Assembly (NCBI GenBank): GCA_902778175.1
Contig: CACYWT010000021.1
Coordinates: forward strand, 1-64,000
DNA from: an uncultured Ruminococcus sp.
Lineage (GTDB): Bacteria > Bacillota > Clostridia > Oscillospirales > Acutalibacteraceae
Direction of reading: 5' to 3'
Length of the DNA stretch: 64,000 nt
A model generated the notes under the pieces. The model had not been told where the DNA came from. It saw nothing but the letters and a program-made list of their open reading frames with translations, and ran no database searches. Positions 1 to 64,000 of this stretch are shown in pieces. Position numbers and translations under genes: made by a program. The stretch's first letter is position 1. Each line of letters starts with the position of its first letter.

Positions 1-35
1 GCCGTGTCATTATGTGACATACAATAAAATACATA

Positions 36-64
36 TTGAGCTTGATTATTGATTCATCTATAAT
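36..64 (+). promoter_or_regulatory. Promoter for the two-component pair
   Basis: TTGAGC (36-41) and TATAAT (59-64) are separated by 17 bp, upstream of the GGAAAGGAA ribosome site and the ATG at 101. A short inverted repeat (TGTCA...TGACA, about 5-19) lies just upstream and could be a regulator site. Confidence 0.5.
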
Positions 65-100
65 TATTACAGATACAGTAATCCGGAAAGGAAAATATGC

Positions 101-694
101 ATGAAGGAAACCTTCGCAGGCACCTTGAAAAAACTCCGTAAAGAAAAAAATCTTTCTCAGCAGCAGCTTGCCGATATGCTGTTTGTTGAACGCTCCAGTA
201 TTGCAAACTGGGAAACAGGTCGAAGGCTTCCTGATGCCGTTTTGCTTATACGAATAGCCGGATGCCTGAACATAGATGTCAATTTTTTGTTTGATGCAAT
301 AGACAACACCGTTGAGGTGCCGAACATCATTATCGTGGATGATGAGAAAATTGCTTTGAGAGCCGGTCTTACCATGATCGGCAGACTGATGTCGAACGCG
401 ATCGTCACCGGCTTTACCTCTCCTGCTGAGGCAGTGCAGTTTTCAAATGCCAACCGGGTTCATTTAGCTTTTTTGGATATAGAGCTCGGAAAAACAAGCG
501 GGCTTGATCTGTGCCGTGAGCTGATAAGGATCAATCCCCACACTAATGTGATCTATCTTACCGCATACCCCGATTACGCACTGGACGCATGGGATACGGG
601 AGCCTGCGGATTTGCCTTGAAGCCGCTGTCCGAAGAACAGGTACGCGATAAGCTTTCACGGCTGAGATTTCCGATCAGGGGGCTCAGCGTATAA
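101..694 (+). CDS. XRE-type HTH fused to a response-regulator receiver domain
   Basis: A 197-residue cytoplasmic regulator. Residues about 8-62 form an XRE/Cro helix-turn-helix (LSQQQLADML, then SSIANWETGRRLP). Residues about 74-185 form a CheY-like receiver with acidic pocket D80-D81-E82, phosphoacceptor D126 (FLDIEL), T154 and K174 (LKPL). The order is unusual, because response regulators normally carry the receiver first and the DNA-binding domain second. The stop overlaps the start of the next gene (TAATG), so it is translationally coupled to the kinase and the two form a cognate pair. The target genes are not known; the surface-protein gene downstream is a candidate. Domain calls are firm, the role is inferred. 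Confidence 0.85.
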   Translation: MKETFAGTLKKLRKEKNLSQQQLADMLFVERSSIANWETGRRLPDAVLLIRIAGCLNIDVNFLFDAIDNTVEVPNIIIVDDEKIALRAGLTMIGRLMSNAIVTGFTSPAEAVQFSNANRVHLAFLDIELGKTSGLDLCRELIRINPHTNVIYLTAYPDYALDAWDTGACGFALKPLSEEQVRDKLSRLRFPIRGLSV

Positions 695-1908
695 TGGATA
701 TATCCGTACTTTACTCTTCCACAGTTGATCTGACAGCCCTTCTGCTCGGCGTTATGGGAATGCTGATACCCCTGATCGTGCGGGATACAGATAAATGGTG
801 GCGTAATTATTGTGTTTTTTTCTTTATAGCTATGACCCTTAAATCAGCAAGCAGCCTTATAAGCCTGATTTCCGTTATATATTGGAATAACGTCCCGCTT
901 GAGACGGCACTGAACTTTATAAACGCTTTGTGTTCATCGGCTATCATCCCGATGCTGACGCTTTATATACTTCACTGCTGTTCTGAAGATCTCTGGAAGT
1001 CACACCTGTGGAGAGTGATCCTGATTCTTTGGGGTATTGGCTTCGCAGCGCTAATCGCCGATCTGCTGACAAATATGTTCTTCTATATTCCATCATCAGA
1101 CGGAACCGTGAAGCCGCGCTATTTTGTACTTGTTTATTTATCAGTCACAGTTACAGGTCTTATAATAAATGTAATTGCTCTTATAAGAAGAAGAAAAAAA
1201 CTTTCAAGGATGCAGATCATTGTCATATTGTGCTATTTGCTGGCTCCTGTTTCCCTTATGATACTTGCAGTTGAGCTGATGCTCTTTGCAGATCAGGGAA
1301 AGCGTTATCTTGACCAAAAGGCGGAGCTTGCAAAACAAAAGGCAAGCAATGCCGTATTGCAGATGCGGCCGCATTTCATATACAACACAATGACGAGCAT
1401 TTACTATCTGATAGAGCAGGACGCAGATAAGGCGCAGCAGGTCACTCTTAACTTTACCGATTATTTAAGGAGGAACTTTACGGCTATCGCCAAGGAAGGA
1501 ACTGTTCCCTTTTCTGCGGAGTTAGAGCATACAAAGGCATATTTGTCAGTGGAGCAAATGCGCTTTGATGACAAGCTGCTTATAGAGCTTGATACGCCTT
1601 ACACCGATTTCAGGCTGCCCCCTCTGACCATTCAGCCGATAGTTGAGAACGCTGTTAAGCACGGCATAGACCCTGATCTTGATCCGCTGCATATTGCCGT
1701 TCATACTAAAAAGCTGAAGAACGGCACAGAGATCATTGTTGAGGATACCGGTCCGGGCTTCGGTGTGATAGACAGCGGACATCCGCATACTGCACTTTCC
1801 AATATTCAGGAAAGACTTGAAATGATGTGCAGGGGAACACTGACCATCTCTGAACGGGACGGCGGCGGCACCGTTGTGAGGCTGTATATTCCCGACAAAA
1901 AGCAATGA
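694..1908 (+). CDS. LytS/YesM-type sensor histidine kinase
   Basis: A 404-residue membrane kinase. Several hydrophobic segments fill residues about 1-205. A short linker (KAELAKQKASNAVL) leads into a His_kinase (PF06580-type) domain with phosphoacceptor His about 227 in MRPHFIYNTM. The ATPase N-box (QPIVENAVKHG) is near 320-330 and the G-box (DTGPGFG) near 352. It should autophosphorylate and pass the phosphate to the XRE-receiver protein encoded immediately upstream, whose stop overlaps this start by one base. No periplasmic sensor domain is obvious, so the stimulus is probably sensed within or at the membrane. Family and pairing are clear; the signal is unknown. Confidence 0.88.
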   Translation: MDISVLYSSTVDLTALLLGVMGMLIPLIVRDTDKWWRNYCVFFFIAMTLKSASSLISLISVIYWNNVPLETALNFINALCSSAIIPMLTLYILHCCSEDLWKSHLWRVILILWGIGFAALIADLLTNMFFYIPSSDGTVKPRYFVLVYLSVTVTGLIINVIALIRRRKKLSRMQIIVILCYLLAPVSLMILAVELMLFADQGKRYLDQKAELAKQKASNAVLQMRPHFIYNTMTSIYYLIEQDADKAQQVTLNFTDYLRRNFTAIAKEGTVPFSAELEHTKAYLSVEQMRFDDKLLIELDTPYTDFRLPPLTIQPIVENAVKHGIDPDLDPLHIAVHTKKLKNGTEIIVEDTGPGFGVIDSGHPHTALSNIQERLEMMCRGTLTISERDGGGTVVRLYIPDKKQ

Positions 1909-1946
1909 GTCCGGAACCGAAAAGCCTGTTGTAACAATATAAATTA

Positions 1947-1986
1947 GCCGGATCGTATATGTAATATAATACTATAAATCCGGCTG
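1947..1986 (+). promoter_or_regulatory. Inverted repeat flanking a -10-like box
   Basis: AGCCGGAT at 1947-1954 and its exact complement ATCCGGCT at 1979-1986 flank TATAAT at 1966-1971, just upstream of the surface-protein gene. No good -35 is visible. It could be an operator enclosing the -10 or a weak terminator of the kinase operon. Confidence 0.35.
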
Positions 1987-2011
1987 AAATAATTTTTTTG
2001 GAGGTAATCCT

Positions 2012-4078
2012 ATGAAAAAAACTATGTCACTTATCAGTATCCCGCTCGCGGCATCTATGCTGCTGAGTATGTCGGTACCACTGACGGTAAACGCCGCCGA
2101 GGACGAGATCATCGCAAAAGACCTCACGGCTCATATCTACAGTATGGATAAAACCGAAACGGTTCAATGCCTGTTCAAAAGCACCATTCCCGATATAGCG
2201 TACATCTCTACTGTTGACTTTCTAAAAAATATCTTTGTTGACGAATCGACCGAAGTACAGAACGCGGACGGCACCTACACGGTAACCAACTCTGACGGAA
2301 CAATGGTTATCAATCCTGAAAATGACACTCTGCATTTTGACAGTTTTGAGAATTTTGTCTCCGCCGAAGCCAACGCAGAGGGTACTGATCTGGACGCCCC
2401 CTACTGCAGGGAGCAGGAGCCTGTTTTTGAGGGCACGGTAAACAGTCTTGATCTTGATCTCTCCGAATACAGCATTGATATCCTGGAATATGAAGGAAAA
2501 ACCTATTTCCCGTCATCTTCCATAAGCCTTATTTTCAGCGCCACCTATAATACCGCGCAGTATTACGAGGACAACATTTATTTTATACACTGCTCCGATA
2601 TCGTCAGCGGAAAATGCTACTTTGATAATTCAATGGCGTTCTCCACACTGGAACGCAGCAAGGATATTGTAGATCAGACTTATAATGACCTGTGCTTTGC
2701 GTTTGACAAGCTTTACGGCAGACCCGCGCAGGCTGAAATCGCGTCGGTACTCGAAGAAAAGAGCTTTGATGAAACTCTGGACGAGTACAGCGACGATACC
2801 CGTCGGGCGAAAGAATTGCTTTTATCGGAGAACAGAGCAGATTTTGTTATCGGAACGGCTTATCTCGGACAAATATTTGCCGACGGAGGTCATACAGCGA
2901 TTTTTTACCCTGCGCTTATGTCGATTCTCACTGTCGGAAGCACTTTATACGATGAGCTCAGTAAAAGAAGAGACTCAGAGGATTTTAGTGACAGTAAAGC
3001 GCTTTACTATGTGATGAGCTCTTTGGGCTCCAGTCAAAGAGCCGAAAAAATGTCAGAATTCAGAGAGGGTAAATACGAAAAATACCAGCTTGTCAAGGCT
3101 TGGGATGACATATCAAAATCTAAGCTTTATGTTCAGGGAGATACGGCTGTTTTCGCATTTGATAGTTTTTATAACGAGGCGGTTTATAATTTCAAATGGT
3201 CCCTTGACTACGCGAAGGAAAAAGGTATCAAGCGTTTTGTAATAGATCTGTCCTGTAATCAGGGCGGTAGTGCTGCGGTCGTCATGTATATTATGGCTAT
3301 GATCACCAACAGTAACAAAGACAGTTATACAACCTCTTACAGAAAAATCCAGACGCTTACAGGCAATACTTCAAGAGTCGATCATGATATTGATCTGAAT
3401 TTAGACGGTGAGATCAACGACCTTGACAAAGACGTATTTTATGATTTTGAATACGCTTTTATCACGTCCAATATTTCATACTCCTGCGGCAATATGCTTC
3501 CCTGCCTCGCAAAAGACGCCGGCGTTCCCATCCTCGGCGAAAGAAGTGGAGGCGGCGCCTGCTCGCTTTTGATCGCGTACACTCCCGAACTGTTTTTCTA
3601 CACGATGTCGAGTTATAATAAGTTCATTAGTAAAGATAACATGGACGTTGACAGCGGAGCCGAGCTTGACTACGACCTGACAAAGCAGACAACAGACGAT
3701 GAGGGAAATATTTCTATTGATTATGCCGGCTTATACGATATTGACAGTTACAGCAAAATGATAGATGAATTTTACGGCATTACGGATGAACCCTCCGAGC
3801 AGCCATCTGAACAGCCTTCCGAGCAGCCATCTGAGCAGCCCTTTGAGCAGCCCTCCGAGCAGCCATCTGAGCAGCCCTCCGATCAGTCCTCCGATCAGCC
3901 ATCTGAACAGCCTGCGGAACAGCCCTCCAATCAGCCTGCGGAACAGTCCTCGATCAATTCCAACACGGATTTACCGAATACAGGCGATCACGCTCCCGTG
4001 GAATACGTTATTATACTGATGCTTGCAGCCTCAGTATGCATGGTTATTTTCTCCCGCAGAAGGAAAACAGAAAGATAA
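2012..4078 (+). CDS. Secreted S41-peptidase-like protein with LPxTG anchor
   Basis: A 688-residue surface protein. It starts with a signal peptide (MKKTMSLISIPLAASMLL..., cleavage likely after NAA) behind a GGAGG site. Residues about 385-545 resemble the S41 (C-terminal-processing/tricorn) fold: an IDLSCNQGGS strand-turn and a candidate catalytic Ser in SYSCGN, followed by LGERSGGG. Residues about 592-650 are a Pro-Ser-Glu-Gln repeat, probably a wall-spanning stalk. The C-terminus has LPNTG near residue 653, a hydrophobic helix and an RRRKTER tail, the classic sortase signal. It is therefore predicted to be a peptidoglycan-anchored protease or peptide-binding protein. The catalytic assignment is by motif only; substrate unknown. 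It follows a two-component pair that could control it. Confidence 0.8.
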   Translation: MKKTMSLISIPLAASMLLSMSVPLTVNAAEDEIIAKDLTAHIYSMDKTETVQCLFKSTIPDIAYISTVDFLKNIFVDESTEVQNADGTYTVTNSDGTMVINPENDTLHFDSFENFVSAEANAEGTDLDAPYCREQEPVFEGTVNSLDLDLSEYSIDILEYEGKTYFPSSSISLIFSATYNTAQYYEDNIYFIHCSDIVSGKCYFDNSMAFSTLERSKDIVDQTYNDLCFAFDKLYGRPAQAEIASVLEEKSFDETLDEYSDDTRRAKELLLSENRADFVIGTAYLGQIFADGGHTAIFYPALMSILTVGSTLYDELSKRRDSEDFSDSKALYYVMSSLGSSQRAEKMSEFREGKYEKYQLVKAWDDISKSKLYVQGDTAVFAFDSFYNEAVYNFKWSLDYAKEKGIKRFVIDLSCNQGGSAAVVMYIMAMITNSNKDSYTTSYRKIQTLTGNTSRVDHDIDLNLDGEINDLDKDVFYDFEYAFITSNISYSCGNMLPCLAKDAGVPILGERSGGGACSLLIAYTPELFFYTMSSYNKFISKDNMDVDSGAELDYDLTKQTTDDEGNISIDYAGLYDIDSYSKMIDEFYGITDEPSEQPSEQPSEQPSEQPFEQPSEQPSEQPSDQSSDQPSEQPAEQPSNQPAEQSSINSNTDLPNTGDHAPVEYVIILMLAASVCMVIFSRRRKTER
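3791..3949 (+). repeat. Pro-Ser-Glu-Gln coding repeat
   Basis: Tandem imperfect 12-bp units encode PSEQ with variants PFEQ, PSDQ, PAEQ and PSNQ inside the LPxTG surface protein. It is a coding low-complexity stalk, prone to length change by slippage. Confidence 0.85.
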
Positions 4079-4101
4079 GGTCAATATCCCCATCAGGACA
4101 C

Positions 4102-4136
4102 AGGCGTACGCTGAACATTTCCGTACGCCTGTTTTC
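4102..4136 (+). terminator. Rho-independent terminator
   Basis: The arms AGGCGTACG and CGTACGCCT form a 9-bp stem followed by GTTTTCTG, 25 bp after the surface-protein stop. Confidence 0.65.
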
Positions 4137-4193
4137 TGACTGATCAATGTGATGACATATCTTTCTGTTAAAATTAAAAAACGGCACAGTAAA

Positions 4194-4212
4194 GGCAACA
4201 CCGCACAGAAGG
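4194..4212 (+). mobile_element. Relic of the GGCAACACCGCAC MITE end
   Basis: The 19 bp match the left terminal repeat of the MITE at 5943-6088 (GGCAACACCGCACA), and then similarity stops. AAGTGTTGCTCC near 4256-4267 may be a degenerate opposite end. The rest of the 4137-4338 gap shows nothing I recognise. Confidence 0.4.
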
Positions 4213-4338
4213 AAAATGTACTGCAAATACATTATCAATGCCATAAAAGAGTCTTGAAGTGTTGCTCCCGACAATTCCTCGCTTTTTTACAAAACCTGAA
4301 TAAAAACGAATAAAGTATCAATGGAGGTTGATTTTATC

Positions 4339-5634
4339 ATGAGACAAATTGATATGGAAGGCATCGGACATTTTGTCCACTCGAACGGAGACGAAACACT
4401 GACGATCATTATAAGAGTCGCTCTGACAGAGGATATCAACACTTCGCATATGCAGACCGCTTTGGAAAAAGCTGCGCAGCGTTACCCGAATTTCCACTCG
4501 GTACTCGCAAGCAGCGGAAATGGTCTTGTGTATGAGCTTTCAGACGACAAGCCTGTTTTGCTGACAGGAGATAAAAAAAGAAAGCTCGCATCAAAAGAGC
4601 TTCACGGTTTCCCGTATTGTGTTTCCTGCGAAGGCAATATGCTTAAGCTCAGCGTTCACCACGGTATAACGGACGGATACGGAGCTACGGAATTTGTAAA
4701 GACGCTTTTATATTATTATCTGAAGGAGTGTGGCAAGCCTGTTACGGCTGACGGAGAGATCAGACTGCTTGAAACTCCCTATAATGAAGAAGCCGAGGAC
4801 GAAATGTCATATCTGAAATACTACGATAAAAGCATCGTGCAGGAGCAGCCGCAGCTGGGCGGTGTGAAGCTGTTTGCACTTCCCGTTGAATACTGGGACG
4901 AGGCGGGCAGATATGAGTTCAGACGCTTCAAGCTGTCTTTGTCGGCAAAGCAGGTCGTCGGATTTGCCCGTGAATGCGGTTCCTCCGCCACCGGACTAAT
5001 CAACGCCATCGTATGCAAGGCATTTCAGAAAGCCTACGATCTTGAGGGCAAGCTGCTTATCAACAGCCTGACGTCCAATTTCAGACGTCTGCTGCCGAGT
5101 GATTCGATGCACAATTTTTCGGGTTGGTTCCTGTCTTTCTACACGCCGGAAATGCAGGGAATGACCCTTGGACAGACCGCCGCCGTAATGAAGGGCATGA
5201 TTGCTCAGAATAATACAGAACAAAACGCCTTGAAGATTATCAGCGAACGCTCGACGAAAGGACTCGAACAGCGTAAAATGCCCCTTGATGAGATATTTGC
5301 AGACAAGCCCGACTGCATGATAGAAAAGAAAGCGGTGCGCCAAAGCATGGGCAGCATTATCACCAACGTGGGGGCTCTTGATATCCCTGAAAGCATGAAG
5401 CCTTGGGTCGGAGATATGGAGTTTTATATCCCGGCGCTCACAGCACCTATCGTGTTTGGCATAAATGCTTTCGGCGATGCGTTTACAGTTTCGGTCGTGC
5501 AGTCGTTTGAGGATGATAAGCTCGTGAAAGCTTTTTGCGAAGTTTGCAGTGAAAACGGTCTGGAGATCATCTGCCGAGATATGGGAACGGAAGTGCTGGA
5601 TACGCTTGAAAAGGACGCAGTAAGAATCTTTTGA
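4339..5634 (+). CDS. Condensation-domain / alcohol acetyltransferase-like protein
   Basis: A 431-residue cytoplasmic protein. The start is set at 4339 because GGAGG at 4323-4327 is correctly spaced for it; an in-frame ATG at 4321 lies over the ribosome site. The core motif HHGITDG near residue 106 is the HHxxxDG catalytic signature of the BAHD/condensation/PapA/alcohol-acetyltransferase superfamily, and the overall length fits a single two-lobed domain. It probably transfers an acyl group from CoA or a carrier protein to a hydroxyl or amine. No carrier protein, adenylation domain or partner lies nearby, so a stand-alone acyltransferase is more likely than a peptide synthetase part. Substrates cannot be told from the sequence. 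Confidence 0.75.
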   Translation: MRQIDMEGIGHFVHSNGDETLTIIIRVALTEDINTSHMQTALEKAAQRYPNFHSVLASSGNGLVYELSDDKPVLLTGDKKRKLASKELHGFPYCVSCEGNMLKLSVHHGITDGYGATEFVKTLLYYYLKECGKPVTADGEIRLLETPYNEEAEDEMSYLKYYDKSIVQEQPQLGGVKLFALPVEYWDEAGRYEFRRFKLSLSAKQVVGFARECGSSATGLINAIVCKAFQKAYDLEGKLLINSLTSNFRRLLPSDSMHNFSGWFLSFYTPEMQGMTLGQTAAVMKGMIAQNNTEQNALKIISERSTKGLEQRKMPLDEIFADKPDCMIEKKAVRQSMGSIITNVGALDIPESMKPWVGDMEFYIPALTAPIVFGINAFGDAFTVSVVQSFEDDKLVKAFCEVCSENGLEIICRDMGTEVLDTLEKDAVRIF

Positions 5635-5683
5635 TACATCCTTTGTTCCTGTTTTGCCTTATAAAACAACTTGATACTATTTT

Positions 5684-5710
5684 GAGAGGTCGCTTTCCGA
5701 CCTCTTTTTT
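5684..5710 (+). terminator. Rho-independent terminator
   Basis: AGAGGTCG and CGACCTCT pair across a short loop, followed by TTTTTTC, after the acyltransferase-like gene. Confidence 0.8.
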
Positions 5711-5720
5711 CTTTGGATCG

Positions 5721-5903
5721 CTACGCGGAATTATTGGGCTGGTACTCATTGTCCGGCTCGGTGATAAGCACAGTGTAGGTTTCATAACGCTGCTCTATTG
5801 TATATTTGATATTGTAAAGATCATCAGAGTAAAAGTGGGTGAGTGATAACTCCGATACCATTCTTTTAAGTTCGTCAAATCTCCGTCTGAAAAAAAGCCT
5901 CAA
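5721..5903 (-). other. Possible small gene or gene remnant
   Basis: A 60-codon minus-strand reading frame with a TTG start (RLFFRRRFDELKRMVSEL...) has plausible amphipathic composition but no recognised domain and a poor ribosome site. A MITE begins 40 bp upstream of its start, so it may be the 3' remnant of a gene lost when the element inserted. A stop lies just upstream in frame. Low confidence that it is expressed. Confidence 0.2.
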
Positions 5904-5942
5904 TATTCCGACGTGTCAGAACAAACGATCCATCCGAATTAA

Positions 5943-6088
5943 GGCAACACCACACAAAGAACGCCTTACGGCTTAGCACCGCATATGCTGCGCCCGAAGG
6001 AAGTGCCCTTGGGGTACTCTTTTTCCGTCATTCTGCACAAAACTCGCTTGATAACCCATCTGCGGCACTATCTTTGTGCGGTATTGCC
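5943..6088. mobile_element. MITE with 17-bp terminal inverted repeats
   Basis: A 146-bp element bounded by GGCAACACCACACAAAG (5943-5959) and CTTTGTGCGGTATTGCC (6072-6088), which are inverted repeats matching at 15 of 17 positions. It encodes no protein. Truncated relatives occur at 4194, 30952 and 49542. The flanks are AT-rich (TTAA on the left, ATAATTA on the right), compatible with a TA-type target, but the duplication is not certain. It is probably a non-autonomous DNA transposon moved by a transposase encoded elsewhere. Confidence 0.8.
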
Positions 6089-6156
6089 ATAATTATCTCC
6101 TTTGTTTTTTCTTATAAGATTTTGAACAACAGTCATTTCAGACCGCGATAACTGTT

Positions 6157-7137
6157 TTACGGCGTTACAACGGTATCATCATTCGTTTCCGAAACGATAT
6201 TATCATACATTCTGTAGGGATAGAAAGACCTGTGAAATTCCGCTATAATCATTTCGCACTGAAATTCATCAAGCCGTACATCTGTATGAGCTTCCCTTCC
6301 GTCAGGCTTTCTGTATATCACACTGACATAATAGTTATATTCCTGTCCGGAATAAACATTGTTTTCGTATTTTTTTACACGAACCATTTTTCTTACCATA
6401 TCCTCTATGGTACGGTTTTCAACGGCGATAACCTTATTACTGTTGAATATGACCGTATAGGTACTGCCGAGATTAATGCCGCTGCTGCTTAAACCGTTCG
6501 GTTTGTATGAAAGCATTTTTCCTTTATTGTATGATTTTTCGATCTCCGGAATGTTATTTGCGGTTTTATAAAATTTTCTGACGGGACCTCCGGTACAATT
6601 GTATATTCCGAAGGACATGAATGCCCCGCCGAAAAGTATTCCAAGAATCGAATATCCAAAATGAAAATCCTTTATCGGATAAAAAACAGCAGCTATTGAA
6701 CCGGCGAACAGCAGAAGTCCGACCTCAGCAAGTCCCCGGTTATTGCCTGTACGGTATCTTTTTATCAGATCGTGTTTCATACCCTTTTTGCTGATCTCTT
6801 CAAAAGAGTGTTTTTCTTTATATTCATAATAGGCTGTTTTCCATTCTTTTTTGCGGAATTTTGAGCCGCTGAGAAATTCCTGCTTGTCATTTGCAGAACT
6901 TTTGTCATGCCGCTTTTCCTTAAAATATGCGTAAATGCAGTAGACGATCATTGCAGTCGGTGCAAGTACAGCGCATACTAATATCTCCAGGTTTCGATAA
7001 AAATAATATGCCGCACCCAGTACGGATGCCATTATAATGCAGCAAATAATTTCGATTTTCAGGTTTTTCTTTGAATCATGCATATTGTTATTTGTACGTT
7101 TTATTAAATTGAACTTTCCCTTTAATTTGTTATTCAT
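6157..7137 (-). CDS. Uncharacterised membrane protein
   Basis: A 326-residue protein of no family I recognise. The start at 7137 is chosen because AGGAGAGG lies 4-5 bases upstream; a longer frame to 7218 has no such site. There are two hydrophobic pairs, at residues about 25-70 (IIMASVLGAAYYFY, ILVCAVLAPTAMIVYCIYAYF) and about 140-185 (LAEVGLLLFAGSIAAVFYP, GILFGGAFMSFGIYNCTGG). A C-terminal cytoplasmic part of about 130 residues is beta-rich (TYTVIFNSNKVIAVENRTI) and resembles a small PH-like or DUF3592-like module only loosely. It stands alone between a MITE and a hairpin repeat, so context gives no function. Confidence 0.6.
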   Translation of the reverse strand: MNNKLKGKFNLIKRTNNNMHDSKKNLKIEIICCIIMASVLGAAYYFYRNLEILVCAVLAPTAMIVYCIYAYFKEKRHDKSSANDKQEFLSGSKFRKKEWKTAYYEYKEKHSFEEISKKGMKHDLIKRYRTGNNRGLAEVGLLLFAGSIAAVFYPIKDFHFGYSILGILFGGAFMSFGIYNCTGGPVRKFYKTANNIPEIEKSYNKGKMLSYKPNGLSSSGINLGSTYTVIFNSNKVIAVENRTIEDMVRKMVRVKKYENNVYSGQEYNYYVSVIYRKPDGREAHTDVRLDEFQCEMIIAEFHRSFYPYRMYDNIVSETNDDTVVTP

Positions 7138-7230
7138 TTTCCTCTCCTGTGAATGATGATCATTGCGGGATTCTGTATCGGTTTTTATCTTTCGGATGAA
7201 GTGCATTGCTTCGGTCATGATATACTGAAT

Positions 7231-7370
7231 ATTATATCATAAATTCATACAAATTTGCGCCGCAAGGCGCATATAATAAATGAATTTATTAAATGTTCTC
7301 TCAGGCGTCCGATGAGAGGACGCGCAGCGGCTTACGCCGTGAGGTTATTATATCATAAATTCATACAAAT
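7231..7370. repeat. 24-bp direct repeats around hairpins
   Basis: ATTATATCATAAATTCATAC plus AAAT occurs identically at 7231-7254 and 7347-7370. Between the copies are GCGCC-GCAA-GGCGC (7257-7270), AATAAATGAATTTATT, GCGTCC...GGACGC and CGGC-TTAC-GCCG hairpins. It looks like a small structured mobile element or a duplicated regulatory cassette. It is the main content of the 7138-7585 gap besides the promoter at 7484. Confidence 0.6.
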
Positions 7371-7483
7371 GCGTTAAAAAACAATCGGAAAACGCCCGGA
7401 ATTATTTATACCAACATATCCATTGAAGATTTTTTTCCGGATCTATGCTGAACAGTGTATTACATAGTTTTTTTATTTTAGTA

Positions 7484-7545
7484 TTGAATTATTATAATTA
7501 GAGGTGTATAATCATATTGATTAGATATATCTAATCAATATGATT
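7484..7545 (+). promoter_or_regulatory. Promoter with a 36-bp perfect palindromic operator
   Basis: TTGAAT (7484-7489) and TATAAT (7507-7512) are 17 bp apart. Positions 7510-7545 form a perfect palindrome with 18-bp arms (AATCATATTGATTAGATA and its exact complement) and no spacer, overlapping the last bases of the -10. The core TTAGATATATCTAA recurs at 10776-10789. A dimeric repressor bound here would block transcription of the ABC exporter. The TTAG...CTAA form resembles DtxR/IdeR-type metal boxes, which is an inference. Confidence 0.8.
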
Positions 7546-7585
7546 TCTTTGTCCGGGAGAAAAAAAGAAAAAGGAGAGATAAGTA

Positions 7586-8287
7586 GTGTCTATTGTACAA
7601 TTTGAAAATGTCACAAGGATATATAAAACAGGAGATCACGAGCTGAAAGCCCTCGATAAGGTCAGCTTTTCGCTCGATGAGGGAGAATTTGTTGTTATCC
7701 TTGGCCCGTCGGGAGCAGGAAAAAGTACCCTGCTGAATATGCTCGGCGGTCTTGACAGCCCCACGGACGGAACTATAACCGTAAACGGAAAGGATATCTC
7801 AAAGCTCAGCGAAAATGAGCTTGCGGACTTCCGCGCTTCAACGGTCGGCTTTGTGTTCCAGTTCTATAACCTTATCCCGACGCTGACGGTATATGAAAAT
7901 GTAGAGCTGGTGTCGGAAATCTCAAAGAATCATCTTGATGCAAAGCAGATGATAAAGGAAGTCGGGCTTGAAGACCATATGCATAATTTTCCGTCCGAGC
8001 TTTCGGGCGGCGAGCAGCAGAGAGTTTCCATTGCAAGGGCGCTTTGCAAGAATCCGCAGGTGCTTTTATGTGACGAGCCGACGGGTGCGCTTGATTCCGA
8101 AACAGGCGTCATGGTGCTGAAACTTCTGCTGAAAATGGCAAGAAGCTACGGCAAGACTATAGTTATCGTAACACATAACCAGAATATCGCAAAAATGGCT
8201 GATGTAGTCATTCGTGTGAAAAACGGAAAAATACGCTCTGTCGAAAAGCAGGATTCTCCGATGAGCGCAGACGAGGTGGAATGGTGA
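7586..8287 (+). CDS. MacB/LolD-type ABC transporter ATP-binding protein
   Basis: A 233-residue ATPase starting at GTG, with AAGGAGAG (7571) upstream. Walker [10 protein letters not shown] is at residues about 40-48, the signature LSGGEQQ at about 139-145, Walker B LLCDEPTG at about 158-165 and the switch His in VTHNQ. Length and motifs fit the MacB/LolD/FtsE branch, which powers FtsX-fold permeases by mechanotransmission. Its last 7 bases overlap the permease gene, so the two form one transporter. The operon is controlled by the palindrome at 7510-7545, whose core also precedes the iron-linked DUF2325 operon. Substrate unknown; an antimicrobial-peptide, lipoprotein or metal-related export role is possible. 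Confidence 0.92.
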
Positions 8288-10638
8288 TGCTGATACGCAA
8301 ATTGTTTCGTACCGCATGGAGCTATAAGTCGCAGTTCATCTCCATGATAATAATGATAACCCTCGGCATGGGTATTTTTCTCGGCTTCAATATGGAATGG
8401 TACACCATAGAATATGATACATCACGTTTTTTTGCCGATACGAAATATGCCGACTACCGCCTGTATTCTCAGGACGGTTTTACTCCCGACGAGCTTGACA
8501 GTATAGCCTCAATCGACGGAGTTGATGCGGCAACGCGCTTTCTTTCCGTCAATCTTGATGTTAAGGATAAGAAAAATAAAGCTCTGGCACTCGATGTCAG
8601 CGAAAATTTCACAGTTTCGGCCTTTGTTGTCACAAGCGGCGAGGGTTACGACAGGAACAGCGACGGTTTCTGGCTTTCGGATAAATTCGCCGCAGCAAAC
8701 GGCTATAAGACGGGCGACGAGCTGACGCTTAATTATCAGGGTACGGATATCAGAGGAAAGATCGTCGGTCTGATAAAATCGGGCGAGCATATGATATGCG
8801 TTGCTGACAAGAATCAGATGATGCCCGATTACAACACATTCGGCTATGCATATATGTCGCCTGTAAAGCTGCGCTCGGTCATCAGGGAAATTACCGAAAG
8901 CAGTTACGCAAAAAAATACAATATTCCCGAAGAAATGATGGATACAGTCGTTTCAGCAGCAGAAAACAGGATATTCGGACAGATAAACCTTCTTTCGGAT
9001 ATGGATAAGGAAAAGCTTGAGGAAGCCGTTAAGGACAAGCTCGGAAAAACGATCATGGTAACTCCTAAGGACGATCATATGGTCTATAAGGAGGCTATGG
9101 GCGAATCGACCGAGGGAAAGACAATGGGTTCAATACTCCCTGTGCTTTTCCTTGCGATAGCGATACTCACAATGGTAACGACAATGCACCGTATCGCTAC
9201 AAAAGAAAAGATACAGATCGGTACGCTGAAGGCTCTCGGTTTCAAAAACCGCCGTATCCTGCGTCATTATACATCATACGGACTGTTTATCGGTATTGTC
9301 GGAACAGGTCTTGGAATGGTCCTCGGTTATCTCGTGTGCAAGGCTGTCATGAGCGAGGACGGCATGATGGGAACATATTTTGATATGCCGGACTGGACGG
9401 CGGCGACACCGTTTTTCTGCTATCCGGTAATGCTCGGAACGATAGTATTCCTGACGCTGATAAGCTATCTTTCCGTTTATCGTCAGCTCAGGGGAACGGC
9501 TGCGCAGACGCTGCGTCCCTATACCCCGAAGAAAATGCGCAAGACTCTTCTCGAAAGGACAAAGCTGTGGGACAGGCTGCGCTTCGGTACAAAATGGAAC
9601 CTGCGTGACCTGAGCCGCCACAAAAGCCGCTGCTTTATGACTTTGTTCGGCATTGTGGGCTGTATGGTGCTGATGGTCGGCGGTCTTGGCATGCGCGACA
9701 CGATGTCGGGCTTCCTCGATCTTCTCGACAAGGATATCTCCAACTATGCTACAAAGGTCAATCTTGTTGACAACGCCGACAGCAAAAAGGCAAAGGATCT
9801 TGCCGGCGAGCTTGAAGGCGACTGGGAGGCTCTGACAGGTATAAGCCTCGGTGGCGATACCGTTACTCTTGATGTTGTTCATAATCCGAATGAAAAGCTC
9901 AATATCATCGACGAGGACAACAGGAGGATAGACCTGAGCAACGAGGGAGTCTATCTTTGCCTCAGACTCAAGGACAAGGCAAAGATAGGGGAGAATATTA
10001 CATTCTCACCCTACGGATCAAAGGATACCTATACTGTAAAGGTGATCGGCTGCAACCGTTCCATAATGACCGAAAGCGTGACAATAACGGATACCCTGGC
10101 GGATAAGCTGGGGATAAAATACACTCCTACGGCGATCTATACGGACAGGAAAAGCGGCGATATCCCACAGTCCGATCTGATCTCCGGCAAGCAGGAAAAG
10201 GCTCTGCTCATGGATACCTTCCGCAGCTTTGTCAGCATAATGGACGGAATGGTGGTAATACTTGTCGTTGCCGCCGCCGTACTGGGAATAGTTGTTCTTT
10301 ACAATCTCGGTGTAATGAGCTATGTGGAGCGTTACCGCGAGCTTGCGACCTTAAAGGTGCTCGGCTTTGAAAACAAGAAGATCGGAAGGCTCCTTATCTC
10401 GCAGAATATATGGCTGACGGTGATCGGCGTTATCTTAGGACTTCCGGCAGGGATCGGCGCTCTCGAATGGATGATCACAGCGCTTGCGGGAGAATATGAG
10501 ATGAAAATCATGCTCGGTCCTCTGACTTATTGTGTTTCGATAATGCTGACCTTCTGCGTTTCGCTGCTTGTGGGTCTGATGGTCGCAAAAAAGAATAAGA
10601 AAATTGATATGGTCGAAGCTCTGAAGGGTTCGGAGTAA
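8281..10638 (+). CDS. Large FtsX-type ABC permease (two FtsX domains)
   Basis: A 785-residue inner-membrane permease. An N-terminal helix (SQFISMIIMITLGMGIFLGF) is followed by a large extracytoplasmic MacB-like domain and an FtsX domain near residues 280-410 (MHRIATKEKIQIGTLKALGF). A second N-terminal-like helix near 455 and a second extracytoplasmic domain lead to a C-terminal FtsX domain (MSYVERYRELATLKVLGFE). This duplicated layout, with about eight membrane segments, is typical of large Firmicute MacB-like permeases. The start at 8281 overlaps the ATPase gene; an ATG at 8287 is an alternative. With its ATPase it forms a complete transporter. Substrate unknown. Confidence 0.9.
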   Translation: MVMLIRKLFRTAWSYKSQFISMIIMITLGMGIFLGFNMEWYTIEYDTSRFFADTKYADYRLYSQDGFTPDELDSIASIDGVDAATRFLSVNLDVKDKKNKALALDVSENFTVSAFVVTSGEGYDRNSDGFWLSDKFAAANGYKTGDELTLNYQGTDIRGKIVGLIKSGEHMICVADKNQMMPDYNTFGYAYMSPVKLRSVIREITESSYAKKYNIPEEMMDTVVSAAENRIFGQINLLSDMDKEKLEEAVKDKLGKTIMVTPKDDHMVYKEAMGESTEGKTMGSILPVLFLAIAILTMVTTMHRIATKEKIQIGTLKALGFKNRRILRHYTSYGLFIGIVGTGLGMVLGYLVCKAVMSEDGMMGTYFDMPDWTAATPFFCYPVMLGTIVFLTLISYLSVYRQLRGTAAQTLRPYTPKKMRKTLLERTKLWDRLRFGTKWNLRDLSRHKSRCFMTLFGIVGCMVLMVGGLGMRDTMSGFLDLLDKDISNYATKVNLVDNADSKKAKDLAGELEGDWEALTGISLGGDTVTLDVVHNPNEKLNIIDEDNRRIDLSNEGVYLCLRLKDKAKIGENITFSPYGSKDTYTVKVIGCNRSIMTESVTITDTLADKLGIKYTPTAIYTDRKSGDIPQSDLISGKQEKALLMDTFRSFVSIMDGMVVILVVAAAVLGIVVLYNLGVMSYVERYRELATLKVLGFENKKIGRLLISQNIWLTVIGVILGLPAGIGALEWMITALAGEYEMKIMLGPLTYCVSIMLTFCVSLLVGLMVAKKNKKIDMVEALKGSE

Positions 10639-10648
10639 AAGACTGTCC

Positions 10649-10685
10649 TGCCCGTATGCATAAATGTGTACGGGCAAATTTTTTT
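10649..10685 (+). terminator. Rho-independent terminator
   Basis: TGCCCGTA and TACGGGCA form an 8-bp stem followed by AATTTTTTT, directly after the permease gene. It separates the exporter from the DUF2325 operon. Confidence 0.85.
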
Positions 10686-10695
10686 AAGGCAAAGC

Positions 10696-10724
10696 TTGAC
10701 AAATCGAGTTAGATATGTTAAACT
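10696..10724 (+). promoter_or_regulatory. Promoter of the DUF2325-DUF3793 operon
   Basis: TTGACA (10696-10701), a 17-bp spacer and TAAACT (10719-10724). The spacer contains GTTAGATATGTTAA, a degenerate version of the operator motif found at 10776. Confidence 0.6.
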
Positions 10725-10730
10725 GTATAT

Positions 10731-10757
10731 AGTCAGATAAGACTGATTTATCTGACT
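10731..10757 (+). promoter_or_regulatory. 10-bp inverted repeat at the predicted transcription start
   Basis: AGTCAGATAA (10731-10740) and TTATCTGACT (10748-10757) are exact complements across a 7-bp spacer, followed by GTTTTTAAAA. Sited at about +1, it may be an operator or a 5' hairpin or attenuator. Confidence 0.5.
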
Positions 10758-10775
10758 GTTTTTAAAATCGCATAG

Positions 10776-10789
10776 TTAGATATATCTAA
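10776..10789 (+). promoter_or_regulatory. TTAGATATATCTAA operator
   Basis: A 14-bp perfect palindrome identical to the core of the 36-bp palindrome at 7510-7545, ending 7 bp before the GGAGG site of the DUF2325 gene. Shared regulation of the two operons is a reasonable inference. Confidence 0.65.
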
Positions 10790-10806
10790 TTAAAATGGAG
10801 GATAAT

Positions 10807-11085
10807 ATGAGTGTTGTAATAGTCGGCGGAAATGAATGTATGGTAAGAGAATACACACAGCTTTGTGAAAAGTATAAATGCAAGGCGAAGATATATCCCA
10901 AGATGTGCAGGGGTCTGCAGAATATAGGCAGTCCCGACCTTATGGTGCTTTTTACAAATACCATGTCGCACAAGATGATAAAATGTGCAATGGACGGGAT
11001 AAAGAACATGAATATTCCGGTAGAAAGATCACATAATAGCTCTAAGGCGGCTCTCAGGAACATACTTGACAAATACGCCGGATAA
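10807..11085 (+). CDS. DUF2325 family protein
   Basis: A 92-residue cytoplasmic protein of the DUF2325 family. It begins SVVIVGGNECMVREYTQLC, the typical Rossmann-like first strand and loop, and later has LFTNTMSHKMIKCA and VERSHNSSKAAL. The start is 10807, because GGAGG at 10797-10801 is positioned for it and not for the upstream in-frame ATG at 10795. DUF2325 genes in Clostridia often accompany iron-uptake and DUF3793 genes. Here it leads an operon with DUF3793 and flavodoxin under a TTAG...CTAA operator, suggesting a role in low-iron physiology. The biochemical function is unknown. Confidence 0.8.
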   Translation: MSVVIVGGNECMVREYTQLCEKYKCKAKIYPKMCRGLQNIGSPDLMVLFTNTMSHKMIKCAMDGIKNMNIPVERSHNSSKAALRNILDKYAG

Positions 11086-11108
11086 ATCAGGGATCAGGGG
11101 GGATAAAG

Positions 11109-11660
11109 ATGTCGGAGGAATTGATCGTCAGGCATTGCGCGCCGACTCTTATGGGACTTAAAACAGGCAATATGTTTTCGTGCCGGTTTGAAACGCCGGA
11201 GGACGAACACCGCAGTCTTACAGGACTGAATCGCAGGCTTTGCGCGAAGGGATTGCGCATTATACCTCTCAGACACCACAACGGTTCGACTCTTGTTTAT
11301 CTTTACAGACCGTCAAGGCTCAGGAATGACCTTAACAATAAACAGGCGATGGAGATACTGACTGAGATGGGATATGAGCAGGAAAGTGTGAATATATGTC
11401 TTGCAGGGCTTATAAAAAAGCTGCGTGAAAATGTGGATTTTCCGCATGAGATAGGTTTGTTTTTAGGCTATCCTCCGGAAGATGTATGCGGTTTTATCAG
11501 GAACAAGGGAAACGGCTGCAAATGCGTAGGCTGCTGGAAGGTTTACGGAGATGCGGACAAAGCCCGTCAGATTTTTGATAAATACAGGAAATGTACACAG
11601 CTGTGCTGTTCTCTTGCCGCGAAAGGCTACAGCATTGAGCGTATGTCTGTTTCGTGCTGA
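11109..11660 (+). CDS. DUF3793 family protein
   Basis: A 183-residue protein recognisable as DUF3793. It opens with LIVRHCAPTLMGLKTGNMFS and has LYRPSRLRNDL, HEIGLFLGYPPEDVCGFI and, near the C-terminus, GCKCVGCWKVYGD with several Cys. The Cys cluster (CKCVGC) and the later CTQLCC could bind a metal. The family is found in anaerobic Firmicutes next to flavodoxin and ferrous-iron genes, as here, so a role in iron limitation or metal handling is likely. It starts 24 bp after DUF2325, in one operon. No catalytic activity is known. Confidence 0.8.
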   Translation: MSEELIVRHCAPTLMGLKTGNMFSCRFETPEDEHRSLTGLNRRLCAKGLRIIPLRHHNGSTLVYLYRPSRLRNDLNNKQAMEILTEMGYEQESVNICLAGLIKKLRENVDFPHEIGLFLGYPPEDVCGFIRNKGNGCKCVGCWKVYGDADKARQIFDKYRKCTQLCCSLAAKGYSIERMSVSC

Positions 11661-11797
11661 TGCGGAGCCGGACAAAAAGCGGCTGATGAAAAAACAGGCT
11701 GCGCATCTGCGGTACTGTATCTGTACTGTATTGCCCTGAATTGTCTGAAAAGCCCGAGGGCTTTTAGAATACATTATTTTTTGAAAGGAAAGTTTAT

Positions 11798-12220
11798 ATG
11801 AGTAAAATTGCAGTAGTTTATTGGAGCGGAACGGGTAACACCGAAGCAATGGCAAATGCCGTTCTTAATGGCGCAAAAAACAAGGGCGCTGATGCAGAGC
11901 TTTTTGGCGCATCTGATTTCAGCGCTGAAATGGTTGACGGCTTTGACGGTATAGCGTTCGGCTGCCCGTCGATGGGTACGGAGGAACTGGAGGAAAGTGA
12001 GTTTGCGCCGATGTTTGATTCGGTCAAGGGAAAGCTCAGCGGAAAAAAGACTGTTCTTTTCGGATCCTACGGATGGGGCGACGGCGAATGGATGAGAAAC
12101 TGGGAGGAAGATTGTAAAAGCTGCGGTGCTGTTTCAGCGGCTGAAAGCGTAATATGCAATGATGCTCCCGATGATGATGTTATCGCACAGTGTGAGGCGC
12201 TTGGCGCAGCTCTCGTCTGA
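11798..12220 (+). CDS. Flavodoxin
   Basis: A 140-residue short-chain flavodoxin. The FMN phosphate loop SGTGNTEAMA is at residues about 9-18, followed by the isoalloxazine loops GCPSMGTEELEE and GSYGWGDGEW. It is a soluble one- or two-electron carrier that replaces ferredoxin when iron is scarce. It lies 137 bp after DUF3793, with a small hairpin (AAAAGCCC/GGGCTTTT near 11750) between them and its own GAAAGGAAAG site. That position between DUF3793 and the FTR1 operon fits an iron-sparing response. Identification is secure; the exact redox partners are not known. Confidence 0.93.
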   Translation: MSKIAVVYWSGTGNTEAMANAVLNGAKNKGADAELFGASDFSAEMVDGFDGIAFGCPSMGTEELEESEFAPMFDSVKGKLSGKKTVLFGSYGWGDGEWMRNWEEDCKSCGAVSAAESVICNDAPDDDVIAQCEALGAALV

Positions 12221-12283
12221 TATGATCAGGTCAGAGGGAAAAGGCAGCGCTGCTGTCGAAAGCAAATAGCTGTAAAAAAATTG

Positions 12284-12344
12284 TTGACATCCTGTAGTAA
12301 AGGTGATATAATGCTGTTAGTTAAATTGAACTAACGGCATTATA
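12284..12344 (+). promoter_or_regulatory. Consensus promoter with 38-bp near-perfect palindrome
   Basis: TTGACA (12284-12289), 17 bp, TATAAT (12307-12312), a full consensus. Positions 12307-12344 form a palindrome with 19-bp arms matching at 17 positions, starting at the -10 itself. Its core GTTAGTTAAATTGAACTAAC has the same TTAG...CTAA ends as the operators at 7521 and 10776. It is predicted to repress the FTR1 operon when the metal is plentiful. A leader of about 170 bases (12345-12515) follows, in which I see no known riboswitch. Confidence 0.8.
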
Positions 12345-12515
12345 TGCTGTAATGTACGGTTTATTGTGCAGCAGCGTAGAAGTTATTTCTTATCGGTCGT
12401 TTATTATGCATTATATTTTTTTGTGATAATGCAGATATAACGACGATTTTTATGAGCGAGGGTTTGATATAGCTAACTGTATTGGACGGCTCGGTATAAT
12501 ATGGCGGTGGATAAA

Positions 12516-13916
12516 ATGTGCAGAAAGAAAATTGCTTTGGTTTCGGGAATATGGCTGATGCTGATATTATTGGCAGGTATGTTTCCGACAACCGCGCTTG
12601 CAGCCGGCAGTGATGATGACGGGAAGCAGTATTATATGTCCTATAAGAAATACAAGGCTGCCGTAGATCCCGAAGGTACTAAAACTATCACCTACAACGA
12701 GATAACTGATCAGATATCAAATCTCCTTGAGGAAGGAATGAGAAGATATACAGGAGGGGCGCCTGAGGGCGGCGAGGACGGATATTACAAGCCGTTTTCC
12801 AATGCATACGGTTTCTGGTATGAAACCTCCGGATTTGAAAAGACCGTAATGGGATATATTTCCGGTTCAAGGGTAACAGAGGTCGAGCTGCAGTTTTCGA
12901 CTATGCGTAAATCCGTTTCAAACAAGGAAAGCGCTGATGTCGTCCGCGGAGAAGTCGATACTCTTGTTTCCATGCTCAGGGAAGATGCGGACAAGCTTGA
13001 CAGTCTGTTCGGATACAGTTCCGACGGTTCAGGCGACAGCGGAGGTCTTGCATGGGCTACCTTTGCCGCGGTATTCGGAATAATTGTCCGCGAGGGTCTG
13101 GAGGCAATACTTATTGTCGGCGCAATGGTTGCCTATCTTATAAAAACGAAGAACAGGCGCGGAACAGTTTTTGTATATATAGGAGCAGTACTTGCTCTTG
13201 CTGCAAGCGTTGTAATGGCGATAATCCTTTATTCGTTTGCAAGCAATGCCGGAAACTCAATACCTCAGGAGATAACAGAGGGCGTTACGGCGCTGCTCGC
13301 CGTCACAGTTCTTATATATGTTTCCAACTGGATGATATCAAAAGCGGAATCTGACAACTGGACAAAATATTTATCCGGAAAGGTCTCCGATTCGGCGGAT
13401 AAGGGTAAGGTTCTGGCGCTTGGCTTTACATCATTCCTTGCGGTATTCAGAGAAGGCGCAGAGGTCATACTTTTCTGTCAGCAGTATTTTACAAGGGCTG
13501 GTTCAATGGATAACGGTTATCTTGCCGTATTCGGAGGAATCTTCGGCGGACTTGCCGCAGTTGCTCTAATATTTGTACTGATAAGGGTATTCGGAGTGAA
13601 GATACCGCTGAAACCCTTCTTTATGGCGACGAGTATATTGATGGCGATTATGTCGATAGCTTTTCTCGGCTCAGGAATGTGGGAGCTGTTTATGGACGGC
13701 GGTCTTGCCGACAGCATAGGCGGATTTGTACAGCAGCTTGCTGTCACCATTCCTGCTCTTTCATGGATGTCCGGCAATGATATGCTCGCGTTCTTCGGAA
13801 TTTACCCCACATGGATAACGCTGATACCTCAGTTGATACTTCTTGTGATAACGGTCATAACCTTTATCATTGCATTAAAGAGAAAACCGGAAACGAAAAG
13901 CTCCGAAGAAGAATAA
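12516..13916 (+). CDS. FTR1-family iron permease with extracytoplasmic N-domain
   Basis: A 466-residue membrane permease. The start at 12516 follows GCGGTGG; an in-frame ATG at 12501 is less well placed. A signal peptide (CRKKIALVSGIWLMLILLAG) is followed by about 150 extracytoplasmic residues, then the FTR1 7-helix domain. That domain carries the two REGxE iron-path motifs, REGLE near residue 192 and REGAE near 312. FTR1 proteins transport ferric iron, usually coupled to oxidation or to a periplasmic iron donor. Here the P19 lipoprotein follows. It opens a long same-strand operon behind a consensus promoter with a palindromic operator. Confidence 0.92.
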   Translation: MCRKKIALVSGIWLMLILLAGMFPTTALAAGSDDDGKQYYMSYKKYKAAVDPEGTKTITYNEITDQISNLLEEGMRRYTGGAPEGGEDGYYKPFSNAYGFWYETSGFEKTVMGYISGSRVTEVELQFSTMRKSVSNKESADVVRGEVDTLVSMLREDADKLDSLFGYSSDGSGDSGGLAWATFAAVFGIIVREGLEAILIVGAMVAYLIKTKNRRGTVFVYIGAVLALAASVVMAIILYSFASNAGNSIPQEITEGVTALLAVTVLIYVSNWMISKAESDNWTKYLSGKVSDSADKGKVLALGFTSFLAVFREGAEVILFCQQYFTRAGSMDNGYLAVFGGIFGGLAAVALIFVLIRVFGVKIPLKPFFMATSILMAIMSIAFLGSGMWELFMDGGLADSIGGFVQQLAVTIPALSWMSGNDMLAFFGIYPTWITLIPQLILLVITVITFIIALKRKPETKSSEEE

Positions 13917-14021
13917 TTTTGCAATAACCCGGGACTGACCCGTAAAAGCCCCGGCTTTATTGAGAGTCGGTATCGGCTCTGATACAAAGATAAAACCAAA
14001 TATAATCAGGAGGAATTAAAA

Positions 14022-14675
14022 GTGAAAAAATTAGTAAGGATTATTGCAGCAGCGCTTTGCTCTGCTCTTATGGTCGCAAGCTTTGCAGCCTGCAACAAGG
14101 ACAGCGGTTCTTCAAAGCCTGTTGAGGGATCAAAGACAGCTTCCACTGCTGATGCAAAAACAGAATCTGCCGAAGAAAAAACTGATGACGGCGCAGATGA
14201 GCCTGATCTCGGATTTACTGAGGTTCCGATCTTTGAGGACGTTGAAAAGGAATTCCTTAACCTGACGGGAGTATATTTCCAGGCAGTTGATATGACAGGC
14301 GGCTATAAGGCTGAGGATTATGACTGCCACCTTGAGCTTGACGTAAAGGCTCTCAAGAACGGTCTTGGCTATGGTACAGGCGACTGGGTACCTTATCTTA
14401 CAGTAAACTATGAAGTAACGAAGAATGATACAAAGGCTAAGGTAAGCGAAGGCACATTCATGCCGATGGCAGCTTCCGACGGACCTCATTACGGCGCAAA
14501 TATCAAGATGGACGGCGACGGACTCTATACGGTAAAATTCACCGTTAAGTTCCCCGATTCCAGCACATATCTTATCCATACGGACGAAACAGGTCCTGAG
14601 GCGCATGAATTCCCGAATGCTATTGAATATACCTATGACAAGTGGCAGTTCACAAAGGGCGCATGGGCTGAATAA
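14022..14675 (+). CDS. P19/Tp34-type iron-binding lipoprotein
   Basis: A 217-residue lipoprotein. The signal peptide ends in a lipobox (ASFAAC), followed by a Ser/Glu-rich linker. Residues about 75-215 are the Iron_transport (PF10634) fold of Campylobacter P19 and Treponema Tp34. The metal-site motifs are intact: MTGGY, FMPMAASDGPHYGAN (Met and His ligands) and HTDETGPEAHEFP. In the known system P19 binds copper and iron at the membrane surface and works with the FTR1 permease encoded just upstream. It has its own AGGAGG site 105 bp after FTR1. Assignment by motif is strong; the metal in this organism is inferred. Confidence 0.9.
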   Translation: MKKLVRIIAAALCSALMVASFAACNKDSGSSKPVEGSKTASTADAKTESAEEKTDDGADEPDLGFTEVPIFEDVEKEFLNLTGVYFQAVDMTGGYKAEDYDCHLELDVKALKNGLGYGTGDWVPYLTVNYEVTKNDTKAKVSEGTFMPMAASDGPHYGANIKMDGDGLYTVKFTVKFPDSSTYLIHTDETGPEAHEFPNAIEYTYDKWQFTKGAWAE

Positions 14676-14816
14676 ATAGCTTTATCGGTGAAGCATTACG
14701 GGAGTTTCGCCGCATAATACTCCGACGTGTTTTTTTGCGTCGGAGTGATTTGCTTGTTACGGCAGATCTTCGTATATCCTCCGCGGAGGATCAATTACTA
14801 TCAAAGGGGAAGGAAT

Positions 14817-16130
14817 ATGCTTACTTATCTGATCAATGTGACAGAGGATATGCTTGCCTTGTCACTTGTAATTGGAATGATGATCGCTTTTCTTGATACA
14901 TACTGCAAAAACAGCGGAAAGATCGCAGGCAGGGCCGGTCTGATCGTCGGCGTTATCGCGGCGGGCGTCAGAGCCTATTTTACCAATACACGCCGTATCA
15001 AGGACGGCTGGAAGGTCGGTACATACGGTTACGGCTTTTCTCTGGGTTTTCTTGTGCTGACTGTTATCGCACTTGCTGTATTCGGATATTTTCTTATGCG
15101 GAAAAAGGAAAAGTCAAAAATGAAAACAGCCGCAAGCTGGGTCATATCAGTATGCTTTGCTCTTTTTATGGCGTCGTGTCTGTATTGCTCGCTTCCGAAT
15201 GTGCTTACTTATCCGTTTAAATTCGATACCGGCGGCAACGGTATCATCTCTTCCGAGTTTTTCCTCAGACTTGGCGGCTATCTGATCGGAATTATAGTTT
15301 TTGTCTTGTCCGGGATCAGTGTATACAAGCTTTTTATGTGCGCTTCCTCAAAAGATATCAGGGCAGTGCCTTTTGCAGCAATGTGCATCGGCATCGTTCT
15401 CTACGGTGTATCATATTTCGGAAAACTGATGGCGGTGCTGACTACACGCAAAATAATAGATGATGTGAATATGTTCAGTTTTGCGGCGCAAAGCAATAAT
15501 ATGTCGCAATGGTATACATACGGTCTGTTTATTCTTGCCCTTGTTGCAGCAGCAGTGTTTTTTATAAAGAGTTTTACGAAAAAGGAACCATTTTCAACAA
15601 AGGCTCAGCACAGAAAACAGCGCGCCTTGTGGAGAAGCGGAAAAAGATATTCTTTCCTTCTGATCGTCTGCTTTATAGCAGGGATCCTGTGCTCTACATT
15701 GTTTGTAGAAATGAATAAGGTCGTTATACGCGAGGCGCCGGTCGAAGATCCCGTGATAATAAAGGATAAAAGCGGAGCGGATAAGGAATTGCAGCTTCCG
15801 ATAGAAATGGTAAGCGACGGACACCTGCACCGTTTCGGCTATAAGACAGACGAAGGGAATCAGGTCCGTTTCATAGTGGTTTTAAAGCAGGAAAATACAA
15901 GCAATTACGGTGTAGGTCTTGACGCCTGCGAAATATGCGGCGAAGCCGGTTACTATGAAAACAGTGCCGGTCAGATAGTATGCAAGAAATGCAACGTAAT
16001 TATGAACCGGACTACCATAGGTATGAAGGGCGGCTGTAATCCGATAATTATCGACTATGATATAGACGAAGATACAATTACCGTTCCGGTATCGGAAATG
16101 ATAAAGAATCAGAAGGTATTCAAAGGCTGA
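14817..16130 (+). CDS. Multi-helix membrane protein with C-terminal DUF2318 (Cys-rich)
   Basis: A 437-residue membrane protein. The start is 14817 (GGGAAGGA upstream); 30 extra codons of open frame upstream have no ribosome site. About eight hydrophobic helices are followed by a DUF2318 domain near residues 315-437. That domain has the CEIC, CKKC and GGCNP motifs (DACEICGEAGYY, VCKKCNVIMNRTTIG). DUF2318 proteins accompany FTR1 and P19, as Cj1660 does in Campylobacter, and are thought to handle metal or redox at the membrane. The paired CxxC motifs suggest thiol or iron chemistry on the outside. The role in iron reduction or transfer is inferred. Confidence 0.85.
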   Translation: MLTYLINVTEDMLALSLVIGMMIAFLDTYCKNSGKIAGRAGLIVGVIAAGVRAYFTNTRRIKDGWKVGTYGYGFSLGFLVLTVIALAVFGYFLMRKKEKSKMKTAASWVISVCFALFMASCLYCSLPNVLTYPFKFDTGGNGIISSEFFLRLGGYLIGIIVFVLSGISVYKLFMCASSKDIRAVPFAAMCIGIVLYGVSYFGKLMAVLTTRKIIDDVNMFSFAAQSNNMSQWYTYGLFILALVAAAVFFIKSFTKKEPFSTKAQHRKQRALWRSGKRYSFLLIVCFIAGILCSTLFVEMNKVVIREAPVEDPVIIKDKSGADKELQLPIEMVSDGHLHRFGYKTDEGNQVRFIVVLKQENTSNYGVGLDACEICGEAGYYENSAGQIVCKKCNVIMNRTTIGMKGGCNPIIIDYDIDEDTITVPVSEMIKNQKVFKG

Positions 16131-16164
16131 AAAGAGCCGGATATGCTGAGAAAGGAAGGATAAT

Positions 16165-17463
16165 ATGTTTTTCAGAATGATCATAGGAGCATTCCGCCGT
16201 CAATGGAAAAAAATGCTGATGATAGCTCTGACGGTAGCGCTCGGAGCATCTATCGCAACGGCAATGCTCAATGTCATGCTGGATGTCGGCGACAAGATTA
16301 ACGAGGAACTCAAAGCATACGGCTCCAATATTACGGTCGTTCCGAATTCACAGGCAGTAATGTCCGATCTTTATGATGTGGAGGAAGATGAGAAAAAAGA
16401 TGAATATCTTGCCGAGGAAACACTCGGTGAATTTCTTACGATATTCTGGGCGAATAACATCACCGATTTTGCGCCTGTTCTTGATACCGTGGTCACTGTT
16501 GACGGTAATGAGGTACAGCTTATCGGCACATGGTTCGATCATCATTTTGAATTCAAGAAAAAAGGAACGGTTTATCAGCGTGATACGGGTATCATCAATC
16601 TCAGGAGCTGGTGGGATATCACAGACGGCGAATGGCTTGACGAAGCAAAGCTCAGCGGAGACGATTATGCAATGATCGGTAAAAAGCTTTCGGAAACGCT
16701 CGGTGTAAAAGCCGGAGATAAAATAAAGGTCAAGGGCGCAAAAGGTACTGAAGAACTGGAAATAACCGGGATATTTGAATCCGGCGATGATGAGGAAAAC
16801 TGTATTTTCACGCCGCTGTCAGCTGCCCAGAGAATTTCCGGCGCAGAGGGAAAATATAAAAAAGCCGAGGTCAGCGCGATAACCTCGCCTGATGACGAGC
16901 TTGCTGTAAAGGCTGCAAGAAATCCGGATCTTCTCAGCGGAGATGAATATGATCTGTGGTACTGCACCGCCTATGTCAGCTCCATCTGTTTCCAGATACA
17001 GGAGGCAATACCCGACGCTTCTGCGAGGGCTGTGCGTCAGATCGCGGATTCTGAGGGAAAAATACTTGAAAAGACAGAACTTCTGATGGCTCTGATAACC
17101 CTTATGAGCCTTATCGGGGCAACACTCGGTATTTCAAATCTTGTTACGTCAAGCGTTATGGAGCGTTCGGCGGAGCTCGCTCTTATGAAGGCGGTCGGAG
17201 CTAAAAACGGACAGATAACTCTTCTTGTCCTTACGGAGATAATACTGACAGCTGTTGTTGGCGCGGCGGCAGGATATTTTATGGGCTATGGCTTTGCACA
17301 GGTTATCGGGCAGTCGGTATTCTCGTCTGCTATTGAAATGAGCGGCATGGTAGCATTTCTGGTAACGGTGCTTATTATTGCCGTGACGCTTGTCGGAAGT
17401 ATACCTGCCGTAAGGATGATCCTTAGACTTCGTCCGTCAGAGGTCCTTCACGGCGGACATTGA
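16165..17463 (+). CDS. FtsX-type ABC permease of the P19 iron system (first)
   Basis: A 432-residue MacB-type permease. One N-terminal helix (MLMIALTVALGASIATAML), an extracytoplasmic MacB-PCD-like domain (residues about 45-280), then a C-terminal FtsX domain with three helices (SLIGATLGISNLVTSSVMER, SAELALMKAVGAKNGQITLL). It corresponds to the first of the two permeases in the Campylobacter p19 cluster. The next gene encodes its partner permease and the third the ATPase, giving a heterodimeric exporter-like complex. In that system the transporter is needed for iron use from P19; the moved substrate is not settled. Confidence 0.88.
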   Translation: MFFRMIIGAFRRQWKKMLMIALTVALGASIATAMLNVMLDVGDKINEELKAYGSNITVVPNSQAVMSDLYDVEEDEKKDEYLAEETLGEFLTIFWANNITDFAPVLDTVVTVDGNEVQLIGTWFDHHFEFKKKGTVYQRDTGIINLRSWWDITDGEWLDEAKLSGDDYAMIGKKLSETLGVKAGDKIKVKGAKGTEELEITGIFESGDDEENCIFTPLSAAQRISGAEGKYKKAEVSAITSPDDELAVKAARNPDLLSGDEYDLWYCTAYVSSICFQIQEAIPDASARAVRQIADSEGKILEKTELLMALITLMSLIGATLGISNLVTSSVMERSAELALMKAVGAKNGQITLLVLTEIILTAVVGAAAGYFMGYGFAQVIGQSVFSSAIEMSGMVAFLVTVLIIAVTLVGSIPAVRMILRLRPSEVLHGGH

Positions 17464-17477
17464 GAGGGGAAGGTAAA

Positions 17478-18683
17478 ATGAATAAAAAACACAGGATGTT
17501 TGTCAGAATGGTTCTGGCGTCCCTGATCAGACGGCGTTCAAGAATGATAGTCGCCCTGCTTGCGGTAGTTGTCGGAGCAACTATACTTTCCGGACTGGGG
17601 CTTATATACTATGATGTGCCACGTCAGATGAGCGCACAGTTCCGAAGCTACGGAGCAAATGTAATATTTACGCCTTCGGGTGATTCCTATATTACCGATG
17701 ATGAAATAAAAAAAGCCGTATCGGTTTTTCCGTCCGATAAGCTGGAGGGCTATACCCCCTACAGATATGAAAATTCAAAGCTGAATAATCTGCCCGTCAC
17801 TCTGGCAGGCACGGATTTTTCATCTGTCCTCAAAACAAGCCCGTACTGGCATATTTCAGGAGAACTGCCCGACGGAAACGGAAAAACTCTTGTCGGGAAA
17901 AAGCTTGCGGAGAAATTCGGCTTTAGTACAGGCGACAGTTTCAGTATGCTGAACTCATTTCAGGTAACTGATGATACCGATTTATCGGTTATACCTGATT
18001 ACGAAATATATACAGATCCTCAGACGGGAGAAAAATACTGCGACCATATGCTTGATCTCAGCTTGTCGGGCATACTTGAAACAGGAGGACCGGAGGAGGA
18101 ATATATCTATGTGACGCTTGATGATCTGAGCGCTCTGATGCGGAGCGACAGAGGGTGCGATTTAGCAGAAGTGAGTGTTGCCGCAAGGGAAGAAGAACTG
18201 AAGGGCTATCTTGATGATATCAACAATGGATCCGGTAATCTTACGGCCAAGCCGGTAAAGCGAGTTACCGCATCTGAAAGCACGGTGCTTTCAAAGCTTG
18301 AATCGCTTGTGCTGATAGTAACGGCAGTTGTGCTTGCTCTGACTATGATATGCGTAGCTACGACTATGATGGCGGTTATTGCCGAAAGAAGGCGCGAGAT
18401 AGGTCTGCGCAAGGCTCTCGGTGCGCTTGATTCAAGCATTATTCTGGAATTTTTGTCAGAGGGTCTTGTCCTCGGCGCAGTCGGAGGAATAACAGGGTCA
18501 CTTCTCGGATATCTGTTTGCGAATACCGTGAGCATGAATGTTTTCAGCAGCGCAATAACATTCCGTCCGCTGCTGATCCCTGTTGCGATAATCGTTTCCG
18601 TAGCAGTCACAGGACTTGCGTGTCTTATACCGATCAGGAGCGCGGTAGATGTTGACCCGGCGCTGGTACTGAAAGGCGAGTAA
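17478..18683 (+). CDS. FtsX-type ABC permease of the P19 iron system (second)
   Basis: A 401-residue permease with the same layout as its neighbour: an N-terminal helix (SRMIVALLAVVVGATILSGL), an extracytoplasmic domain with GSYGANVIF-type strands, and an FtsX domain (TTMMAVIAERRREIGLRKAL). The start is taken at 17478 after GGGGAAGG; an in-frame upstream codon at 17460 overlaps the previous stop. With the permease at 16165 and the ATPase at 18697 it forms a three-gene ABC unit that sits where Cj1661-Cj1663 sit next to p19. Heterodimer formation is inferred from adjacency. Confidence 0.88.
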   Translation: MNKKHRMFVRMVLASLIRRRSRMIVALLAVVVGATILSGLGLIYYDVPRQMSAQFRSYGANVIFTPSGDSYITDDEIKKAVSVFPSDKLEGYTPYRYENSKLNNLPVTLAGTDFSSVLKTSPYWHISGELPDGNGKTLVGKKLAEKFGFSTGDSFSMLNSFQVTDDTDLSVIPDYEIYTDPQTGEKYCDHMLDLSLSGILETGGPEEEYIYVTLDDLSALMRSDRGCDLAEVSVAAREEELKGYLDDINNGSGNLTAKPVKRVTASESTVLSKLESLVLIVTAVVLALTMICVATTMMAVIAERRREIGLRKALGALDSSIILEFLSEGLVLGAVGGITGSLLGYLFANTVSMNVFSSAITFRPLLIPVAIIVSVAVTGLACLIPIRSAVDVDPALVLKGE

Positions 18684-18696
18684 GGAGGAAAATAAA

Positions 18697-19371
18697 TTGA
18701 AATTATTGGAACTAAAAAATGTTACAAAAAGATACGGGAGCCTTTATGCTCTGGATAAAGTAAGCCTTGGAATTGAAAAGGGCGAATGGATAGCGATAAT
18801 GGGACCGTCAGGTTCCGGAAAAAGCACCATGATGAATATAATAAGCTGTATGGACAAGCCGACCGAAGGACAGGTCTTTTTTGACGGGAAGGATATCACT
18901 AAGTACAGCAGAAGAAAGCTGACGGAATTCCATAGGGATAAAATAGGACTTGTTTTTCAGCAGTTTCATCTTATAAACTATCTTAATGCCGTGGAAAACG
19001 TCATGGTCGCCCAGTATTACCACAGTATGCCCGATGAAAAGGAAGCGCTTGAGGCTCTGGAAAGAGTAGGATTAAAGGACAGGGCAAAGCACCTGCCAAG
19101 CCAGCTGTCCGGAGGCGAACAGCAGAGAGTGTGCATAGCAAGAGCGCTTATCAATTCCCCCGAGCTTATATTGGCGGACGAACCGACGGGAAATCTTGAT
19201 GAGGCAAACGAAAATATCGTTCTCGATCTTTTCAGGCAGCTGCACAAGGATGGTACGAGCCTGATCGTCGTTACCCATGACCCTGAGGTAGGAGAGGTCG
19301 CTGAGCGTGTAGTGCGCCTTGAGCACGGAAAGATAATCTCCGACAAGAAAAACAGCGGTTTTGCTGAATGA
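18697..19371 (+). CDS. ABC transporter ATP-binding protein of the P19 iron system
   Basis: A 224-residue MacB/LolD-type ATPase starting at TTG, with AAGGAGGAAA upstream. Walker A GPSGSGKST is at residues about 36-44, the signature LSGGEQQ at about 138, Walker B ILADEPTG at about 158, and the switch region ends with VTHD. It energises the two permeases encoded just upstream. The gene starts 13 bp after the second permease and ends 11 bp before the FMN-binding lipoprotein gene, so all are co-transcribed. Confidence 0.92.
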   Translation: MKLLELKNVTKRYGSLYALDKVSLGIEKGEWIAIMGPSGSGKSTMMNIISCMDKPTEGQVFFDGKDITKYSRRKLTEFHRDKIGLVFQQFHLINYLNAVENVMVAQYYHSMPDEKEALEALERVGLKDRAKHLPSQLSGGEQQRVCIARALINSPELILADEPTGNLDEANENIVLDLFRQLHKDGTSLIVVTHDPEVGEVAERVVRLEHGKIISDKKNSGFAE

Positions 19372-19382
19372 GGTGAGTTATT

Positions 19383-19835
19383 ATGATAAAAAAGAAATAT
19401 ATCAATGCATTGCTTTCAATATTATTATCGGCTATAATAGTATCAGCATTTACAGCCTGCGGAAACGATAATAATACTGTCGATCACAAGGACGGTACAT
19501 ATTCCGGCAGGAGCAGCGATTTTGCTGAGGACGAAAGCGGAAACGGCGCCGGCTACGGAGAGGTAAGCATAAAGCTCAAAGACAATAAGATCACAGAATG
19601 CAGCTTTAAAATGTACAATCCTGACGGAACGCTCAAAGATGAAACATACGGCGCAGAGCTTTCCCGTGAAAATCGTCTGAAAGCACAGAAGGCGGTCCAG
19701 TCTGCGGATAAATATGCATCTGCAGTGATCGGCAAAAGCTCAGCGGACGATATTGACGCTATCAGCGGCGCGACTTTATCCTGCAGTGAATTCAAAGAGG
19801 CTGTAAATGATGCGCTGAAAAAAGCAGAAAAATAA
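19383..19835 (+). CDS. FMN-binding-domain lipoprotein (flavinylation site)
   Basis: A 150-residue lipoprotein. The signal peptide ends in a lipobox (SAFTAC). Residues about 40-148 form an FMN_bind domain with the motif DAISGATLS near 122-130, in which the Thr of SGAT is the expected site of covalent FMN attachment by ApbE. Related proteins carry electrons across the cell surface. Its position directly after the P19 ABC genes, where Campylobacter has thioredoxin-like genes, suggests it supplies reducing power outside the membrane, for example to keep iron ferrous. No apbE is in the window, so the modifying enzyme must be encoded elsewhere. Confidence 0.85.
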   Translation: MIKKKYINALLSILLSAIIVSAFTACGNDNNTVDHKDGTYSGRSSDFAEDESGNGAGYGEVSIKLKDNKITECSFKMYNPDGTLKDETYGAELSRENRLKAQKAVQSADKYASAVIGKSSADDIDAISGATLSCSEFKEAVNDALKKAEK

Positions 19836-19869
19836 TCAATAAACAGACTTTGTTACGGGAGGGGATATT

Positions 19870-20373
19870 ATGAAAGCGGCTAAAATCTTACTTCATATTC
19901 TTATCAGCCTTACTGCGGCTTTTTTGCTGGTCGGTCTGCCGGCTGCATATATCCTGCACCGGTCTTCCGGAGAATCGGCGGACGCTGTTTCAAAAGCTAC
20001 AGTAAAGGTTCCGGATAAGCCCTCGGGAGAATATGTCATTCTTCTGAACCGTTCACTGCATGAGGATTCCATTGATGACTGGATCTCATTTTTCCGTGAC
20101 GGCGAGCTGAATGTTATTTTTGACGATATAAGCTGTCTGGCGGCTGAATCCGACAGTGATGCAATAAAGATGGTGGAAAGACTGTGTGCGCAGCTGCCGG
20201 AAAATCAGATGCATTTCCGCACCGAAAATCCTTTGCTGCTTGTTTCAAAGGCGGAAAACGGCTGTATTGACGCCGCAGTTTTTTCAAAGGAATTTGCCGG
20301 TGCAATGAAACTGAGCCTGGGGACAGACGAAAAAATCATCTGTATATCATTGAAAGGCGGTGAACCGGAATAA
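19870..20373 (+). CDS. Uncharacterised membrane-anchored extracytoplasmic protein
   Basis: A 167-residue protein with one N-terminal hydrophobic segment (ILLHILISLTAAFLLVGLPA), then a soluble domain probably outside the cell. The soluble part alternates strands and helices (YVILLNRSLHED, WISFFRDGELNVIFDDISCLA) and resembles no family I can name. A GGAGGGG site precedes it, and its stop overlaps the start of the next gene, which encodes a cytochrome-b-like protein, so it is tightly coupled to that protein. It may be an accessory subunit of that membrane redox protein. Function unknown. Confidence 0.6.
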   Translation: MKAAKILLHILISLTAAFLLVGLPAAYILHRSSGESADAVSKATVKVPDKPSGEYVILLNRSLHEDSIDDWISFFRDGELNVIFDDISCLAAESDSDAIKMVERLCAQLPENQMHFRTENPLLLVSKAENGCIDAAVFSKEFAGAMKLSLGTDEKIICISLKGGEPE

Positions 20374-20912
20374 TGAGAAGGATAAACATTTTTTTGGTTA
20401 TAGGAATAATACTGAGCTTTCTTTTTCATTCTCTTTCCGGCAGTATAAGACTGTTCGGCGCAGATGCCGGTTCTCCTGAGCTAAGTGCAAGGATCTGCCT
20501 TACACTGGTGGCAGTCCATGTTATCATTACCGCGATACTGACAGTAAAAACTATAATAGCGATCAAAAAAAGCAAAAAAAGCTATTTCAGAGAGAATAAG
20601 CTTTTCTGGACAAGGAGAATAAGCGGATTTGCTCTGCTTATTCCCCTTGTTATGCATTTGCTGATCTTCAGAGGGACCGGAGATGAAGCGTACAGGCTCG
20701 TTTTCTTCCATACGGGGCGGCTTATTTCACAGATACTTCTTATTGCTTGTCTTGCACTTCATATTATTACGAACATTCGCCCCATGCTTATCGGTCTGGG
20801 CGTCAGACAGCGCGGGCTGCTGTCGGCGGATATAAGCTTTGTGCTTTCTGTTGTTCTGCTGTTTTGCTGCTGTGCATTTTGTATTTACTGTTTTCGCTGG
20901 GTGTCATTCTGA
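20373..20912 (+). CDS. Five-helix cytochrome-b-like membrane anchor (SdhC/FrdC-like)
   Basis: A 179-residue integral membrane protein with about five helices and His residues suited to haem ligation: H19 (LFHSLSG), H49 (AVHVII), H93 (VMHLLIF), H112 (FFHTGR) and H128 (ALHIITN). The segments WTRRISGFALLIPLVMHL and HIITNIRPMLIGLG resemble the signature regions of succinate dehydrogenase/fumarate reductase cytochrome b subunits. Flavoprotein and Fe-S subunits of the same complex type are encoded about 3.4 kb downstream on the same strand. It could also pass electrons to the FMN-binding lipoprotein. The family assignment rests on motif pattern, so it is moderate. Confidence 0.6.
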   Translation: MRRINIFLVIGIILSFLFHSLSGSIRLFGADAGSPELSARICLTLVAVHVIITAILTVKTIIAIKKSKKSYFRENKLFWTRRISGFALLIPLVMHLLIFRGTGDEAYRLVFFHTGRLISQILLIACLALHIITNIRPMLIGLGVRQRGLLSADISFVLSVVLLFCCCAFCIYCFRWVSF

Positions 20913-20932
20913 GATGAAAGGAAAAAAGGAAA

Positions 20933-21388
20933 ATGATCATTAATAATAAAAAAATCAAAATAGCAATTACCGATATTATTCTGTTGGTTTGTTCATCGCT
21001 TTATTTTATCGGGATAAAAAACTGGTTTCCCGTTTGTAAGGGATCAGGGGATATGGTAATGAGCTGCCACTGGGCAGGAGAGGTTCTTTCCGCTTTGTCT
21101 GTATTGCTGATCGTATTGTCGTTTATACATATGTTTATTCCCGATGAAAAGATCAAATCGGGTATGGATATCGCTTTTGCAGGTATCGCCGTATTATCCG
21201 TTATGATACCGGGGAATATAGTATCACTCTGCAAAAGCAGTGAAATGATGTGCAGAAACGGCACTTCCGTATGGACTATGATATTCATGATAATGCTCTG
21301 TCTTATCGCTGCGGCGGATCTTTTCATATATTTGCAGTCGGCGTCAGGCAAAAAGCATAAAAGGAAGGCACAGGGTGAAAGCGTATGA
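20933..21388 (+). CDS. DUF4418 family membrane protein
   Basis: A 151-residue membrane protein of the DUF4418 family, with about four helices. Conserved features are CHWAG after the first helix pair, IPGNIVSLC, and MMCRNG before the last helix. DUF4418 genes are typically found beside a MacB-like permease and ATPase in anaerobic Firmicutes, as here. The stop overlaps the permease start by four bases (ATGA), showing coupling. The conserved Cys residues (about C31, C44, C100, C107) may bind metal or form disulfides outside the membrane. Molecular function is not established. Confidence 0.75.
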   Translation: MIINNKKIKIAITDIILLVCSSLYFIGIKNWFPVCKGSGDMVMSCHWAGEVLSALSVLLIVLSFIHMFIPDEKIKSGMDIAFAGIAVLSVMIPGNIVSLCKSSEMMCRNGTSVWTMIFMIMLCLIAAADLFIYLQSASGKKHKRKAQGESV

Positions 21389-22593
21389 GATTTTCACTTG
21401 CCATTGCCTGCAAAAATATCAGGCGCAGACCCGTCAGGGCAGCTCTGATGTGTATTATAGTTCTATTCCTGTCGTTTACGGCATTTATGGGAGGATATCT
21501 TATAATAAGCCTGCAAAACGGTCTTGACGGATACAGGGCAAGGCTCGGAGCGGATATCATTGTAGTTCCGTCCGCGGCACAGGGACACGGAACAGTCGAT
21601 AATGTTCTTCTCCACGGCATAACAGGTAATTACTATATTCCGCAGGACAGCCTCAGAAAACTTGACGGCATAGAAGGGATAGAAAAAAACACCTGCCAGT
21701 TTTATCTTACCTCGGCTAAGGCAAGCTGCTGCAGTGCAAGAGTACAGATAATCGGCTTTGATCCCGTAACGGACTTTACCGTAACTCCGTGGATCAACAG
21801 CAATATTGATTCCGGGATTTCGGACGGCGATATTATTATAGGCTCGGATATAGCATATCCTGCCGACGGCAGCATCAGGTTTTACGGAGAGAGCTACCAT
21901 GTTGCGGCTCAGCTTGAAAAGACGGGAACAGGGCTTGACAATGCAGTTTTCACCAACAGGAATACTATTGATAAAATGGCTCATTCCGCAGCAGGAACCG
22001 TTGAAAGAGAAACACTTAAAGATATTGATCCCGAAAATGCCGCTTCATGTGTGCTTATCAAGGTAAAGGACGGTTATGACATTTCTGCTGTTGCAGATGA
22101 TATAAATATCCATATCTCAAAGGTCAGGGCGACCCCGTCTGTAAGCATGATAGAATCCGTTGCGCAGGGTTTCGGGAATGTATCGGTTTTCATCAGTGTT
22201 ATTACCGTAGGGATATGGCTGATCTCCGTAATAATTATAATCGCCGTATTCGCTCTGATGATGAATGAGAGGAAAAAAGAATTTGCCGTTCTGCGTGTAG
22301 CAGGCGCATCAGGAAAAATGATAGTTTCGGCAGTTTCGGCAGAGGCGGCTGTTATCAGTATTACAGGTTCAGTCATAGGATTGGTTATTTCTCTTATTCT
22401 TACAGCGCCGCTGTCAGAGAGCATCAGAAATCATTTTTCGCTTCCTTTTATGCAGCCTGATATGATGATAATGCTTTTTCTTTCGGTCGGTTCGGTGGTA
22501 ATGCCTTTTCTGATCGGAGTTATTACAGCAGTCCTGTCCGCTTTCAGGATAACCGGAAATGAATCGGGACTTTTGCTGAGGGAGGATGCATAA
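21385..22593 (+). CDS. FtsX-type ABC permease (second transporter of the operon)
   Basis: A 402-residue MacB-type permease: an N-terminal helix (AALMCIIVLFLSFTAFMGGY), an extracytoplasmic domain with RLGADIIVVP and CQFYLTSAKASCCSARVQI, and three C-terminal helices (FALMMNERKKEFAVLRVAGA). It is paired with the ATPase that starts on the base after its stop. It resembles the P19-cluster permeases and may be a duplicated copy specialised with DUF4418. Only one permease gene is present in this second unit, so it probably works as a homodimer. Substrate unknown. Confidence 0.87.
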   Translation: MRFSLAIACKNIRRRPVRAALMCIIVLFLSFTAFMGGYLIISLQNGLDGYRARLGADIIVVPSAAQGHGTVDNVLLHGITGNYYIPQDSLRKLDGIEGIEKNTCQFYLTSAKASCCSARVQIIGFDPVTDFTVTPWINSNIDSGISDGDIIIGSDIAYPADGSIRFYGESYHVAAQLEKTGTGLDNAVFTNRNTIDKMAHSAAGTVERETLKDIDPENAASCVLIKVKDGYDISAVADDINIHISKVRATPSVSMIESVAQGFGNVSVFISVITVGIWLISVIIIIAVFALMMNERKKEFAVLRVAGASGKMIVSAVSAEAAVISITGSVIGLVISLILTAPLSESIRNHFSLPFMQPDMMIMLFLSVGSVVMPFLIGVITAVLSAFRITGNESGLLLREDA

Positions 22594-23268
22594 ATGAAAC
22601 TGACAGCAGAAAAAATCGGAAGAATGTATTTCCGCAGCGGAAGAGATACAAATTTCTTTTATGCAGTACAGTCGATTGATTTTGAACCTGAAGAAGGAAA
22701 GGTCACTGTGATAACCGGAAGGTCGGGCAGCGGAAAGACGACCTTTATCAATATGCTATGCGGTCTTCTGACGCCGTCATGCGGAAAGGTGATGCTGGAC
22801 GGTAAGGATATCTACGCTCTCAGTGACAGGGAACGATCACTTTTAAGGAACCGGAGCTTTGGTATCATTCCTCAGGGACAGACTGGCCTGCAGTGCCTTA
22901 CTGTCGCAGAAAATGTGCTACTGCCTGTATCAATGTACGGCAGAGCAGGCGAAAAAGAGGATAAGGCAAAAAAGCTTCTTGAAATGCTGGGGATCGATGA
23001 TCTGTGGGATGTCTATTCCAATGAGCTGTCCGGCGGAGAACTGAGAAGAATGTCCGTTGCAAGGGCATTGATAAATGATCCCGGGATAATTGTCGCAGAT
23101 GAGCCTACGGGAGATCTTGACGGAGATACAACGGTTCTTGTTATGGAGCTGCTGAAAAAACGCTCGGAAAACGGAGCCGCCGTTATTATTGTTACTCATG
23201 ACAAAGATGTTATGCCTTATGCGGATACAGTCTATACAATGGAAAAGGGCGTTTTGAAAAAGCAGTGA
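22594..23268 (+). CDS. ABC transporter ATP-binding protein (second transporter)
   Basis: A 224-residue ATPase with Walker A GRSGSGKTT near residues 40-48, a variant signature LSGGELRR near 143, Walker B IVADEPTGDLD near 163 and the switch VTHD. It follows the DUF4418-linked permease with no gap (TAA then ATG), so the two are one transporter. Compared with the ATPase at 18697 the signature has GEL in place of GEQ, a common variant in this subfamily. Confidence 0.9.
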   Translation: MKLTAEKIGRMYFRSGRDTNFFYAVQSIDFEPEEGKVTVITGRSGSGKTTFINMLCGLLTPSCGKVMLDGKDIYALSDRERSLLRNRSFGIIPQGQTGLQCLTVAENVLLPVSMYGRAGEKEDKAKKLLEMLGIDDLWDVYSNELSGGELRRMSVARALINDPGIIVADEPTGDLDGDTTVLVMELLKKRSENGAAVIIVTHDKDVMPYADTVYTMEKGVLKKQ

Positions 23269-23288
23269 TTTCCGGAGGAGGGTCTATT

Positions 23289-24251
23289 ATGAAGAATAAA
23301 AAGGTAGCGATAGTCGGTGCAGGCTTTGTCGGTGCGTCGATAGCTTTTTCTATGATGCTTGACAATACAGCAGATGAGATCGTTCTGATAGATATTGACA
23401 GTAATAAAGCCCGCGGCGAGGCTGATGATATTGCTCACGGTGTCGAGGGTATCGCAAATACTGCTGTTTATGCAGGAGATTACAGCGAATGTCGTGACAG
23501 CAGCCTTATCATCATAACCGCCGGCAGGGGAAGGCAGCCCGGAGAGAGCCGGCTTGATCTTGCTGCCGAGAATATGAAAATAATACACAGCGTTACCGAT
23601 TCGCTCGGTCGGTATTATAACGGCTGTCCGGTCCTCATGATCTCAAATCCGGTTGACATACTTACTGCGAGCGCAGAGCATTGGCTCGGTCAGCCCGGAG
23701 GAGTCGTTTTCGGTTCGGGCTGTATACTTGATTCCTCACGTTTCAGAAGATGCATTGCCAGGGCTGCTTTTCCCGGAGATCATAAAAGTCAGTCGGATTG
23801 CAGCCGGAATATCAATGCTTTTGTTATCGGTGAGCATGGAGATGCCCAGATACCTCTTTGGAGCAGCGTCACGATATCCGGGAAAAGTCCTGCCGAATAC
23901 TGCGCGGAGCATGATATAATATGGAACGATGATGTCAGACAGTCGATTTATACTGAAACAAAAAATATGGGAGCGTCAATTATAAAAGCCAAGGGAAGAA
24001 CAAATTACGGTATTGCTGTCTGCGCGTCCCGGATAGCAAGGGCAGTGCTTAATGATGAACACTTTTCGGCATCGGTCAGCAGTACGCTATGTTCCGTTAC
24101 AGATAATATCCGACCTTCTCTTTCACTGCCGTCTGTGATAGGCGGCAAGGGTATTATCTCAAAAGCTCCTGTAAGCCTGAATACGGCAGAAAAGGAACGC
24201 TTTGAAAAAAGCGCGGCAGAATTGACTGATATGCTGAAAAAGCTGCTGTGA
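23289..24251 (+). CDS. LDH/MDH-family 2-hydroxyacid dehydrogenase, malate-type Arg
   Basis: A 320-residue NAD-dependent dehydrogenase of the lactate/malate family. The start is 23289, after GGAGGAGGG. Motifs: the Rossmann loop GAGFVGAS, the acidic NAD selector in IDID, the substrate loop TAGRGRQPGESR, SNPVDILT, and the catalytic His near 183 in GEHGD. Overall it looks like an L-lactate dehydrogenase, but the specificity-loop residue equivalent to Gln102 is Arg (R82). That single change is known to convert Bacillus LDH to malate dehydrogenase activity. With fumarate reductase-like genes next, oxaloacetate/malate is the likelier substrate; lactate cannot be excluded. Confidence 0.8.
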   Translation: MKNKKVAIVGAGFVGASIAFSMMLDNTADEIVLIDIDSNKARGEADDIAHGVEGIANTAVYAGDYSECRDSSLIIITAGRGRQPGESRLDLAAENMKIIHSVTDSLGRYYNGCPVLMISNPVDILTASAEHWLGQPGGVVFGSGCILDSSRFRRCIARAAFPGDHKSQSDCSRNINAFVIGEHGDAQIPLWSSVTISGKSPAEYCAEHDIIWNDDVRQSIYTETKNMGASIIKAKGRTNYGIAVCASRIARAVLNDEHFSASVSSTLCSVTDNIRPSLSLPSVIGGKGIISKAPVSLNTAEKERFEKSAAELTDMLKKLL

Positions 24252-24304
24252 GCGCGAAGCCGGACAAACTTTCCGAATCCCATATTATGTAAGGACTGAC
24301 TGTT

Positions 24305-25921
24305 ATGAGAAACAAAAATGATAAATTCCCTGCGGTAAACATTATCGGCGCAGGTCTGGCAGGTCTGTCGGCTGCGCTTAGCCTTGCCCGTAAGGGGATA
24401 CCGTGCAGGCTGATATCTCCTATGCCGTCGGAACGTGCGCAGTCAGTCATGGCGGAGGGCGGCATAAATGCGTCCCTTGATACAATGGGAGAGAACGACA
24501 GCCCGGCGGAGCATTACAGCGATACAATGAAGGGCGGTGTTTATCTTGCCGACCCCAATTCCGTATGGAACCTTTGCAGCAAGGCTCCCGGAACAGTTAA
24601 TATGCTTTTATCTCTCGGGGCTGCGCTGAGAACTGAAAACGGCAGACCTGTTCTCAGAAATTTCGGCGGACAAAAGAAAAAGCGTACTGCTTATGCAAAA
24701 AGCAGTACTGGCAAGATACTTATGACTGCACTTATAGATGCAGTAAGACGATATGAATCTGAGGGAACTGTAAAAAGATATTCTCATCACAGACTTCATT
24801 CACTTGATATTGCAGACGGAAAATGCCGAGGTCTGGAAGCTGTTGATCTATACAGCAGGACGGTAATAAGTATGTCGGGATCGGTAATACTTGCGAGCGG
24901 AGGAATGAACAGTCTTTTTCCGGGCATGACAACAGGCTCGACAGTAAATACCGGAGATGTTACCGCGCTGGCATTTGCCTGCGGAGCAGAGCTTGCAAAT
25001 CCGGAATTTATACAGTATCACCCCACTACCTTTCCTATAACGGGAAAAAGATGCCTTGTCAGCGAGGCTGCAAGAGGTGAGGGAGGACGGCTGTTTGCTC
25101 TGCGCAACGGAAAGCCGTGGTATTTCATGGAGGAAAAATATCCCGAGCTTGGGAATCTTATGCCGAGAGATGTCGTATCAAGAGAAATGTACCTTGTAAT
25201 GAAGGATAAAGACTGCGGCGGTAAGGTTTACCTTGATATGACCGGGCTTGATAAAACAGTATGGGAAAATAAGCTTACCGATCTGCGCGAGGAATGTATC
25301 AGGTATCTCGGGACAGATCCGGCAAAGAAGCCTGTGGAGGTATCGCCGGGGATTCATTATTATATGGGCGGAATAAATGTTGACGAATATCACCGCACTA
25401 ATATTTCAGGACTTTATGCTGCCGGAGAGTGCGCCTGTCAGTATCACGGAGCTAACCGTTTGGGAGGAAATTCAATGCTCGGAGCAGTATTCGGAGGACA
25501 AATCGCCGCAGAAAGCGCCGCTTCTGAAACAGACGCTGATAATACCGGCGTGGAGGAAACCGTAAAAGCCGGAACAATCGAGATCATGCAGCCGACCGGG
25601 ATCCCCGGAGAAGCTGCGCAGCTGCTCCGGGATTCACTCGGGATCTTTCGCAGCGGCGAAAAGCTTGAAGCTGCCGCTGAAAAAATGCAGGAGCTTATCG
25701 ACAGCGAACAAGATGCCCTGCAAAGAAACCGTATGCTGCTCGGAAAGGCTGCTTTGCTCGGCGCATTGAACAGAAAGGAAAGCCGCGGAGCGCATACAAG
25801 GACAGACTATCCCGGAACTGATGACAAAAATTACCGCAAGACGACTGTTGCTGTTTTTGACGGCAAAGAAATAAAAGTCAGCTTTCGTGATATTCCTGAA
25901 AAAAGAGGTGAGGGCAAATGA
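24305..25921 (+). CDS. Fumarate reductase/succinate dehydrogenase-like flavoprotein
   Basis: A 538-residue FAD enzyme of the FrdA/SdhA/L-aspartate oxidase family. The FAD site GAGLAGLSAA is at residues about 13-22. Other family motifs are QYHPTTF, SEAARGEGG, the catalytic Arg in PRDVVSRE, GIHYYMGGI and GANRLGGNSML. The residue that carries covalent FAD in FrdA (His in RSHTVAAEGG) is Gln46 here (RAQSVMAEGG), so FAD should be non-covalent. There is no signal peptide, so it acts on the cytoplasmic side. The stop overlaps the Fe-S subunit gene. Likely reaction is fumarate to succinate, but an aspartate-oxidase-like or other substrate is possible. Confidence 0.82.
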   Translation: MRNKNDKFPAVNIIGAGLAGLSAALSLARKGIPCRLISPMPSERAQSVMAEGGINASLDTMGENDSPAEHYSDTMKGGVYLADPNSVWNLCSKAPGTVNMLLSLGAALRTENGRPVLRNFGGQKKKRTAYAKSSTGKILMTALIDAVRRYESEGTVKRYSHHRLHSLDIADGKCRGLEAVDLYSRTVISMSGSVILASGGMNSLFPGMTTGSTVNTGDVTALAFACGAELANPEFIQYHPTTFPITGKRCLVSEAARGEGGRLFALRNGKPWYFMEEKYPELGNLMPRDVVSREMYLVMKDKDCGGKVYLDMTGLDKTVWENKLTDLREECIRYLGTDPAKKPVEVSPGIHYYMGGINVDEYHRTNISGLYAAGECACQYHGANRLGGNSMLGAVFGGQIAAESAASETDADNTGVEETVKAGTIEIMQPTGIPGEAAQLLRDSLGIFRSGEKLEAAAEKMQELIDSEQDALQRNRMLLGKAALLGALNRKESRGAHTRTDYPGTDDKNYRKTTVAVFDGKEIKVSFRDIPEKRGEGK

Positions 25922-26637
25922 AATATCTGCTTGAGATATGGCGTCAAAGGGACAGGGAAACAGAGGGTTCCTTCAGGACTTATCTTTATGAAACGGATTC
26001 TTTGTCCGTTACTGTTGCATCTGCGCTTTCGGAGCTTAACGGAAGAAAAGAGCTTAAAGATATCAGCGGCGAAATAACAGAAAAAATCGTATGGGAATGT
26101 AGTTGTCTGCAAAAGAAATGCGGCGCCTGCGCGATGCTTATTGACGGCAGACCGCGGCTTGCCTGTGATACAAAGCTGTCCGAAAACAAAAAGGGTAAAA
26201 TAAGACTGGAGCCGCTGAGAAAATTTCCGATAATTGCCGATCTTACGGCAGACAGGCAGGTAATATTTGACGACCTGAAAAGAATGCAGATCTGGTCTGA
26301 ATCGGAAATATTTGCAGATGACAGGAATAATTCCCTGATGTATGAGGCTTCACGCTGTATTCAATGCGGCTGCTGTCTTGAGGTCTGTCCGAATTTCGCG
26401 GCAGGAGAAAAATTCTACGGTATGTCCGCAATGGTGCCTGCCTCAAGACTTTTGGCGGTAATGAAAGGCAAAAACGGGAGTGATCTGAGAAAGCAGTATG
26501 GAAAAGTCATAACAGACGGGTGCGGAAAATCACTTGCCTGCCGTAACATTTGTCCTGCAGGCATAGACATAGAAGGACTGATGGCGAGATCAAATGCGGC
26601 AGTTCTTTGGAGATCGCTTTTCGGATTTATGCGATAA
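25918..26637 (+). CDS. Fumarate reductase/succinate dehydrogenase-like iron-sulfur subunit
   Basis: A 239-residue Fe-S protein matching FrdB/SdhB. An N-terminal plant-ferredoxin-like domain carries the [2Fe-2S] Cys in CSCLQKKCGACAM and LAC. A C-terminal domain has CIQCGCCLEVCPNF and a final set with CGKSLACRNICPAG, giving the [4Fe-4S] and third cluster. The start overlaps the flavoprotein stop by four bases. It would pass electrons between the flavin and a membrane cytochrome; the five-helix protein at 20373 is the only candidate anchor in the window. It is the last gene of the operon. Confidence 0.85.
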   Translation: MKYLLEIWRQRDRETEGSFRTYLYETDSLSVTVASALSELNGRKELKDISGEITEKIVWECSCLQKKCGACAMLIDGRPRLACDTKLSENKKGKIRLEPLRKFPIIADLTADRQVIFDDLKRMQIWSESEIFADDRNNSLMYEASRCIQCGCCLEVCPNFAAGEKFYGMSAMVPASRLLAVMKGKNGSDLRKQYGKVITDGCGKSLACRNICPAGIDIEGLMARSNAAVLWRSLFGFMR

Positions 26638-26754
26638 TTTTCCGGAGAATCATACTTTTTTTGCATTATTGTCTCAACATTAACGGTTGGTATCCTGCTG
26701 TTTTTTTATGCTTTATCATCGCGGATCAGGGCATTACTGTCTTTTCTCAAAAAA

Positions 26755-27435
26755 TCAGATCCCTGATTGAATGATTTCTGACAATTCAGTAAGCGAATGA
26801 ATAAGATGATCCGGTCTGACAGATGTAAAGCTCTTGTATTTCCGTTTTCTGTCGATCAGTGCAGCCTTCATACCCACTGACTGCGGTCCTTCGACATCAT
26901 CTGTCAGGCTGTCGCCCACGAAAAGACATTCTGAAGTAAGCCATCCTGTTCTTTCAAGAATAGTCGTGTAGAAAGCAGGAGAGGGTTTATATACTCTCAT
27001 ATCCTCCGAAGTAAATATGTACCTGAAACTCAGATGATTCTGTTCAAGATAATGCATCAGTGAATCGTTATCCGTTGTCGAACCGATAGCATATTCGATA
27101 CCTGCCCTGTCAAGATATGCGAGGATCTCGTATGTATCGGGGAAAGCATTCCTCTTTCCGAAAAGAACATCTGTCATCGGTCTGACCTCAGCTTTTGCAT
27201 CTGCATTTATTTTGTATCTTTCAAACATTTTTTCAAGACTCAATGCAAAAAACTCTTTTTCACTGTGAAAAGGACAGGTCTGCATCATTTCTTTTTTCAA
27301 AGCCTTCCACTCGGAATAGAATTCGTTTTTATCCAGACCGGAACCTGTATTATTAAGGATGATCCCTGCGGCATTGACGGAGGTTGTTCCCGTGTCGATC
27401 AATGTGCCGAAACAATCAAATATTATTTTAGTCAT
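26755..27435 (-). CDS. HAD-superfamily phosphatase
   Basis: A 226-residue haloacid-dehalogenase-fold hydrolase. Motif I is FDCFGTLID with nucleophile Asp7, motif II is GSTTDN, the Lys is in RVYKPSPAFY, and motif IV is FVGDSLTDDVEG. The alpha-helical cap between motifs I and II is typical of the YjjG/phosphoglycolate-phosphatase subfamily. An AAGGAGAG site precedes the ATG. It faces the FrdB-like gene and follows a decayed regulator. Substrate unknown; nucleotide or sugar phosphate are usual choices for the family. Confidence 0.85.
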   Translation of the reverse strand: MTKIIFDCFGTLIDTGTTSVNAAGIILNNTGSGLDKNEFYSEWKALKKEMMQTCPFHSEKEFFALSLEKMFERYKINADAKAEVRPMTDVLFGKRNAFPDTYEILAYLDRAGIEYAIGSTTDNDSLMHYLEQNHLSFRYIFTSEDMRVYKPSPAFYTTILERTGWLTSECLFVGDSLTDDVEGPQSVGMKAALIDRKRKYKSFTSVRPDHLIHSLTELSEIIQSGI

Positions 27436-27474
27436 AGTAAGCTCTCCTTATAAAGCATTTATGCTTTGCAGCAG

Positions 27475-27836
27475 CTATTTGCCGACATCGTGCAGAAGAG
27501 CCATCATATAGATCTCCTCCTGCGCCCGTTCGGAATAACCGGCTCTCTTTGCGATTTCCTTGGAATAATCTGCCACTCTGGTCGAATGACCTCTTGTATA
27601 ACTGTCCTTTGCATCTATTGTTCCTGTCAGGGTCTGAACTATCTGCAGTGAAAGCCTTTCGTTTTTCTTATGCTCCCGTATTATTTCCTTTGTCATACGG
27701 CGGACTTCTTTTTGCAGATCGTTCTGTAGTTTTATAAGCTTTATCGTATTGTGGACCCTCATCAGAAGAACAGACGGGCTGAACGGCTTTTTGACAAAAT
27801 CCATTGCCCCTGCCGCGAGAGCATTTGTTTCCGTTT
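27475..27836 (-). pseudogene. Remnant of a receiver-HD-domain (HD-GYP-like) response regulator
   Basis: The reading frame begins in the middle of a receiver domain (ETNALAAGAMDFVKKPFSP, the alpha4-beta5 region with the conserved Lys-Pro). It continues through a helical linker into an HD domain (DSYTRGHSTRVADYS, LLHDVGK) and stops right after HDVGK, before most of the catalytic domain. The first two thirds of the receiver and most of the HD-GYP domain are missing. Its 5' end is joined, in another frame, to the truncated kinase at 27837. It reads as a deletion product. Confidence 0.75.
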
Positions 27837-28762
27837 CGTTTTTCCTCTTTCACAGTCAGCGTTACAGAACCTTTTTCGGTATATTTCACAGCATTTGTCA
27901 GCAGATTGAGAATGATCTGCTTTATCCTTACATCATCGCCCCTCAGTATGGACGGCAGAGTTTCGTCAGCGTCAACTACCAGCTCAAGTCCTTTGTTTTT
28001 CGCTCTTTGAGCCGCCGAAGCGGCAAGATCGCTTATCAATGCGGCAGTGCTGTATTCCACAGGAATGATCTCCATTTTATTGTCCTCGATCTTTGAAAAA
28101 TCAAGGATGCTGTTGATGAGCGACAACAGTGTCTTTCCGGCATTCTGTATATTTGACGAGTAATCTTTTATACGCGGATCACTGGTTTCATGCATTATCA
28201 TTTCGTTCATTCCGAGAACCGTATTGATCGGGGTTCTTATTTCATGCGACATCTGGGCAAGAAAATCACTCTTTGCCTTATCAGCCTCGATTGCTGCATC
28301 AGCAGATTCCTTCAGCTTTCTGTTTGTCTTGTTCTGGAGCTTTGTCAGATTGGTCATGAGTATATATACAAGTATTACACAGGTTATCAGAGCAACAAGG
28401 CATATCGTTCCGGAAATCAGAGCGCTGCCGTAAACATAAAACAGATCGGTCACTACATATATTGAAAAGCCGGACATTTCATTCCTTGTGGAAATAATGA
28501 CCTTATATCTGTCGTCGTAATCCTTTATGATCCTTATGCTTTCGCCGTTGACCTCAACTGAATTATACGGCAGGCTGACAATATTCTGAGTATTGATCCA
28601 TTCGGAAAGCTGATATTCATAGTTTGCAGCGTTTCTCTGCATTTGTCCGGAGCCGTAGTTTATTGTTGTGGTGTAATTGATATATACACAGATAACTGTA
28701 ACTATGGACAATAGAGAAAGAATGATTGCCATGAAACGACTGCTTAAAGTGACATCATTCAC
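27837..28762 (-). pseudogene. Truncated hybrid-type sensor histidine kinase
   Basis: Two membrane helices (FMAIILSLLSIVTVICVYI and LISGTICLVALITCVILVYI) flank a small extracytoplasmic domain. They are followed by a coiled linker, an intact HisKA domain with SHEIRTP, and the first part of the ATPase (LRGDDVRIKQIILNLLTNAVKYTEKG). At about 27837-27850 homology breaks just after the N-box and runs out of frame into a receiver-HD remnant, so the G boxes and ATP lid are missing. The kinase should be inactive. Its start overlaps the stop of the upstream receptor gene (ATGA), showing an ancestral operon. Confidence 0.75.
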
Positions 28763-29908
28763 TTTCTGTTTTTTGTTATATTTTTTTTCTTCTTGTTTTT
28801 TTGTTGTATAAGTCCGGAATAGGACTGGAGCTTTGTTACAGTTTCGGACAGTCTTGAGCCAGCTTCTCTGATGCTGACGAATTCCTGTTCATAATCCGGC
28901 GAGTTCCTGATATTTTCCACACTGGAACCGCTGATGATCTTGTCGAGAGGCTCGCGCAGTTCCGCCGATATCTCAGAAAAATAGCTTTTTGCAGAATCAA
29001 GCTCCTCCTGTGATCTTTTTCCGTTTTTTGAAGCCAATAGATACAGGGTGATGATAATGCCGAAAATAGACAGTGATACGATCAGCATGACAATTATTGC
29101 AATATAAGATGTCTTGTAAAGATTCCATTGATTCTCGCTGACGATCAGATACCAGCCGAAACCTGAGGAAGTGGCAAAAATACTGTTGCCGCGCTGATTG
29201 ACGGATACGGTATGTTCGCTGCTTTTGACAAGAGAAAAGACGCCGGAATAATCCGGAAGCTCTTTACTGAGCTTTTTGCCGACAAGACTTTCGTCGGAGC
29301 AGCCGGCGATAATGCCGTCATCTGTAACGATAACAGCCTGCTGACTTTTATCCATATCCATCTGACGGATATGTCCCTGTATATTTTCCATTGTATAATC
29401 CATACAGGCGATTGATTTTCCGTCTGACAGCATTACAGAAACAGAAAAGCATATGTTTCCTGTCATTGCATCAACATAAGGGTCGGTTACATAGGCTTCG
29501 CCCTTCATTTTGAGTGCGCCTACATACCACGAGCGTTTTTCTATTATGTAATCATCTGCAGCCTCAAAATCCGGTATATAATACCAGCCGTCTGTAGCAA
29601 GATAAACATTAAAGCAAACTGAATCCGTCGCATCGATCATTTGTTTCTTTTTCTCACGGATAAAATCCTCGCATTTTTCCCGGTCGTTAATGAGCGGCTG
29701 GATCTCCAGCGCAAATTCAAGAGTTGACAGCTTTGAATCGTCAATGGTTTTTTCAAGATCTCCGCCGATCACCTCCAGCCATTCCTCACCGTATTTTGTT
29801 GCGCTTGACGTTGTGGCATCAAATACAACGGCGATCTCCGTAATATTAGCGGCTAAAAGCAGTAAAGCGACGACGGAAATTATCAGTATTGTTCTGAATT
29901 TTTTTCAT
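28759..29908 (-). pseudogene. dCache-type receptor with degenerate HisKA, frameshifted at its start
   Basis: The open frame below 29772 encodes a dCache-like sensor (YLATDGWYYIPDFEAADDYI, RSWYVGALKMKGEAYVTDPY), a membrane helix (SYIAIIVMLIVSLSIFGIII) and a HisKA-like helix pair in which the SHELRTPL equivalent is SAELREPL. The phosphoacceptor His is therefore absent, and no ATPase follows. Upstream, the same frame encodes the missing first helix (RTILIISVVALLLLAANI), but the natural ATG at 29908 is one base out of frame across a run of seven A. It is either a pseudogene, a sequence error, or a slippage-controlled gene. A GTG at 29772 would omit the anchor helix. Confidence 0.65.
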
Positions 29909-29946
29909 GTATTATCCTGCTCCCGTGTAAGACGTTTTTCAGTAGC

Positions 29947-30606
29947 TTATTTTTTTCCGAAGATCTCGTTTTCCTTTTTGATATATCCTTTCAGTACCGA
30001 GCCGATGGTGTAGAGAGAATCGTTGAATACGACTGAGGAGGTCAGACGGATAATTCTGCCTTCATAGAGGAATTTGCAGACATATTCTCCGCCGCACATC
30101 TGAATACCCTGACGTCCTTCATATTGCGGCAGATCTGAGCTTATGATGATATCCATGATCTTGTCATAAACTTCCTTGTCAGTTCTGTAGCCGCGGTGAA
30201 TTTCTTTAGTTGAACCGAAACCCGTATAATAGGTATGGATCTGATATTCTCCTGTTTTTTCGTCGAGGTAGAGGACGGTTTCGTCGCAGCTGTCACCGCA
30301 GCCGGTAGCGAGAGTTTTTTTGCAGCAGTCTACCAGCAAAGTCAGTCCGCTGTCATCGGGAGGATCATCCGCGTTTTCCGGCTGGGAAAATGCTTCCGGC
30401 GACATGAACACACCCTGAGGACTGAACGGAATGGGTCCGCTGACCGGCTGTTCAATGAATGTATTAATGAATGTATTATTGTTATTTACGGACTGAATAT
30501 TGTTCTGAATATCCTGTTTTGTCATTCCGCAGTTCGGACAGAATAATGATTCTTCCGGGAACTGATATCCGCATATGCAGCTTATCATTCTTTTTGTATC
30601 GTCCAT
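29947..30606 (-). CDS. Zinc-ribbon protein of unknown function
   Basis: A 219-residue protein. The N-terminus carries a zinc ribbon (CICGYQFPEESLFCPNCG, with paired Cys at residues about 10-12 and 24-27). An Asn-rich low-complexity linker follows, then a C-terminal domain of about 130 residues (LTLLVDCCKKTLATGCGDSC, FGSTKEIHRGYRTDKEVYDK) that I cannot place in a family. There is no signal peptide or membrane segment. AGGAGGT precedes the ATG. It stands upstream of the decayed receptor/kinase genes on the same strand and may once have been co-transcribed with them. Confidence 0.65.
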   Translation of the reverse strand: MDDTKRMISCICGYQFPEESLFCPNCGMTKQDIQNNIQSVNNNNTFINTFIEQPVSGPIPFSPQGVFMSPEAFSQPENADDPPDDSGLTLLVDCCKKTLATGCGDSCDETVLYLDEKTGEYQIHTYYTGFGSTKEIHRGYRTDKEVYDKIMDIIISSDLPQYEGRQGIQMCGGEYVCKFLYEGRIIRLTSSVVFNDSLYTIGSVLKGYIKKENEIFGKK

Positions 30607-30691
30607 TCTGATACCTCCTATATTAATTTGATGTTATATTATTATAGCAGTATTATGACGGGAAGCGCAATAGAAAATAAAAATTATTAAA

Positions 30692-30831
30692 TATAACCGC
30701 AAAGTATGTCCCCCGAGTCTCGCCTGCCGGCTCGGTCGGTGCTTCTGCTTCGCAGAGGTGTCCACTGGACACCCGCACCCTCTAAGGCAAGCCTACGGCT
30801 TGCCTTTGCTTGTTGAAAGCAAAGCTTTTAA
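30692..30831 (+). mobile_element. TATAACC...CTTTTAA hairpin repeat, copy E
   Basis: A 140-bp copy of the repeat family found four times at 43.9-45.2 kb. The left end TATAACCGCAAAGTATGTCC and right end (GGCAAGCC-TAC-GGCTTGCC hairpin, CTTTGCTT-GTTGA-AAGCAAAG hairpin, then CTTTTAA) match the other copies. The middle is different and holds another hairpin (GTGTCC-ACT-GGACAC). It lies in the intergenic region upstream of the zinc-ribbon gene. Confidence 0.8.
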
Positions 30832-30951
30832 GAAAATAAAAGATATTAATTATATGCAGCGCCGGATATTGTCCTCTATAGGAATTTTTTCGCTGTCTTT
30901 GAGATGTATTTTCTTGAATTTTCAGAATAAATCTATTACAATATAATTATA

Positions 30952-31011
30952 GGCAACACCGCACAAAGACCGCCTTGCAGCTTAGCACCACATCTGCTTG
31001 CTCTTTTTCCG
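30952..31011 (+). mobile_element. Truncated MITE (left end only)
   Basis: GGCAACACCGCACAAAGA and the next 40 bases follow the left part of the MITE at 5943 (CGCCTT, CAGCTTAGCACC, CTCTTTTTCCG). Similarity then ends at the diguanylate cyclase fragment. No right terminal repeat is present. Confidence 0.65.
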
Positions 31012-31321
31012 GTTTGCTGACAGTTGTGACTGTCATACAGTTCAGTGTTGCGCCTATGCTGGCGGTACTGTTTTCCGGCGCCCTCGGTCTGCACAGTCAG
31101 GCAAGGAAGGCAGCCTGTTCTTTATTCTGAGTCTGATAACAGAGATATGCTGCGCTCCGTTCGGATTGGTATTCACCTTTGATCAGAACGGATATTCACG
31201 CGGAGAGTTTTTTATTATATATGAGATGATGTATATAATCAGCCTGCTCTATCTTGCGGTCAGTCTGATAATAGTCGGATACAGATTCCAACACAGGGAT
31301 ATCATCACTATTCGATCCTAA
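31012..31321 (+). pseudogene. Fragment of a membrane-sensor diguanylate cyclase-type gene
   Basis: The first third reads LLTVVTVIQFSVAPMLAVLF, a typical membrane-sensor helix, in one frame. After about 31110 the continuing helices (FFILSLITEICCAPFGLVFT, MYIISLLYLAVSLIIVGYRF) are in another frame. It looks like the helical N-terminal half of a sensor protein, possibly of GGDEF type, broken by a frameshift. It lacks the start (replaced by a truncated MITE) and any output domain. The family is tentative. Confidence 0.45.
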
Positions 31322-31647
31322 ACTGGTGGAAGTTTTTCTGCGTCACAAGAAGGAATTTCTTGACTGATCCGTATGTAACCGTTTCTTAGCTAATATAAAT
31401 ATATGATATGAATCGTGTCGTCTGTATGATGATGCGATTCCTTCTGTTTTATGCTTTGAAAGAAAAATATTTCCGCAATGACAGTATTATTTATCAAAAA
31501 AACTGCGTAAAAAATGGATTATATTTCAATTTATTTGAAAAAGCTATAGATTTTTCGGAATAAATATGTTATTATCTATGGTGGTAACGATTGTACTTTC
31601 AGAAAAAGAAAGTATTGTATATAAATTTGGTAAAGGGTGTTTCAATA
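31322..31647. other. Intergenic region with a hairpin
   Basis: No gene seen. GAATCG (31410-31415) and CGATTC (31435-31440) form a stem followed by CTTCTGTTTT, a weak terminator. The rest is AT-rich and presumably contains the promoter of the P-loop gene, which I could not place with confidence. Confidence 0.35.
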
Positions 31648-32238
31648 ATGAATGAAAAAAGAATGATATTCGTGACTTCTCCGCCTGCCTGCGGAAAGAC
31701 AAAGCTTTCCAAGAAGCTTGCTACCGAGCTCAAGCATATAGTATATCTTGACAAGGATACGCTCATTCCGCTTTCAAAGCAGATATTCAAGGTTGCAGGT
31801 GAGGAATACAACAGAAGTTCCGAATTCTTCGAGAAAGAGATCCGCGATTACGAATATGATGTTATTATGGATCTTGCTTTCGAGGCTATCAAATATGAAG
31901 ATCTTGTCATGGTAAATGCTCCGTTTACTCAGGAAATACGCGACGACAAATATATTGCAGATCTGAGAAACAAGCTCAAGGATTACGGCGCAAAGCTTTC
32001 TGTTATATGGATCGTGACCGATCCCGAGGTATGCCATCAGAGAATGATCGACAGAGCTTCCGACCGTGATACATGGAAGCTTGAAAACTGGGAAGAATAC
32101 CTCAGTACAGTTAATTTCAATATTCCCGAGAATCTCCGCACGCCGGACGATGAATATGCTTTGCTGCTTTATCATAATTCTACTGACGAAATGGCTGCAG
32201 TGGATTTTGCAAAGCTTCTTGAAATATTTAATAATTGA
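31648..32238 (+). CDS. P-loop ATPase/kinase-like protein
   Basis: A 196-residue soluble protein. The start is 31648 after AAAGGG; a longer frame from 31591 has no ribosome site. A P-loop lies at residues about 8-16 (SPPACGKTK, a GKT loop with Ser in place of the usual first Gly). It is followed by LDKDTLIPLSKQ, MVNAPFTQEIRDDKY and IVTDPEVCHQRMIDRASDRD, the lid Arg pattern of small-molecule kinases. The fold is like the AAA_33/zeta-toxin or shikimate/gluconate-kinase groups. It probably phosphorylates a small molecule or nucleotide. No antitoxin is beside it, so a toxin role is unlikely. Confidence 0.65.
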   Translation: MNEKRMIFVTSPPACGKTKLSKKLATELKHIVYLDKDTLIPLSKQIFKVAGEEYNRSSEFFEKEIRDYEYDVIMDLAFEAIKYEDLVMVNAPFTQEIRDDKYIADLRNKLKDYGAKLSVIWIVTDPEVCHQRMIDRASDRDTWKLENWEEYLSTVNFNIPENLRTPDDEYALLLYHNSTDEMAAVDFAKLLEIFNN

Positions 32239-32352
32239 TTATATTCTTTTGTAAATGCGGAAAGAAAGATCGTTGTCAGACCCGGTTATGCTCCGTGTTT
32301 TCATAATGCGGCTCAGTGATGCCGCAGTCAGATCGTGGAAAGGAAAGAGATA

Positions 32353-34101
32353 ATGTTAAGAGAGAACTGTTACCGCACAAAATACTGCGGTGAATTAAGA
32401 GAAAGTGATATAGATACTTCCGTCAGAGTTGCTGGCTGGGTAGAAAATATCCGTGACCACGGCGGAGTAATGTTCCTTGATATCCGTGACCACTACGGAG
32501 TGGTACAGGTTGTTGTTCATGATGAAAAACTGCTTGAAAATATCAATAAGGAATGTACCGTTACGGTAAGCGGCAAAGTTACAAAGCGCGATGAGGATAC
32601 GATCAATCCTAAGATCGAAACCGGTACGGTGGAAATACATTCCGAGAACATTACCGTACTCGGAAAGGCGCCGAATGTCCTGCCTTTTGAAATACAGACT
32701 TCAACGGAAGTAAAGGAAGATGTCCGCCTTAAATACCGTTTTCTTGATCTGAGAAACCGTAAGGTCCACAATAATATAGTAATGCGCGCAAAGCTTATTT
32801 CTTTCCTGCGTGCAAAAATGACGGAGATGGGTTTTCTTGAGATACAGACGCCTATCCTTTCATGCTCGTCCCCCGAGGGCGCAAGAGATTATCTTATCCC
32901 CAGCAGAAAGCATAAGGGTATGTTCTATGCGCTTCCGCAGGCACCGCAGATATTCAAGCAGCTTCTGATGGTGTCCGGCTTTGATAAGTATTTCCAGATA
33001 GCGCCATGCTTCCGTGACGAGGACGCAAGAGCCGACCGCAGCCCGGGCGAATTTTATCAGCTCGATTTTGAGATGGCTTTCGCAGAGCAGGAAGATGTAT
33101 TTGCTGCTGCTGAGGAAGTGCTTTATGCGGCGTTTACCGAGTTTTCAGACAAGGAGGTATCCAAGCCTCCGTTCAGAAGGATACCCTATGCCGAGGCGAT
33201 GCTTTCCTACGGCAGCGATAAGCCGGATCTTCGCAATCCGCTGCTCATAAAGGATATCAGCCCGATGTTCGAGGAAACGGATTTTGCTCCGTTCCGTAAA
33301 AAGACAGTACGTTCCATCAATGTTCCGGGTGCTTCCGCCCAGTCCAAGAAATGGTTCAAGAATATGGAAGAATTTGCTCTGTCCATTGGTATGAAGGGCC
33401 TTGGCTATGTCAAGGTACGCGAGGATATGACCTTCGACGGTCCGATAGACAAGTTCCTTAAAGAGGGCGACAGAGAAAAGCTTATTGAGATCAACGGCTC
33501 AAAGGCAGGGGACGTTATATACTTTATTGCCGACAGCGCCGATGCTGCTCCGAAGCTTGCCGGTCAGATACGCACAGAGGTCGCAAACCGTCTTGACCTT
33601 ATCGACAAGAGCCGTTTCGAGCTTTGCTTTATAACCGATTTCCCGATGTACGAGAGAGATGAATCCACGGGCGAGATAATCTTCACCCACAATCCGTTCT
33701 CAATGCCTCAGGGCGGTATGCAGGCTTTGCTTGAAAAGGATCCGACAGAGATACTTGCATATCAGTACGATATCGTATGCAACGGTGTCGAGCTAAGCTC
33801 CGGCGCGGTAAGAAACCATGACCTTGATATCATGATAAAGGCGTTTGAGATCGCAGGCTATGATGAAGAAACACTGAAGGAAAAATTCAAATCACTCTAT
33901 ACTGCATTCAGATACGGCGCACCGCCTCATGCAGGTATGGCGCCCGGTCTTGACAGAATGTTAATGCTGCTTGCAGAGGAAGAAAATATCCGCGAGGTAA
34001 TAGCTTTCCCGATGAACAGCAATGCGCAGGATCTGCTTTTGGGTTCACCGACAGAGGTAACTGAACAGCAGCTCCGTGAGGTTCATATAAAAATAAGATA
34101 A
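32353..34101 (+). CDS. aspS: Aspartyl-tRNA synthetase
   Basis: A 582-residue class II synthetase of the bacterial type. The start is 32353 (AGGAAAGAG upstream); an in-frame ATG at 32335 lies over poor context. An N-terminal OB anticodon-binding domain (VAGWVENIRDHGGVMFLDIR) is followed by motif 1, motif 2 (FRDEDARADRSPGEFYQLDF), the bacterial GAD insertion and motif 3 (GMAPGLDRMLML). It charges tRNA-Asp and, since gatCAB follows directly, may be non-discriminating and also charge tRNA-Asn. No asparaginyl-tRNA synthetase is in view. It has its own terminator, separating it from gatC. Confidence 0.96.
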   Translation: MLRENCYRTKYCGELRESDIDTSVRVAGWVENIRDHGGVMFLDIRDHYGVVQVVVHDEKLLENINKECTVTVSGKVTKRDEDTINPKIETGTVEIHSENITVLGKAPNVLPFEIQTSTEVKEDVRLKYRFLDLRNRKVHNNIVMRAKLISFLRAKMTEMGFLEIQTPILSCSSPEGARDYLIPSRKHKGMFYALPQAPQIFKQLLMVSGFDKYFQIAPCFRDEDARADRSPGEFYQLDFEMAFAEQEDVFAAAEEVLYAAFTEFSDKEVSKPPFRRIPYAEAMLSYGSDKPDLRNPLLIKDISPMFEETDFAPFRKKTVRSINVPGASAQSKKWFKNMEEFALSIGMKGLGYVKVREDMTFDGPIDKFLKEGDREKLIEINGSKAGDVIYFIADSADAAPKLAGQIRTEVANRLDLIDKSRFELCFITDFPMYERDESTGEIIFTHNPFSMPQGGMQALLEKDPTEILAYQYDIVCNGVELSSGAVRNHDLDIMIKAFEIAGYDEETLKEKFKSLYTAFRYGAPPHAGMAPGLDRMLMLLAEEENIREVIAFPMNSNAQDLLLGSPTEVTEQQLREVHIKIR

Positions 34102-34110
34102 TGATCGGTT

Positions 34111-34170
34111 CGGAATACGGATACGGTATCCGGGATTTAGTTTCCGGGGCAGCTCCGTATTCCGTTTTTG
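34111..34170 (+). terminator. Rho-independent terminator after aspS
   Basis: CGGAATACGGA and TCCGTATTCCG form an 11-bp stem with a 32-base loop, followed by TTTTTG. Confidence 0.75.
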
Positions 34171-34217
34171 TTTATTGCAGATAATTGTAAAAAATTCAAT
34201 CGTCAGGGGGAAAAAAC

Positions 34218-34499
34218 GTGGTAACCAAGGAAGAAATCATGAAAATAGCTATCCTCTCGAAGCTTTCCGTTGAGGATGACGAGATAGATAAGCTGACAAA
34301 GGATATGAGTGAGATCATCTCCTTTGCCGATACGATCAATAACGCTGCCGACGAGGGAGTGGAATTTGATAATATCAACAATCTTTCAAATGCTTTCCGT
34401 GAGGACGAGGTTCGCCCCTCGCTTGACAGGGAAAGAATACTTGCCAATGCCAAGGACAGCGATGACGGCTGCTTTATGGTAAAGAATATTATGAAATGA
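34218..34499 (+). CDS. gatC: Aspartyl/glutamyl-tRNA amidotransferase subunit C
   Basis: A 93-residue small subunit, starting at GTG after CAGGGGG. The two-helix core KIAILSKLSVEDDEIDKL and the motif FADTINNA, then the C-terminal LSNAFREDEVRPS, are typical. It wraps GatA and GatB and stabilises the complex that converts misacylated Asp-tRNA(Asn) and Glu-tRNA(Gln) to the amide forms. It is the first gene of a gatCAB operon, 23 bp before gatA. Confidence 0.93.
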   Translation: MVTKEEIMKIAILSKLSVEDDEIDKLTKDMSEIISFADTINNAADEGVEFDNINNLSNAFREDEVRPSLDRERILANAKDSDDGCFMVKNIMK

Positions 34500-34522
34500 G
34501 AATAAAACGGGGTGAACTGTAA

Positions 34523-35983
34523 ATGAGTGAAAGTTTGATCGCAAAGCTGCATGACAGACTTGTGAAAAAAGAAATATCCTGCAAGGAGCTTACGCAGGAA
34601 TATATTGCCGCTGCACAGAGGGATAACGCAGAGCTTAACGCATATGTTACCCTTACTCCGGAAACGGCTCTTGAAACAGCGGAAAAGGTTGATGAAAAGA
34701 TCGCCGCAGGAAAAGAGATATCCCTGCTTGAGGGTATCCCGATGACGCTGAAAGATAATATTTCGACAGACGGCATACGCACCACCTGCTGCTCAAAAAT
34801 TCTTGAGGATTATACTCCCATATATGACGCGACAGTATGGAAGATACTCAAATCCCAGAATTCCGTACTCCTCGGAAAAACTAATATGGATGAATTTGCA
34901 ATGGGATCCTCCTGCGAAACTTCATATTTCGGAGGAGCAAAGAATCCGCATGATACCGGCTATGTTGCAGGAGGAAGCTCCGGCGGTGTTGCAAGCGCAG
35001 TAGGCGGAAATATTGCGGTATACGGTCTTGGCTCCGATACTGGCGGATCTATCCGTCAGCCTGCGTCGTTCTGCGGTATAGTCGGAATGAAGCCCACATA
35101 CGGCGCGGTTTCCCGTTTCGGTCTTATCGCTTATGCGTCAAGTCTTGATCAGATTGGTCCGATCACTACGAATGTTGAAGATGCTGCTATTGTATATGAC
35201 GCGATCTCTGAATATGACAGCATGGATTCTACTTCTCAGGGAAGACAGGGCGCACCGACCCGTGATACTCTCGGAAATGATATCAGGGGCATGAAAATAG
35301 GCATTGCCCGTGAATATCTGGAGGGTATCCGTGATGATGTCCGTGCCGCTATGGAGGAGGCGATCGAGGTATATAAATCCCTCGGCGCACAGATCGTATA
35401 TTTTGATCTTCCTTCACTCAAATATGCTCTTCCGGTTTACTATATCATTGCCTGCGCTGAGGCGTCCTCAAACCTCGGACGCTATGACGGAATACGCTAC
35501 GGCTATAAGGCTGACAATTACCGCGATGTAAATGATATGATCAAAAAGACAAGAAGCACCGGTTTCGGTGAAGAGGTGAAGAGAAGGATACTTCTCGGAA
35601 CATATGTGCTCAGCTCAGGTTATTATGATGCTTACTATAAAAAGGCGCAGAACCTGCGCGGAACTATCGTTCAGTCCTTCAGAAATGCATTTGAGGTATG
35701 CGATGTTATACTTGCTCCGACAGTTCCCATGACTGCATTTGAAAACGGTCATGCCGTCAGTGATCCGGTAGAAACCTATCTTACTGATATATGCACTGTT
35801 CCTGTCAATATCTGCGGACTGCCGGGAATATCCGTTCCCTGCGGATCTGACAGCAAGGGTATGCCGATCGGTATGCAGCTTATCGGCAACAGTTTCTGCG
35901 AGGCAAAGATTCTCAATGCCGCATGGCAGTATGAAAATGCCGCAGGCAAATTCAAAGCAGCCGTTTTCGGCGTGAAGCTCTGA
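34523..35983 (+). CDS. gatA: Aspartyl/glutamyl-tRNA amidotransferase subunit A
   Basis: A 486-residue amidase-signature protein. The catalytic Ser-cisSer-Lys triad is visible: Lys in PMTLKDNI and the Ser residues in GGSSGGVASAVGG and GSDTGGSIRQPASFCG. It releases ammonia from glutamine and channels it to GatB. It matches the usual length of about 485 residues. It lies between gatC and gatB in the operon. Confidence 0.97.
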   Translation: MSESLIAKLHDRLVKKEISCKELTQEYIAAAQRDNAELNAYVTLTPETALETAEKVDEKIAAGKEISLLEGIPMTLKDNISTDGIRTTCCSKILEDYTPIYDATVWKILKSQNSVLLGKTNMDEFAMGSSCETSYFGGAKNPHDTGYVAGGSSGGVASAVGGNIAVYGLGSDTGGSIRQPASFCGIVGMKPTYGAVSRFGLIAYASSLDQIGPITTNVEDAAIVYDAISEYDSMDSTSQGRQGAPTRDTLGNDIRGMKIGIAREYLEGIRDDVRAAMEEAIEVYKSLGAQIVYFDLPSLKYALPVYYIIACAEASSNLGRYDGIRYGYKADNYRDVNDMIKKTRSTGFGEEVKRRILLGTYVLSSGYYDAYYKKAQNLRGTIVQSFRNAFEVCDVILAPTVPMTAFENGHAVSDPVETYLTDICTVPVNICGLPGISVPCGSDSKGMPIGMQLIGNSFCEAKILNAAWQYENAAGKFKAAVFGVKL

Positions 35984-36000
35984 GAAAGGGGAGAAATATA

Positions 36001-37422
36001 ATGAAATACGAACTTGTCGCAGGCTTTGAAACTCATGTAGAGCTTGCTACCAATACAAAGATATTCTGCTCCTGTACAACTCAGTTCGGCGGCGAACCGA
36101 ATACACACTGCTGTCCGATCTGTATCGGACTTCCCGGAACACTGCCAAAGCTCAATAAAAGAGTAGTGGAATATGCTATCCGCGCCGGTCTTGCAACAAA
36201 CTGCGAGATCGCTGAGATATCCAAAATGGACAGAAAGAATTACTGTTATCCCGATCTGCCTAAGGCATACCAGATTTCACAGTACGACAAGCCGCTTTGC
36301 GAGCACGGATATATACAGCTTTCCAACGGCAGAAAGATCCGCATACTTCGTATCCATATCGAAGAGGACGCAGGAAAGCTCGTGCATCGCAGGGGAGATA
36401 CTCTTGTCGATTACAACCGCGGCGGCGTTCCGCTTATAGAGATAGTTACAGAGCCGGATTTCCGCAGCGTTGACGAAGCAAAGGAATATGTCGAAAAGCT
36501 GCAGAGCATAATGCGTTATATCGGAGTATCCGACTGCAAGATGCAGGAAGGCTCAATGCGCTGCGATGTTAATATATCCGTTCGTCCCGAGGGCAGCGAA
36601 AAGCTCGGTACACGAACCGAGATCAAGAATATGAACTCCATCACCTTTATCGCAAAGGCAATGGAATACGAATACGGCAGACAGGTTGATCTGCTTGAAA
36701 GCGGAGAAAAGGTAATTCAGGAAACGCTCAGATATGATGATGTTTCAAATACAACCTCAAGTATGAGAGGCAAGGAAGATGCGAACGATTACCGCTATTT
36801 CCGCGATCCCGATCTGGTTACAATTAATGTACCGCGCAAAATGGTCGAGGAGATCAAGGAAAGCCTCCCCGAACTTCCCGAACAGAAGAAGGAGCGCTAT
36901 ACCGACGAACTCGGACTGCCTGAGGCTGATGCTCTGCTGCTGACAAAATACAGAAGGATAGCAGAGTATTTTGAAAAGGCTATCGAGGGTACAAAAACGC
37001 CCAAGACAGCGGCTAATTTCATTATCGGACAGATTTTCCGCACAGTCGAAACGGAAAGCGAAAAGGAGCAGTTTGATGTCAGCGTAAGCGCTGAAAATCT
37101 CAACGAGCTTATAAAGCTTCTTGACAGCGGAAAAATAAGAATGAACCTTGCAAAATCCACGCTTGACAAGATGCTTGAAACCGGCAAAAAGGCTGCTGAG
37201 CTTATCAGCGAGAGCGATATGGGCGGTCTTGACGAGGGTGCTCTTGACGAGCTTTGCAGACAGGCGGTTGAGAATAATCCGAAGGCTGTGAGTGATTACC
37301 TTGCAGGCAAGGAAAAGGCTGTCAAGGCAATGGTCGGCTTTGTCATGAAGAACAGCCGCGGCAAGGCGGACGCAGCTCTTGCAGAGCAGAAGATCATCGC
37401 TATGATCAAAAATCCCGGTTGA
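36001..37422 (+). CDS. gatB: Aspartyl/glutamyl-tRNA amidotransferase subunit B
   Basis: A 473-residue subunit that activates and amidates the misacylated tRNA. Motifs: ELVAGFETHVEL at the N-terminus, the zinc Cys set (FCSC, HCCPIC), GLPGTLPKLN, RKNYCYPDLPK and RTEIKNMNS. A C-terminal YqeY-like helical domain ends in FVMKNSRGKADAALAEQK. GGGGAGAAA precedes the ATG, 17 bp after gatA. A hairpin at 37458 probably ends the operon. Confidence 0.97.
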   Translation: MKYELVAGFETHVELATNTKIFCSCTTQFGGEPNTHCCPICIGLPGTLPKLNKRVVEYAIRAGLATNCEIAEISKMDRKNYCYPDLPKAYQISQYDKPLCEHGYIQLSNGRKIRILRIHIEEDAGKLVHRRGDTLVDYNRGGVPLIEIVTEPDFRSVDEAKEYVEKLQSIMRYIGVSDCKMQEGSMRCDVNISVRPEGSEKLGTRTEIKNMNSITFIAKAMEYEYGRQVDLLESGEKVIQETLRYDDVSNTTSSMRGKEDANDYRYFRDPDLVTINVPRKMVEEIKESLPELPEQKKERYTDELGLPEADALLLTKYRRIAEYFEKAIEGTKTPKTAANFIIGQIFRTVETESEKEQFDVSVSAENLNELIKLLDSGKIRMNLAKSTLDKMLETGKKAAELISESDMGGLDEGALDELCRQAVENNPKAVSDYLAGKEKAVKAMVGFVMKNSRGKADAALAEQKIIAMIKNPG

Positions 37423-37457
37423 CTTTTTTACCTGTAATTGTTTTTTGCTGAAAAACG

Positions 37458-37500
37458 TCCTCCGTATATGTTCGCAGCATATACGGGGGCTTGCCTTTTA
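37458..37500 (+). terminator. Probable terminator after gatB
   Basis: CCGTATATG and CATATACGG form a 9-bp stem with a 7-base loop (TTCGCAG), followed by GGGCTTGCCTTTTA. The U-tract is weak. Confidence 0.55.
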
Positions 37501-37566
37501 TGCAGCGGACGGATCAACTGACAGCTTCATAAAAGGCTCAGGATCTTATTATCCGAAACGGAGTTG

Positions 37567-38568
37567 ATGAAAATGCGGAAGAAGATATTATCCGGCTTGC
37601 TGTGTGCGGCAATGGCGGCTTCCTTGTGCGCTTGTAACAAGAGTGATCAAAAAGGTGATTATGCCCTTAGCAGCTCAGAACCGGTGACTTCGGCGGCAGG
37701 GGAAAGCTCTTCTGAAAAAAGCAACGCAGCACCTGAAGGAAAAAATATATATGACCTTACGGCTTATGAGGGCGAAGATGTTTTCAATATCGAAAAACAG
37801 GAGCTCGGAAGCGCTTATGAGGGTATGTGTGATACATATGAGATCTATTACAGATCTGACGGCTTTGATATCAAAGCATATATATGTATCCCTTCCGAAA
37901 AGATCAGCTCGCAGGAAAAGTGCAGGGCGATGATCTACTGCAGGGGAGGACACTATAATTACGGTGCGCTGGATTATGAGAAACTGTCGTATATGTGCGG
38001 TGTAACGGGACGCATAGTCGCCGCCTGTGAGATCAGGGGAGATAACGGCTCGTGCGGCTCCGATCAGTTCGGCGGTGATGAGATGCATGACGTATACAGG
38101 CTTATAGATCTGCTGGATAAACATTTTTCCTTTGTTGATATGGAAGATCTGTGCGTTATGGGCGTTTCAAGGGGCGGAATGACGGCTTATATGGCTGCCC
38201 GTGATGATAAAAGGATAAAGAAGATAATAGTATGCTCCGGAATAAGTGATCTTTTGCAGGCATATAAGGAACGCGAGGATATGCAGCAGCTTCTTCGTGA
38301 TTGTATCGGCGGCAGTCCCGAAGAAAAGCCGGAGGAATATAAAAAGAGATCGGCATTGTATTGGTCGGATGAGATAAAAATACCGGTGCTTATCGTCCAC
38401 AGCAGGAAGGATCAGAAAACGGTATATGAAACTCAGGCGGAGAAAATATACGAAAAGCTAAAGAACAGTACCGACTGTACCATTATCACGCACGATGATG
38501 ATTATCACGGTATCCATACTGAGGATATCCCCGCGATAACCGAATGGATAAATAAAAGCGTCAGCTGA
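37567..38568 (+). CDS. Secreted alpha/beta-hydrolase lipoprotein (prolyl-oligopeptidase-like)
   Basis: A 333-residue lipoprotein. A signal peptide with lipobox (AASLCAC) and a Ser/Glu linker precede an alpha/beta-hydrolase domain. The nucleophile elbow is GVSRGG near residue 200, the Asp is probably in VHSRKDQKT and the His in DDDYHGIH. The CRGGHYNYG segment supplies the oxyanion region. It resembles the peptidase S9/acyl-esterase group that trims peptides or acetylated sugars outside the cell. The start may be ATG 37567 or 37573; TTG 37564 is also possible. It stands alone between gatB and the ribosomal operon. Confidence 0.82.
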   Translation: MKMRKKILSGLLCAAMAASLCACNKSDQKGDYALSSSEPVTSAAGESSSEKSNAAPEGKNIYDLTAYEGEDVFNIEKQELGSAYEGMCDTYEIYYRSDGFDIKAYICIPSEKISSQEKCRAMIYCRGGHYNYGALDYEKLSYMCGVTGRIVAACEIRGDNGSCGSDQFGGDEMHDVYRLIDLLDKHFSFVDMEDLCVMGVSRGGMTAYMAARDDKRIKKIIVCSGISDLLQAYKEREDMQQLLRDCIGGSPEEKPEEYKKRSALYWSDEIKIPVLIVHSRKDQKTVYETQAEKIYEKLKNSTDCTIITHDDDYHGIHTEDIPAITEWINKSVS

Positions 38569-38677
38569 AAAATGAGGGCGGAGCTTATGTCGTTCCCGTA
38601 CAGCTCGATATGATCCTCTTCAGAAGAGGAAAGGACGTTTTTGCGTAAATATCCGCGCCGTGAGCGCAAAAAAATTC

Positions 38678-38707
38678 TTGACAAAGACAGTATTACTGTG
38701 GTAGAAT
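38678..38707 (+). promoter_or_regulatory. Promoter of the rpsL-rpsG-fusA-tuf genes
   Basis: TTGACA (38678-38683) and TAGAAT (38702-38707) with an 18-bp spacer. A leader of about 140 bases precedes rpsL. A TTTTTGCG/CGCAAAAA inverted repeat lies immediately upstream and may be a terminator. I see no known leader motif. Confidence 0.65.
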
Positions 38708-38853
38708 TAATACTTGCAGGCAAGAAGCAGAGGTGTATAAAATCTGTTGTTATTCACAACAAAAAAGTATTTTGATCGTTGATAATAACGGTAATTATGC
38801 ATAAAGCTTTTGCAATGCAAGTTTATAAAAAAATAAGCAAGGAGGTGCAATGA

Positions 38854-39276
38854 ATGCCTACGTTTAACCAGTTAGTTCGTAAGGGCAGAGAAGTTTCCGA
38901 GAAGAAGGCTAAGGCTCCTGCACTGCTCAAGGGCTGGAACTCCAAAAAGAGAAGAGCCATCAACCAGAATTCTCCCCAGAAGAGAGGCGTTTGTACGGCT
39001 GTAAAGACCGCTACCCCTAAGAAGCCTAACTCAGCTATCCGTAAGATTGCCAGAGTAAGACTTTCCAACGGTATTGAGGTTACATCCTACATTCCCGGTA
39101 TCGGTCATAACCTTCAGGAACACAGCGTTGTTCTTATCAGAGGCGGCCGTGTAAAGGATCTCCCTGGTGTACGTTACCACATCATCAGAGGTACGCTTGA
39201 CGCACAGGGCGTTGCAAAGCGAATGCAGGCAAGATCCAAGTACGGAGCTAAGCGTCCGAAGGCAGGCAAGAAATAA
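38854..39276 (+). CDS. rpsL: 30S ribosomal protein S12
   Basis: A 140-residue protein opening [13 protein letters not shown], with [27 protein letters not shown] and the streptomycin-site region [11 protein letters not shown] and [12 protein letters not shown]. It sits in the decoding centre of the small subunit. GGAGGTG precedes the ATG. Position 43, the usual resistance site, lies in TPKKPN with the wild-type Lys. Confidence 0.98.
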
Positions 39277-39419
39277 TCTGCCGACAAACAATTCTTAAGG
39301 ATAGACTAAATGCAATACAGAGATGTATGTTTTTTATATAAAATGACCTCTCTGTGCTGACGGAAGTGATCCTTTCGAGTACCTATGAAATCACCACTAT
39401 TGTGAAGGAGGGAAGTAAA

Positions 39420-39890
39420 GTGCCAAGAAGAGGTAATGTTGCAAAACGTGATGTTTTGCCGGATCCGGTTTATAATTCAAAGCTTGTCACTCGTCTGATC
39501 AACAATATCATGTACGACGGTAAGAAGGGTGTTGCCCAGAAGATCGTTTACGGTGCATTCGATATCATCAACGAGAAAACAGGTAAAGAGGCTCTTGAAG
39601 TTTTTGAAGAGGCTATGGAAAGAGTAATGCCTACTCTTGAGGTAAAGGCTCGCCGTGTGGGCGGTGCTACTTATCAGGTGCCTATGGAGGTTCGTCCCGA
39701 GAGAAGACAGACACTCGGTCTTCGTTGGATCTCACGCTATTCCAGAGAGAGATCTGAAAAGACAATGAAAGAAAGACTTGCCGGCGAGATCCTTGATGCT
39801 GTAAACGGTATCGGCGGAGCTGCAAAGAAGTGTGACGAAACACACAGAATGGCAGAGGCTAATAAGGCATTCGCTCACTACAGATGGTAA
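39420..39890 (+). CDS. rpsG: 30S ribosomal protein S7
   Basis: A 156-residue protein, starting at GTG 39420 after GAAGGAGGG. The frame is open for 22 more codons upstream, but 156 residues is the standard S7 length and [15 protein letters not shown] is the normal N-terminus. It nucleates the 3' domain of 16S rRNA and contacts the E-site tRNA. Motifs include [16 protein letters not shown] and the C-terminal [20 protein letters not shown]. Confidence 0.97.
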
Positions 39891-39943
39891 TCGTTTCAGT
39901 GACGTGCAGCATTATGCTGCATGAATAAATAAGGAGGATACAT

Positions 39944-42049
39944 ATGGCAAGAGAAGTTTCGCTTGAAAAAACAAGAAATATCGGTATCATGGCTCATATT
40001 GATGCCGGTAAGACAACTACCACAGAGCGTATCCTTTTCTATACCGGTATCAACCATAAGATCGGTGAAACACATGACGGTGCTTCCACCATGGACTGGA
40101 TGGTACAGGAACAGGAAAGAGGTATCACAATTACTTCTGCTGCTACTACCTGCTATTGGGAAGGAACCAAGCATGATAAGGGCAGACACAGAATCAATAT
40201 CATCGACACCCCCGGTCACGTTGACTTTACCGTAGAGGTTGAGCGTTCACTTCGTGTGCTTGACGGCTCGGTAACAGTACTCTGCGCAAAGGGCGGCGTT
40301 GAGCCTCAGTCGGAAACAGTATGGCGCCAGGCAGATAAATATAAGGTACCGCGTATGGCATACGTCAACAAGATGGATATCATGGGTGCCGATTTCTACC
40401 GCGTTGTTTCCATGATGAGGGACAGACTTAAATGTAACGCTGTTCCGATCCAGCTTCCGATCGGATCGGAGGACACCTTCAAGGGTATCGTAGACCTCGT
40501 TGAAATGAATGCTGACGTTTATTATGACGATCTCGGCAAGGATATGAGAGTCGAGGAGATCCCCGAGGATATGAAGGAGCTCGCTGAGAAATATCACGCA
40601 GAGCTTGTTGAGCACGTTGTTGAACAGGACGAGGAACTCATGGAGAAGTATCTCGAGGACGGCGAAGAGCCTTCTATCGATGATATCAAGAGAGTTATCC
40701 GTAAGTCCACTATCGACAATACAATGGTTCCTGTAACCTGCGGTACTTCTTACCGTAACAAGGGTGTACAGAAGCTGCTCGACGCTATCGTAGATTATAT
40801 GCCGGCTCCGACAGATGTTCCGGCTATCAAGGGTATCAATCCCGAAACAGAAGAAGAGGTCGAGATCGAATCCAGCGACGAGCTTCCGTTTGCTGCTCTG
40901 GCATTCAAGATCGCTACCGACCCGTTTGTAGGTAAGCTTGCATTCTTCCGCGTATATGCAGGTAAGCTCAATGCAGGTTCTACCGTATATAACTCAACAA
41001 AGGATACCAACGAGCGTATCGGCCGTATCCTTCAGATGCATTCAAACCACAGAAAGGATATTGAAACTGTTTATGCAGGCGATATCGCTGCTGCTGTAGG
41101 TCTGAAGAATACAACAACAGGTGATACACTCTGCGATGAGGCTCATCCGGTTATCCTCGAATCCATGGAATTCCCGGATCCGGTTATCCGTGTTGCTATC
41201 GAGCCCAAGACCAAAGCAGGTCAGGAGAAGATGGGTATCGCTCTTGCAAAGCTTGCAGAAGAAGACCCGACCTTCAAGGCTTATACAGACGAAGAGACCG
41301 GTCAGACAATTATCGCCGGCATGGGCGAGCTTCATCTTGAGATCATCGTAGACAGACTTCTCCGTGAATTCAAGGTTGAGGCTAATATCGGTAAGCCGCA
41401 GGTTGCTTATAAGGAAACGATCCGCAAGAACTCTGAAGTTGACGAGAAATATGCCCGTCAGTCAGGTGGTAAGGGTCAGTACGGTCATGTCAAGATCCGT
41501 ATGGAGCCGAACCCCGGCAAGGGCTACGAGTTTGTCAATGCAGTAGTCGGCGGCGCGATCCCGAAGGAATACATTCCGGCAGTAGATGCAGGTATCCAGG
41601 GCGCTATGCTCAGCGGCGTACTCGCAAACTACAATGTTGTTGATGTCAAAGTAACACTTTATGATGGTTCTTATCATGAAGTTGACTCCTCTGAAATGGC
41701 GTTCAAGATCGCAGGTTCAATGGCGTTCAAGAGCGGTATGAAGAAGGCAGATCCGGTTATTCTCGAGCCTATAATGAAGGTTACTGTTACAGTTCCTGAG
41801 GAATACATGGGCGACGTTATCGGCGACCTTAACTCCCGCCGCGGTATGATCCAGGGCATGGAGGCAGTTGCAGGCGCACAGAGAATCGTAGCAATGGTTC
41901 CGCTTTCAGAGATGTTCGGTTACGCTACGGATATGCGTTCCAAGACACAGGGCAGAGGTCAGTATGTAATGGAGCCTAACAATTATGCTGAAGTTCCTAA
42001 GAATATTGCTGACGGCATTATCACAGCCCGTACAAAGAAGGAAGATTAA
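39944..42049 (+). CDS. fusA: Elongation factor G
   Basis: A 701-residue translocation GTPase. G1 is [10 protein letters not shown], switch [11 protein letters not shown]4 NKMD and the G1-G4 order is normal. The C-terminal domains IV and V show [15 protein letters not shown] and [11 protein letters not shown]. It has the usual length. AAGGAGG precedes the ATG, and the gene continues the rpsL-rpsG operon. Confidence 0.98.
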
Positions 42050-42096
42050 TCAGGATTCGGTCTTTAATAATTTTCCATAAAAATTCATCAAAAAGC

Positions 42097-42133
42097 TTGC
42101 ATTTTGTTCTTATTGTTGCTAAAATAAGAACAA
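42097..42133 (+). promoter_or_regulatory. Possible tuf promoter overlapped by an inverted repeat
   Basis: TTGCAT (42097-42102), 17 bp, TAAAAT (42120-42125). TTGTTCTTAT (42104-42113) and ATAAGAACAA (42124-42133) are exact complements that cover the spacer and -10, so either a regulator site or an RNA hairpin is possible. Confidence 0.45.
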
Positions 42134-42176
42134 GGTGCAATGCATTGAAATATTTAATTATAGGAGGAAAAATCCA

Positions 42177-43379
42177 ATGGCTAAGGAAAAATTTAACAGA
42201 AGTAAGCCGCACGTAAACATTGGTACAATCGGCCATGTTGACCACGGCAAGACTACACTTACAGCTGCTATCACAAAGGTTCTCAACCTCGAAGGCGATG
42301 CTGAATTCGTTGATTACGCTAATATCGATAAGGCTCCCGAAGAGAGAGAGCGTGGTATCACAATCAACACAGCTCACGTTGAGTATGAAACTGCCAACCG
42401 TCACTATGCACACGTTGACTGCCCCGGTCATGCTGACTATGTAAAGAACATGATCACAGGTGCAGCTCAGATGGACGGCGCTATCCTCGTTGTTTCTGCT
42501 GCTGATGGTCCTATGCCCCAGACAAGAGAGCACATCCTTCTCTCACGTCAGGTTGGTGTACCTTACATCGTAGTATTCATGAACAAGACTGACCAGGTTG
42601 ACGATGAAGAGCTCCTCGATCTCGTAGAGATGGAAATCCGTGAGCTCCTCAACGAGTATGACTTCCCGGGTGACGATATTCCTGTTATCCGCGGTTCTGC
42701 TTTCAAGGCTCTTGACAGCGCAAGCAAGGATCCGAATGCTCCCGAGTATGCTTGTATCCACGAGCTCATGGCTGCAGTTGATGAATATATCCCGACTCCT
42801 GAGAGAACAACAGACAAGCCTTTCCTTATGCCTGTTGAGGACGTATTCACGATCTCTGGCCGTGGTACAGTTGCAACTGGTAGAGTTGAAAGAGGTCAGA
42901 TCAAGGTTTCTGAGGAAATCGAGATCGTTGGTCTTACAGAAGAGAAGAGAAAGTCTGTTGTTACAGGTCTTGAGATGTTCAGAAAGACTCTGGACTTCGC
43001 AGAGGCTGGTGATAACGTAGGTGTTCTCCTCCGTGGTGTTCAGAAGAACGAGATCGAGCGTGGCCAGGTTATTGCTAAGCCGGGTTCTGTTCATCCCCAC
43101 ACAAAGTTCCAGGGTCACGTTTATGTACTGACCAAGGACGAGGGTGGTCGTTCAACACCTTTCTTCAGCAACTATCGTCCGCAGTTCTATTTCAGAACAA
43201 CTGACGTTACAGGCGTTATCACTCTTCCGGAAGGCACAGAGATGTGTATGCCTGGCGATAACGTTGATATGGACGTTGAGCTTATCAAGCCGATCGCTAT
43301 GGAAGACGGTCTCCGTTTCGCTATCCGTGAGGGCGGCCACACAGTAGGTTCAGGCGTTGTTTCCAAGATCTACGAATAA
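42177..43379 (+). CDS. tuf: Elongation factor Tu
   Basis: A 400-residue GTPase that delivers aminoacyl-tRNA. The start is 42177 ([16 protein letters not shown]) with TAGGAGGAAA upstream; 14 further upstream codons are open but not used. G1 is GHVDHGKTT, switch [11 protein letters not shown]4 NKTD. Domains 2 and 3 are complete, ending GVVSKIYE. A strong terminator follows. Confidence 0.98.
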
Positions 43380-43414
43380 TTCCGGCTTACGGTTTTGTTA
43401 AAACACACATTTTC

Positions 43415-43453
43415 GCACTGCATGAGCTTTTTTGCTTGTGCAGTGCTTTTTTT
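43415..43453 (+). terminator. Rho-independent terminator after tuf
   Basis: GCACTGCA...TGCAGTGC with a 17-base interior and seven T, 36 bp after the tuf stop. Confidence 0.9.
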
Positions 43454-43454
43454 A

Positions 43455-43475
43455 AATGTGGAATGTGGAATGTGG
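43455..43475. repeat. Three tandem 7-bp units
   Basis: AATGTGG is repeated three times directly after the tuf terminator. Together with the hairpin at 43545 it is the main content of the 366-bp gap before the next gene. Confidence 0.7.
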
Positions 43476-43544
43476 AATTGTTGTTTGCTTTGGCTGAAGT
43501 CAGAGCAGAATATAGTAAGTGTTTTCTGACTTTATATAACTTAC

Positions 43545-43573
43545 GCTGACAACGGTTTTAATTCGTTGTCAGC
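43545..43573. other. Intergenic hairpin
   Basis: GCTGACAACG (43545-43554) and CGTTGTCAGC (43564-43573) form a perfect 10-bp stem with a 9-base loop, followed by AGTTTTAAAA. GCTGACAA...TTGTC recurs imperfectly near 43607. It could be a terminator or a repeat relic. Confidence 0.5.
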
Positions 43574-43687
43574 AGTTTTAAAAAGCGCATGAATACAATG
43601 TTTTGATGCTGACAAATTTTTTTCGTTGTCTTGTTGTTTTCCCGGTTCATCGCGGGAACGCGAAAATAAAAAAGTGATATATTGTTA

Positions 43688-43716
43688 TTGTAAATTAAAA
43701 CAGGATATTGTATAAT
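43688..43716 (+). promoter_or_regulatory. Promoter of the DUF3592-like gene cluster
   Basis: TTGTAA (43688-43693), 17 bp, TATAAT (43711-43716), followed by CGGAGGG and the ATG at 43746. Confidence 0.6.
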
Positions 43717-43978
43717 ATTGTAAGAAATTTTGTCGGAGGGTCATTATGAGAAGATATGGACGAAGAAAAAAACGACAATGAGCGAAACTGCGGCAAAATA
43801 TCCTGTGCTGTTTGCTGTAATAGGCATTGCGTTTTTGGTCTTTGCAATATTTCTTTCTGTTGGCATTTTTGTAAGGTCAAACGAGATAAACCGCGCTGTT
43901 GATAAAAATGTTACCGTGAACGGTACTGTCACAAGGGTCTGGACTACCAAATCAAGACGCAAGATCAGCAAACATAAC

Positions 43979-44091
43979 TATAACCGCAAAGTATGTCCCC
44001 CGCCTCTAAGGCGGCGGGTGCCATATATCCGTTCAGTGGGAGTAAAAATCTCCCACTGAACGACAGCAAGCCTACGGAGCAAAGCTTTTAA
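43979..44091 (+). mobile_element. Hairpin repeat, copy A (inside the DUF3592-like gene)
   Basis: A 113-bp copy from TATAACC to CTTTTAA. It contains the CCGCC-TCTAA-GGCGG hairpin and a perfect 13-bp stem (CGTTCAGTGGGAG and its complement around TAAAAAT). It lacks about 21 bp of the right-hand hairpins present in B and C. Confidence 0.85.
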
Positions 44092-44404
44092 AACAGTAAT
44101 TACTTATCATGCCTCTGTCGGATATGAATACAATGGAAGGAAATATACCAATTCTGATCTTTCATTCGGTTCAAAAACTGTCCTCACCGGCGAAATTGTC
44201 AGGTTATATATTGATCCGGACAATCCTTCTGTTTCATACCGCGGAAGATCGGATTTCCTGAGCCTGCCGAATATTCTGACCTGCATGATACCTCTGTTTA
44301 TGGGTATGTCATTCATAATATCTCTCTTTATCGGACTAAAGAAAAGGAAAAAAATGCAGATGATGCCGACATTTACAGGCAACGGTACTCTTCCCGGTCA
44401 GACT

Positions 44405-44558
44405 TATAACCGCAAAGTATGTCCCCCGCCTCTAAGGCGGCGGGTGCCATATATCCGTTCAGTGGGAGTAAAAATCTCCCACTGAACGACAGCAAGCCTA
44501 CCACTGAACGACAGCAAGCCTACGGCTTGCCTTTGCTTGTTGAAAGCAAAGCTTTTAA
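44405..44558 (+). mobile_element. Hairpin repeat, copy B (inside the DUF3592-like gene)
   Basis: A 154-bp copy with both ends intact and all hairpins. It carries an internal 22-bp tandem duplication (CCACTGAACGACAGCAAGCC plus TA) that the other copies lack. Confidence 0.85.
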
Positions 44559-44685
44559 CAACAATTCCGGTTTCGGCGGAAACTATATCAATAATCCTAA
44601 TGCTGATTATCAAAACAACAGCTATAACAATAACAACTATAATAATACAAACAACTACAACAATAGCTACAATAATTCAAACAGT

Positions 44686-44816
44686 TATAACCGCAAAGTA
44701 TGTCCCCCGCCTCTAAGGCGGCGGGTGCCATATATCCGTTCAGTGGGAGTAAAAATCTCCCACTGAACGACAGCAAGCCTCGGCTTGCCTTTGCTTGTTG
44801 AAAGCAAAGCTTTTAA
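44686..44816 (+). mobile_element. Hairpin repeat, copy C (inside the DUF3592-like gene)
   Basis: A 131-bp copy, the cleanest of the set apart from a one-base deletion (CCTCGG for CCTACGG). It interrupts the Asn/Tyr-rich tail, with host codons TAT AAC before and AAT AAT AAC after. Confidence 0.85.
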
Positions 44817-45029
44817 TAATAACAACTACAATACAAACAGCTATAATAATAACGGCTATAACAACACTAACGGATATAATTACGGCAATTCATATAATAA
44901 TCTTAATACTCCATATGGAAACAGCAGTATACCTCCGGCATCGGGTTCCGGAACATCAGATGACAGTTGGGATTTTCTTAACCACTGACCGTTTAATGTG
45001 TGTATGCTGTGAGAAATTGCTACTAAATA

Positions 45030-45150
45030 TATAACCGCAAAGTATGTCCCCCGCCTCTAAGGCGGCGGGTGCCATATATCCGTTCAGTGGGAGTAAAAAT
45101 CTCCCACTGAACGATAGCAAGCCTACGGTTGTTGAAAGCAAAGCTTTTAA
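45030..45150 (+). mobile_element. Hairpin repeat, copy D (intergenic)
   Basis: A 121-bp copy between the broken gene and the next paralogue, 19 bp upstream of the start at 45170. It has the same ends and the 13-bp stem, and a short deletion in the right hairpins. Confidence 0.85.
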
Positions 45151-45169
45151 AACGCAGGGGTGATTAGTT

Positions 45170-46222
45170 ATGTCAAATAACGGACAGAGCCAGGGGAAAG
45201 TATCATCTAAAACGGTGGGTGTTGTTTTTATTGTGCTCGGTATGGCGATCGTGATAATAGGTCTGTATAATATCATAAGTATAATGATACGATCCTCGGA
45301 AAAAGAAGCAATTATCGAAAAGAATACTACCGTGCAGGCAACAGTTCTCAACACCTGGAGCGAAAGAGTCAGAAAAAGCAAAAGTGCCGGAGGTAAACGC
45401 TACTATGTGACCGAATACCATATCAGTGCTGCATATACATATAATGACATTGAATACAGAGCTTCTGATTTGAATTTAGGTTCAAAAAAAGTCGAAATTA
45501 ATGATACCGTTACTTTGTATATTGATCCTGATACCCCGTCTAAAGCAATATATAATACAGGAACTGATAAAACCGGTACTCTTATTTTCAGGGGGCTGAT
45601 ATCATTTGCCGGTCTGATGCTTGCTGTTATAGGAATATTTATCATCAAGAAAGTTCCGGGATTTGAACCGGCAGATATCGAACGCAGTCTGGCTATGCAG
45701 CGTAAGGACGAACTATTTATGAGAAGCCATCCTGATCCCTCTTATAAGGATTTACAAAATCATTTTGAGCACTACGGGGAATTTTCACAGTCGGAACTCA
45801 GTCAGTATATAGATATGGCGCACAGGACTAATAATATGAACACTATATACGAAAGGACGCCTACCGATGAGGAGCTTTTACGCGCACAGCAGGATTCCTA
45901 TAATAATAAATCCGCAGAACGCAGGAAAAGGGCAGAAATGGAAAGATATCAGGATTCCCGCGGCTTTGGTTCAAACTACATAGATAACCCGAAGGCTAAA
46001 TACGAAAAAGGCAGCGATGCATGGGATGATGATCTGCCGCCTATCTATGACGAACCGCCGGAGTATCAGGCAAGCAAATTTGCGCGTCCTTCTCCCGCAG
46101 CAGGAAAATATGATCCGAATGTAGCTTACCGTTCGCCCGATATGGATTCTCTCGATCCGATCAGCCCGTTCACTTCAAATGATTCTGATGACGATGACGG
46201 CTGGGGATTTCTTGAAAAGTAA
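45170..46222 (+). CDS. DUF3592-like membrane protein
   Basis: A 350-residue protein. Helix 1 (VGVVFIVLGMAIVIIGLYNI), an extracytoplasmic beta domain of the DUF3592 type (TTVQATVLNTW, AAYTYNDIEYRASDLNLGSK, VTLYIDPDTPSKA) and helix 2 (GLISFAGLMLAVIGIFIIKK) are followed by a long cytoplasmic, charged tail of about 190 residues. The tail ends in a DDDDGWGFLEK acidic segment that is also found in the broken upstream paralogue. The function of the family is unknown. It is the second of three tandem paralogues. Confidence 0.72.
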   Translation: MSNNGQSQGKVSSKTVGVVFIVLGMAIVIIGLYNIISIMIRSSEKEAIIEKNTTVQATVLNTWSERVRKSKSAGGKRYYVTEYHISAAYTYNDIEYRASDLNLGSKKVEINDTVTLYIDPDTPSKAIYNTGTDKTGTLIFRGLISFAGLMLAVIGIFIIKKVPGFEPADIERSLAMQRKDELFMRSHPDPSYKDLQNHFEHYGEFSQSELSQYIDMAHRTNNMNTIYERTPTDEELLRAQQDSYNNKSAERRKRAEMERYQDSRGFGSNYIDNPKAKYEKGSDAWDDDLPPIYDEPPEYQASKFARPSPAAGKYDPNVAYRSPDMDSLDPISPFTSNDSDDDDGWGFLEK

Positions 46223-46234
46223 GGAGAGATAAAA

Positions 46235-46762
46235 ATGGTCAGAAGACATCATCACAGAAATTCGTTGATAAAAACATATTATTCTTTTGCAATATTAGCC
46301 GGATTGTTACTGGTCTGTATTTCTGTTTTTCTTACGTTCTTATCATTTTCGGGTCTGACCGAGCAAAAACGTATCATAAGTAAAAATGTTACGGTAAACG
46401 CGACGCTTTCGGATGTATGGACAAAGAAAGTTAAAAAGACCTCTCATAAATCAAAGGTAGGTTTATCATCTTCAAAAAAAACCGTTACTAATTATTACGG
46501 CAAGGCAAGATATTTATATAACGGCAAGTATTATACAAGCGATACTATTTCTTTCGGAACAAAACACGTTTCAACGGGTGATACGATCCGTTTGTATGTT
46601 GATCCCGATGCGCCGCAGAAATCCGTAGCTGAAATAGAAAGATCCCAAAGCCTTACTTTCCTTATTGCAGTAGGCACATTAGGGTTTGCCGGACTGATAC
46701 TTTTAATTACGGGACTGATATCCTGGCGGAAAAAACGAAGAAAGCAATGCATAGCTGTGTAA
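46235..46762 (+). CDS. DUF3592-like membrane protein (short paralogue)
   Basis: A 175-residue protein with helix 1 (SFAILAGLLLVCISVFLTFL), the DUF3592-like domain (NVTVNATLSDVWTKK, ARYLYNGKYYTSDTISFGTK, IRLYVDPDAPQKS) and helix 2 (FLIAVGTLGFAGLILLITGL), but no long tail. It starts 12 bp after the previous paralogue behind AAGGAGAG, so the genes are co-transcribed. It is likely the minimal form of the family. Function unknown. Confidence 0.7.
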   Translation: MVRRHHHRNSLIKTYYSFAILAGLLLVCISVFLTFLSFSGLTEQKRIISKNVTVNATLSDVWTKKVKKTSHKSKVGLSSSKKTVTNYYGKARYLYNGKYYTSDTISFGTKHVSTGDTIRLYVDPDAPQKSVAEIERSQSLTFLIAVGTLGFAGLILLITGLISWRKKRRKQCIAV

Positions 46763-46767
46763 AAAAC

Positions 46768-46796
46768 TTGATATTTGGTCAATAGTGTAATATAAT
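46768..46796 (+). promoter_or_regulatory. Promoter of the DJ-1/cyclo-ligase/mltG operon
   Basis: TTGATA (46768-46773), 17 bp, TATAAT (46791-46796), upstream of the GAAAGGAC site and ATG 46833. Confidence 0.7.
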
Positions 46797-46832
46797 TGTA
46801 GTATCTGAAAAAAACGAAAGGACAGTTTATTT

Positions 46833-47378
46833 ATGATATATTTGTTTCTTGCAGAAGGATTTGAGGAAATAGAGGCTCTTACTCCGGTCGATGTTCTCAG
46901 AAGAGGCAAGATGGCGCTGACTACTGTCGGCGTTACCGGAAAGACAGTTAAAGGCTCGCACGGTGTTGCGGTGACGGCTGATATTACAATTGATGAACTC
47001 GGTGACCTCAGCGATGCCGATGCGGTTATTCTTCCCGGCGGTATGCCCGGAACACTGAATCTTGAGGCAGAGAAAAGGGTTCTTTCCGCAGTCAGATATT
47101 GCTATAATAATGATAAGCTTATCGCTGCGATCTGCGCTGCTCCGTCGATCTTCGGACATATGGGTCTGCTTGAGGGCAAAAGAGCTACTGCGTTTCCGGG
47201 ATTTGAAAAGGATCTCAGCGGCGCTGTGCTTAATAACGAATATGTCGCTCATGACGGAAATATTATTACCGCCAGGGGAATGGGTGTTTCCCTCGATTTC
47301 GCACTTGAGATACTCGGCGCATTAAAGGGCACGGAAGCTGCCGCTGCTGTCAGGAGTGCTCTTCAATGCAGGAACTGA
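46833..47378 (+). CDS. DJ-1/YajL/PfpI-family protein
   Basis: A 181-residue protein of the DJ-1 family. It has the N-terminal Glu in EGFEEIEA and the nucleophile Cys in AAICAAPSIFG, near residue 101, with GKRATAFPGFE after it. Family members act as protein or nucleotide deglycases, glyoxalases or chaperones; the exact activity here is unknown. Its end overlaps the next gene by 13 bases. Confidence 0.88.
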   Translation: MIYLFLAEGFEEIEALTPVDVLRRGKMALTTVGVTGKTVKGSHGVAVTADITIDELGDLSDADAVILPGGMPGTLNLEAEKRVLSAVRYCYNNDKLIAAICAAPSIFGHMGLLEGKRATAFPGFEKDLSGAVLNNEYVAHDGNIITARGMGVSLDFALEILGALKGTEAAAAVRSALQCRN

Positions 47379-47965
47379 TCCGGGAGAAGAACAGGCTCAG
47401 ACAGTATTATAAAAGCCTTAGACTCGGCATAAGCCCTCAGATAAAGGCAGAGGCGGATAATGGGATATTTCTTTCAGCAGTACAGTTTCTGAAAGATACT
47501 GCGCCTTCTCAGGTGCTTTGCTACGTTTCTTCTCCGCCGGTCGAGGCGGATACAAGACAGCTGCTCTCGTATCTGCTGGACTGTGGTACAGAAACTGCCG
47601 TGCCGTTATGCATAAAGGGTACAAATGATATGGTGTTCTATAGGATCACCTCGATGTCGCAGCTTAAAAAGGGATATTTCGGCATTGAGGAACCTGATGC
47701 CGTATCGTGTATCCCGGTGGAAATATGTGAGGATTCCGTTTGCTTTGTTCCGGGACTTGCATTTGATGAAGGTCATTACCGTATCGGTTTCGGAAAAGGC
47801 TTTTACGATAAATTTCTTGCATCTTACCGTGGGATAAGCGCCGGAATATGTCCGGAATACTGTCTGGAAAGATCTCTGCCGCATGAGATCCATGATATGG
47901 CAGTCGATTATGTTATTACAGATAAGAAGATAATGTATAAGTATAATAAGCATGGGGAGGTATGA
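47366..47965 (+). CDS. 5-formyltetrahydrofolate cyclo-ligase
   Basis: A 199-residue enzyme that uses ATP to turn 5-formyl-THF into 5,10-methenyl-THF. The N-terminal basic motif (IREKNRLRQYYKSLR) and the C-terminal phosphate/folate motif (GHYRIGFGKGFYDKFLA) are both typical of the family. It overlaps the DJ-1 gene and ends five bases before mltG. The start ATG is within the previous gene. Confidence 0.9.
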   Translation: MQELIREKNRLRQYYKSLRLGISPQIKAEADNGIFLSAVQFLKDTAPSQVLCYVSSPPVEADTRQLLSYLLDCGTETAVPLCIKGTNDMVFYRITSMSQLKKGYFGIEEPDAVSCIPVEICEDSVCFVPGLAFDEGHYRIGFGKGFYDKFLASYRGISAGICPEYCLERSLPHEIHDMAVDYVITDKKIMYKYNKHGEV

Positions 47966-47969
47966 TCCT

Positions 47970-49409
47970 GTGAATAATGATCTGGAAAAAAAGCGTCAGG
48001 AAAAAATAGAAAGCTTCAGGCTTCAGTTTGACGCTGATTCAGATGATGATATAACTGAAGAAAGCGGATCCCCGGAAGAAAATCCGCAGGATTTCAGTAT
48101 TGATCTGCAAAGTGAGAGCAGTCCGGAGGAACAGGATATTTTTTCCGGAGATGATTTTTCAGACAGCGAGCTGTCCAGCTACAGCGACGATGCTCCGCCG
48201 CCTGAGGTCACACTGAATAAAAAGGAGCTTCGCGCAGCAAAGAGGCATGACAAAAAACGCCGCCGCATCAAAGCCAAGAAGAACAGGGTGATATTCCGGA
48301 CTGTATGGTTTGCGATGATAATATTTGTGTCCATCATGATAGCACAGTATATCATGGTCGGCGTCAATGATATGCTTGCAGTGGGGCGCGAGGAAGAAAG
48401 AACCGTTAAGGTAACAGTCCCGGCTGATGCAACAATAGATCAGATCGCGGATATTCTTGTCAGCAATAATATAATAAAGAACGAGGCGTTCTTCAAGCTT
48501 TTTGCTACCTTTACAAAATCGACTACCGGTTTTACGCAGGGAACTTTCCAGATCCCGACAAATAAGGATTATATGGCTCTTATAAACGACCTTCAATCCG
48601 AGGAAAACCGTACCGATACCGTAAAGATACAGTTCAGAGAGGGTATTTCGATACTTGAAATGGCTCAGATGCTTGAGGACAATAAGGTCTGCAATGCTCA
48701 GGATTTCCTTAATAAATGCAATTCTGACGAGTTCGACGAGGATTACGAGTTCCTCAGGAATATAAAAAATAAGAGCAGCAGATATTATAAGCTCGAAGGT
48801 TATCTCTTTCCTGATACTTATGAATATTATGTAGGAGAGGATCCTGTGTCTGTTATCTACAAATTCCTGCGTAACTATAATTCAAAGGTATATTATACAA
48901 AGATAAGGTTTGTGTCCGGCGAAAAGAAACAGACGATCGCTCAGCGCGCACAGCAGCTTGGCATGACGGTCGAGGACGCGCTGACAATGGCGTCGCTTAT
49001 ACAGGCTGAGGCGGCAGATGAGGACGATATGTACATGATCTCTTCGATTCTCCATAACCGTCTTGCAACAGCCAAAAACGGCGGCATGAATGAAAACGAT
49101 GAAGGCGGTTTCCTGAAACTGCAGCTTGACTCCACGGTATTCTATCCATATAAAACTCAGGCACAGGTTCCGGCTTCTATCAGAGGTACCTACAGCAGCA
49201 GATACAACACATACAAGATAGAAGGTCTGCCGGCAGGTCCGATATGCGATCCGGGTATGAAAGCTCTTGAAGCTGCGCTCAATCCTCCGGAAACGGAATA
49301 TTATTACTTCTGTCATAAGGCAGCAACTGCCGATGAGCCTGCTAAGGCTTATTATGCTGTCACAATGGAAGAACATCTTGCAAATCAGGAGGAAGCAGGT
49401 CTTCTGTAA
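47970..49409 (+). CDS. mltG: Endolytic murein transglycosylase MltG
   Basis: A 479-residue membrane enzyme. GTG 47970 is preferred because GGGGAGG at 47953 is spaced for it; the in-frame ATG at 47952 overlaps that site and the previous stop. An acidic cytoplasmic N-terminus and a basic stretch lead to one helix (IFRTVWFAMIIFVSIMIAQY). A LysM-like domain follows, then the YceG domain with the catalytic Glu near 346 in ASLIQAEAADEDD, and LQLDSTVFYP. It cleaves nascent glycan strands at the membrane and sets their length. Confidence 0.92.
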   Translation: MNNDLEKKRQEKIESFRLQFDADSDDDITEESGSPEENPQDFSIDLQSESSPEEQDIFSGDDFSDSELSSYSDDAPPPEVTLNKKELRAAKRHDKKRRRIKAKKNRVIFRTVWFAMIIFVSIMIAQYIMVGVNDMLAVGREEERTVKVTVPADATIDQIADILVSNNIIKNEAFFKLFATFTKSTTGFTQGTFQIPTNKDYMALINDLQSEENRTDTVKIQFREGISILEMAQMLEDNKVCNAQDFLNKCNSDEFDEDYEFLRNIKNKSSRYYKLEGYLFPDTYEYYVGEDPVSVIYKFLRNYNSKVYYTKIRFVSGEKKQTIAQRAQQLGMTVEDALTMASLIQAEAADEDDMYMISSILHNRLATAKNGGMNENDEGGFLKLQLDSTVFYPYKTQAQVPASIRGTYSSRYNTYKIEGLPAGPICDPGMKALEAALNPPETEYYYFCHKAATADEPAKAYYAVTMEEHLANQEEAGLL

Positions 49410-49500
49410 ATCAGAAAAAGAAAAACGGGTATAATATAAAACAGATATCTGTATCAGGGAACTGGAAAACGTCTTTATTTATGACCTGATCCTGCAAATC

Positions 49501-49530
49501 AAACGCTGATTTTGAGAAAAGTCAGCGTTT
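49501..49530 (+). terminator. Hairpin after mltG
   Basis: AAACGCTGA and TCAGCGTTT form a 9-bp stem with a 12-base loop. Few T follow, so termination may be weak. Confidence 0.45.
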
Positions 49531-49541
49531 GACTGATTAAA

Positions 49542-49592
49542 GGCAGTACTGCGCAAAGAATTACTGACGGCTCAGCGCCGGATGATCTGCTG
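49542..49592 (+). mobile_element. Degenerate MITE relic
   Basis: GGCAGTACTGCGCAAAGAAT with CGGCTCAGCGCC follows the left half of the MITE at 5943 with many changes. Only one end is visible. Confidence 0.4.
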
Positions 49593-49756
49593 TTTTTTCA
49601 CTTTATGACGAATAAAGACGGCATATCTGAGGCATTATTTTTGCGCGCAAATGCTTTGAAAAGCCTGAATGAATGGTAATAATTACTGACAGTTACGAAT
49701 AAAAAGGAAAAAATTTCCTGATTATGATAAAAATTCAGGACTGAGGAAAAATAATA

Positions 49757-49785
49757 TTGACAATCAGTATTATTTGTATTATGAT
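49757..49785 (+). promoter_or_regulatory. Promoter of murA
   Basis: TTGACA (49757-49762), 17 bp, TATGAT (49780-49785). A leader of about 155 bases precedes the TTG start. Confidence 0.65.
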
Positions 49786-49945
49786 AACTCAAGAGTGAAA
49801 CTCTCTGATTATGCGCAATTGCGTCTTTTTGTGACAAAAATATTGTGCTGTACCTTGATTTTTCTGATTTTTTATATATCTCAAGGCATATTCCGGCAGG
49901 TTCCGGAAAAGCCCTCAAACATTTTAACCGGGAGAGTGTTGAGCA

Positions 49946-51226
49946 TTGGAGAAAATAGTCGTAAACGGCGGTAACAAGCTTCACGGAAGCGTGAAGATCA
50001 GCGGAGCCAAAAATGCTGCCGTAGCAATTATCCCAGCAGTTGTTTTATCCGACGGCGTTTGCCGTATTGAGAATATCCCCAATATACAGGATGTTAATCT
50101 TATCGCAGAGATCCTTCATAAAATGGGCGCAAAGATAAGCCGTATCAACAAGACTACACTTGAGATAGACCCTCGCGGTATCCGCGAGCCTGTTGCTGCG
50201 TATGATCTTGTCCGTCATATGCGGGCTTCAAGCTATCTTATGGGCGCGCTTTTAGGAAAATTCCTCCGTGCGGAGGTTGCGCTTCCCGGCGGATGTGATT
50301 TCGGCGTCCGTCCCGTGGATCAGCATCTTAAAGGCTTCGGTATACTCGGTGCAACACATAATGTTGAAGGCGGTATGATAAAGATCAAGGCTGACAGACT
50401 TGTCGGAAATCATATCTATCTTGATGTTGTATCTGTCGGCGCTACTGTCAATGTAATGCTTGCCGCTGTCAAGGCTGAGGGCAGAACTACTATTGAGAAT
50501 GCAGCAAAAGAGCCGCATATCGTCGATCTTGCAAACTTCCTCAATTCCATGGGAGCTGACGTAAGGGGCGCAGGAACAGATGTTATAAAGATAAATGGCG
50601 TAAAGTCACTCAGAGGTACTACCTACTCGATAATTCCCGACCAGATCGAGGCAGGAACATATATGGCAGCAGTTGCCTGCGCAGGCGGAAACGTGCTGAT
50701 AGAAAACGTGATCCCGAAGCATCTTGAATCCATTACCGCAAAGCTGCGTGAGATGGGTGTGAAGATAGAGGAATATGATGATTCTGTCCGTGTTATTCGT
50801 GAAGGCAGACTTCGCAGATGCAATGTGAAGACCATGCCTCATCCGGGCTTCCCTACAGATATGCAGCCGCAGATAGCAGCTATTCTGGCAACAGCCGATG
50901 GAACAAGCATCGTCAACGAGGCAGTGTGGGACAACAGGTTCAAATATGTTGAAGAGCTTCGCAGAATGGGCGCGGTTATTTCCGTAGACGGAAAGCTTGC
51001 TGTAATTGAGGGAGTGGATCATCTTGAGGGCGCTCCCGTAAAGGCTACTGATCTCCGTGCAGGAGCTGCTATGATAATAGCGGCGCTTGGCGCAAAGGGT
51101 ACGACCCGTATAGAGGATATCAGGCATATTGAGCGCGGATATGAGGATGTAGTTGAAAAATTTGCTTCGATCGGAGCAGATATCAAGCGTGTATATACTA
51201 ATGACGGTGCAACGAGGACTGCATAA
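49946..51226 (+). CDS. murA: UDP-N-acetylglucosamine 1-carboxyvinyltransferase
   Basis: A 426-residue enzyme of the first committed step of peptidoglycan synthesis, transferring enolpyruvate from PEP. TTG 49946 is the start, with GGGAGAG upstream, giving the standard N-terminus EKIVVNGGNKLHGSVKISG. The loop Cys is C117 (LPGGCDFGVRP), so fosfomycin should bind. Other motifs are the substrate residues in KNAAVA and the FPTDMQPQ segment. A strong terminator follows, so it is a single-gene unit. Confidence 0.96.
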   Translation: MEKIVVNGGNKLHGSVKISGAKNAAVAIIPAVVLSDGVCRIENIPNIQDVNLIAEILHKMGAKISRINKTTLEIDPRGIREPVAAYDLVRHMRASSYLMGALLGKFLRAEVALPGGCDFGVRPVDQHLKGFGILGATHNVEGGMIKIKADRLVGNHIYLDVVSVGATVNVMLAAVKAEGRTTIENAAKEPHIVDLANFLNSMGADVRGAGTDVIKINGVKSLRGTTYSIIPDQIEAGTYMAAVACAGGNVLIENVIPKHLESITAKLREMGVKIEEYDDSVRVIREGRLRRCNVKTMPHPGFPTDMQPQIAAILATADGTSIVNEAVWDNRFKYVEELRRMGAVISVDGKLAVIEGVDHLEGAPVKATDLRAGAAMIIAALGAKGTTRIEDIRHIERGYEDVVEKFASIGADIKRVYTNDGATRTA

Positions 51227-51237
51227 GACCGTTTTAC

Positions 51238-51275
51238 AAAGGAGACATCTTAAAAGCAGGATGTCTCCTTTTTTT
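51238..51275 (+). terminator. Rho-independent terminator after murA
   Basis: AAAGGAGACATC and GATGTCTCCTTT form a 12-bp stem followed by TTTTT. Confidence 0.93.
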
Positions 51276-51349
51276 GAATCCGTTTCAGACTTTGCTGTAC
51301 GGTTCTGATTTTATTCTGCTTTTACATTTATTTACAGGGGTGTTTTTTT

Positions 51350-52138
51350 GTGCCGAGATTATATCCGTTATTCAGCGGAAGCAGTGGAAACTGCTATTAC
51401 ATAGGATCAGCGCAGAGCGGTATACTTATTGATGCCGGGCGCAGTGCAAAACAGATAGAGAATTCTCTTGCAGAGCGCGGACTGGATATCAGAAATGTCC
51501 GTGCCGTATTTGTAACGCATGAACATTCCGATCATATACAGGGACTTCGTGTACTTGCGTCGCGCCACAGACTGCCCGTATACGCCTCAGCAGGCACGAT
51601 ACGCGCTCTTGAGGAAAAGGGACATATAAATGAAAAAATATCCGTATACGAGCTTCACGACGGCGGTGCTGACGCCGCAGATATGCACATCACGGCATTT
51701 CATACATCACACGACTGCGCCGAGGGCTGCGGCTATGTGGTGGAAACGGCGGACAGCAGAAAAACTGCTTTTGCCACCGATACCGGAATGATAACAGATG
51801 AAATAAGATCAGCCATTTCGGGTTGTGACACTGTCGTTCTTGAATCAAATCATGATATCCGTATGCTGGAAAACGGTCCCTATCCGTACATTCTGAAAAA
51901 GAGGATCCTTTCGGAATACGGACATCTTTCAAATGACGCCTGCGCAGATACTGCCGTAGGACTTATCAGGAGCGGAACGACAAGGATACTGCTTGCGCAT
52001 CTCAGCAAGGAAAACAATATTCCCATGCTTGCCGAGCAGACCAGCGTATGTGCTTTTGAGGAAGAAAAAATGAAAAGAAATATTGACTATATGCTTACCG
52101 TTGTCGGGGAAAACGGCTGCGGCTGCATTATGTACTGA
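51350..52138 (+). CDS. MBL-fold hydrolase (YycJ/WalJ type)
   Basis: A 262-residue metallo-beta-lactamase-fold protein starting at GTG after AGGGGTG. The zinc motif is HEHSDHIQGL near residues 61-70; other metal-ligand segments are TSHDCAEG, FATDTGM and SNHD. This length and the opening LYPLFSGSSGNCYYIG match YycJ/WalJ, a presumed exonuclease linked to cell-wall or DNA maintenance. The rlmH gene follows 10 bp later, the same order as in many Firmicutes. Confidence 0.85.
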   Translation: MPRLYPLFSGSSGNCYYIGSAQSGILIDAGRSAKQIENSLAERGLDIRNVRAVFVTHEHSDHIQGLRVLASRHRLPVYASAGTIRALEEKGHINEKISVYELHDGGADAADMHITAFHTSHDCAEGCGYVVETADSRKTAFATDTGMITDEIRSAISGCDTVVLESNHDIRMLENGPYPYILKKRILSEYGHLSNDACADTAVGLIRSGTTRILLAHLSKENNIPMLAEQTSVCAFEEEKMKRNIDYMLTVVGENGCGCIMY

Positions 52139-52147
52139 GGGAATACC

Positions 52148-52630
52148 ATGATAAAGATAACTATCCTCTGTGTAGGAAAGCTGAAGGAGGAATACTGGCG
52201 GCAGGCGTGTGCCGAATATTCCAAGAGAATGACCCGTTTTGCAGATTTTTCCATAATCGAGGTAAACGAGGAACGTATGCCTGACGAACCGTCGCAGGCG
52301 CAGATAGAGAATACCCTGCGCAAAGAGGGTGAGAGGCTTATTGCGAAGATGCCTTCCGGATCTGCGGTAATACCGATGTGCATTGAAGGCAGGCAGTATG
52401 ATTCGCCATCTCTTGCTGCGGAAATAGAGGATCTTGCATCGGCAGGATACAGTCACATATTTTTTGTTATCGGCGGATCGTGGGGGCTTTCGGACGAAGT
52501 AAAGAAATGTGCAAAAATAAAGCTGTCCATGTCGAAAATGACGTTTCCGCACCAGCTTGCGAGGGTCATGCTGTGCGAGCAGATATACCGTGCTTTTCAG
52601 ATAAACGGCGGCGGAAAATACCATAAATAA
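52148..52630 (+). CDS. rlmH: 23S rRNA (pseudouridine1915-N3)-methyltransferase RlmH
   Basis: A 160-residue SPOUT methyltransferase. It opens IKITILCVGKLKEEYW and has the SAM-knot motif FFVIGGSWGLSDEV with the C-terminal PHQLARVMLCEQIYRAF and GGKYHK, all diagnostic. It acts on helix 69 of 23S rRNA in the assembled ribosome, using S-adenosylmethionine. It is co-transcribed with the MBL-fold gene 10 bp upstream. Confidence 0.95.
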   Translation: MIKITILCVGKLKEEYWRQACAEYSKRMTRFADFSIIEVNEERMPDEPSQAQIENTLRKEGERLIAKMPSGSAVIPMCIEGRQYDSPSLAAEIEDLASAGYSHIFFVIGGSWGLSDEVKKCAKIKLSMSKMTFPHQLARVMLCEQIYRAFQINGGGKYHK

Positions 52631-52693
52631 TGAATAAAGACAGTGTGATGTGCATATATTATTACCGTACAATAATAAATCGGTGGTGATAAT

Positions 52694-53242
52694 ATGTCGA
52701 AATACAGCAGCAGTTCATTTTCGTCCGCAGGGGCAGGAGCGGTATCCCGTCCGGAGGGTTTCAGCTTTTCCGCTTTTTTCAGAAAATATAAGCACTATAT
52801 TGTTTCCATAGCAATAGCCCTTGCGGTCGGCATACTCGGAGGTATAATCACCTATCTCGGCATGGGGGAATTCAATTCTCTGAACCAGCCGCCCTTATCG
52901 CCGCCGGGATTTCTTTTTCCGGTGGTATGGTCGGTACTTTATGTGCTGATGGGTGTAGGTGCAGCGAGAGTATACAAAAAGGACGGAAATCTGTTTTCGC
53001 CTGCGCTTAAAGTATATGCTGCGCAGTTGTTTTTCAATTTTTTCTGGAGCGTATTCTTTTTCGGGTTCGGGCTGTATTGGTTCTCGTTTATATGGCTTGC
53101 AGTTTTATGGGGACTTGTGCTTGCGATGATAATACTTTTCAAAAACACTGACAATGCGGCAGCGTATATGCAGATACCGTATATATTATGGCTGACATTT
53201 GCGGCATACCTCAATATCGGGATAGCATTTCTTAATGCATGA
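52694..53242 (+). CDS. TspO/MBR-family protein
   Basis: A 182-residue membrane protein. After a 35-residue Ser-rich cytoplasmic tail come five helices of the TspO family, with FNSLNQPPLSPPGFLFPVVW, then VLYVLMGVGAARVYK and a Trp-rich third and fourth helix (FFNFFWSVFFFG). TspO proteins bind porphyrins and haem-related compounds and respond to stress. The N-terminal extension is longer than usual. It has its own GGTGG site. Confidence 0.9.
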   Translation: MSKYSSSSFSSAGAGAVSRPEGFSFSAFFRKYKHYIVSIAIALAVGILGGIITYLGMGEFNSLNQPPLSPPGFLFPVVWSVLYVLMGVGAARVYKKDGNLFSPALKVYAAQLFFNFFWSVFFFGFGLYWFSFIWLAVLWGLVLAMIILFKNTDNAAAYMQIPYILWLTFAAYLNIGIAFLNA

Positions 53243-53311
53243 CCGTAGCGCGGCAAAGAAAGGCAAAAAGAAAAAAGGCGACCGGCAGAGATTGTTCCGG
53301 ACAGCCTTGGT

Positions 53312-53356
53312 AAAAAGAGTAACCGTTGTTTTTCGGGACAAGCGGTTACTTTTTTC
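53312..53356 (+). terminator. Terminator after the TspO-like gene
   Basis: AGTAACCG (53318-53325) and CGGTTACT (53343-53350) with flanking A and T tracts, ending TTTTTTC. It is the main feature in the 53243-53586 gap, with the repeat at 53459 and the promoter at 53523. Confidence 0.8.
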
Positions 53357-53458
53357 TGCATTTTTTACGGAATTACACCGGATAATATACTTATTCCTGA
53401 AAGGTCTGAATACCGCTTATTGTTATAATGTTCTATGAATTTCTATCTCTGCCTTCAG

Positions 53459-53500
53459 AAGGAGTTACTGTTGTCTTAATTAAGGAGTTACTGTTGTCTT
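53459..53500. repeat. 19-bp direct repeat
   Basis: AAGGAGTTACTGTTGTCTT occurs at 53459-53477 and 53482-53500, separated by AATT, just upstream of the tmk promoter. The function is unknown; it may be a local duplication. Confidence 0.7.
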
Positions 53501-53522
53501 GCTAAGTTGTTAATTAAGATAC

Positions 53523-53551
53523 TTGTAAACACAGTATAAATATGGTATAAT
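53523..53551 (+). promoter_or_regulatory. Promoter of tmk
   Basis: TTGTAA (53523-53528), 17 bp, TATAAT (53546-53551). Confidence 0.65.
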
Positions 53552-53586
53552 TGATTCATTCCTGTCTGGAAGTGAGTTGAAAAACT

Positions 53587-54213
53587 ATGGAAAAAGGAAA
53601 ATTTATTGTCTTTGAAGGACTGGACGGCTCCGGTAAGGGAACGCAGCTCCGTCTTTTTGCCGAGGAGCTCAGGCGCCGCGGCAGACGTGTATATGAAACA
53701 GCAGAACCTACCGCCTCCTCCACCGGAGGTATGATACGCGACGCTCTCGGCGGCTTTGTGCAGAGAGATGCATACGAGCTTTCCGCGCTCTTTCTCGCTG
53801 ACCGTATCTTCCATAATGTAAATCCGAAAAACGGTATTCGCAAATTCATCGACGAGGGGATAGACGTTATCTGCGACAGATATTACTATTCATCCTTTGC
53901 TTATCAGGGTATCGACGCAGACCTCGGCTGGGTGATGCAGCTCAATATCGGCTGCCGCGAAATTCTTCGCCCCGATCTTTGTATCTTCCTCGATGCGGAT
54001 ATTGATTCCTGCGACGAGAGGATATCCTCAAGCCGCCTTGACCGCGAGATATATGAGAATAAACAGGCTCAGGCGCGTATCCGCAGCCGCTTTTTCGAGG
54101 TGTTTGACAAACTCGGGGACAGTGAAAATATAAAAATCGTCAATGCCGCAAGGGATATACCTTCGGTGTCGGCTGATATAATAAAAATCTATGACAGCAT
54201 AAAGGAGAAATGA
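53587..54213 (+). CDS. tmk: Thymidylate kinase
   Basis: A 208-residue enzyme that phosphorylates dTMP to dTDP. P-loop FEGLDGSGKGTQ at residues about 8-19, the DRY motif (CDRYYYSSFAYQG) near 97-109 and a lid Arg region (SSRLDREIYEN). The P-loop has Gly-Lys-Gly-Thr, one of the normal tmk variants. It lies four bases before the O-acetylhomoserine gene and forms an operon with it. Confidence 0.93.
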   Translation: MEKGKFIVFEGLDGSGKGTQLRLFAEELRRRGRRVYETAEPTASSTGGMIRDALGGFVQRDAYELSALFLADRIFHNVNPKNGIRKFIDEGIDVICDRYYYSSFAYQGIDADLGWVMQLNIGCREILRPDLCIFLDADIDSCDERISSSRLDREIYENKQAQARIRSRFFEVFDKLGDSENIKIVNAARDIPSVSADIIKIYDSIKEK

Positions 54214-54217
54214 AAAA

Positions 54218-55489
54218 ATGGGATACCATATCAACACAAAATGCCTGCAGGCAGGCTATGATCCGAAAAACGGCGAACCGCGCGTTATTCCGATCGTACA
54301 GAGCACTACCTTCAAATATGACAGTGCCGCTACCCTCGGAAAGCTTTTTGATCTTGAGGAGGACGGCTTCTTCTATACCCGTCTGACTAACCCTACCCTC
54401 AGCGCCGTTGCTGCAAAGATCGCAGAGCTTGAGGGCGGTGTCGGAGCAATGCTCACCGCTTCCGGTCAGGCTGCAAATATGATCTCTGTGACAAATATCT
54501 GTCACGCAGGCGATCATGTAGTATGCGCTGCCGCAATTTACGGCGGTACATTCAACCTTTTCAACAAATCCCTGCGTGAGCTTGGTATAGATTTTACCTT
54601 CCTCCGTCCCGATGCAACAGAAGATGAAATAGCTGCTTCATTCAAGGATAATACTAAGGCAGTGTTTATCGAGAGCGTATCCAATCCCTCGCTTGATGTT
54701 GCGGATATCGAAACATATGTCCGTCAGGCTCATGCTCACGGTGTTCCTCTCATTGTTGATAATACCTTCCCGACACCGGTTAATTTCAGACCTATCGAGT
54801 GGGGCGCTGATATCGTGACCCATTCCACGACAAAGTATATGGACGGCCATGCTGTTGCTCTCGGCGGCGTTATCGTTGACAGCGGTAATTTTGACTGGAC
54901 AAGCGGCAAGTTCCCGATGTTTACCGAGCCTGATGAATCATATCACGGCGTAGTTTATTCTGAACGCTTTGGCAGAGCCGCATATATCACAAAGGCAACA
55001 ACTCACCTTATGCGCGATTACGGCGCTCAGCAAAGCCCGCAGAATGCTTTCCTGCTCAATATCGGACTGGAAACGCTTTTCCTGAGAATGGAACGTCATT
55101 GTCAGAATGCTCTTGCCGTTGCCAGATTCCTTGAGGCTAACGATAAAATTGAATGGGTAAGCTTCCCCGGACTTGAAAGCAACAAGTATTACGAGCGCTG
55201 CAAAAAGCTTATGCCGAACGGCAGCTGCGGAGTTATCTCCTTCGGCGTAAAGGGCGGCAGAGAAAAGGCAATGCAGTTCATGGATAATCTTGATATGATC
55301 AAGCTTGTGATCCATGTTGCAGACGCAAGGACCTGCGCGCTGCATCCTGCAAGCACGACCCACAGACAGATGAACGATCAGCAACTTGAAGAATGCGGCG
55401 TAAAGCCGAATCTTATCAGAATGAGCGTTGGTCTTGAATACATTGATGATATCATTGCCGATATACAGCAGGCGCTTGATAAGATCTGA
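54218..55489 (+). CDS. O-acetylhomoserine sulfhydrylase (Cys/Met-metabolism PLP enzyme)
   Basis: A 423-residue PLP-dependent enzyme of the Cys/Met metabolism family, at the length of the MetY type. The PLP Lys is K206 in HSTTKYMDGHAVALGG. Other motifs are the aromatic loop Tyr in YTRLTNPTLSA, ASGQAANM and the C-terminal substrate site SVGLEYIDDI. It makes homocysteine from O-acetylhomoserine and sulfide. It is encoded right after tmk, an unusual partner with no metabolic link I can see. Confidence 0.88.
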   Translation: MGYHINTKCLQAGYDPKNGEPRVIPIVQSTTFKYDSAATLGKLFDLEEDGFFYTRLTNPTLSAVAAKIAELEGGVGAMLTASGQAANMISVTNICHAGDHVVCAAAIYGGTFNLFNKSLRELGIDFTFLRPDATEDEIAASFKDNTKAVFIESVSNPSLDVADIETYVRQAHAHGVPLIVDNTFPTPVNFRPIEWGADIVTHSTTKYMDGHAVALGGVIVDSGNFDWTSGKFPMFTEPDESYHGVVYSERFGRAAYITKATTHLMRDYGAQQSPQNAFLLNIGLETLFLRMERHCQNALAVARFLEANDKIEWVSFPGLESNKYYERCKKLMPNGSCGVISFGVKGGREKAMQFMDNLDMIKLVIHVADARTCALHPASTTHRQMNDQQLEECGVKPNLIRMSVGLEYIDDIIADIQQALDKI

Positions 55490-55498
55490 TATTATAAA

Positions 55499-55524
55499 AC
55501 GGACACCCCGAAAGGAGTGTCCGT
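55499..55524. terminator. Bidirectional terminator between convergent genes
   Basis: ACGGACACCCC-GAAA-GGAGTGTCCGT; on the minus strand it is followed by TTTTATAAT, on the plus strand by AATTCTG. It serves the two genes that converge here. Confidence 0.8.
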
Positions 55525-55533
55525 AATTCTGTA

Positions 55534-56979
55534 TTATGATGTCTGAGATAAGGAATTATCAGGTTCGTTGCTGTAGGTGTAATCGAGACCGTAAAGCTTG
55601 AAAGCTTCGTTGAACATTACATTTGCGTCATCATATTTCTTGTAAAGGGATTCGCCCATCATTATAACGGCGATAAAGGTATGTCCGTCCATCGTTGCCG
55701 ATGCTACGACAGAGGTTCCGGCTTCGTCAGTAAATCCGGTCTTCATTCCGTCACAGTAGGGAGAATAGTTTTCGCTGTCGGGCTGGATAAGCTTGTTTGA
55801 GTTTGTCCAGTAAAGCGTATCGGGCATATAGACTTCCGTTTCATCTTCGGAGCTTTCGTCAGCCGAAACTTCGCTGTCTGCCGCTGAGGACTCAGTGCTG
55901 ATTTCAGCGGCGGATTTTTCGGATTCCTGCTCGGAGGACGGCGTTTTTGTTTCCTCGGAGGGTTCCTTGATGAGTTCACATTCTCTTTCCGCCTTTGCGC
56001 AGGATTCCTTTATGAGAGGGATCGTCCTTGCATATGCGGCTATTCTCGCAAGATCCTCGGCGCAGGTGTAATGATCGTCGTCGTGCCAGCCGTCAGGAGT
56101 TACATAATGTGTGCCCTTGCAGCCTATACCCTTGGCAGCCTCATTTACGAGGGACATGAATAATTCAACAGCCTTTTCATTTGAAAGTTTTTCGTTTCCG
56201 GAATACATTTTTGCGGCATTGACGGCGATAGTATAAGCAGCGTCATTGCCTGAGGGAAGCATGAGGGCGTCGATCAGATCGCTGAATGTCATTTTCATTC
56301 CGACCATAAGACCTGCTGTGCTTGAATCCCAGTTGATAAGACCTATTTCATCGCCTACGGTTATGACAGTATCGGCAGGAATGATCTTTGCACCGACGAC
56401 AGCAGTCAGCATTTTTGTCGTGCTTGCCGGATAGAGCTTATCGGTACCGCTGCGCTCATAGATGACTTTGTCGGCATCTGCATCGTATAAAAGAAGATAT
56501 CTTGCAGTTGCGTTGGCGTCTATTGCTGCCTTGCTGTCTGAAGGAAGTCTTTTAGTATCTCTTGCAAAGGTCCCTGTCGGTTCATAGCTGAGCTTTTCGG
56601 GTTTGCTCTCTTCTTTTTCCGGAGCCTTGCTTACGGGCTTGCTTTCGGCTTTATCAGCTTTGACAGAATAAACGGAGCTTTCGCTGCTGACGGAGGAATT
56701 GTTCTTTTTGAACATTCCTGTCATTGCTGCGATCCCTGCGCTGCCTGCAAGAAGGATTACAGCGGCAAGTACAATTACAAAACCGGTTTTCTTTTTTTTC
56801 TTCGGGGGCTTTCTGCGATGAGGTCTGTCATTTCTGTGAGGAGCGGATATTTTTTCCGGAGCAGGATTCAATTCCGCCTCCGGGTCTGCAGGGGGTTCCT
56901 TGTCGGCATATTCCTCAAGCAGCTGAGAATATATATCCACAAACTCTTCATTTCTGAAATCATCTTTTTTTTCAGACAT
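55534..56979 (-). CDS. D-alanyl-D-alanine carboxypeptidase (S11 family)
   Basis: A 481-residue membrane-bound serine enzyme. An acidic then basic N-tail leads to one helix (TGFVIVLAAVILLAGSAG, residues about 65-88), so it is a type II anchored protein and not a cleaved-signal DacA. Active-site motifs are SxxK (S186-TTK189), SGN near 240 and KTG near 418. Between SGN and KTG is an insert of about 55 low-complexity Ser/Glu residues. It trims the terminal D-Ala of the peptidoglycan pentapeptide. The acidic insert is unusual for the family and would lie outside the membrane. Confidence 0.88.
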   Translation of the reverse strand: MSEKKDDFRNEEFVDIYSQLLEEYADKEPPADPEAELNPAPEKISAPHRNDRPHRRKPPKKKKKTGFVIVLAAVILLAGSAGIAAMTGMFKKNNSSVSSESSVYSVKADKAESKPVSKAPEKEESKPEKLSYEPTGTFARDTKRLPSDSKAAIDANATARYLLLYDADADKVIYERSGTDKLYPASTTKMLTAVVGAKIIPADTVITVGDEIGLINWDSSTAGLMVGMKMTFSDLIDALMLPSGNDAAYTIAVNAAKMYSGNEKLSNEKAVELFMSLVNEAAKGIGCKGTHYVTPDGWHDDDHYTCAEDLARIAAYARTIPLIKESCAKAERECELIKEPSEETKTPSSEQESEKSAAEISTESSAADSEVSADESSEDETEVYMPDTLYWTNSNKLIQPDSENYSPYCDGMKTGFTDEAGTSVVASATMDGHTFIAVIMMGESLYKKYDDANVMFNEAFKLYGLDYTYSNEPDNSLSQTS

Positions 56980-57183
56980 TACCCTTTACCTTCCCTTATA
57001 TATTTTTTACTATAATATTATGCCATTGAGGTCATTGATTGTCAATCGGAATAGTGTAACAATATTTCTGCCATTTAAGGGAATAATAAGTTAAATTTTC
57101 CCCGATTGCAGGCTGTTTTTCAGGATCCGACAGAACTTTGCAAAAAAACACAGGCAAAAATTCAATAAATCTTTGTCAATCGG

Positions 57184-57212
57184 TTGCAAATGAGAGTAAA
57201 ATATTGTAAAAT
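57184..57212 (+). promoter_or_regulatory. Promoter of pgi
   Basis: TTGCAA (57184-57189), 17 bp, TAAAAT (57207-57212). Confidence 0.6.
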
Positions 57213-57267
57213 ATACTTATACTTTATGCTCCGCATTGAACGGAGTCTGATTAAGGAGGATAATCAT

Positions 57268-58605
57268 ATGGCTGTTACTTTAAGTGATAAGCACGTTAAA
57301 CAATTCATCAGCGCTGAGGAATATCAGGCAATAGCTCCTCAGATCGCAGCTGCACACACGCTCCTGCATGACAAGACCGGTCTTGGCAATGATTTCACCG
57401 GTTGGGTCGATCTTCCTGTTGACTATGACAAGGACGAATTCGACAGGATCAAAAAGGCTGCCGCTAAGATCAAAGAAAATACAGATATTTTCGTAGTTAT
57501 CGGTATTGGCGGTTCTTATCTCGGCGCGCGCGCTGCGATAGAATTCCTCAGATCCCCGAATTACAATGCTCTTCCCAAGGATACTCCCGATATTTATTTC
57601 ACCGGTAATTCTATCAGTTCCACAGCTCTCAGCGAGCTTCTGAAGATCTGCGAGGGCAAGGATATTTCTATAAATATGATCTCTAAGTCAGGCACGACCA
57701 CAGAGCCTGCTATCGCTTTCCGTGTTTTCCGTGAGCTTCTGGAGAAGAAGTACGGCAAGGAAGGCGCAAAGGAGAGAATTTTCTGTACAACAGATAAGGC
57801 TAAGGGTACGCTCAAGCAGCTCGCAGACAGAGAAGGCTATGAAACTTTCGTAGTTCCTGATGACGTAGGCGGACGCTACAGTGTTCTTACAGCAGTAGGA
57901 CTTCTTCCGATAGCTGTTTCCGGCGCAGATATCGACGCTCTTATGGGCGGAGCTGCAAAGGCAAGAGAAGAACTTATGGATACCGACCTCGACAAGAACG
58001 ATTGCTATAAATATGCAGCTATCCGCAATATCCTTTACCGCAAGGGAAAACTTATCGAGCTTCTCGTGAGCTATGAGCCTTCATTCACACTTATGAACGA
58101 ATGGTGGAAACAGCTCTTCGGTGAGAGCGAGGGCAAGGATCAGAAGGGTCTTTTCCCGGCAAGCGTAGTATTTTCGACCGATCTTCATTCGATGGGTCAG
58201 TTCATTCAGGACGGTACAAGAACAATGTTTGAAACAGTTGTACAGATCGACAAGCCCAAGTATGAGATCACTATCGGCACAGATCCTGAAAATGTGGACG
58301 GACTTAACTTCCTTTCGGGCAAGACCGTTGATTTCGTAAACAAAAAGGCTTTCGAGGGCACAGTTCTTGCTCATACAGACGGCAAGGTTCCTAATGTAGT
58401 GCTTACAATGGCTGATACAAGTGAAGCAGAGCTTGGATATCTCATTTATTTCTTCGAGAAGGCTTGCGCTGTAAGCGGCTATACACTGGGCATTAATCCG
58501 TTCAATCAGCCCGGCGTTGAAAGCTACAAGAAAAATATGTTTGCCCTGCTCGGCAAACCCGGCTATGAGGATCAGAAAGAAGCCCTTGAAGCAAGATTGA
58601 AATAA
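57268..58605 (+). CDS. pgi: Glucose-6-phosphate isomerase
   Basis: A 445-residue glycolytic enzyme interconverting glucose-6-phosphate and fructose-6-phosphate. The start is 57268 after AAGGAGG; the open frame extends 28 codons upstream through the promoter. The sugar-phosphate site [15 protein letters not shown], the [14 protein letters not shown] signature, the catalytic Glu in GQFIQDGTR and [16 protein letters not shown] are all present. The length fits the short bacterial type. Confidence 0.96.
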
Positions 58606-58649
58606 TAAATTGTGATATTAATTTTTAATAAAAAATATGCTGCAAAAGG

Positions 58650-58678
58650 TTGACAGTTCGTCAAATTTAATATAATAT
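58650..58678 (+). promoter_or_regulatory. Promoter of the small P-loop gene
   Basis: TTGACA (58650-58655) with TAATAT (58673-58678) at 17 bp; an overlapping TATAAT at 58671 is at 15 bp. Confidence 0.6.
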
Positions 58679-58731
58679 ATAAGTATAGCAGTATAAGCCG
58701 TAAGGCACTATATTCAAGGAGGCAAAAAATT

Positions 58732-59148
58732 ATGGTTAAACTTATTGTCGGTAAGAAGGGCACAGGTAAAACAAAGAAGCTCATTACATTGGCAAATGAA
58801 GCTGTTGAGAATTCAAACGGCAATGTTGTAGTTATCGAGAAGGGTTCAAAGCTTACTTATGATGTTACTCATAAAGCTCGTCTGATAGATACAGAGCATT
58901 ATTCGATCTCGGGTTATGATACATTCTTCGGCTTCCTGAGCGGACTCTGCGCAGGAAACTATGATGTGACCGACGTTCTTGTTGATTCAACATTCAAGAT
59001 TGGCGGAACCAATTTTGATGAATTTGCAGAATTTATTGAGAAGATCAATACACTTGCTGCCAAGACCGATACACAGTTTACATTCCTTGTATCTGCTGAT
59101 GAATCTGAACTTCCTCAGACGCTCAAAGCAGTTGCAGATAAGATCTGA
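58732..59148 (+). CDS. Small P-loop protein of unknown function
   Basis: A 138-residue protein with a Walker A (VGKKGTGKTKK) at residues about 6-16, a strand (VVVIEKGSKLTYDV) and a weak Walker B (VTDVLVDSTF). It ends with FTFLVSADESELPQTLKAVA. It looks like a minimal P-loop ATPase, of a type often found alone in Firmicutes. It has its own promoter, an AAGGAGG site and a strong terminator, which suggests a real monocistronic gene. Function unknown. Confidence 0.75.
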   Translation: MVKLIVGKKGTGKTKKLITLANEAVENSNGNVVVIEKGSKLTYDVTHKARLIDTEHYSISGYDTFFGFLSGLCAGNYDVTDVLVDSTFKIGGTNFDEFAEFIEKINTLAAKTDTQFTFLVSADESELPQTLKAVADKI

Positions 59149-59170
59149 TAATATATTAATGATCTTGATT

Positions 59171-59207
59171 CCGCTTATGATCCGCAAAGGGTCATAAGCG
59201 GTTTTTT
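59171..59207 (+). terminator. Rho-independent terminator
   Basis: CCGCTTATGA and TCATAAGCGG form a 10-bp stem followed by TTTTTTG. Confidence 0.9.
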
Positions 59208-59320
59208 GTCATAATTTGGTATTTTTGTATAAATACTAAAATAGTGATAATACTCAGCGGTAATTGTAAAATAATATGTAATAATATATAATAATTAATA
59301 CTAAATTTTAAAAAATTATA

Positions 59321-59349
59321 TTGAAAAAATAAATGCATTTTGCTATAAT
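59321..59349 (+). promoter_or_regulatory. Promoter of the TPR-GGDEF gene
   Basis: TTGAAA (59321-59326), 17 bp, TATAAT (59344-59349), only about 16 bases before the GGAGG site. Confidence 0.65.
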
Positions 59350-59371
59350 GTAATAGAATGGAGGTATGGAA

Positions 59372-62300
59372 ATGGAAACCTGTTCGCAGTTGTATACAAG
59401 AAAAATCGTTGATTCGATAATTCATGGTCTTGAACTGCGGCACAGCAGTATATTATTTGTTAAGCATTATAATACACTGAGTGTGCCGATCGATTCTATA
59501 GAAGAGGCTCTTAAAAAGACTTCTATAGAAATAGAGTTCCTTTATCATGAGTTTTCTGCCAATATGATGCAGGAAGCATATGAGCCATTCCTTGAATGGA
59601 TCAAGCAGCTTTATTATAAATACTATTACAGTATGCCTATTGATGATTTCCTTGAAAAAACGGGAGTCTATTATCTCAGCCGCCAGACACTTAAATCATA
59701 TATTTTGCAGGGCGAATGTAAGCGAAGTGAGGAAGTTATTGTTGTTGAGGTCGATTACGAACGGAAAAAGTTTGCGAATTCGCTGGTAAATATTCTTTCC
59801 TACATTTCAAAAGAGCATACTCTTCTGCTTGTGCTTAACCGCCTTCATCTTGCAGAAAACAGTACGCTCGAATTCCTCTATCACTTTATCAGCAAGAGCT
59901 ATGATAATATTTCCCTTCTTGCAAATTATAACGAGGCGTATGCAACTCCGTCCTATACGATTGATATCTGGTCGAGCCTTGTCCGTCAGATAGAAGAGTA
60001 TAACTATATGCTCGATTGGAATATTCAGGATCCGCAGGCGGAAGTCAATATTATTGAGAGCTTTGAACCTGTTATTTCCGGTTTTCAGGGCTACCTGACA
60101 AAGATCAATAATATGATACAGACACTTGCGTCAAAACAGGCGATGTATTATCTTAACATAGTATATAACCGTCTTATTACCACTAAGGTGAGTATCAGTA
60201 CTAAGAATCTTGTACGTTTCTATATACTTTATGCTACTGCGGCAACTCATAACCAAAACTATACTCAGGCGCTTATTATGTGTGACCGTCTGAAAAATGT
60301 AAATAACAAGCATCCTAATATAAAATATACCTTCCGATATCATTACCTTCTTACCGTTTGTGAGGTCTACGGCGGACAGCCGAGCCTTGCAAAGAAAAAT
60401 GCGGAAAGATGCATGAGGATCGCAAAAAAGAGCGGATCCGAGAAATACCTTCTTTATGCTCAGATACTTGAGTATATGTGTTTGCTCGACGGTTGGACCG
60501 CATTCATGTGGTACAGGATCGATGAAAGCAGCAGGATAAAGGATTTCCAGACAAGGGCAATGAAATTCGGTATGTATAATCATCTTGCCCACGTTATGTT
60601 TTACGGCTGCGGCAACGGCAAGGAGTATTTTTCCGGAGATGCGGCAAAATGCGAAGCCAATGAATCTTTTATAGAAGCTATGGAGCTTGCCAAAAGAATT
60701 GGCAATGACAGGCTTATCATAGCGGCATGGAAGAAAAATGTATTTCTTGCTCAGGGCTACGGATTCTATTCGTATGTCGATTACTACTATAAAAAGTGTC
60801 TTGATATTATAGAAAAGCAGCAGGATAAATGGGAAGAGGCTGCTATTTACAACGGTCTTGGCTTTAACCGTATCGTAAGCGAGCAGTTCAATCAGGCAAA
60901 TGATTATTTCAACCATGCTCTCGAACTGTTCTATAAGCTCAAGGATACATACTATGTAGCAGAAACGCTTTATAATATGGCGACGAATGCTATTCTTTCC
61001 TCAAACTTCGATATTGCCTACAATTATCTGCTTCATGTTCTGAAACTGCTTGATTCAGTACATATGAACCGCATGAAGATATGCAATATTTCCAAGGTGT
61101 ACGGTATGATCGTACTGTGCAGCTATAAAATGGGTATTGAATATAATGCTCATTTCTACCTTAATAAGATGGAGAGGGTTCTTTATCATCTTCTTCACTC
61201 TGACGGCGAACCTAATTACTTCCTCTGGGACGATGATATGTTCTTCTACTATTTCGTCAGCGCATTGCTCGAAAAGAGCGATAATGTCGAAAAGGCTCAG
61301 GAATATATGGATAAGGCTCGTTTCCATATGTACCGCACAGAGGGTCTGCAGTTCTTCGTTTATGCAATGTTTGCCGAGGAACAGTCCGATCTTTATCTGG
61401 CGCAGGGTCTGCCGGAGAAATCTGACGAGATACTTAATGAGGCTATTGAATACTGCAACAGGAACGGATATAAGAACAAGGAAGAAAAGCTTTTTGCAAA
61501 GCTGCATAAGAGATCCTTTATTGAAAAGCATATCTCTATGCGTCTTGAAAAGATAGATAAGTACCAGATAGAAGAGCTTGCTCAGCTATCCGATATGCAG
61601 ATGCAGCTTGCCGACAAGACAAAGGGTATTACTTTCCTCCTTTCCTGGCAGGAGCTTCTCAATAAGGCAAATACGACGTCGGATACAATAATTGATGATT
61701 CGATGGTAATGCTGCAGAATAACTACAGCGTGGATTACATACTTTATGTTGACGTTGTCGGCGGAAATCCTGTTATCAGATATAACGGCTCGGACGTTGA
61801 AATCACAGATGAGATGCTTTATACCGTATCAAATTATCTCAGGCATCATAAAAAGGAATTTGTCGCATCACGTTTTGAACGCGAATTCTACGAATATACG
61901 CCTATCCTGCAGATGTTCGGTACAAATAATATAGTATCGTTTGCCTGTGTTCCCGTAATTATGGGTGATGAACTTATAGGCTTCATGATGGCTTGCATAG
62001 AGCTTCATGAAAATATGACAGGCAATATTATCTTTATAGACAGAAATGATCTTGCGATCTTTAAATTTGCGCTGCGTCAGATGAACGATACTATTTTCCG
62101 TCTGAAAGCGAGAGATGAGATCAACGAGATGAACCATAAGCTGCAGCAGAGTGCGGTAACCGATCTGCTTACCGGTCTTTACAACAGACAGGGCTTTACA
62201 AAGAAGATCGACGACTTCATGCATCTGGTCAAGATCGGAAAGAGAGATAATATCTGCGCAACGGTTGTTTATCTTGATCTTGATAATTTCAAATTCTGCA

Positions 62301-62728
62301 ATGATACATACGGTCATGATGTCGGTGACGAGATACTGATCGCATTCTCGCGTCTGTTCGAGAAGGTTCTCGGTTCCAAGGGATACATTGTCCGTTACGG
62401 CGGCGATGAATTTGTTATGGTGCTTCCCGGATACGGTGTTGACGAAGGCGAGAGGATAGCAAAGGCTGTATACAAAGGAATAAAAGACAGCAATTATTTC
62501 ATTCCTGAGATCGAAGCGGTAATCCACAAAAAGGCTGATGTTCCCGAAAACCGCAGAGCGTCATGCTCTATCGGTATCGCAGGCATGGATATATACGATC
62601 AGGATCATGTCAATACTGCGCTGAAACACGCGGATACTATGCTTTATGCGATCAAGAAAAACGGAAAATCAAATTATATGGTATGGACAGACGAAACCGA
62701 AAAAGGCTGTATTCTGAAAGAAGAATAA
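59372..62728 (+). CDS. Large cytoplasmic TPR-GGDEF diguanylate cyclase
   Basis: A 1118-residue soluble protein. ATG 59372 is preferred because GGAGG at 59360-59364 is 7 bases before it. Residues about 1-240 resemble an ATPase-like module without a Walker A (LLLVLNRLHLAENSTLEFL). A long array of TPR-like helices fills about 250-740 (WEEAAIYNGLGFNRIVSEQF, VAETLYNMATNAI), then a GAF-like domain to about 900. The GGDEF domain (about 925-1095) has DLLTGLYNRQGF and an intact RYGGDEFVMVLPGY. The inhibitory RxxD site before GGDEF is absent. It should make cyclic di-GMP in response to a ligand or partner protein. Confidence 0.85.
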   Translation: METCSQLYTRKIVDSIIHGLELRHSSILFVKHYNTLSVPIDSIEEALKKTSIEIEFLYHEFSANMMQEAYEPFLEWIKQLYYKYYYSMPIDDFLEKTGVYYLSRQTLKSYILQGECKRSEEVIVVEVDYERKKFANSLVNILSYISKEHTLLLVLNRLHLAENSTLEFLYHFISKSYDNISLLANYNEAYATPSYTIDIWSSLVRQIEEYNYMLDWNIQDPQAEVNIIESFEPVISGFQGYLTKINNMIQTLASKQAMYYLNIVYNRLITTKVSISTKNLVRFYILYATAATHNQNYTQALIMCDRLKNVNNKHPNIKYTFRYHYLLTVCEVYGGQPSLAKKNAERCMRIAKKSGSEKYLLYAQILEYMCLLDGWTAFMWYRIDESSRIKDFQTRAMKFGMYNHLAHVMFYGCGNGKEYFSGDAAKCEANESFIEAMELAKRIGNDRLIIAAWKKNVFLAQGYGFYSYVDYYYKKCLDIIEKQQDKWEEAAIYNGLGFNRIVSEQFNQANDYFNHALELFYKLKDTYYVAETLYNMATNAILSSNFDIAYNYLLHVLKLLDSVHMNRMKICNISKVYGMIVLCSYKMGIEYNAHFYLNKMERVLYHLLHSDGEPNYFLWDDDMFFYYFVSALLEKSDNVEKAQEYMDKARFHMYRTEGLQFFVYAMFAEEQSDLYLAQGLPEKSDEILNEAIEYCNRNGYKNKEEKLFAKLHKRSFIEKHISMRLEKIDKYQIEELAQLSDMQMQLADKTKGITFLLSWQELLNKANTTSDTIIDDSMVMLQNNYSVDYILYVDVVGGNPVIRYNGSDVEITDEMLYTVSNYLRHHKKEFVASRFEREFYEYTPILQMFGTNNIVSFACVPVIMGDELIGFMMACIELHENMTGNIIFIDRNDLAIFKFALRQMNDTIFRLKARDEINEMNHKLQQSAVTDLLTGLYNRQGFTKKIDDFMHLVKIGKRDNICATVVYLDLDNFKFCNDTYGHDVGDEILIAFSRLFEKVLGSKGYIVRYGGDEFVMVLPGYGVDEGERIAKAVYKGIKDSNYFIPEIEAVIHKKADVPENRRASCSIGIAGMDIYDQDHVNTALKHADTMLYAIKKNGKSNYMVWTDETEKGCILKEE

Positions 62729-62740
62729 TGATTCCCATAA

Positions 62741-62771
62741 TAAAAAAGAGCTGCTGCGGCAGCTCTTTTTT
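62741..62771. terminator. Bidirectional terminator
   Basis: AAAAAAGAGCTGC-TGCG-GCAGCTCTTTTTT between the convergent GGDEF and spo0A genes; A and T tracts on both sides allow function in both directions. Confidence 0.9.
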
Positions 62772-62810
62772 GATCTGTACCCTGAGTATGGATCCCTGCT
62801 GATATGCGGA

Positions 62811-63590
62811 TCATGCCGAACGCTTATTCTGCAGACGTAAACGGTCGGATATCATGGCGATGAATTCACTGTTCGTCGGCTTGCCTCTTCCGTTGTGGAT
62901 AGTATATCCGAAATATGAATTCAATATATCGACATCTCCGCGGTCCCATGCCACTTCAATGGCATGACGTATCGCTCTTTCGACCCGTGATGATGTGGTT
63001 TCGTATTTGTCTGCTACGGAAGGGTATAGTTCCTTGGTCACTGCGTTGATGATCTCCGGATGCAGTACACACATTATTATTGAATCTCTTAGATAATGAT
63101 AGCCCTTGATATGCGCCGGTACTCCGATCTGATGAAGTATCTCGGTAACGGTGATCTCAAGATCCTTGTCAAGACTCAGTATCTTTCCGCCCGGGGTGCT
63201 TCTGTCATTGTGGCAGTAATTAAGCAGCTCCGCAATGCGGTTCAGAATGTCCTCGCAGCGGTACGGTCTGATGACAAAATAAGCAGCACCTGCGCTCAGA
63301 GCTTCGTGTTCGAGCATCGGACTGTCAAATCCCGATACCATGACAAATACCGGCATATTTTCACTCGATGCATTCTTTAACTGGTTGATAACTCCTACTC
63401 CGTCAATACTGCTCATGAAAATGTCCATGAGAACAATATCGGGACGGAACTGACGTATCTTTTCCAGTACTTTTACTCCGTCTTTCGGACAGAATTCCGC
63501 AGTGAAACCGTATTCCTCAAATATTTCCGGCTTCTCTGTGCTGAATTCGGCAGCTTCTTCGGTGATCAGGATTTTGAATTGTTTTTTCAT
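62811..63590 (-). CDS. spo0A: Sporulation regulator Spo0A with altered receiver pocket
   Basis: A 259-residue protein. The start at 63590 follows GGGGGAT; 15 further codons are open upstream. The DNA-binding domain is conserved (TSSRVERAIRHAIEVAWDRG, GKPTNSEFIAMISDRLRL). The receiver keeps the phosphoacceptor Asp (IVLMDIFM), but the acidic pair is Glu-Glu (LITEEAAEF) instead of Asp-Asp, the Thr is Ser (VMVSGF) and the conserved Lys is Arg (VIRPYR). The family's normal phosphorelay chemistry is therefore doubtful. The spoIVB gene lies just upstream, the order seen in sporulating Clostridia. Confidence 0.93.
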   Translation of the reverse strand: MKKQFKILITEEAAEFSTEKPEIFEEYGFTAEFCPKDGVKVLEKIRQFRPDIVLMDIFMSSIDGVGVINQLKNASSENMPVFVMVSGFDSPMLEHEALSAGAAYFVIRPYRCEDILNRIAELLNYCHNDRSTPGGKILSLDKDLEITVTEILHQIGVPAHIKGYHYLRDSIIMCVLHPEIINAVTKELYPSVADKYETTSSRVERAIRHAIEVAWDRGDVDILNSYFGYTIHNGRGKPTNSEFIAMISDRLRLQNKRSA

Positions 63591-63617
63591 GGTTTTATCC
63601 CCCATTGATTTTTGATG

Positions 63618-63635
63618 ATGGTAATATATTACCAT
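63618..63635. promoter_or_regulatory. 18-bp palindrome upstream of spo0A
   Basis: ATGGTAATATATTACCAT is a perfect palindrome, 28 bases upstream of the spo0A start, with a further half-site ATTACCA at 63638-63645. It could be an operator. I see no clear Spo0A box (TTGTCGAA-like) here. Confidence 0.5.
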
Positions 63636-63718
63636 AAATTACCAGAAATGGCAATAGTAAATTTGAACAAATTTTAAGAAACCATAAAAAATATCCCTGA
63701 AAGCCGATGAATAGCCGA

Positions 63719-64000
63719 TTATTTTGTTTTTTTACGAATTAGTGTATTGTTATAATTTGCCATATTTTCAGCAAAAATAGCATAACCGTGCGATGGGTCA
63801 TTTATAAAAACATGGGTAACAGCGCCAACGAGCCTTCCGTTCTGAATGACAGGACTTCCACTCATGCCCTGGACGATACCCCCGGCGGCGGAAAGAAGTC
63901 TTTCGTCGGTTATCTTTATTATCATATTTTTTGTTATATTTGCATTGTTATAGCTGATATCCTCTATTTCGATATCATAGTCCTGCGGAGTGTCCCCGGA
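63719..64000 (-). CDS. spoIVB: SpoIVB peptidase, C-terminal part (runs off the window)
   Basis: The last 93 codons of a serine peptidase of the S55 family, continuing beyond position 64000. The catalytic Ser motif GIVQGMSGSPVIQNG and the following LVGAVTHVFINDPSHGYAIF are diagnostic. SpoIVB is made in the forespore and triggers sigma-K activation in Bacillus. It is encoded directly upstream of spo0A on the same strand, as in sporulators. Confidence 0.92.
   Translation of the reverse strand, partial: SGDTPQDYDIEIEDISYNNANITKNMIIKITDERLLSAAGGIVQGMSGSPVIQNGRLVGAVTHVFINDPSHGYAIFAENMANYNNTLIRKKTK

Follow-up and report, generated by a model that had tools for sequence, protein, structure and literature searches.

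A short gene-free repeat of Clostridia with the insertion target TATAA, probably a non-autonomous element of the IS200/IS605 type

In the 64,000-nucleotide stretch of Ruminococcus DNA analysed here (the window), a hairpin-rich repeat lies three times within one open reading frame (copies A, B and C) and once just 3′ of it (copy D), which raises the questions of what this repeat is and why a single gene was hit three times. All four copies are on the plus strand and share the left end TATAACCGCAAAG (with the longer common sequence CCGCAAAGTATGTCCCCCGCCTCTAAGGCGGCGGGTGCCATATATCCGTTCAGTGGGAGTAAAAATCTCCCACTGAACG), the right end GCAAAGCTTTTAA, which is preceded by TTGTTGAAA in copies B–D, and a central 13-bp stem CGTTCAGTGGGAG/CTCCCACTGAACG. 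This confirms part of the initial annotation of the locus, and according to sequence shuffles, 0 matches between copies are expected in the window by chance. A fifth copy, which belongs to a longer group (G2), was found on the plus strand at 30697–30831 after the TATAA at 30692–30696. Its left hairpin is enlarged by about 60 nt of additional sequence, and a break lies 97 nt from its left end.

Copy C (44691–44816, 126 nt, break at 95) is the nearest to a full unit of 127 nt and shows the organization of the repeat best. The 5′ segment GCAAAG (44693–44698) forms the left strand of a predicted closing stem, P1. It is followed by the left hairpin hp1 (CCCCCGCCTCTAAGGCGGCGGG; 44704–44725), which is kept across genera, and by the middle hairpin hp2 with the 13-bp stem (44737–44769), both of which were recognized in the sequence and in the DNA fold. 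The letters of the hp2 stem change between subfamilies while the pairing is maintained. The right strand of P1, CTTTGC (44789–44794), has an alternative partner GCAAAG beside the right end, and the right end itself (44797–44816) consists of a putative guide GTTGA, the short hairpin AAGC-AAA-GCTT and the terminal TTAA. Hairpins are thus subterminal at both sides, and the element has no terminal inverted repeats: no inverted repeats of at least 20 nt were detected between the element ends, which are also unlike by eye.

As assembled, the other copies differ from copy C in length. Copy A (43984–44091, plus strand) follows the target TATAA at 43979–43983 and has 108 nt with a break about 99 nt from the left (located by eye); its real length is probably about 127 nt. 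Copy B (44410–44558, 149 nt) contains an apparent 22-bp duplication with a break 97 nt from the left, probably an artefact, and copy D (45035–45150, 116 nt), situated between the host gene and its paralogue, has the break at 99. The range of 113–154 bp (target included) reported initially is probably not real. The source genome is a draft of 2.69 Mb in 118 contigs, in which reference units of 127 nt and, for a second local group, 190 nt are each represented by two intact copies. As many as 34 of the 37 copies of non-reference length break 93–101 nt from one end, and approximately 25 contigs end 92–99 nt inside the repeat. Since the breakpoints sit at the distance where contigs also stop, the length differences among A–D are most likely assembly artefacts. 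Judging from their positions, the breaks are probably what faulty trimming of overlaps would produce with a k-mer near 97. Internal deletions in single copies by template switching or slippage, first suggested by the copy alignment, were rejected because the breakpoints lie at this k-mer distance. The ends of the copies, which lie no further than about 97 nt from unique flank, can be trusted, and the middle parts of A, B and D cannot. Repeats of this kind can thus show up in short-read assemblies with spurious insertions, deletions and duplications.

Two other kinds of unusual copies were observed. Very short forms of about 57 nt (L094, L097, L099, L108, L082, L090, L095 and L098) keep both ends and have several different internal junctions; they are probably genuine deletions, since they are shorter than the assembly k-mer. 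The copy at 1337–1595 (minus strand) of L029 carries a foreign segment of about 130–155 nt inside hp1, which is either an insertion or a misassembly.

The genome search for further copies that had been suggested for this locus was productive: in the source genome, exact matches numbered 49 for the left end and 69 for the right end, which after merging in the stretches read gave about 87 element sites with unrelated flanks. In all 41 complete copies (41/41), ATAACCGC marks the left side and CTTTTAA the right side. The preceding base is mostly T; the left side can be written as NATAACCGC, most often TATAACCGC, and AAC is preceded by TAT in the majority of complete copies. The exact boundary was provided by four natural nested cases, at four loci in different genomes, in which the inserted element directly follows TATAA and directly precedes the first C of a resident element, with no base lost or gained beyond the inserted element. 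In the source genome (L008), CCGC..CTTTTAA is followed by the resident CAGACGTCTATG.., and in L223, L283 and L304 the inserted element is followed by the residents CTAAATTAAG.., CGAAAATAAG.. and CCTACGCGCAG.., respectively. Intact residents of these types at other sites begin immediately 3′ of TATAA. The element therefore inserts 3′ of TATAA, its first base is C and its end is TT(N)AA; for the copies in the window this means a unit starting with C after TATAA and ending with TTTTAA. The edges proposed initially, after TATAAC and after CTTTT, keep the frame in copies A–C and are off from the true boundary by CAA. The proposed insertion 3′ of a short fixed target was borne out, together with the subterminal hairpins and the lack of terminal inverted repeats. 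The absence of target duplication holds in so far as none is detectable: there is no TAA duplication at the nested junctions, and it is excluded by the right ends TTGAA in L223 and L304, whereas a 2-bp AA duplication would look the same as none. A classical DDE-type MITE was rejected, as terminal inverted repeats are missing and no multi-bp target duplication is seen at the nested junctions. A second subfamily (CAGACGTC..CTTGTTTAA) also occurs in the source genome, in the right flanks of L008 and L004, as a resident target or as a 5′-truncated piece.

The host gene (43778–44988, plus strand) encodes a DUF3592-like membrane protein with an Asn/Tyr-rich tail. The next two genes, both of which match Pfam PF12158 (DUF3592), are its paralogues. 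When A, B and C are removed as CCGC..CTTTTAA, one clean frame of 275 aa without an internal stop is restored, and its alignment with these downstream paralogues is at 33%, in line with the earlier observation that excision rejoins host codons. As it stands, the gene contains an in-frame TGA at 44057–44059, inside copy A, at which it is probably inactivated. The emptied gene contains nine sense-strand TATAA motifs in 828 nt (10.9 per kb), compared with 2.5 and 2.0 per kb on the two strands of the window, because the Asn/Tyr-rich tail is coded by TAT AAY (TAT AAC, TAT AAT). The triple hit is thus explained by the target density and needs no special relation of the element to this gene.

Relatives of the repeat are spread through Clostridia of the gut and the rumen. 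Using the strict left-end pattern, we found at least 115 stretches in Clostridia genomes, mostly metagenome-assembled, labelled Ruminococcus, Oscillospiraceae, Acetivibrio, Ruminiclostridium, Syntrophomonas, Selenomonas and others. Within the family of the window the spread is patchy, the strict motif being present in 6 of 398 genomes. Related elements occur in three IMG/VR phage contigs, just after genes (L198 at 3238; L199 at 3107, minus strand; L200 at 2553 and at 10915, minus strand), and the stop codon of the preceding gene falls within the target TATAA in L198 and L199. A blastn search against phage and plasmid collections gave no match, and the search for empty phage sites yielded one near-identical phage, which was also occupied. 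All elements seen are short and without a gene, and neither TnpA nor TnpB was found in or beside the copies scanned. The elements share a common plan, consisting of TATAA followed by C, a 5′ segment, hp1 (ATGTCCCCCGCC..), hp2 (CAGTGGGGG..CCCCCACTG, with a changing stem), often a third hairpin hp3, the segment P1′, a guide-like GTTGAA or GTTAAA, a hairpin, and TTATTGAA or TTTAA as the terminus. The ends can be written as TATAA–C..ATGTCCCCCGCC for the left end and GTTGAATGAC–hairpin–TTATTGAA for the right end. No published account of the element sequence or of IS605 MITEs in Ruminococcus was found in a literature search. As far as found, this widespread, non-coding mobile repeat of Clostridia, whose target is fixed, whose ends are exact and which is also carried by phages, is undescribed.

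Both ends appear to be joined by the stem P1, in which the 5′ segment pairs with P1′ located 0–2 nt before the guide-like motif. In 35 distinct subfamily representatives, the best P1 stem score was 5.4 on average versus 3.8 for swapped partners, and a stem of at least 5 bp was present in 69% versus 19%. The observed mean was reached in 0 of 20,000 permutations, a value which overstates independence, as representatives within a genus are related. The stems differ completely between subfamilies (ACGACTTA/TAAGTCGT, AGACGTCG/CGACGTCT, GTCGCCG/CGGCGAC and TGCAAAG/CTTTGCA); by sequence comparison, the predicted closing stem covaries. P1′ is also complementary to the segment beside the right end (score 5.6 versus 4.1) and can therefore pair with either end. 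One subgroup (L231, L208 and L223) is without P1 and has an extended hp1 instead.

Hairpins are the structures recognized by IS200/IS605 transposases, and the cleavage motif, at the right side located at the very end, is chosen by a guide situated 5′ of the hairpin foot (PMC6006769; PMC7290912). The right end of most subfamilies, with a guide-like GTT[G/A/T]A, a hairpin and TT(N)AA, matches this layout, the guide function being putative. At the left end, no conserved guide was found 5′ of the hairpin: the segment between TATAA and hp1 varies freely across subfamilies while TATAA is constant. We consider it probable (roughly 0.7) that the element is a non-autonomous, single-strand (IS200/IS605-like) mobile DNA of about 127 nt, without a gene, which inserts 3′ of TATAA and is moved in trans. 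Such an origin, suggested initially, is still the best single guess. Although it behaves like a non-autonomous member of IS200/IS605, the assignment is only a probable one, since the searches for a left guide and for a parent element found neither. In the proposed mechanism, the single-stranded element would fold into hairpins closed by P1, which would bring the left TATAA and the right-end TT(N)AA close to a single guide-like segment, GTTGAA. Acting in trans, a single-strand transposase of the Y1 (HUH) type would cut after TATAA and after TT(N)AA, and the element would be joined as a single-stranded circle and then inserted after another TATAA. With P1 formed, TATAA would face GTTGAA, and four of five pairs, including one G-T, are possible between the two. 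That one guide may serve both ends is weakly supported by thermodynamic folding, which gave a mean of 0.5 expected pairs between TATAA and the guide-like segment.

All six family genomes with the strict left-end motif also have a Y1_Tnp match, compared with 196 of 398 overall (about 1.4% by chance), the matches in G013, G091 and G381 being weak or fragmentary. Among 13 other element-bearing genomes, which are drafts of unstated completeness, five have no such match. The direction of insertion relative to replication, derived from GC skew in 41 stretches of draft contigs (about 0.8 Mb), was balanced (30 co-oriented and 31 anti-oriented), which is also the case for an IS605 set in Halanaerobium (PMC7290912). 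Relative to genes, a local bias of 54:32 was seen, but it was 29:32 on larger stretches.

The same data bear on the alternative that an unrecognized enzyme or an RNA route moves the repeat, in which case the fold would serve that machinery as RNA or DNA substrate and the resemblance to IS200/IS605 ends would be convergent. The five genomes without a Y1_Tnp match and the lack of strand bias speak for it, as does the failure to find a transposase or an autonomous element with matching ends in any genome searched, and a closing stem joining the ends is absent from the described IS608 layout (PMC6006769). The right-end layout and the target behaviour fit IS200/IS605, and the six bearing genomes of the family all hold at least a Y1 fragment; we therefore regard this alternative as unlikely. 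Another view, which we put forward only tentatively, is that the repeat represents a mobile family without genes that has an architecture of its own, in which both ends are folded together by a covarying stem, the 3′ strand of which can pair with either end, one guide serves both cuts, there is no autonomous parent, and the mover is a single-strand enzyme of the host or phage or another machine. The repeat raises two questions: what moves an element of high copy number for which no autonomous parent is known, and how a single guide together with a closing stem could take the place of the two separate ends of IS608.

The mostly intergenic location and the phage copies that follow gene ends, twice with the stop codon overlapping TATAA, would also suit a structured repeat that is not mobile but regulatory or REP-like, which recombination or phages have spread and which is kept as a terminator or 3′ UTR element. 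The exact junctions and the nesting at TATAA, together with the unrelated flanks at about 87 sites and the hits inside genes, show insertion as a unit, and such a repeat is quite improbable.

The source genome contains a single IS605 element, with intact tnpA and tnpB, on contig C71 (L033, 3298–5045); an element near-identical to it is present in a congener (L140). As its TnpA is the only Y1 transposase found in this genome, the repeat might be a derivative of this element moved by it. The left end of the C71 element, TTTAA followed by CCTAAATGGGCAAGAAGTCCCCCGCC, resembles the repeat in a similar left hairpin (GTCCCCCGCCTCAAAGGCGGTGGG), in AA before the element and in the first base C. In contrast to the repeat, it carries tnpA and tnpB, its target is TTTAA, and its left segment and right end (..GTATGTCACTG) are different; none of the copies seen had one end of each kind, and this derivation is very improbable. 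The search for a TnpA/TnpB element with the same ends, which had been recommended, yielded none in the genomes covered. A TnpB/omega-RNA role is not supported, since the TnpB element of the source genome has a different right end.

That the repeat is an intervening sequence removed from RNA (a small intron or ribosome bypassing), so that the gene still makes protein, as was also considered initially, is hardly credible in spite of the conserved fold and the clean frame with no other lesion after removal of the three copies, because any precise insertion leaves a clean frame on removal, the three copies are nearly identical and the hits can thus be recent, no Rfam intron or other family and no group I or II match was obtained at about 127 nt, and the element is strongly depleted from ORFs (9 of 43 element sites versus 2210 of 3089 TATAA sites, 71%, in 41 stretches of the source genome covering about 0.8 Mb; Fisher p ~1e-11), where insertions should be tolerated if it vanished from RNA. 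The drum RNA recognized by Rfam in L304 is a locus separate from the element.

The repeat can be compared with several known systems. The free-standing IS605 stem loops of Borrelia plasmids (PMC2775950) are also IS605-type stem loops without a transposase near gene 3′ ends; they are single ends from a known IS605, whereas the repeat is a complete, two-ended element with no known parent. The REP/REPIN sequences associated with TnpA_REP (PMC3116915; PMC6006769) likewise consist of intergenic hairpin DNA in high copy number, whose movement in trans is ascribed to a Y1 enzyme. REPs have 21–65 nt with a 5′ GT[AG]G-like foot and often form inverted pairs, whereas the repeat has 100–200 nt, fixed ends and the target TATAA. 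Membership in REP/REPIN was rejected, as size and ends differ and no tnpA lies beside the copies scanned. In Acetivibrio sp. MSJd-27, we observed five repeated pieces (L376, L381, L383, L385 and L386) that code only for the first ~20 residues of a Y1 transposase. Those read (L376, L381 and L385) start with the hairpin AACCACCAGC..GCTGGTGGTT or a close variant. The pieces may belong to a further family of short forms derived from an IS200-type element, or may be copies of such an element at contig ends. PATEs (palindrome-associated transposable elements), the ends-only derivatives of IS200/IS605 (PMC7290912), are similarly short and without genes. Like the repeat, they have hairpins close to each end, insert 3′ of a penta-nucleotide that is fixed, leave no target duplication that can be detected and are presumed to be mobilized in trans. 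In contrast to PATEs, the repeat described here comes without a same-ended parent found and without a separate left guide, its ends are joined by a covarying closing stem, and it forms a whole family extending over Clostridia and phages.
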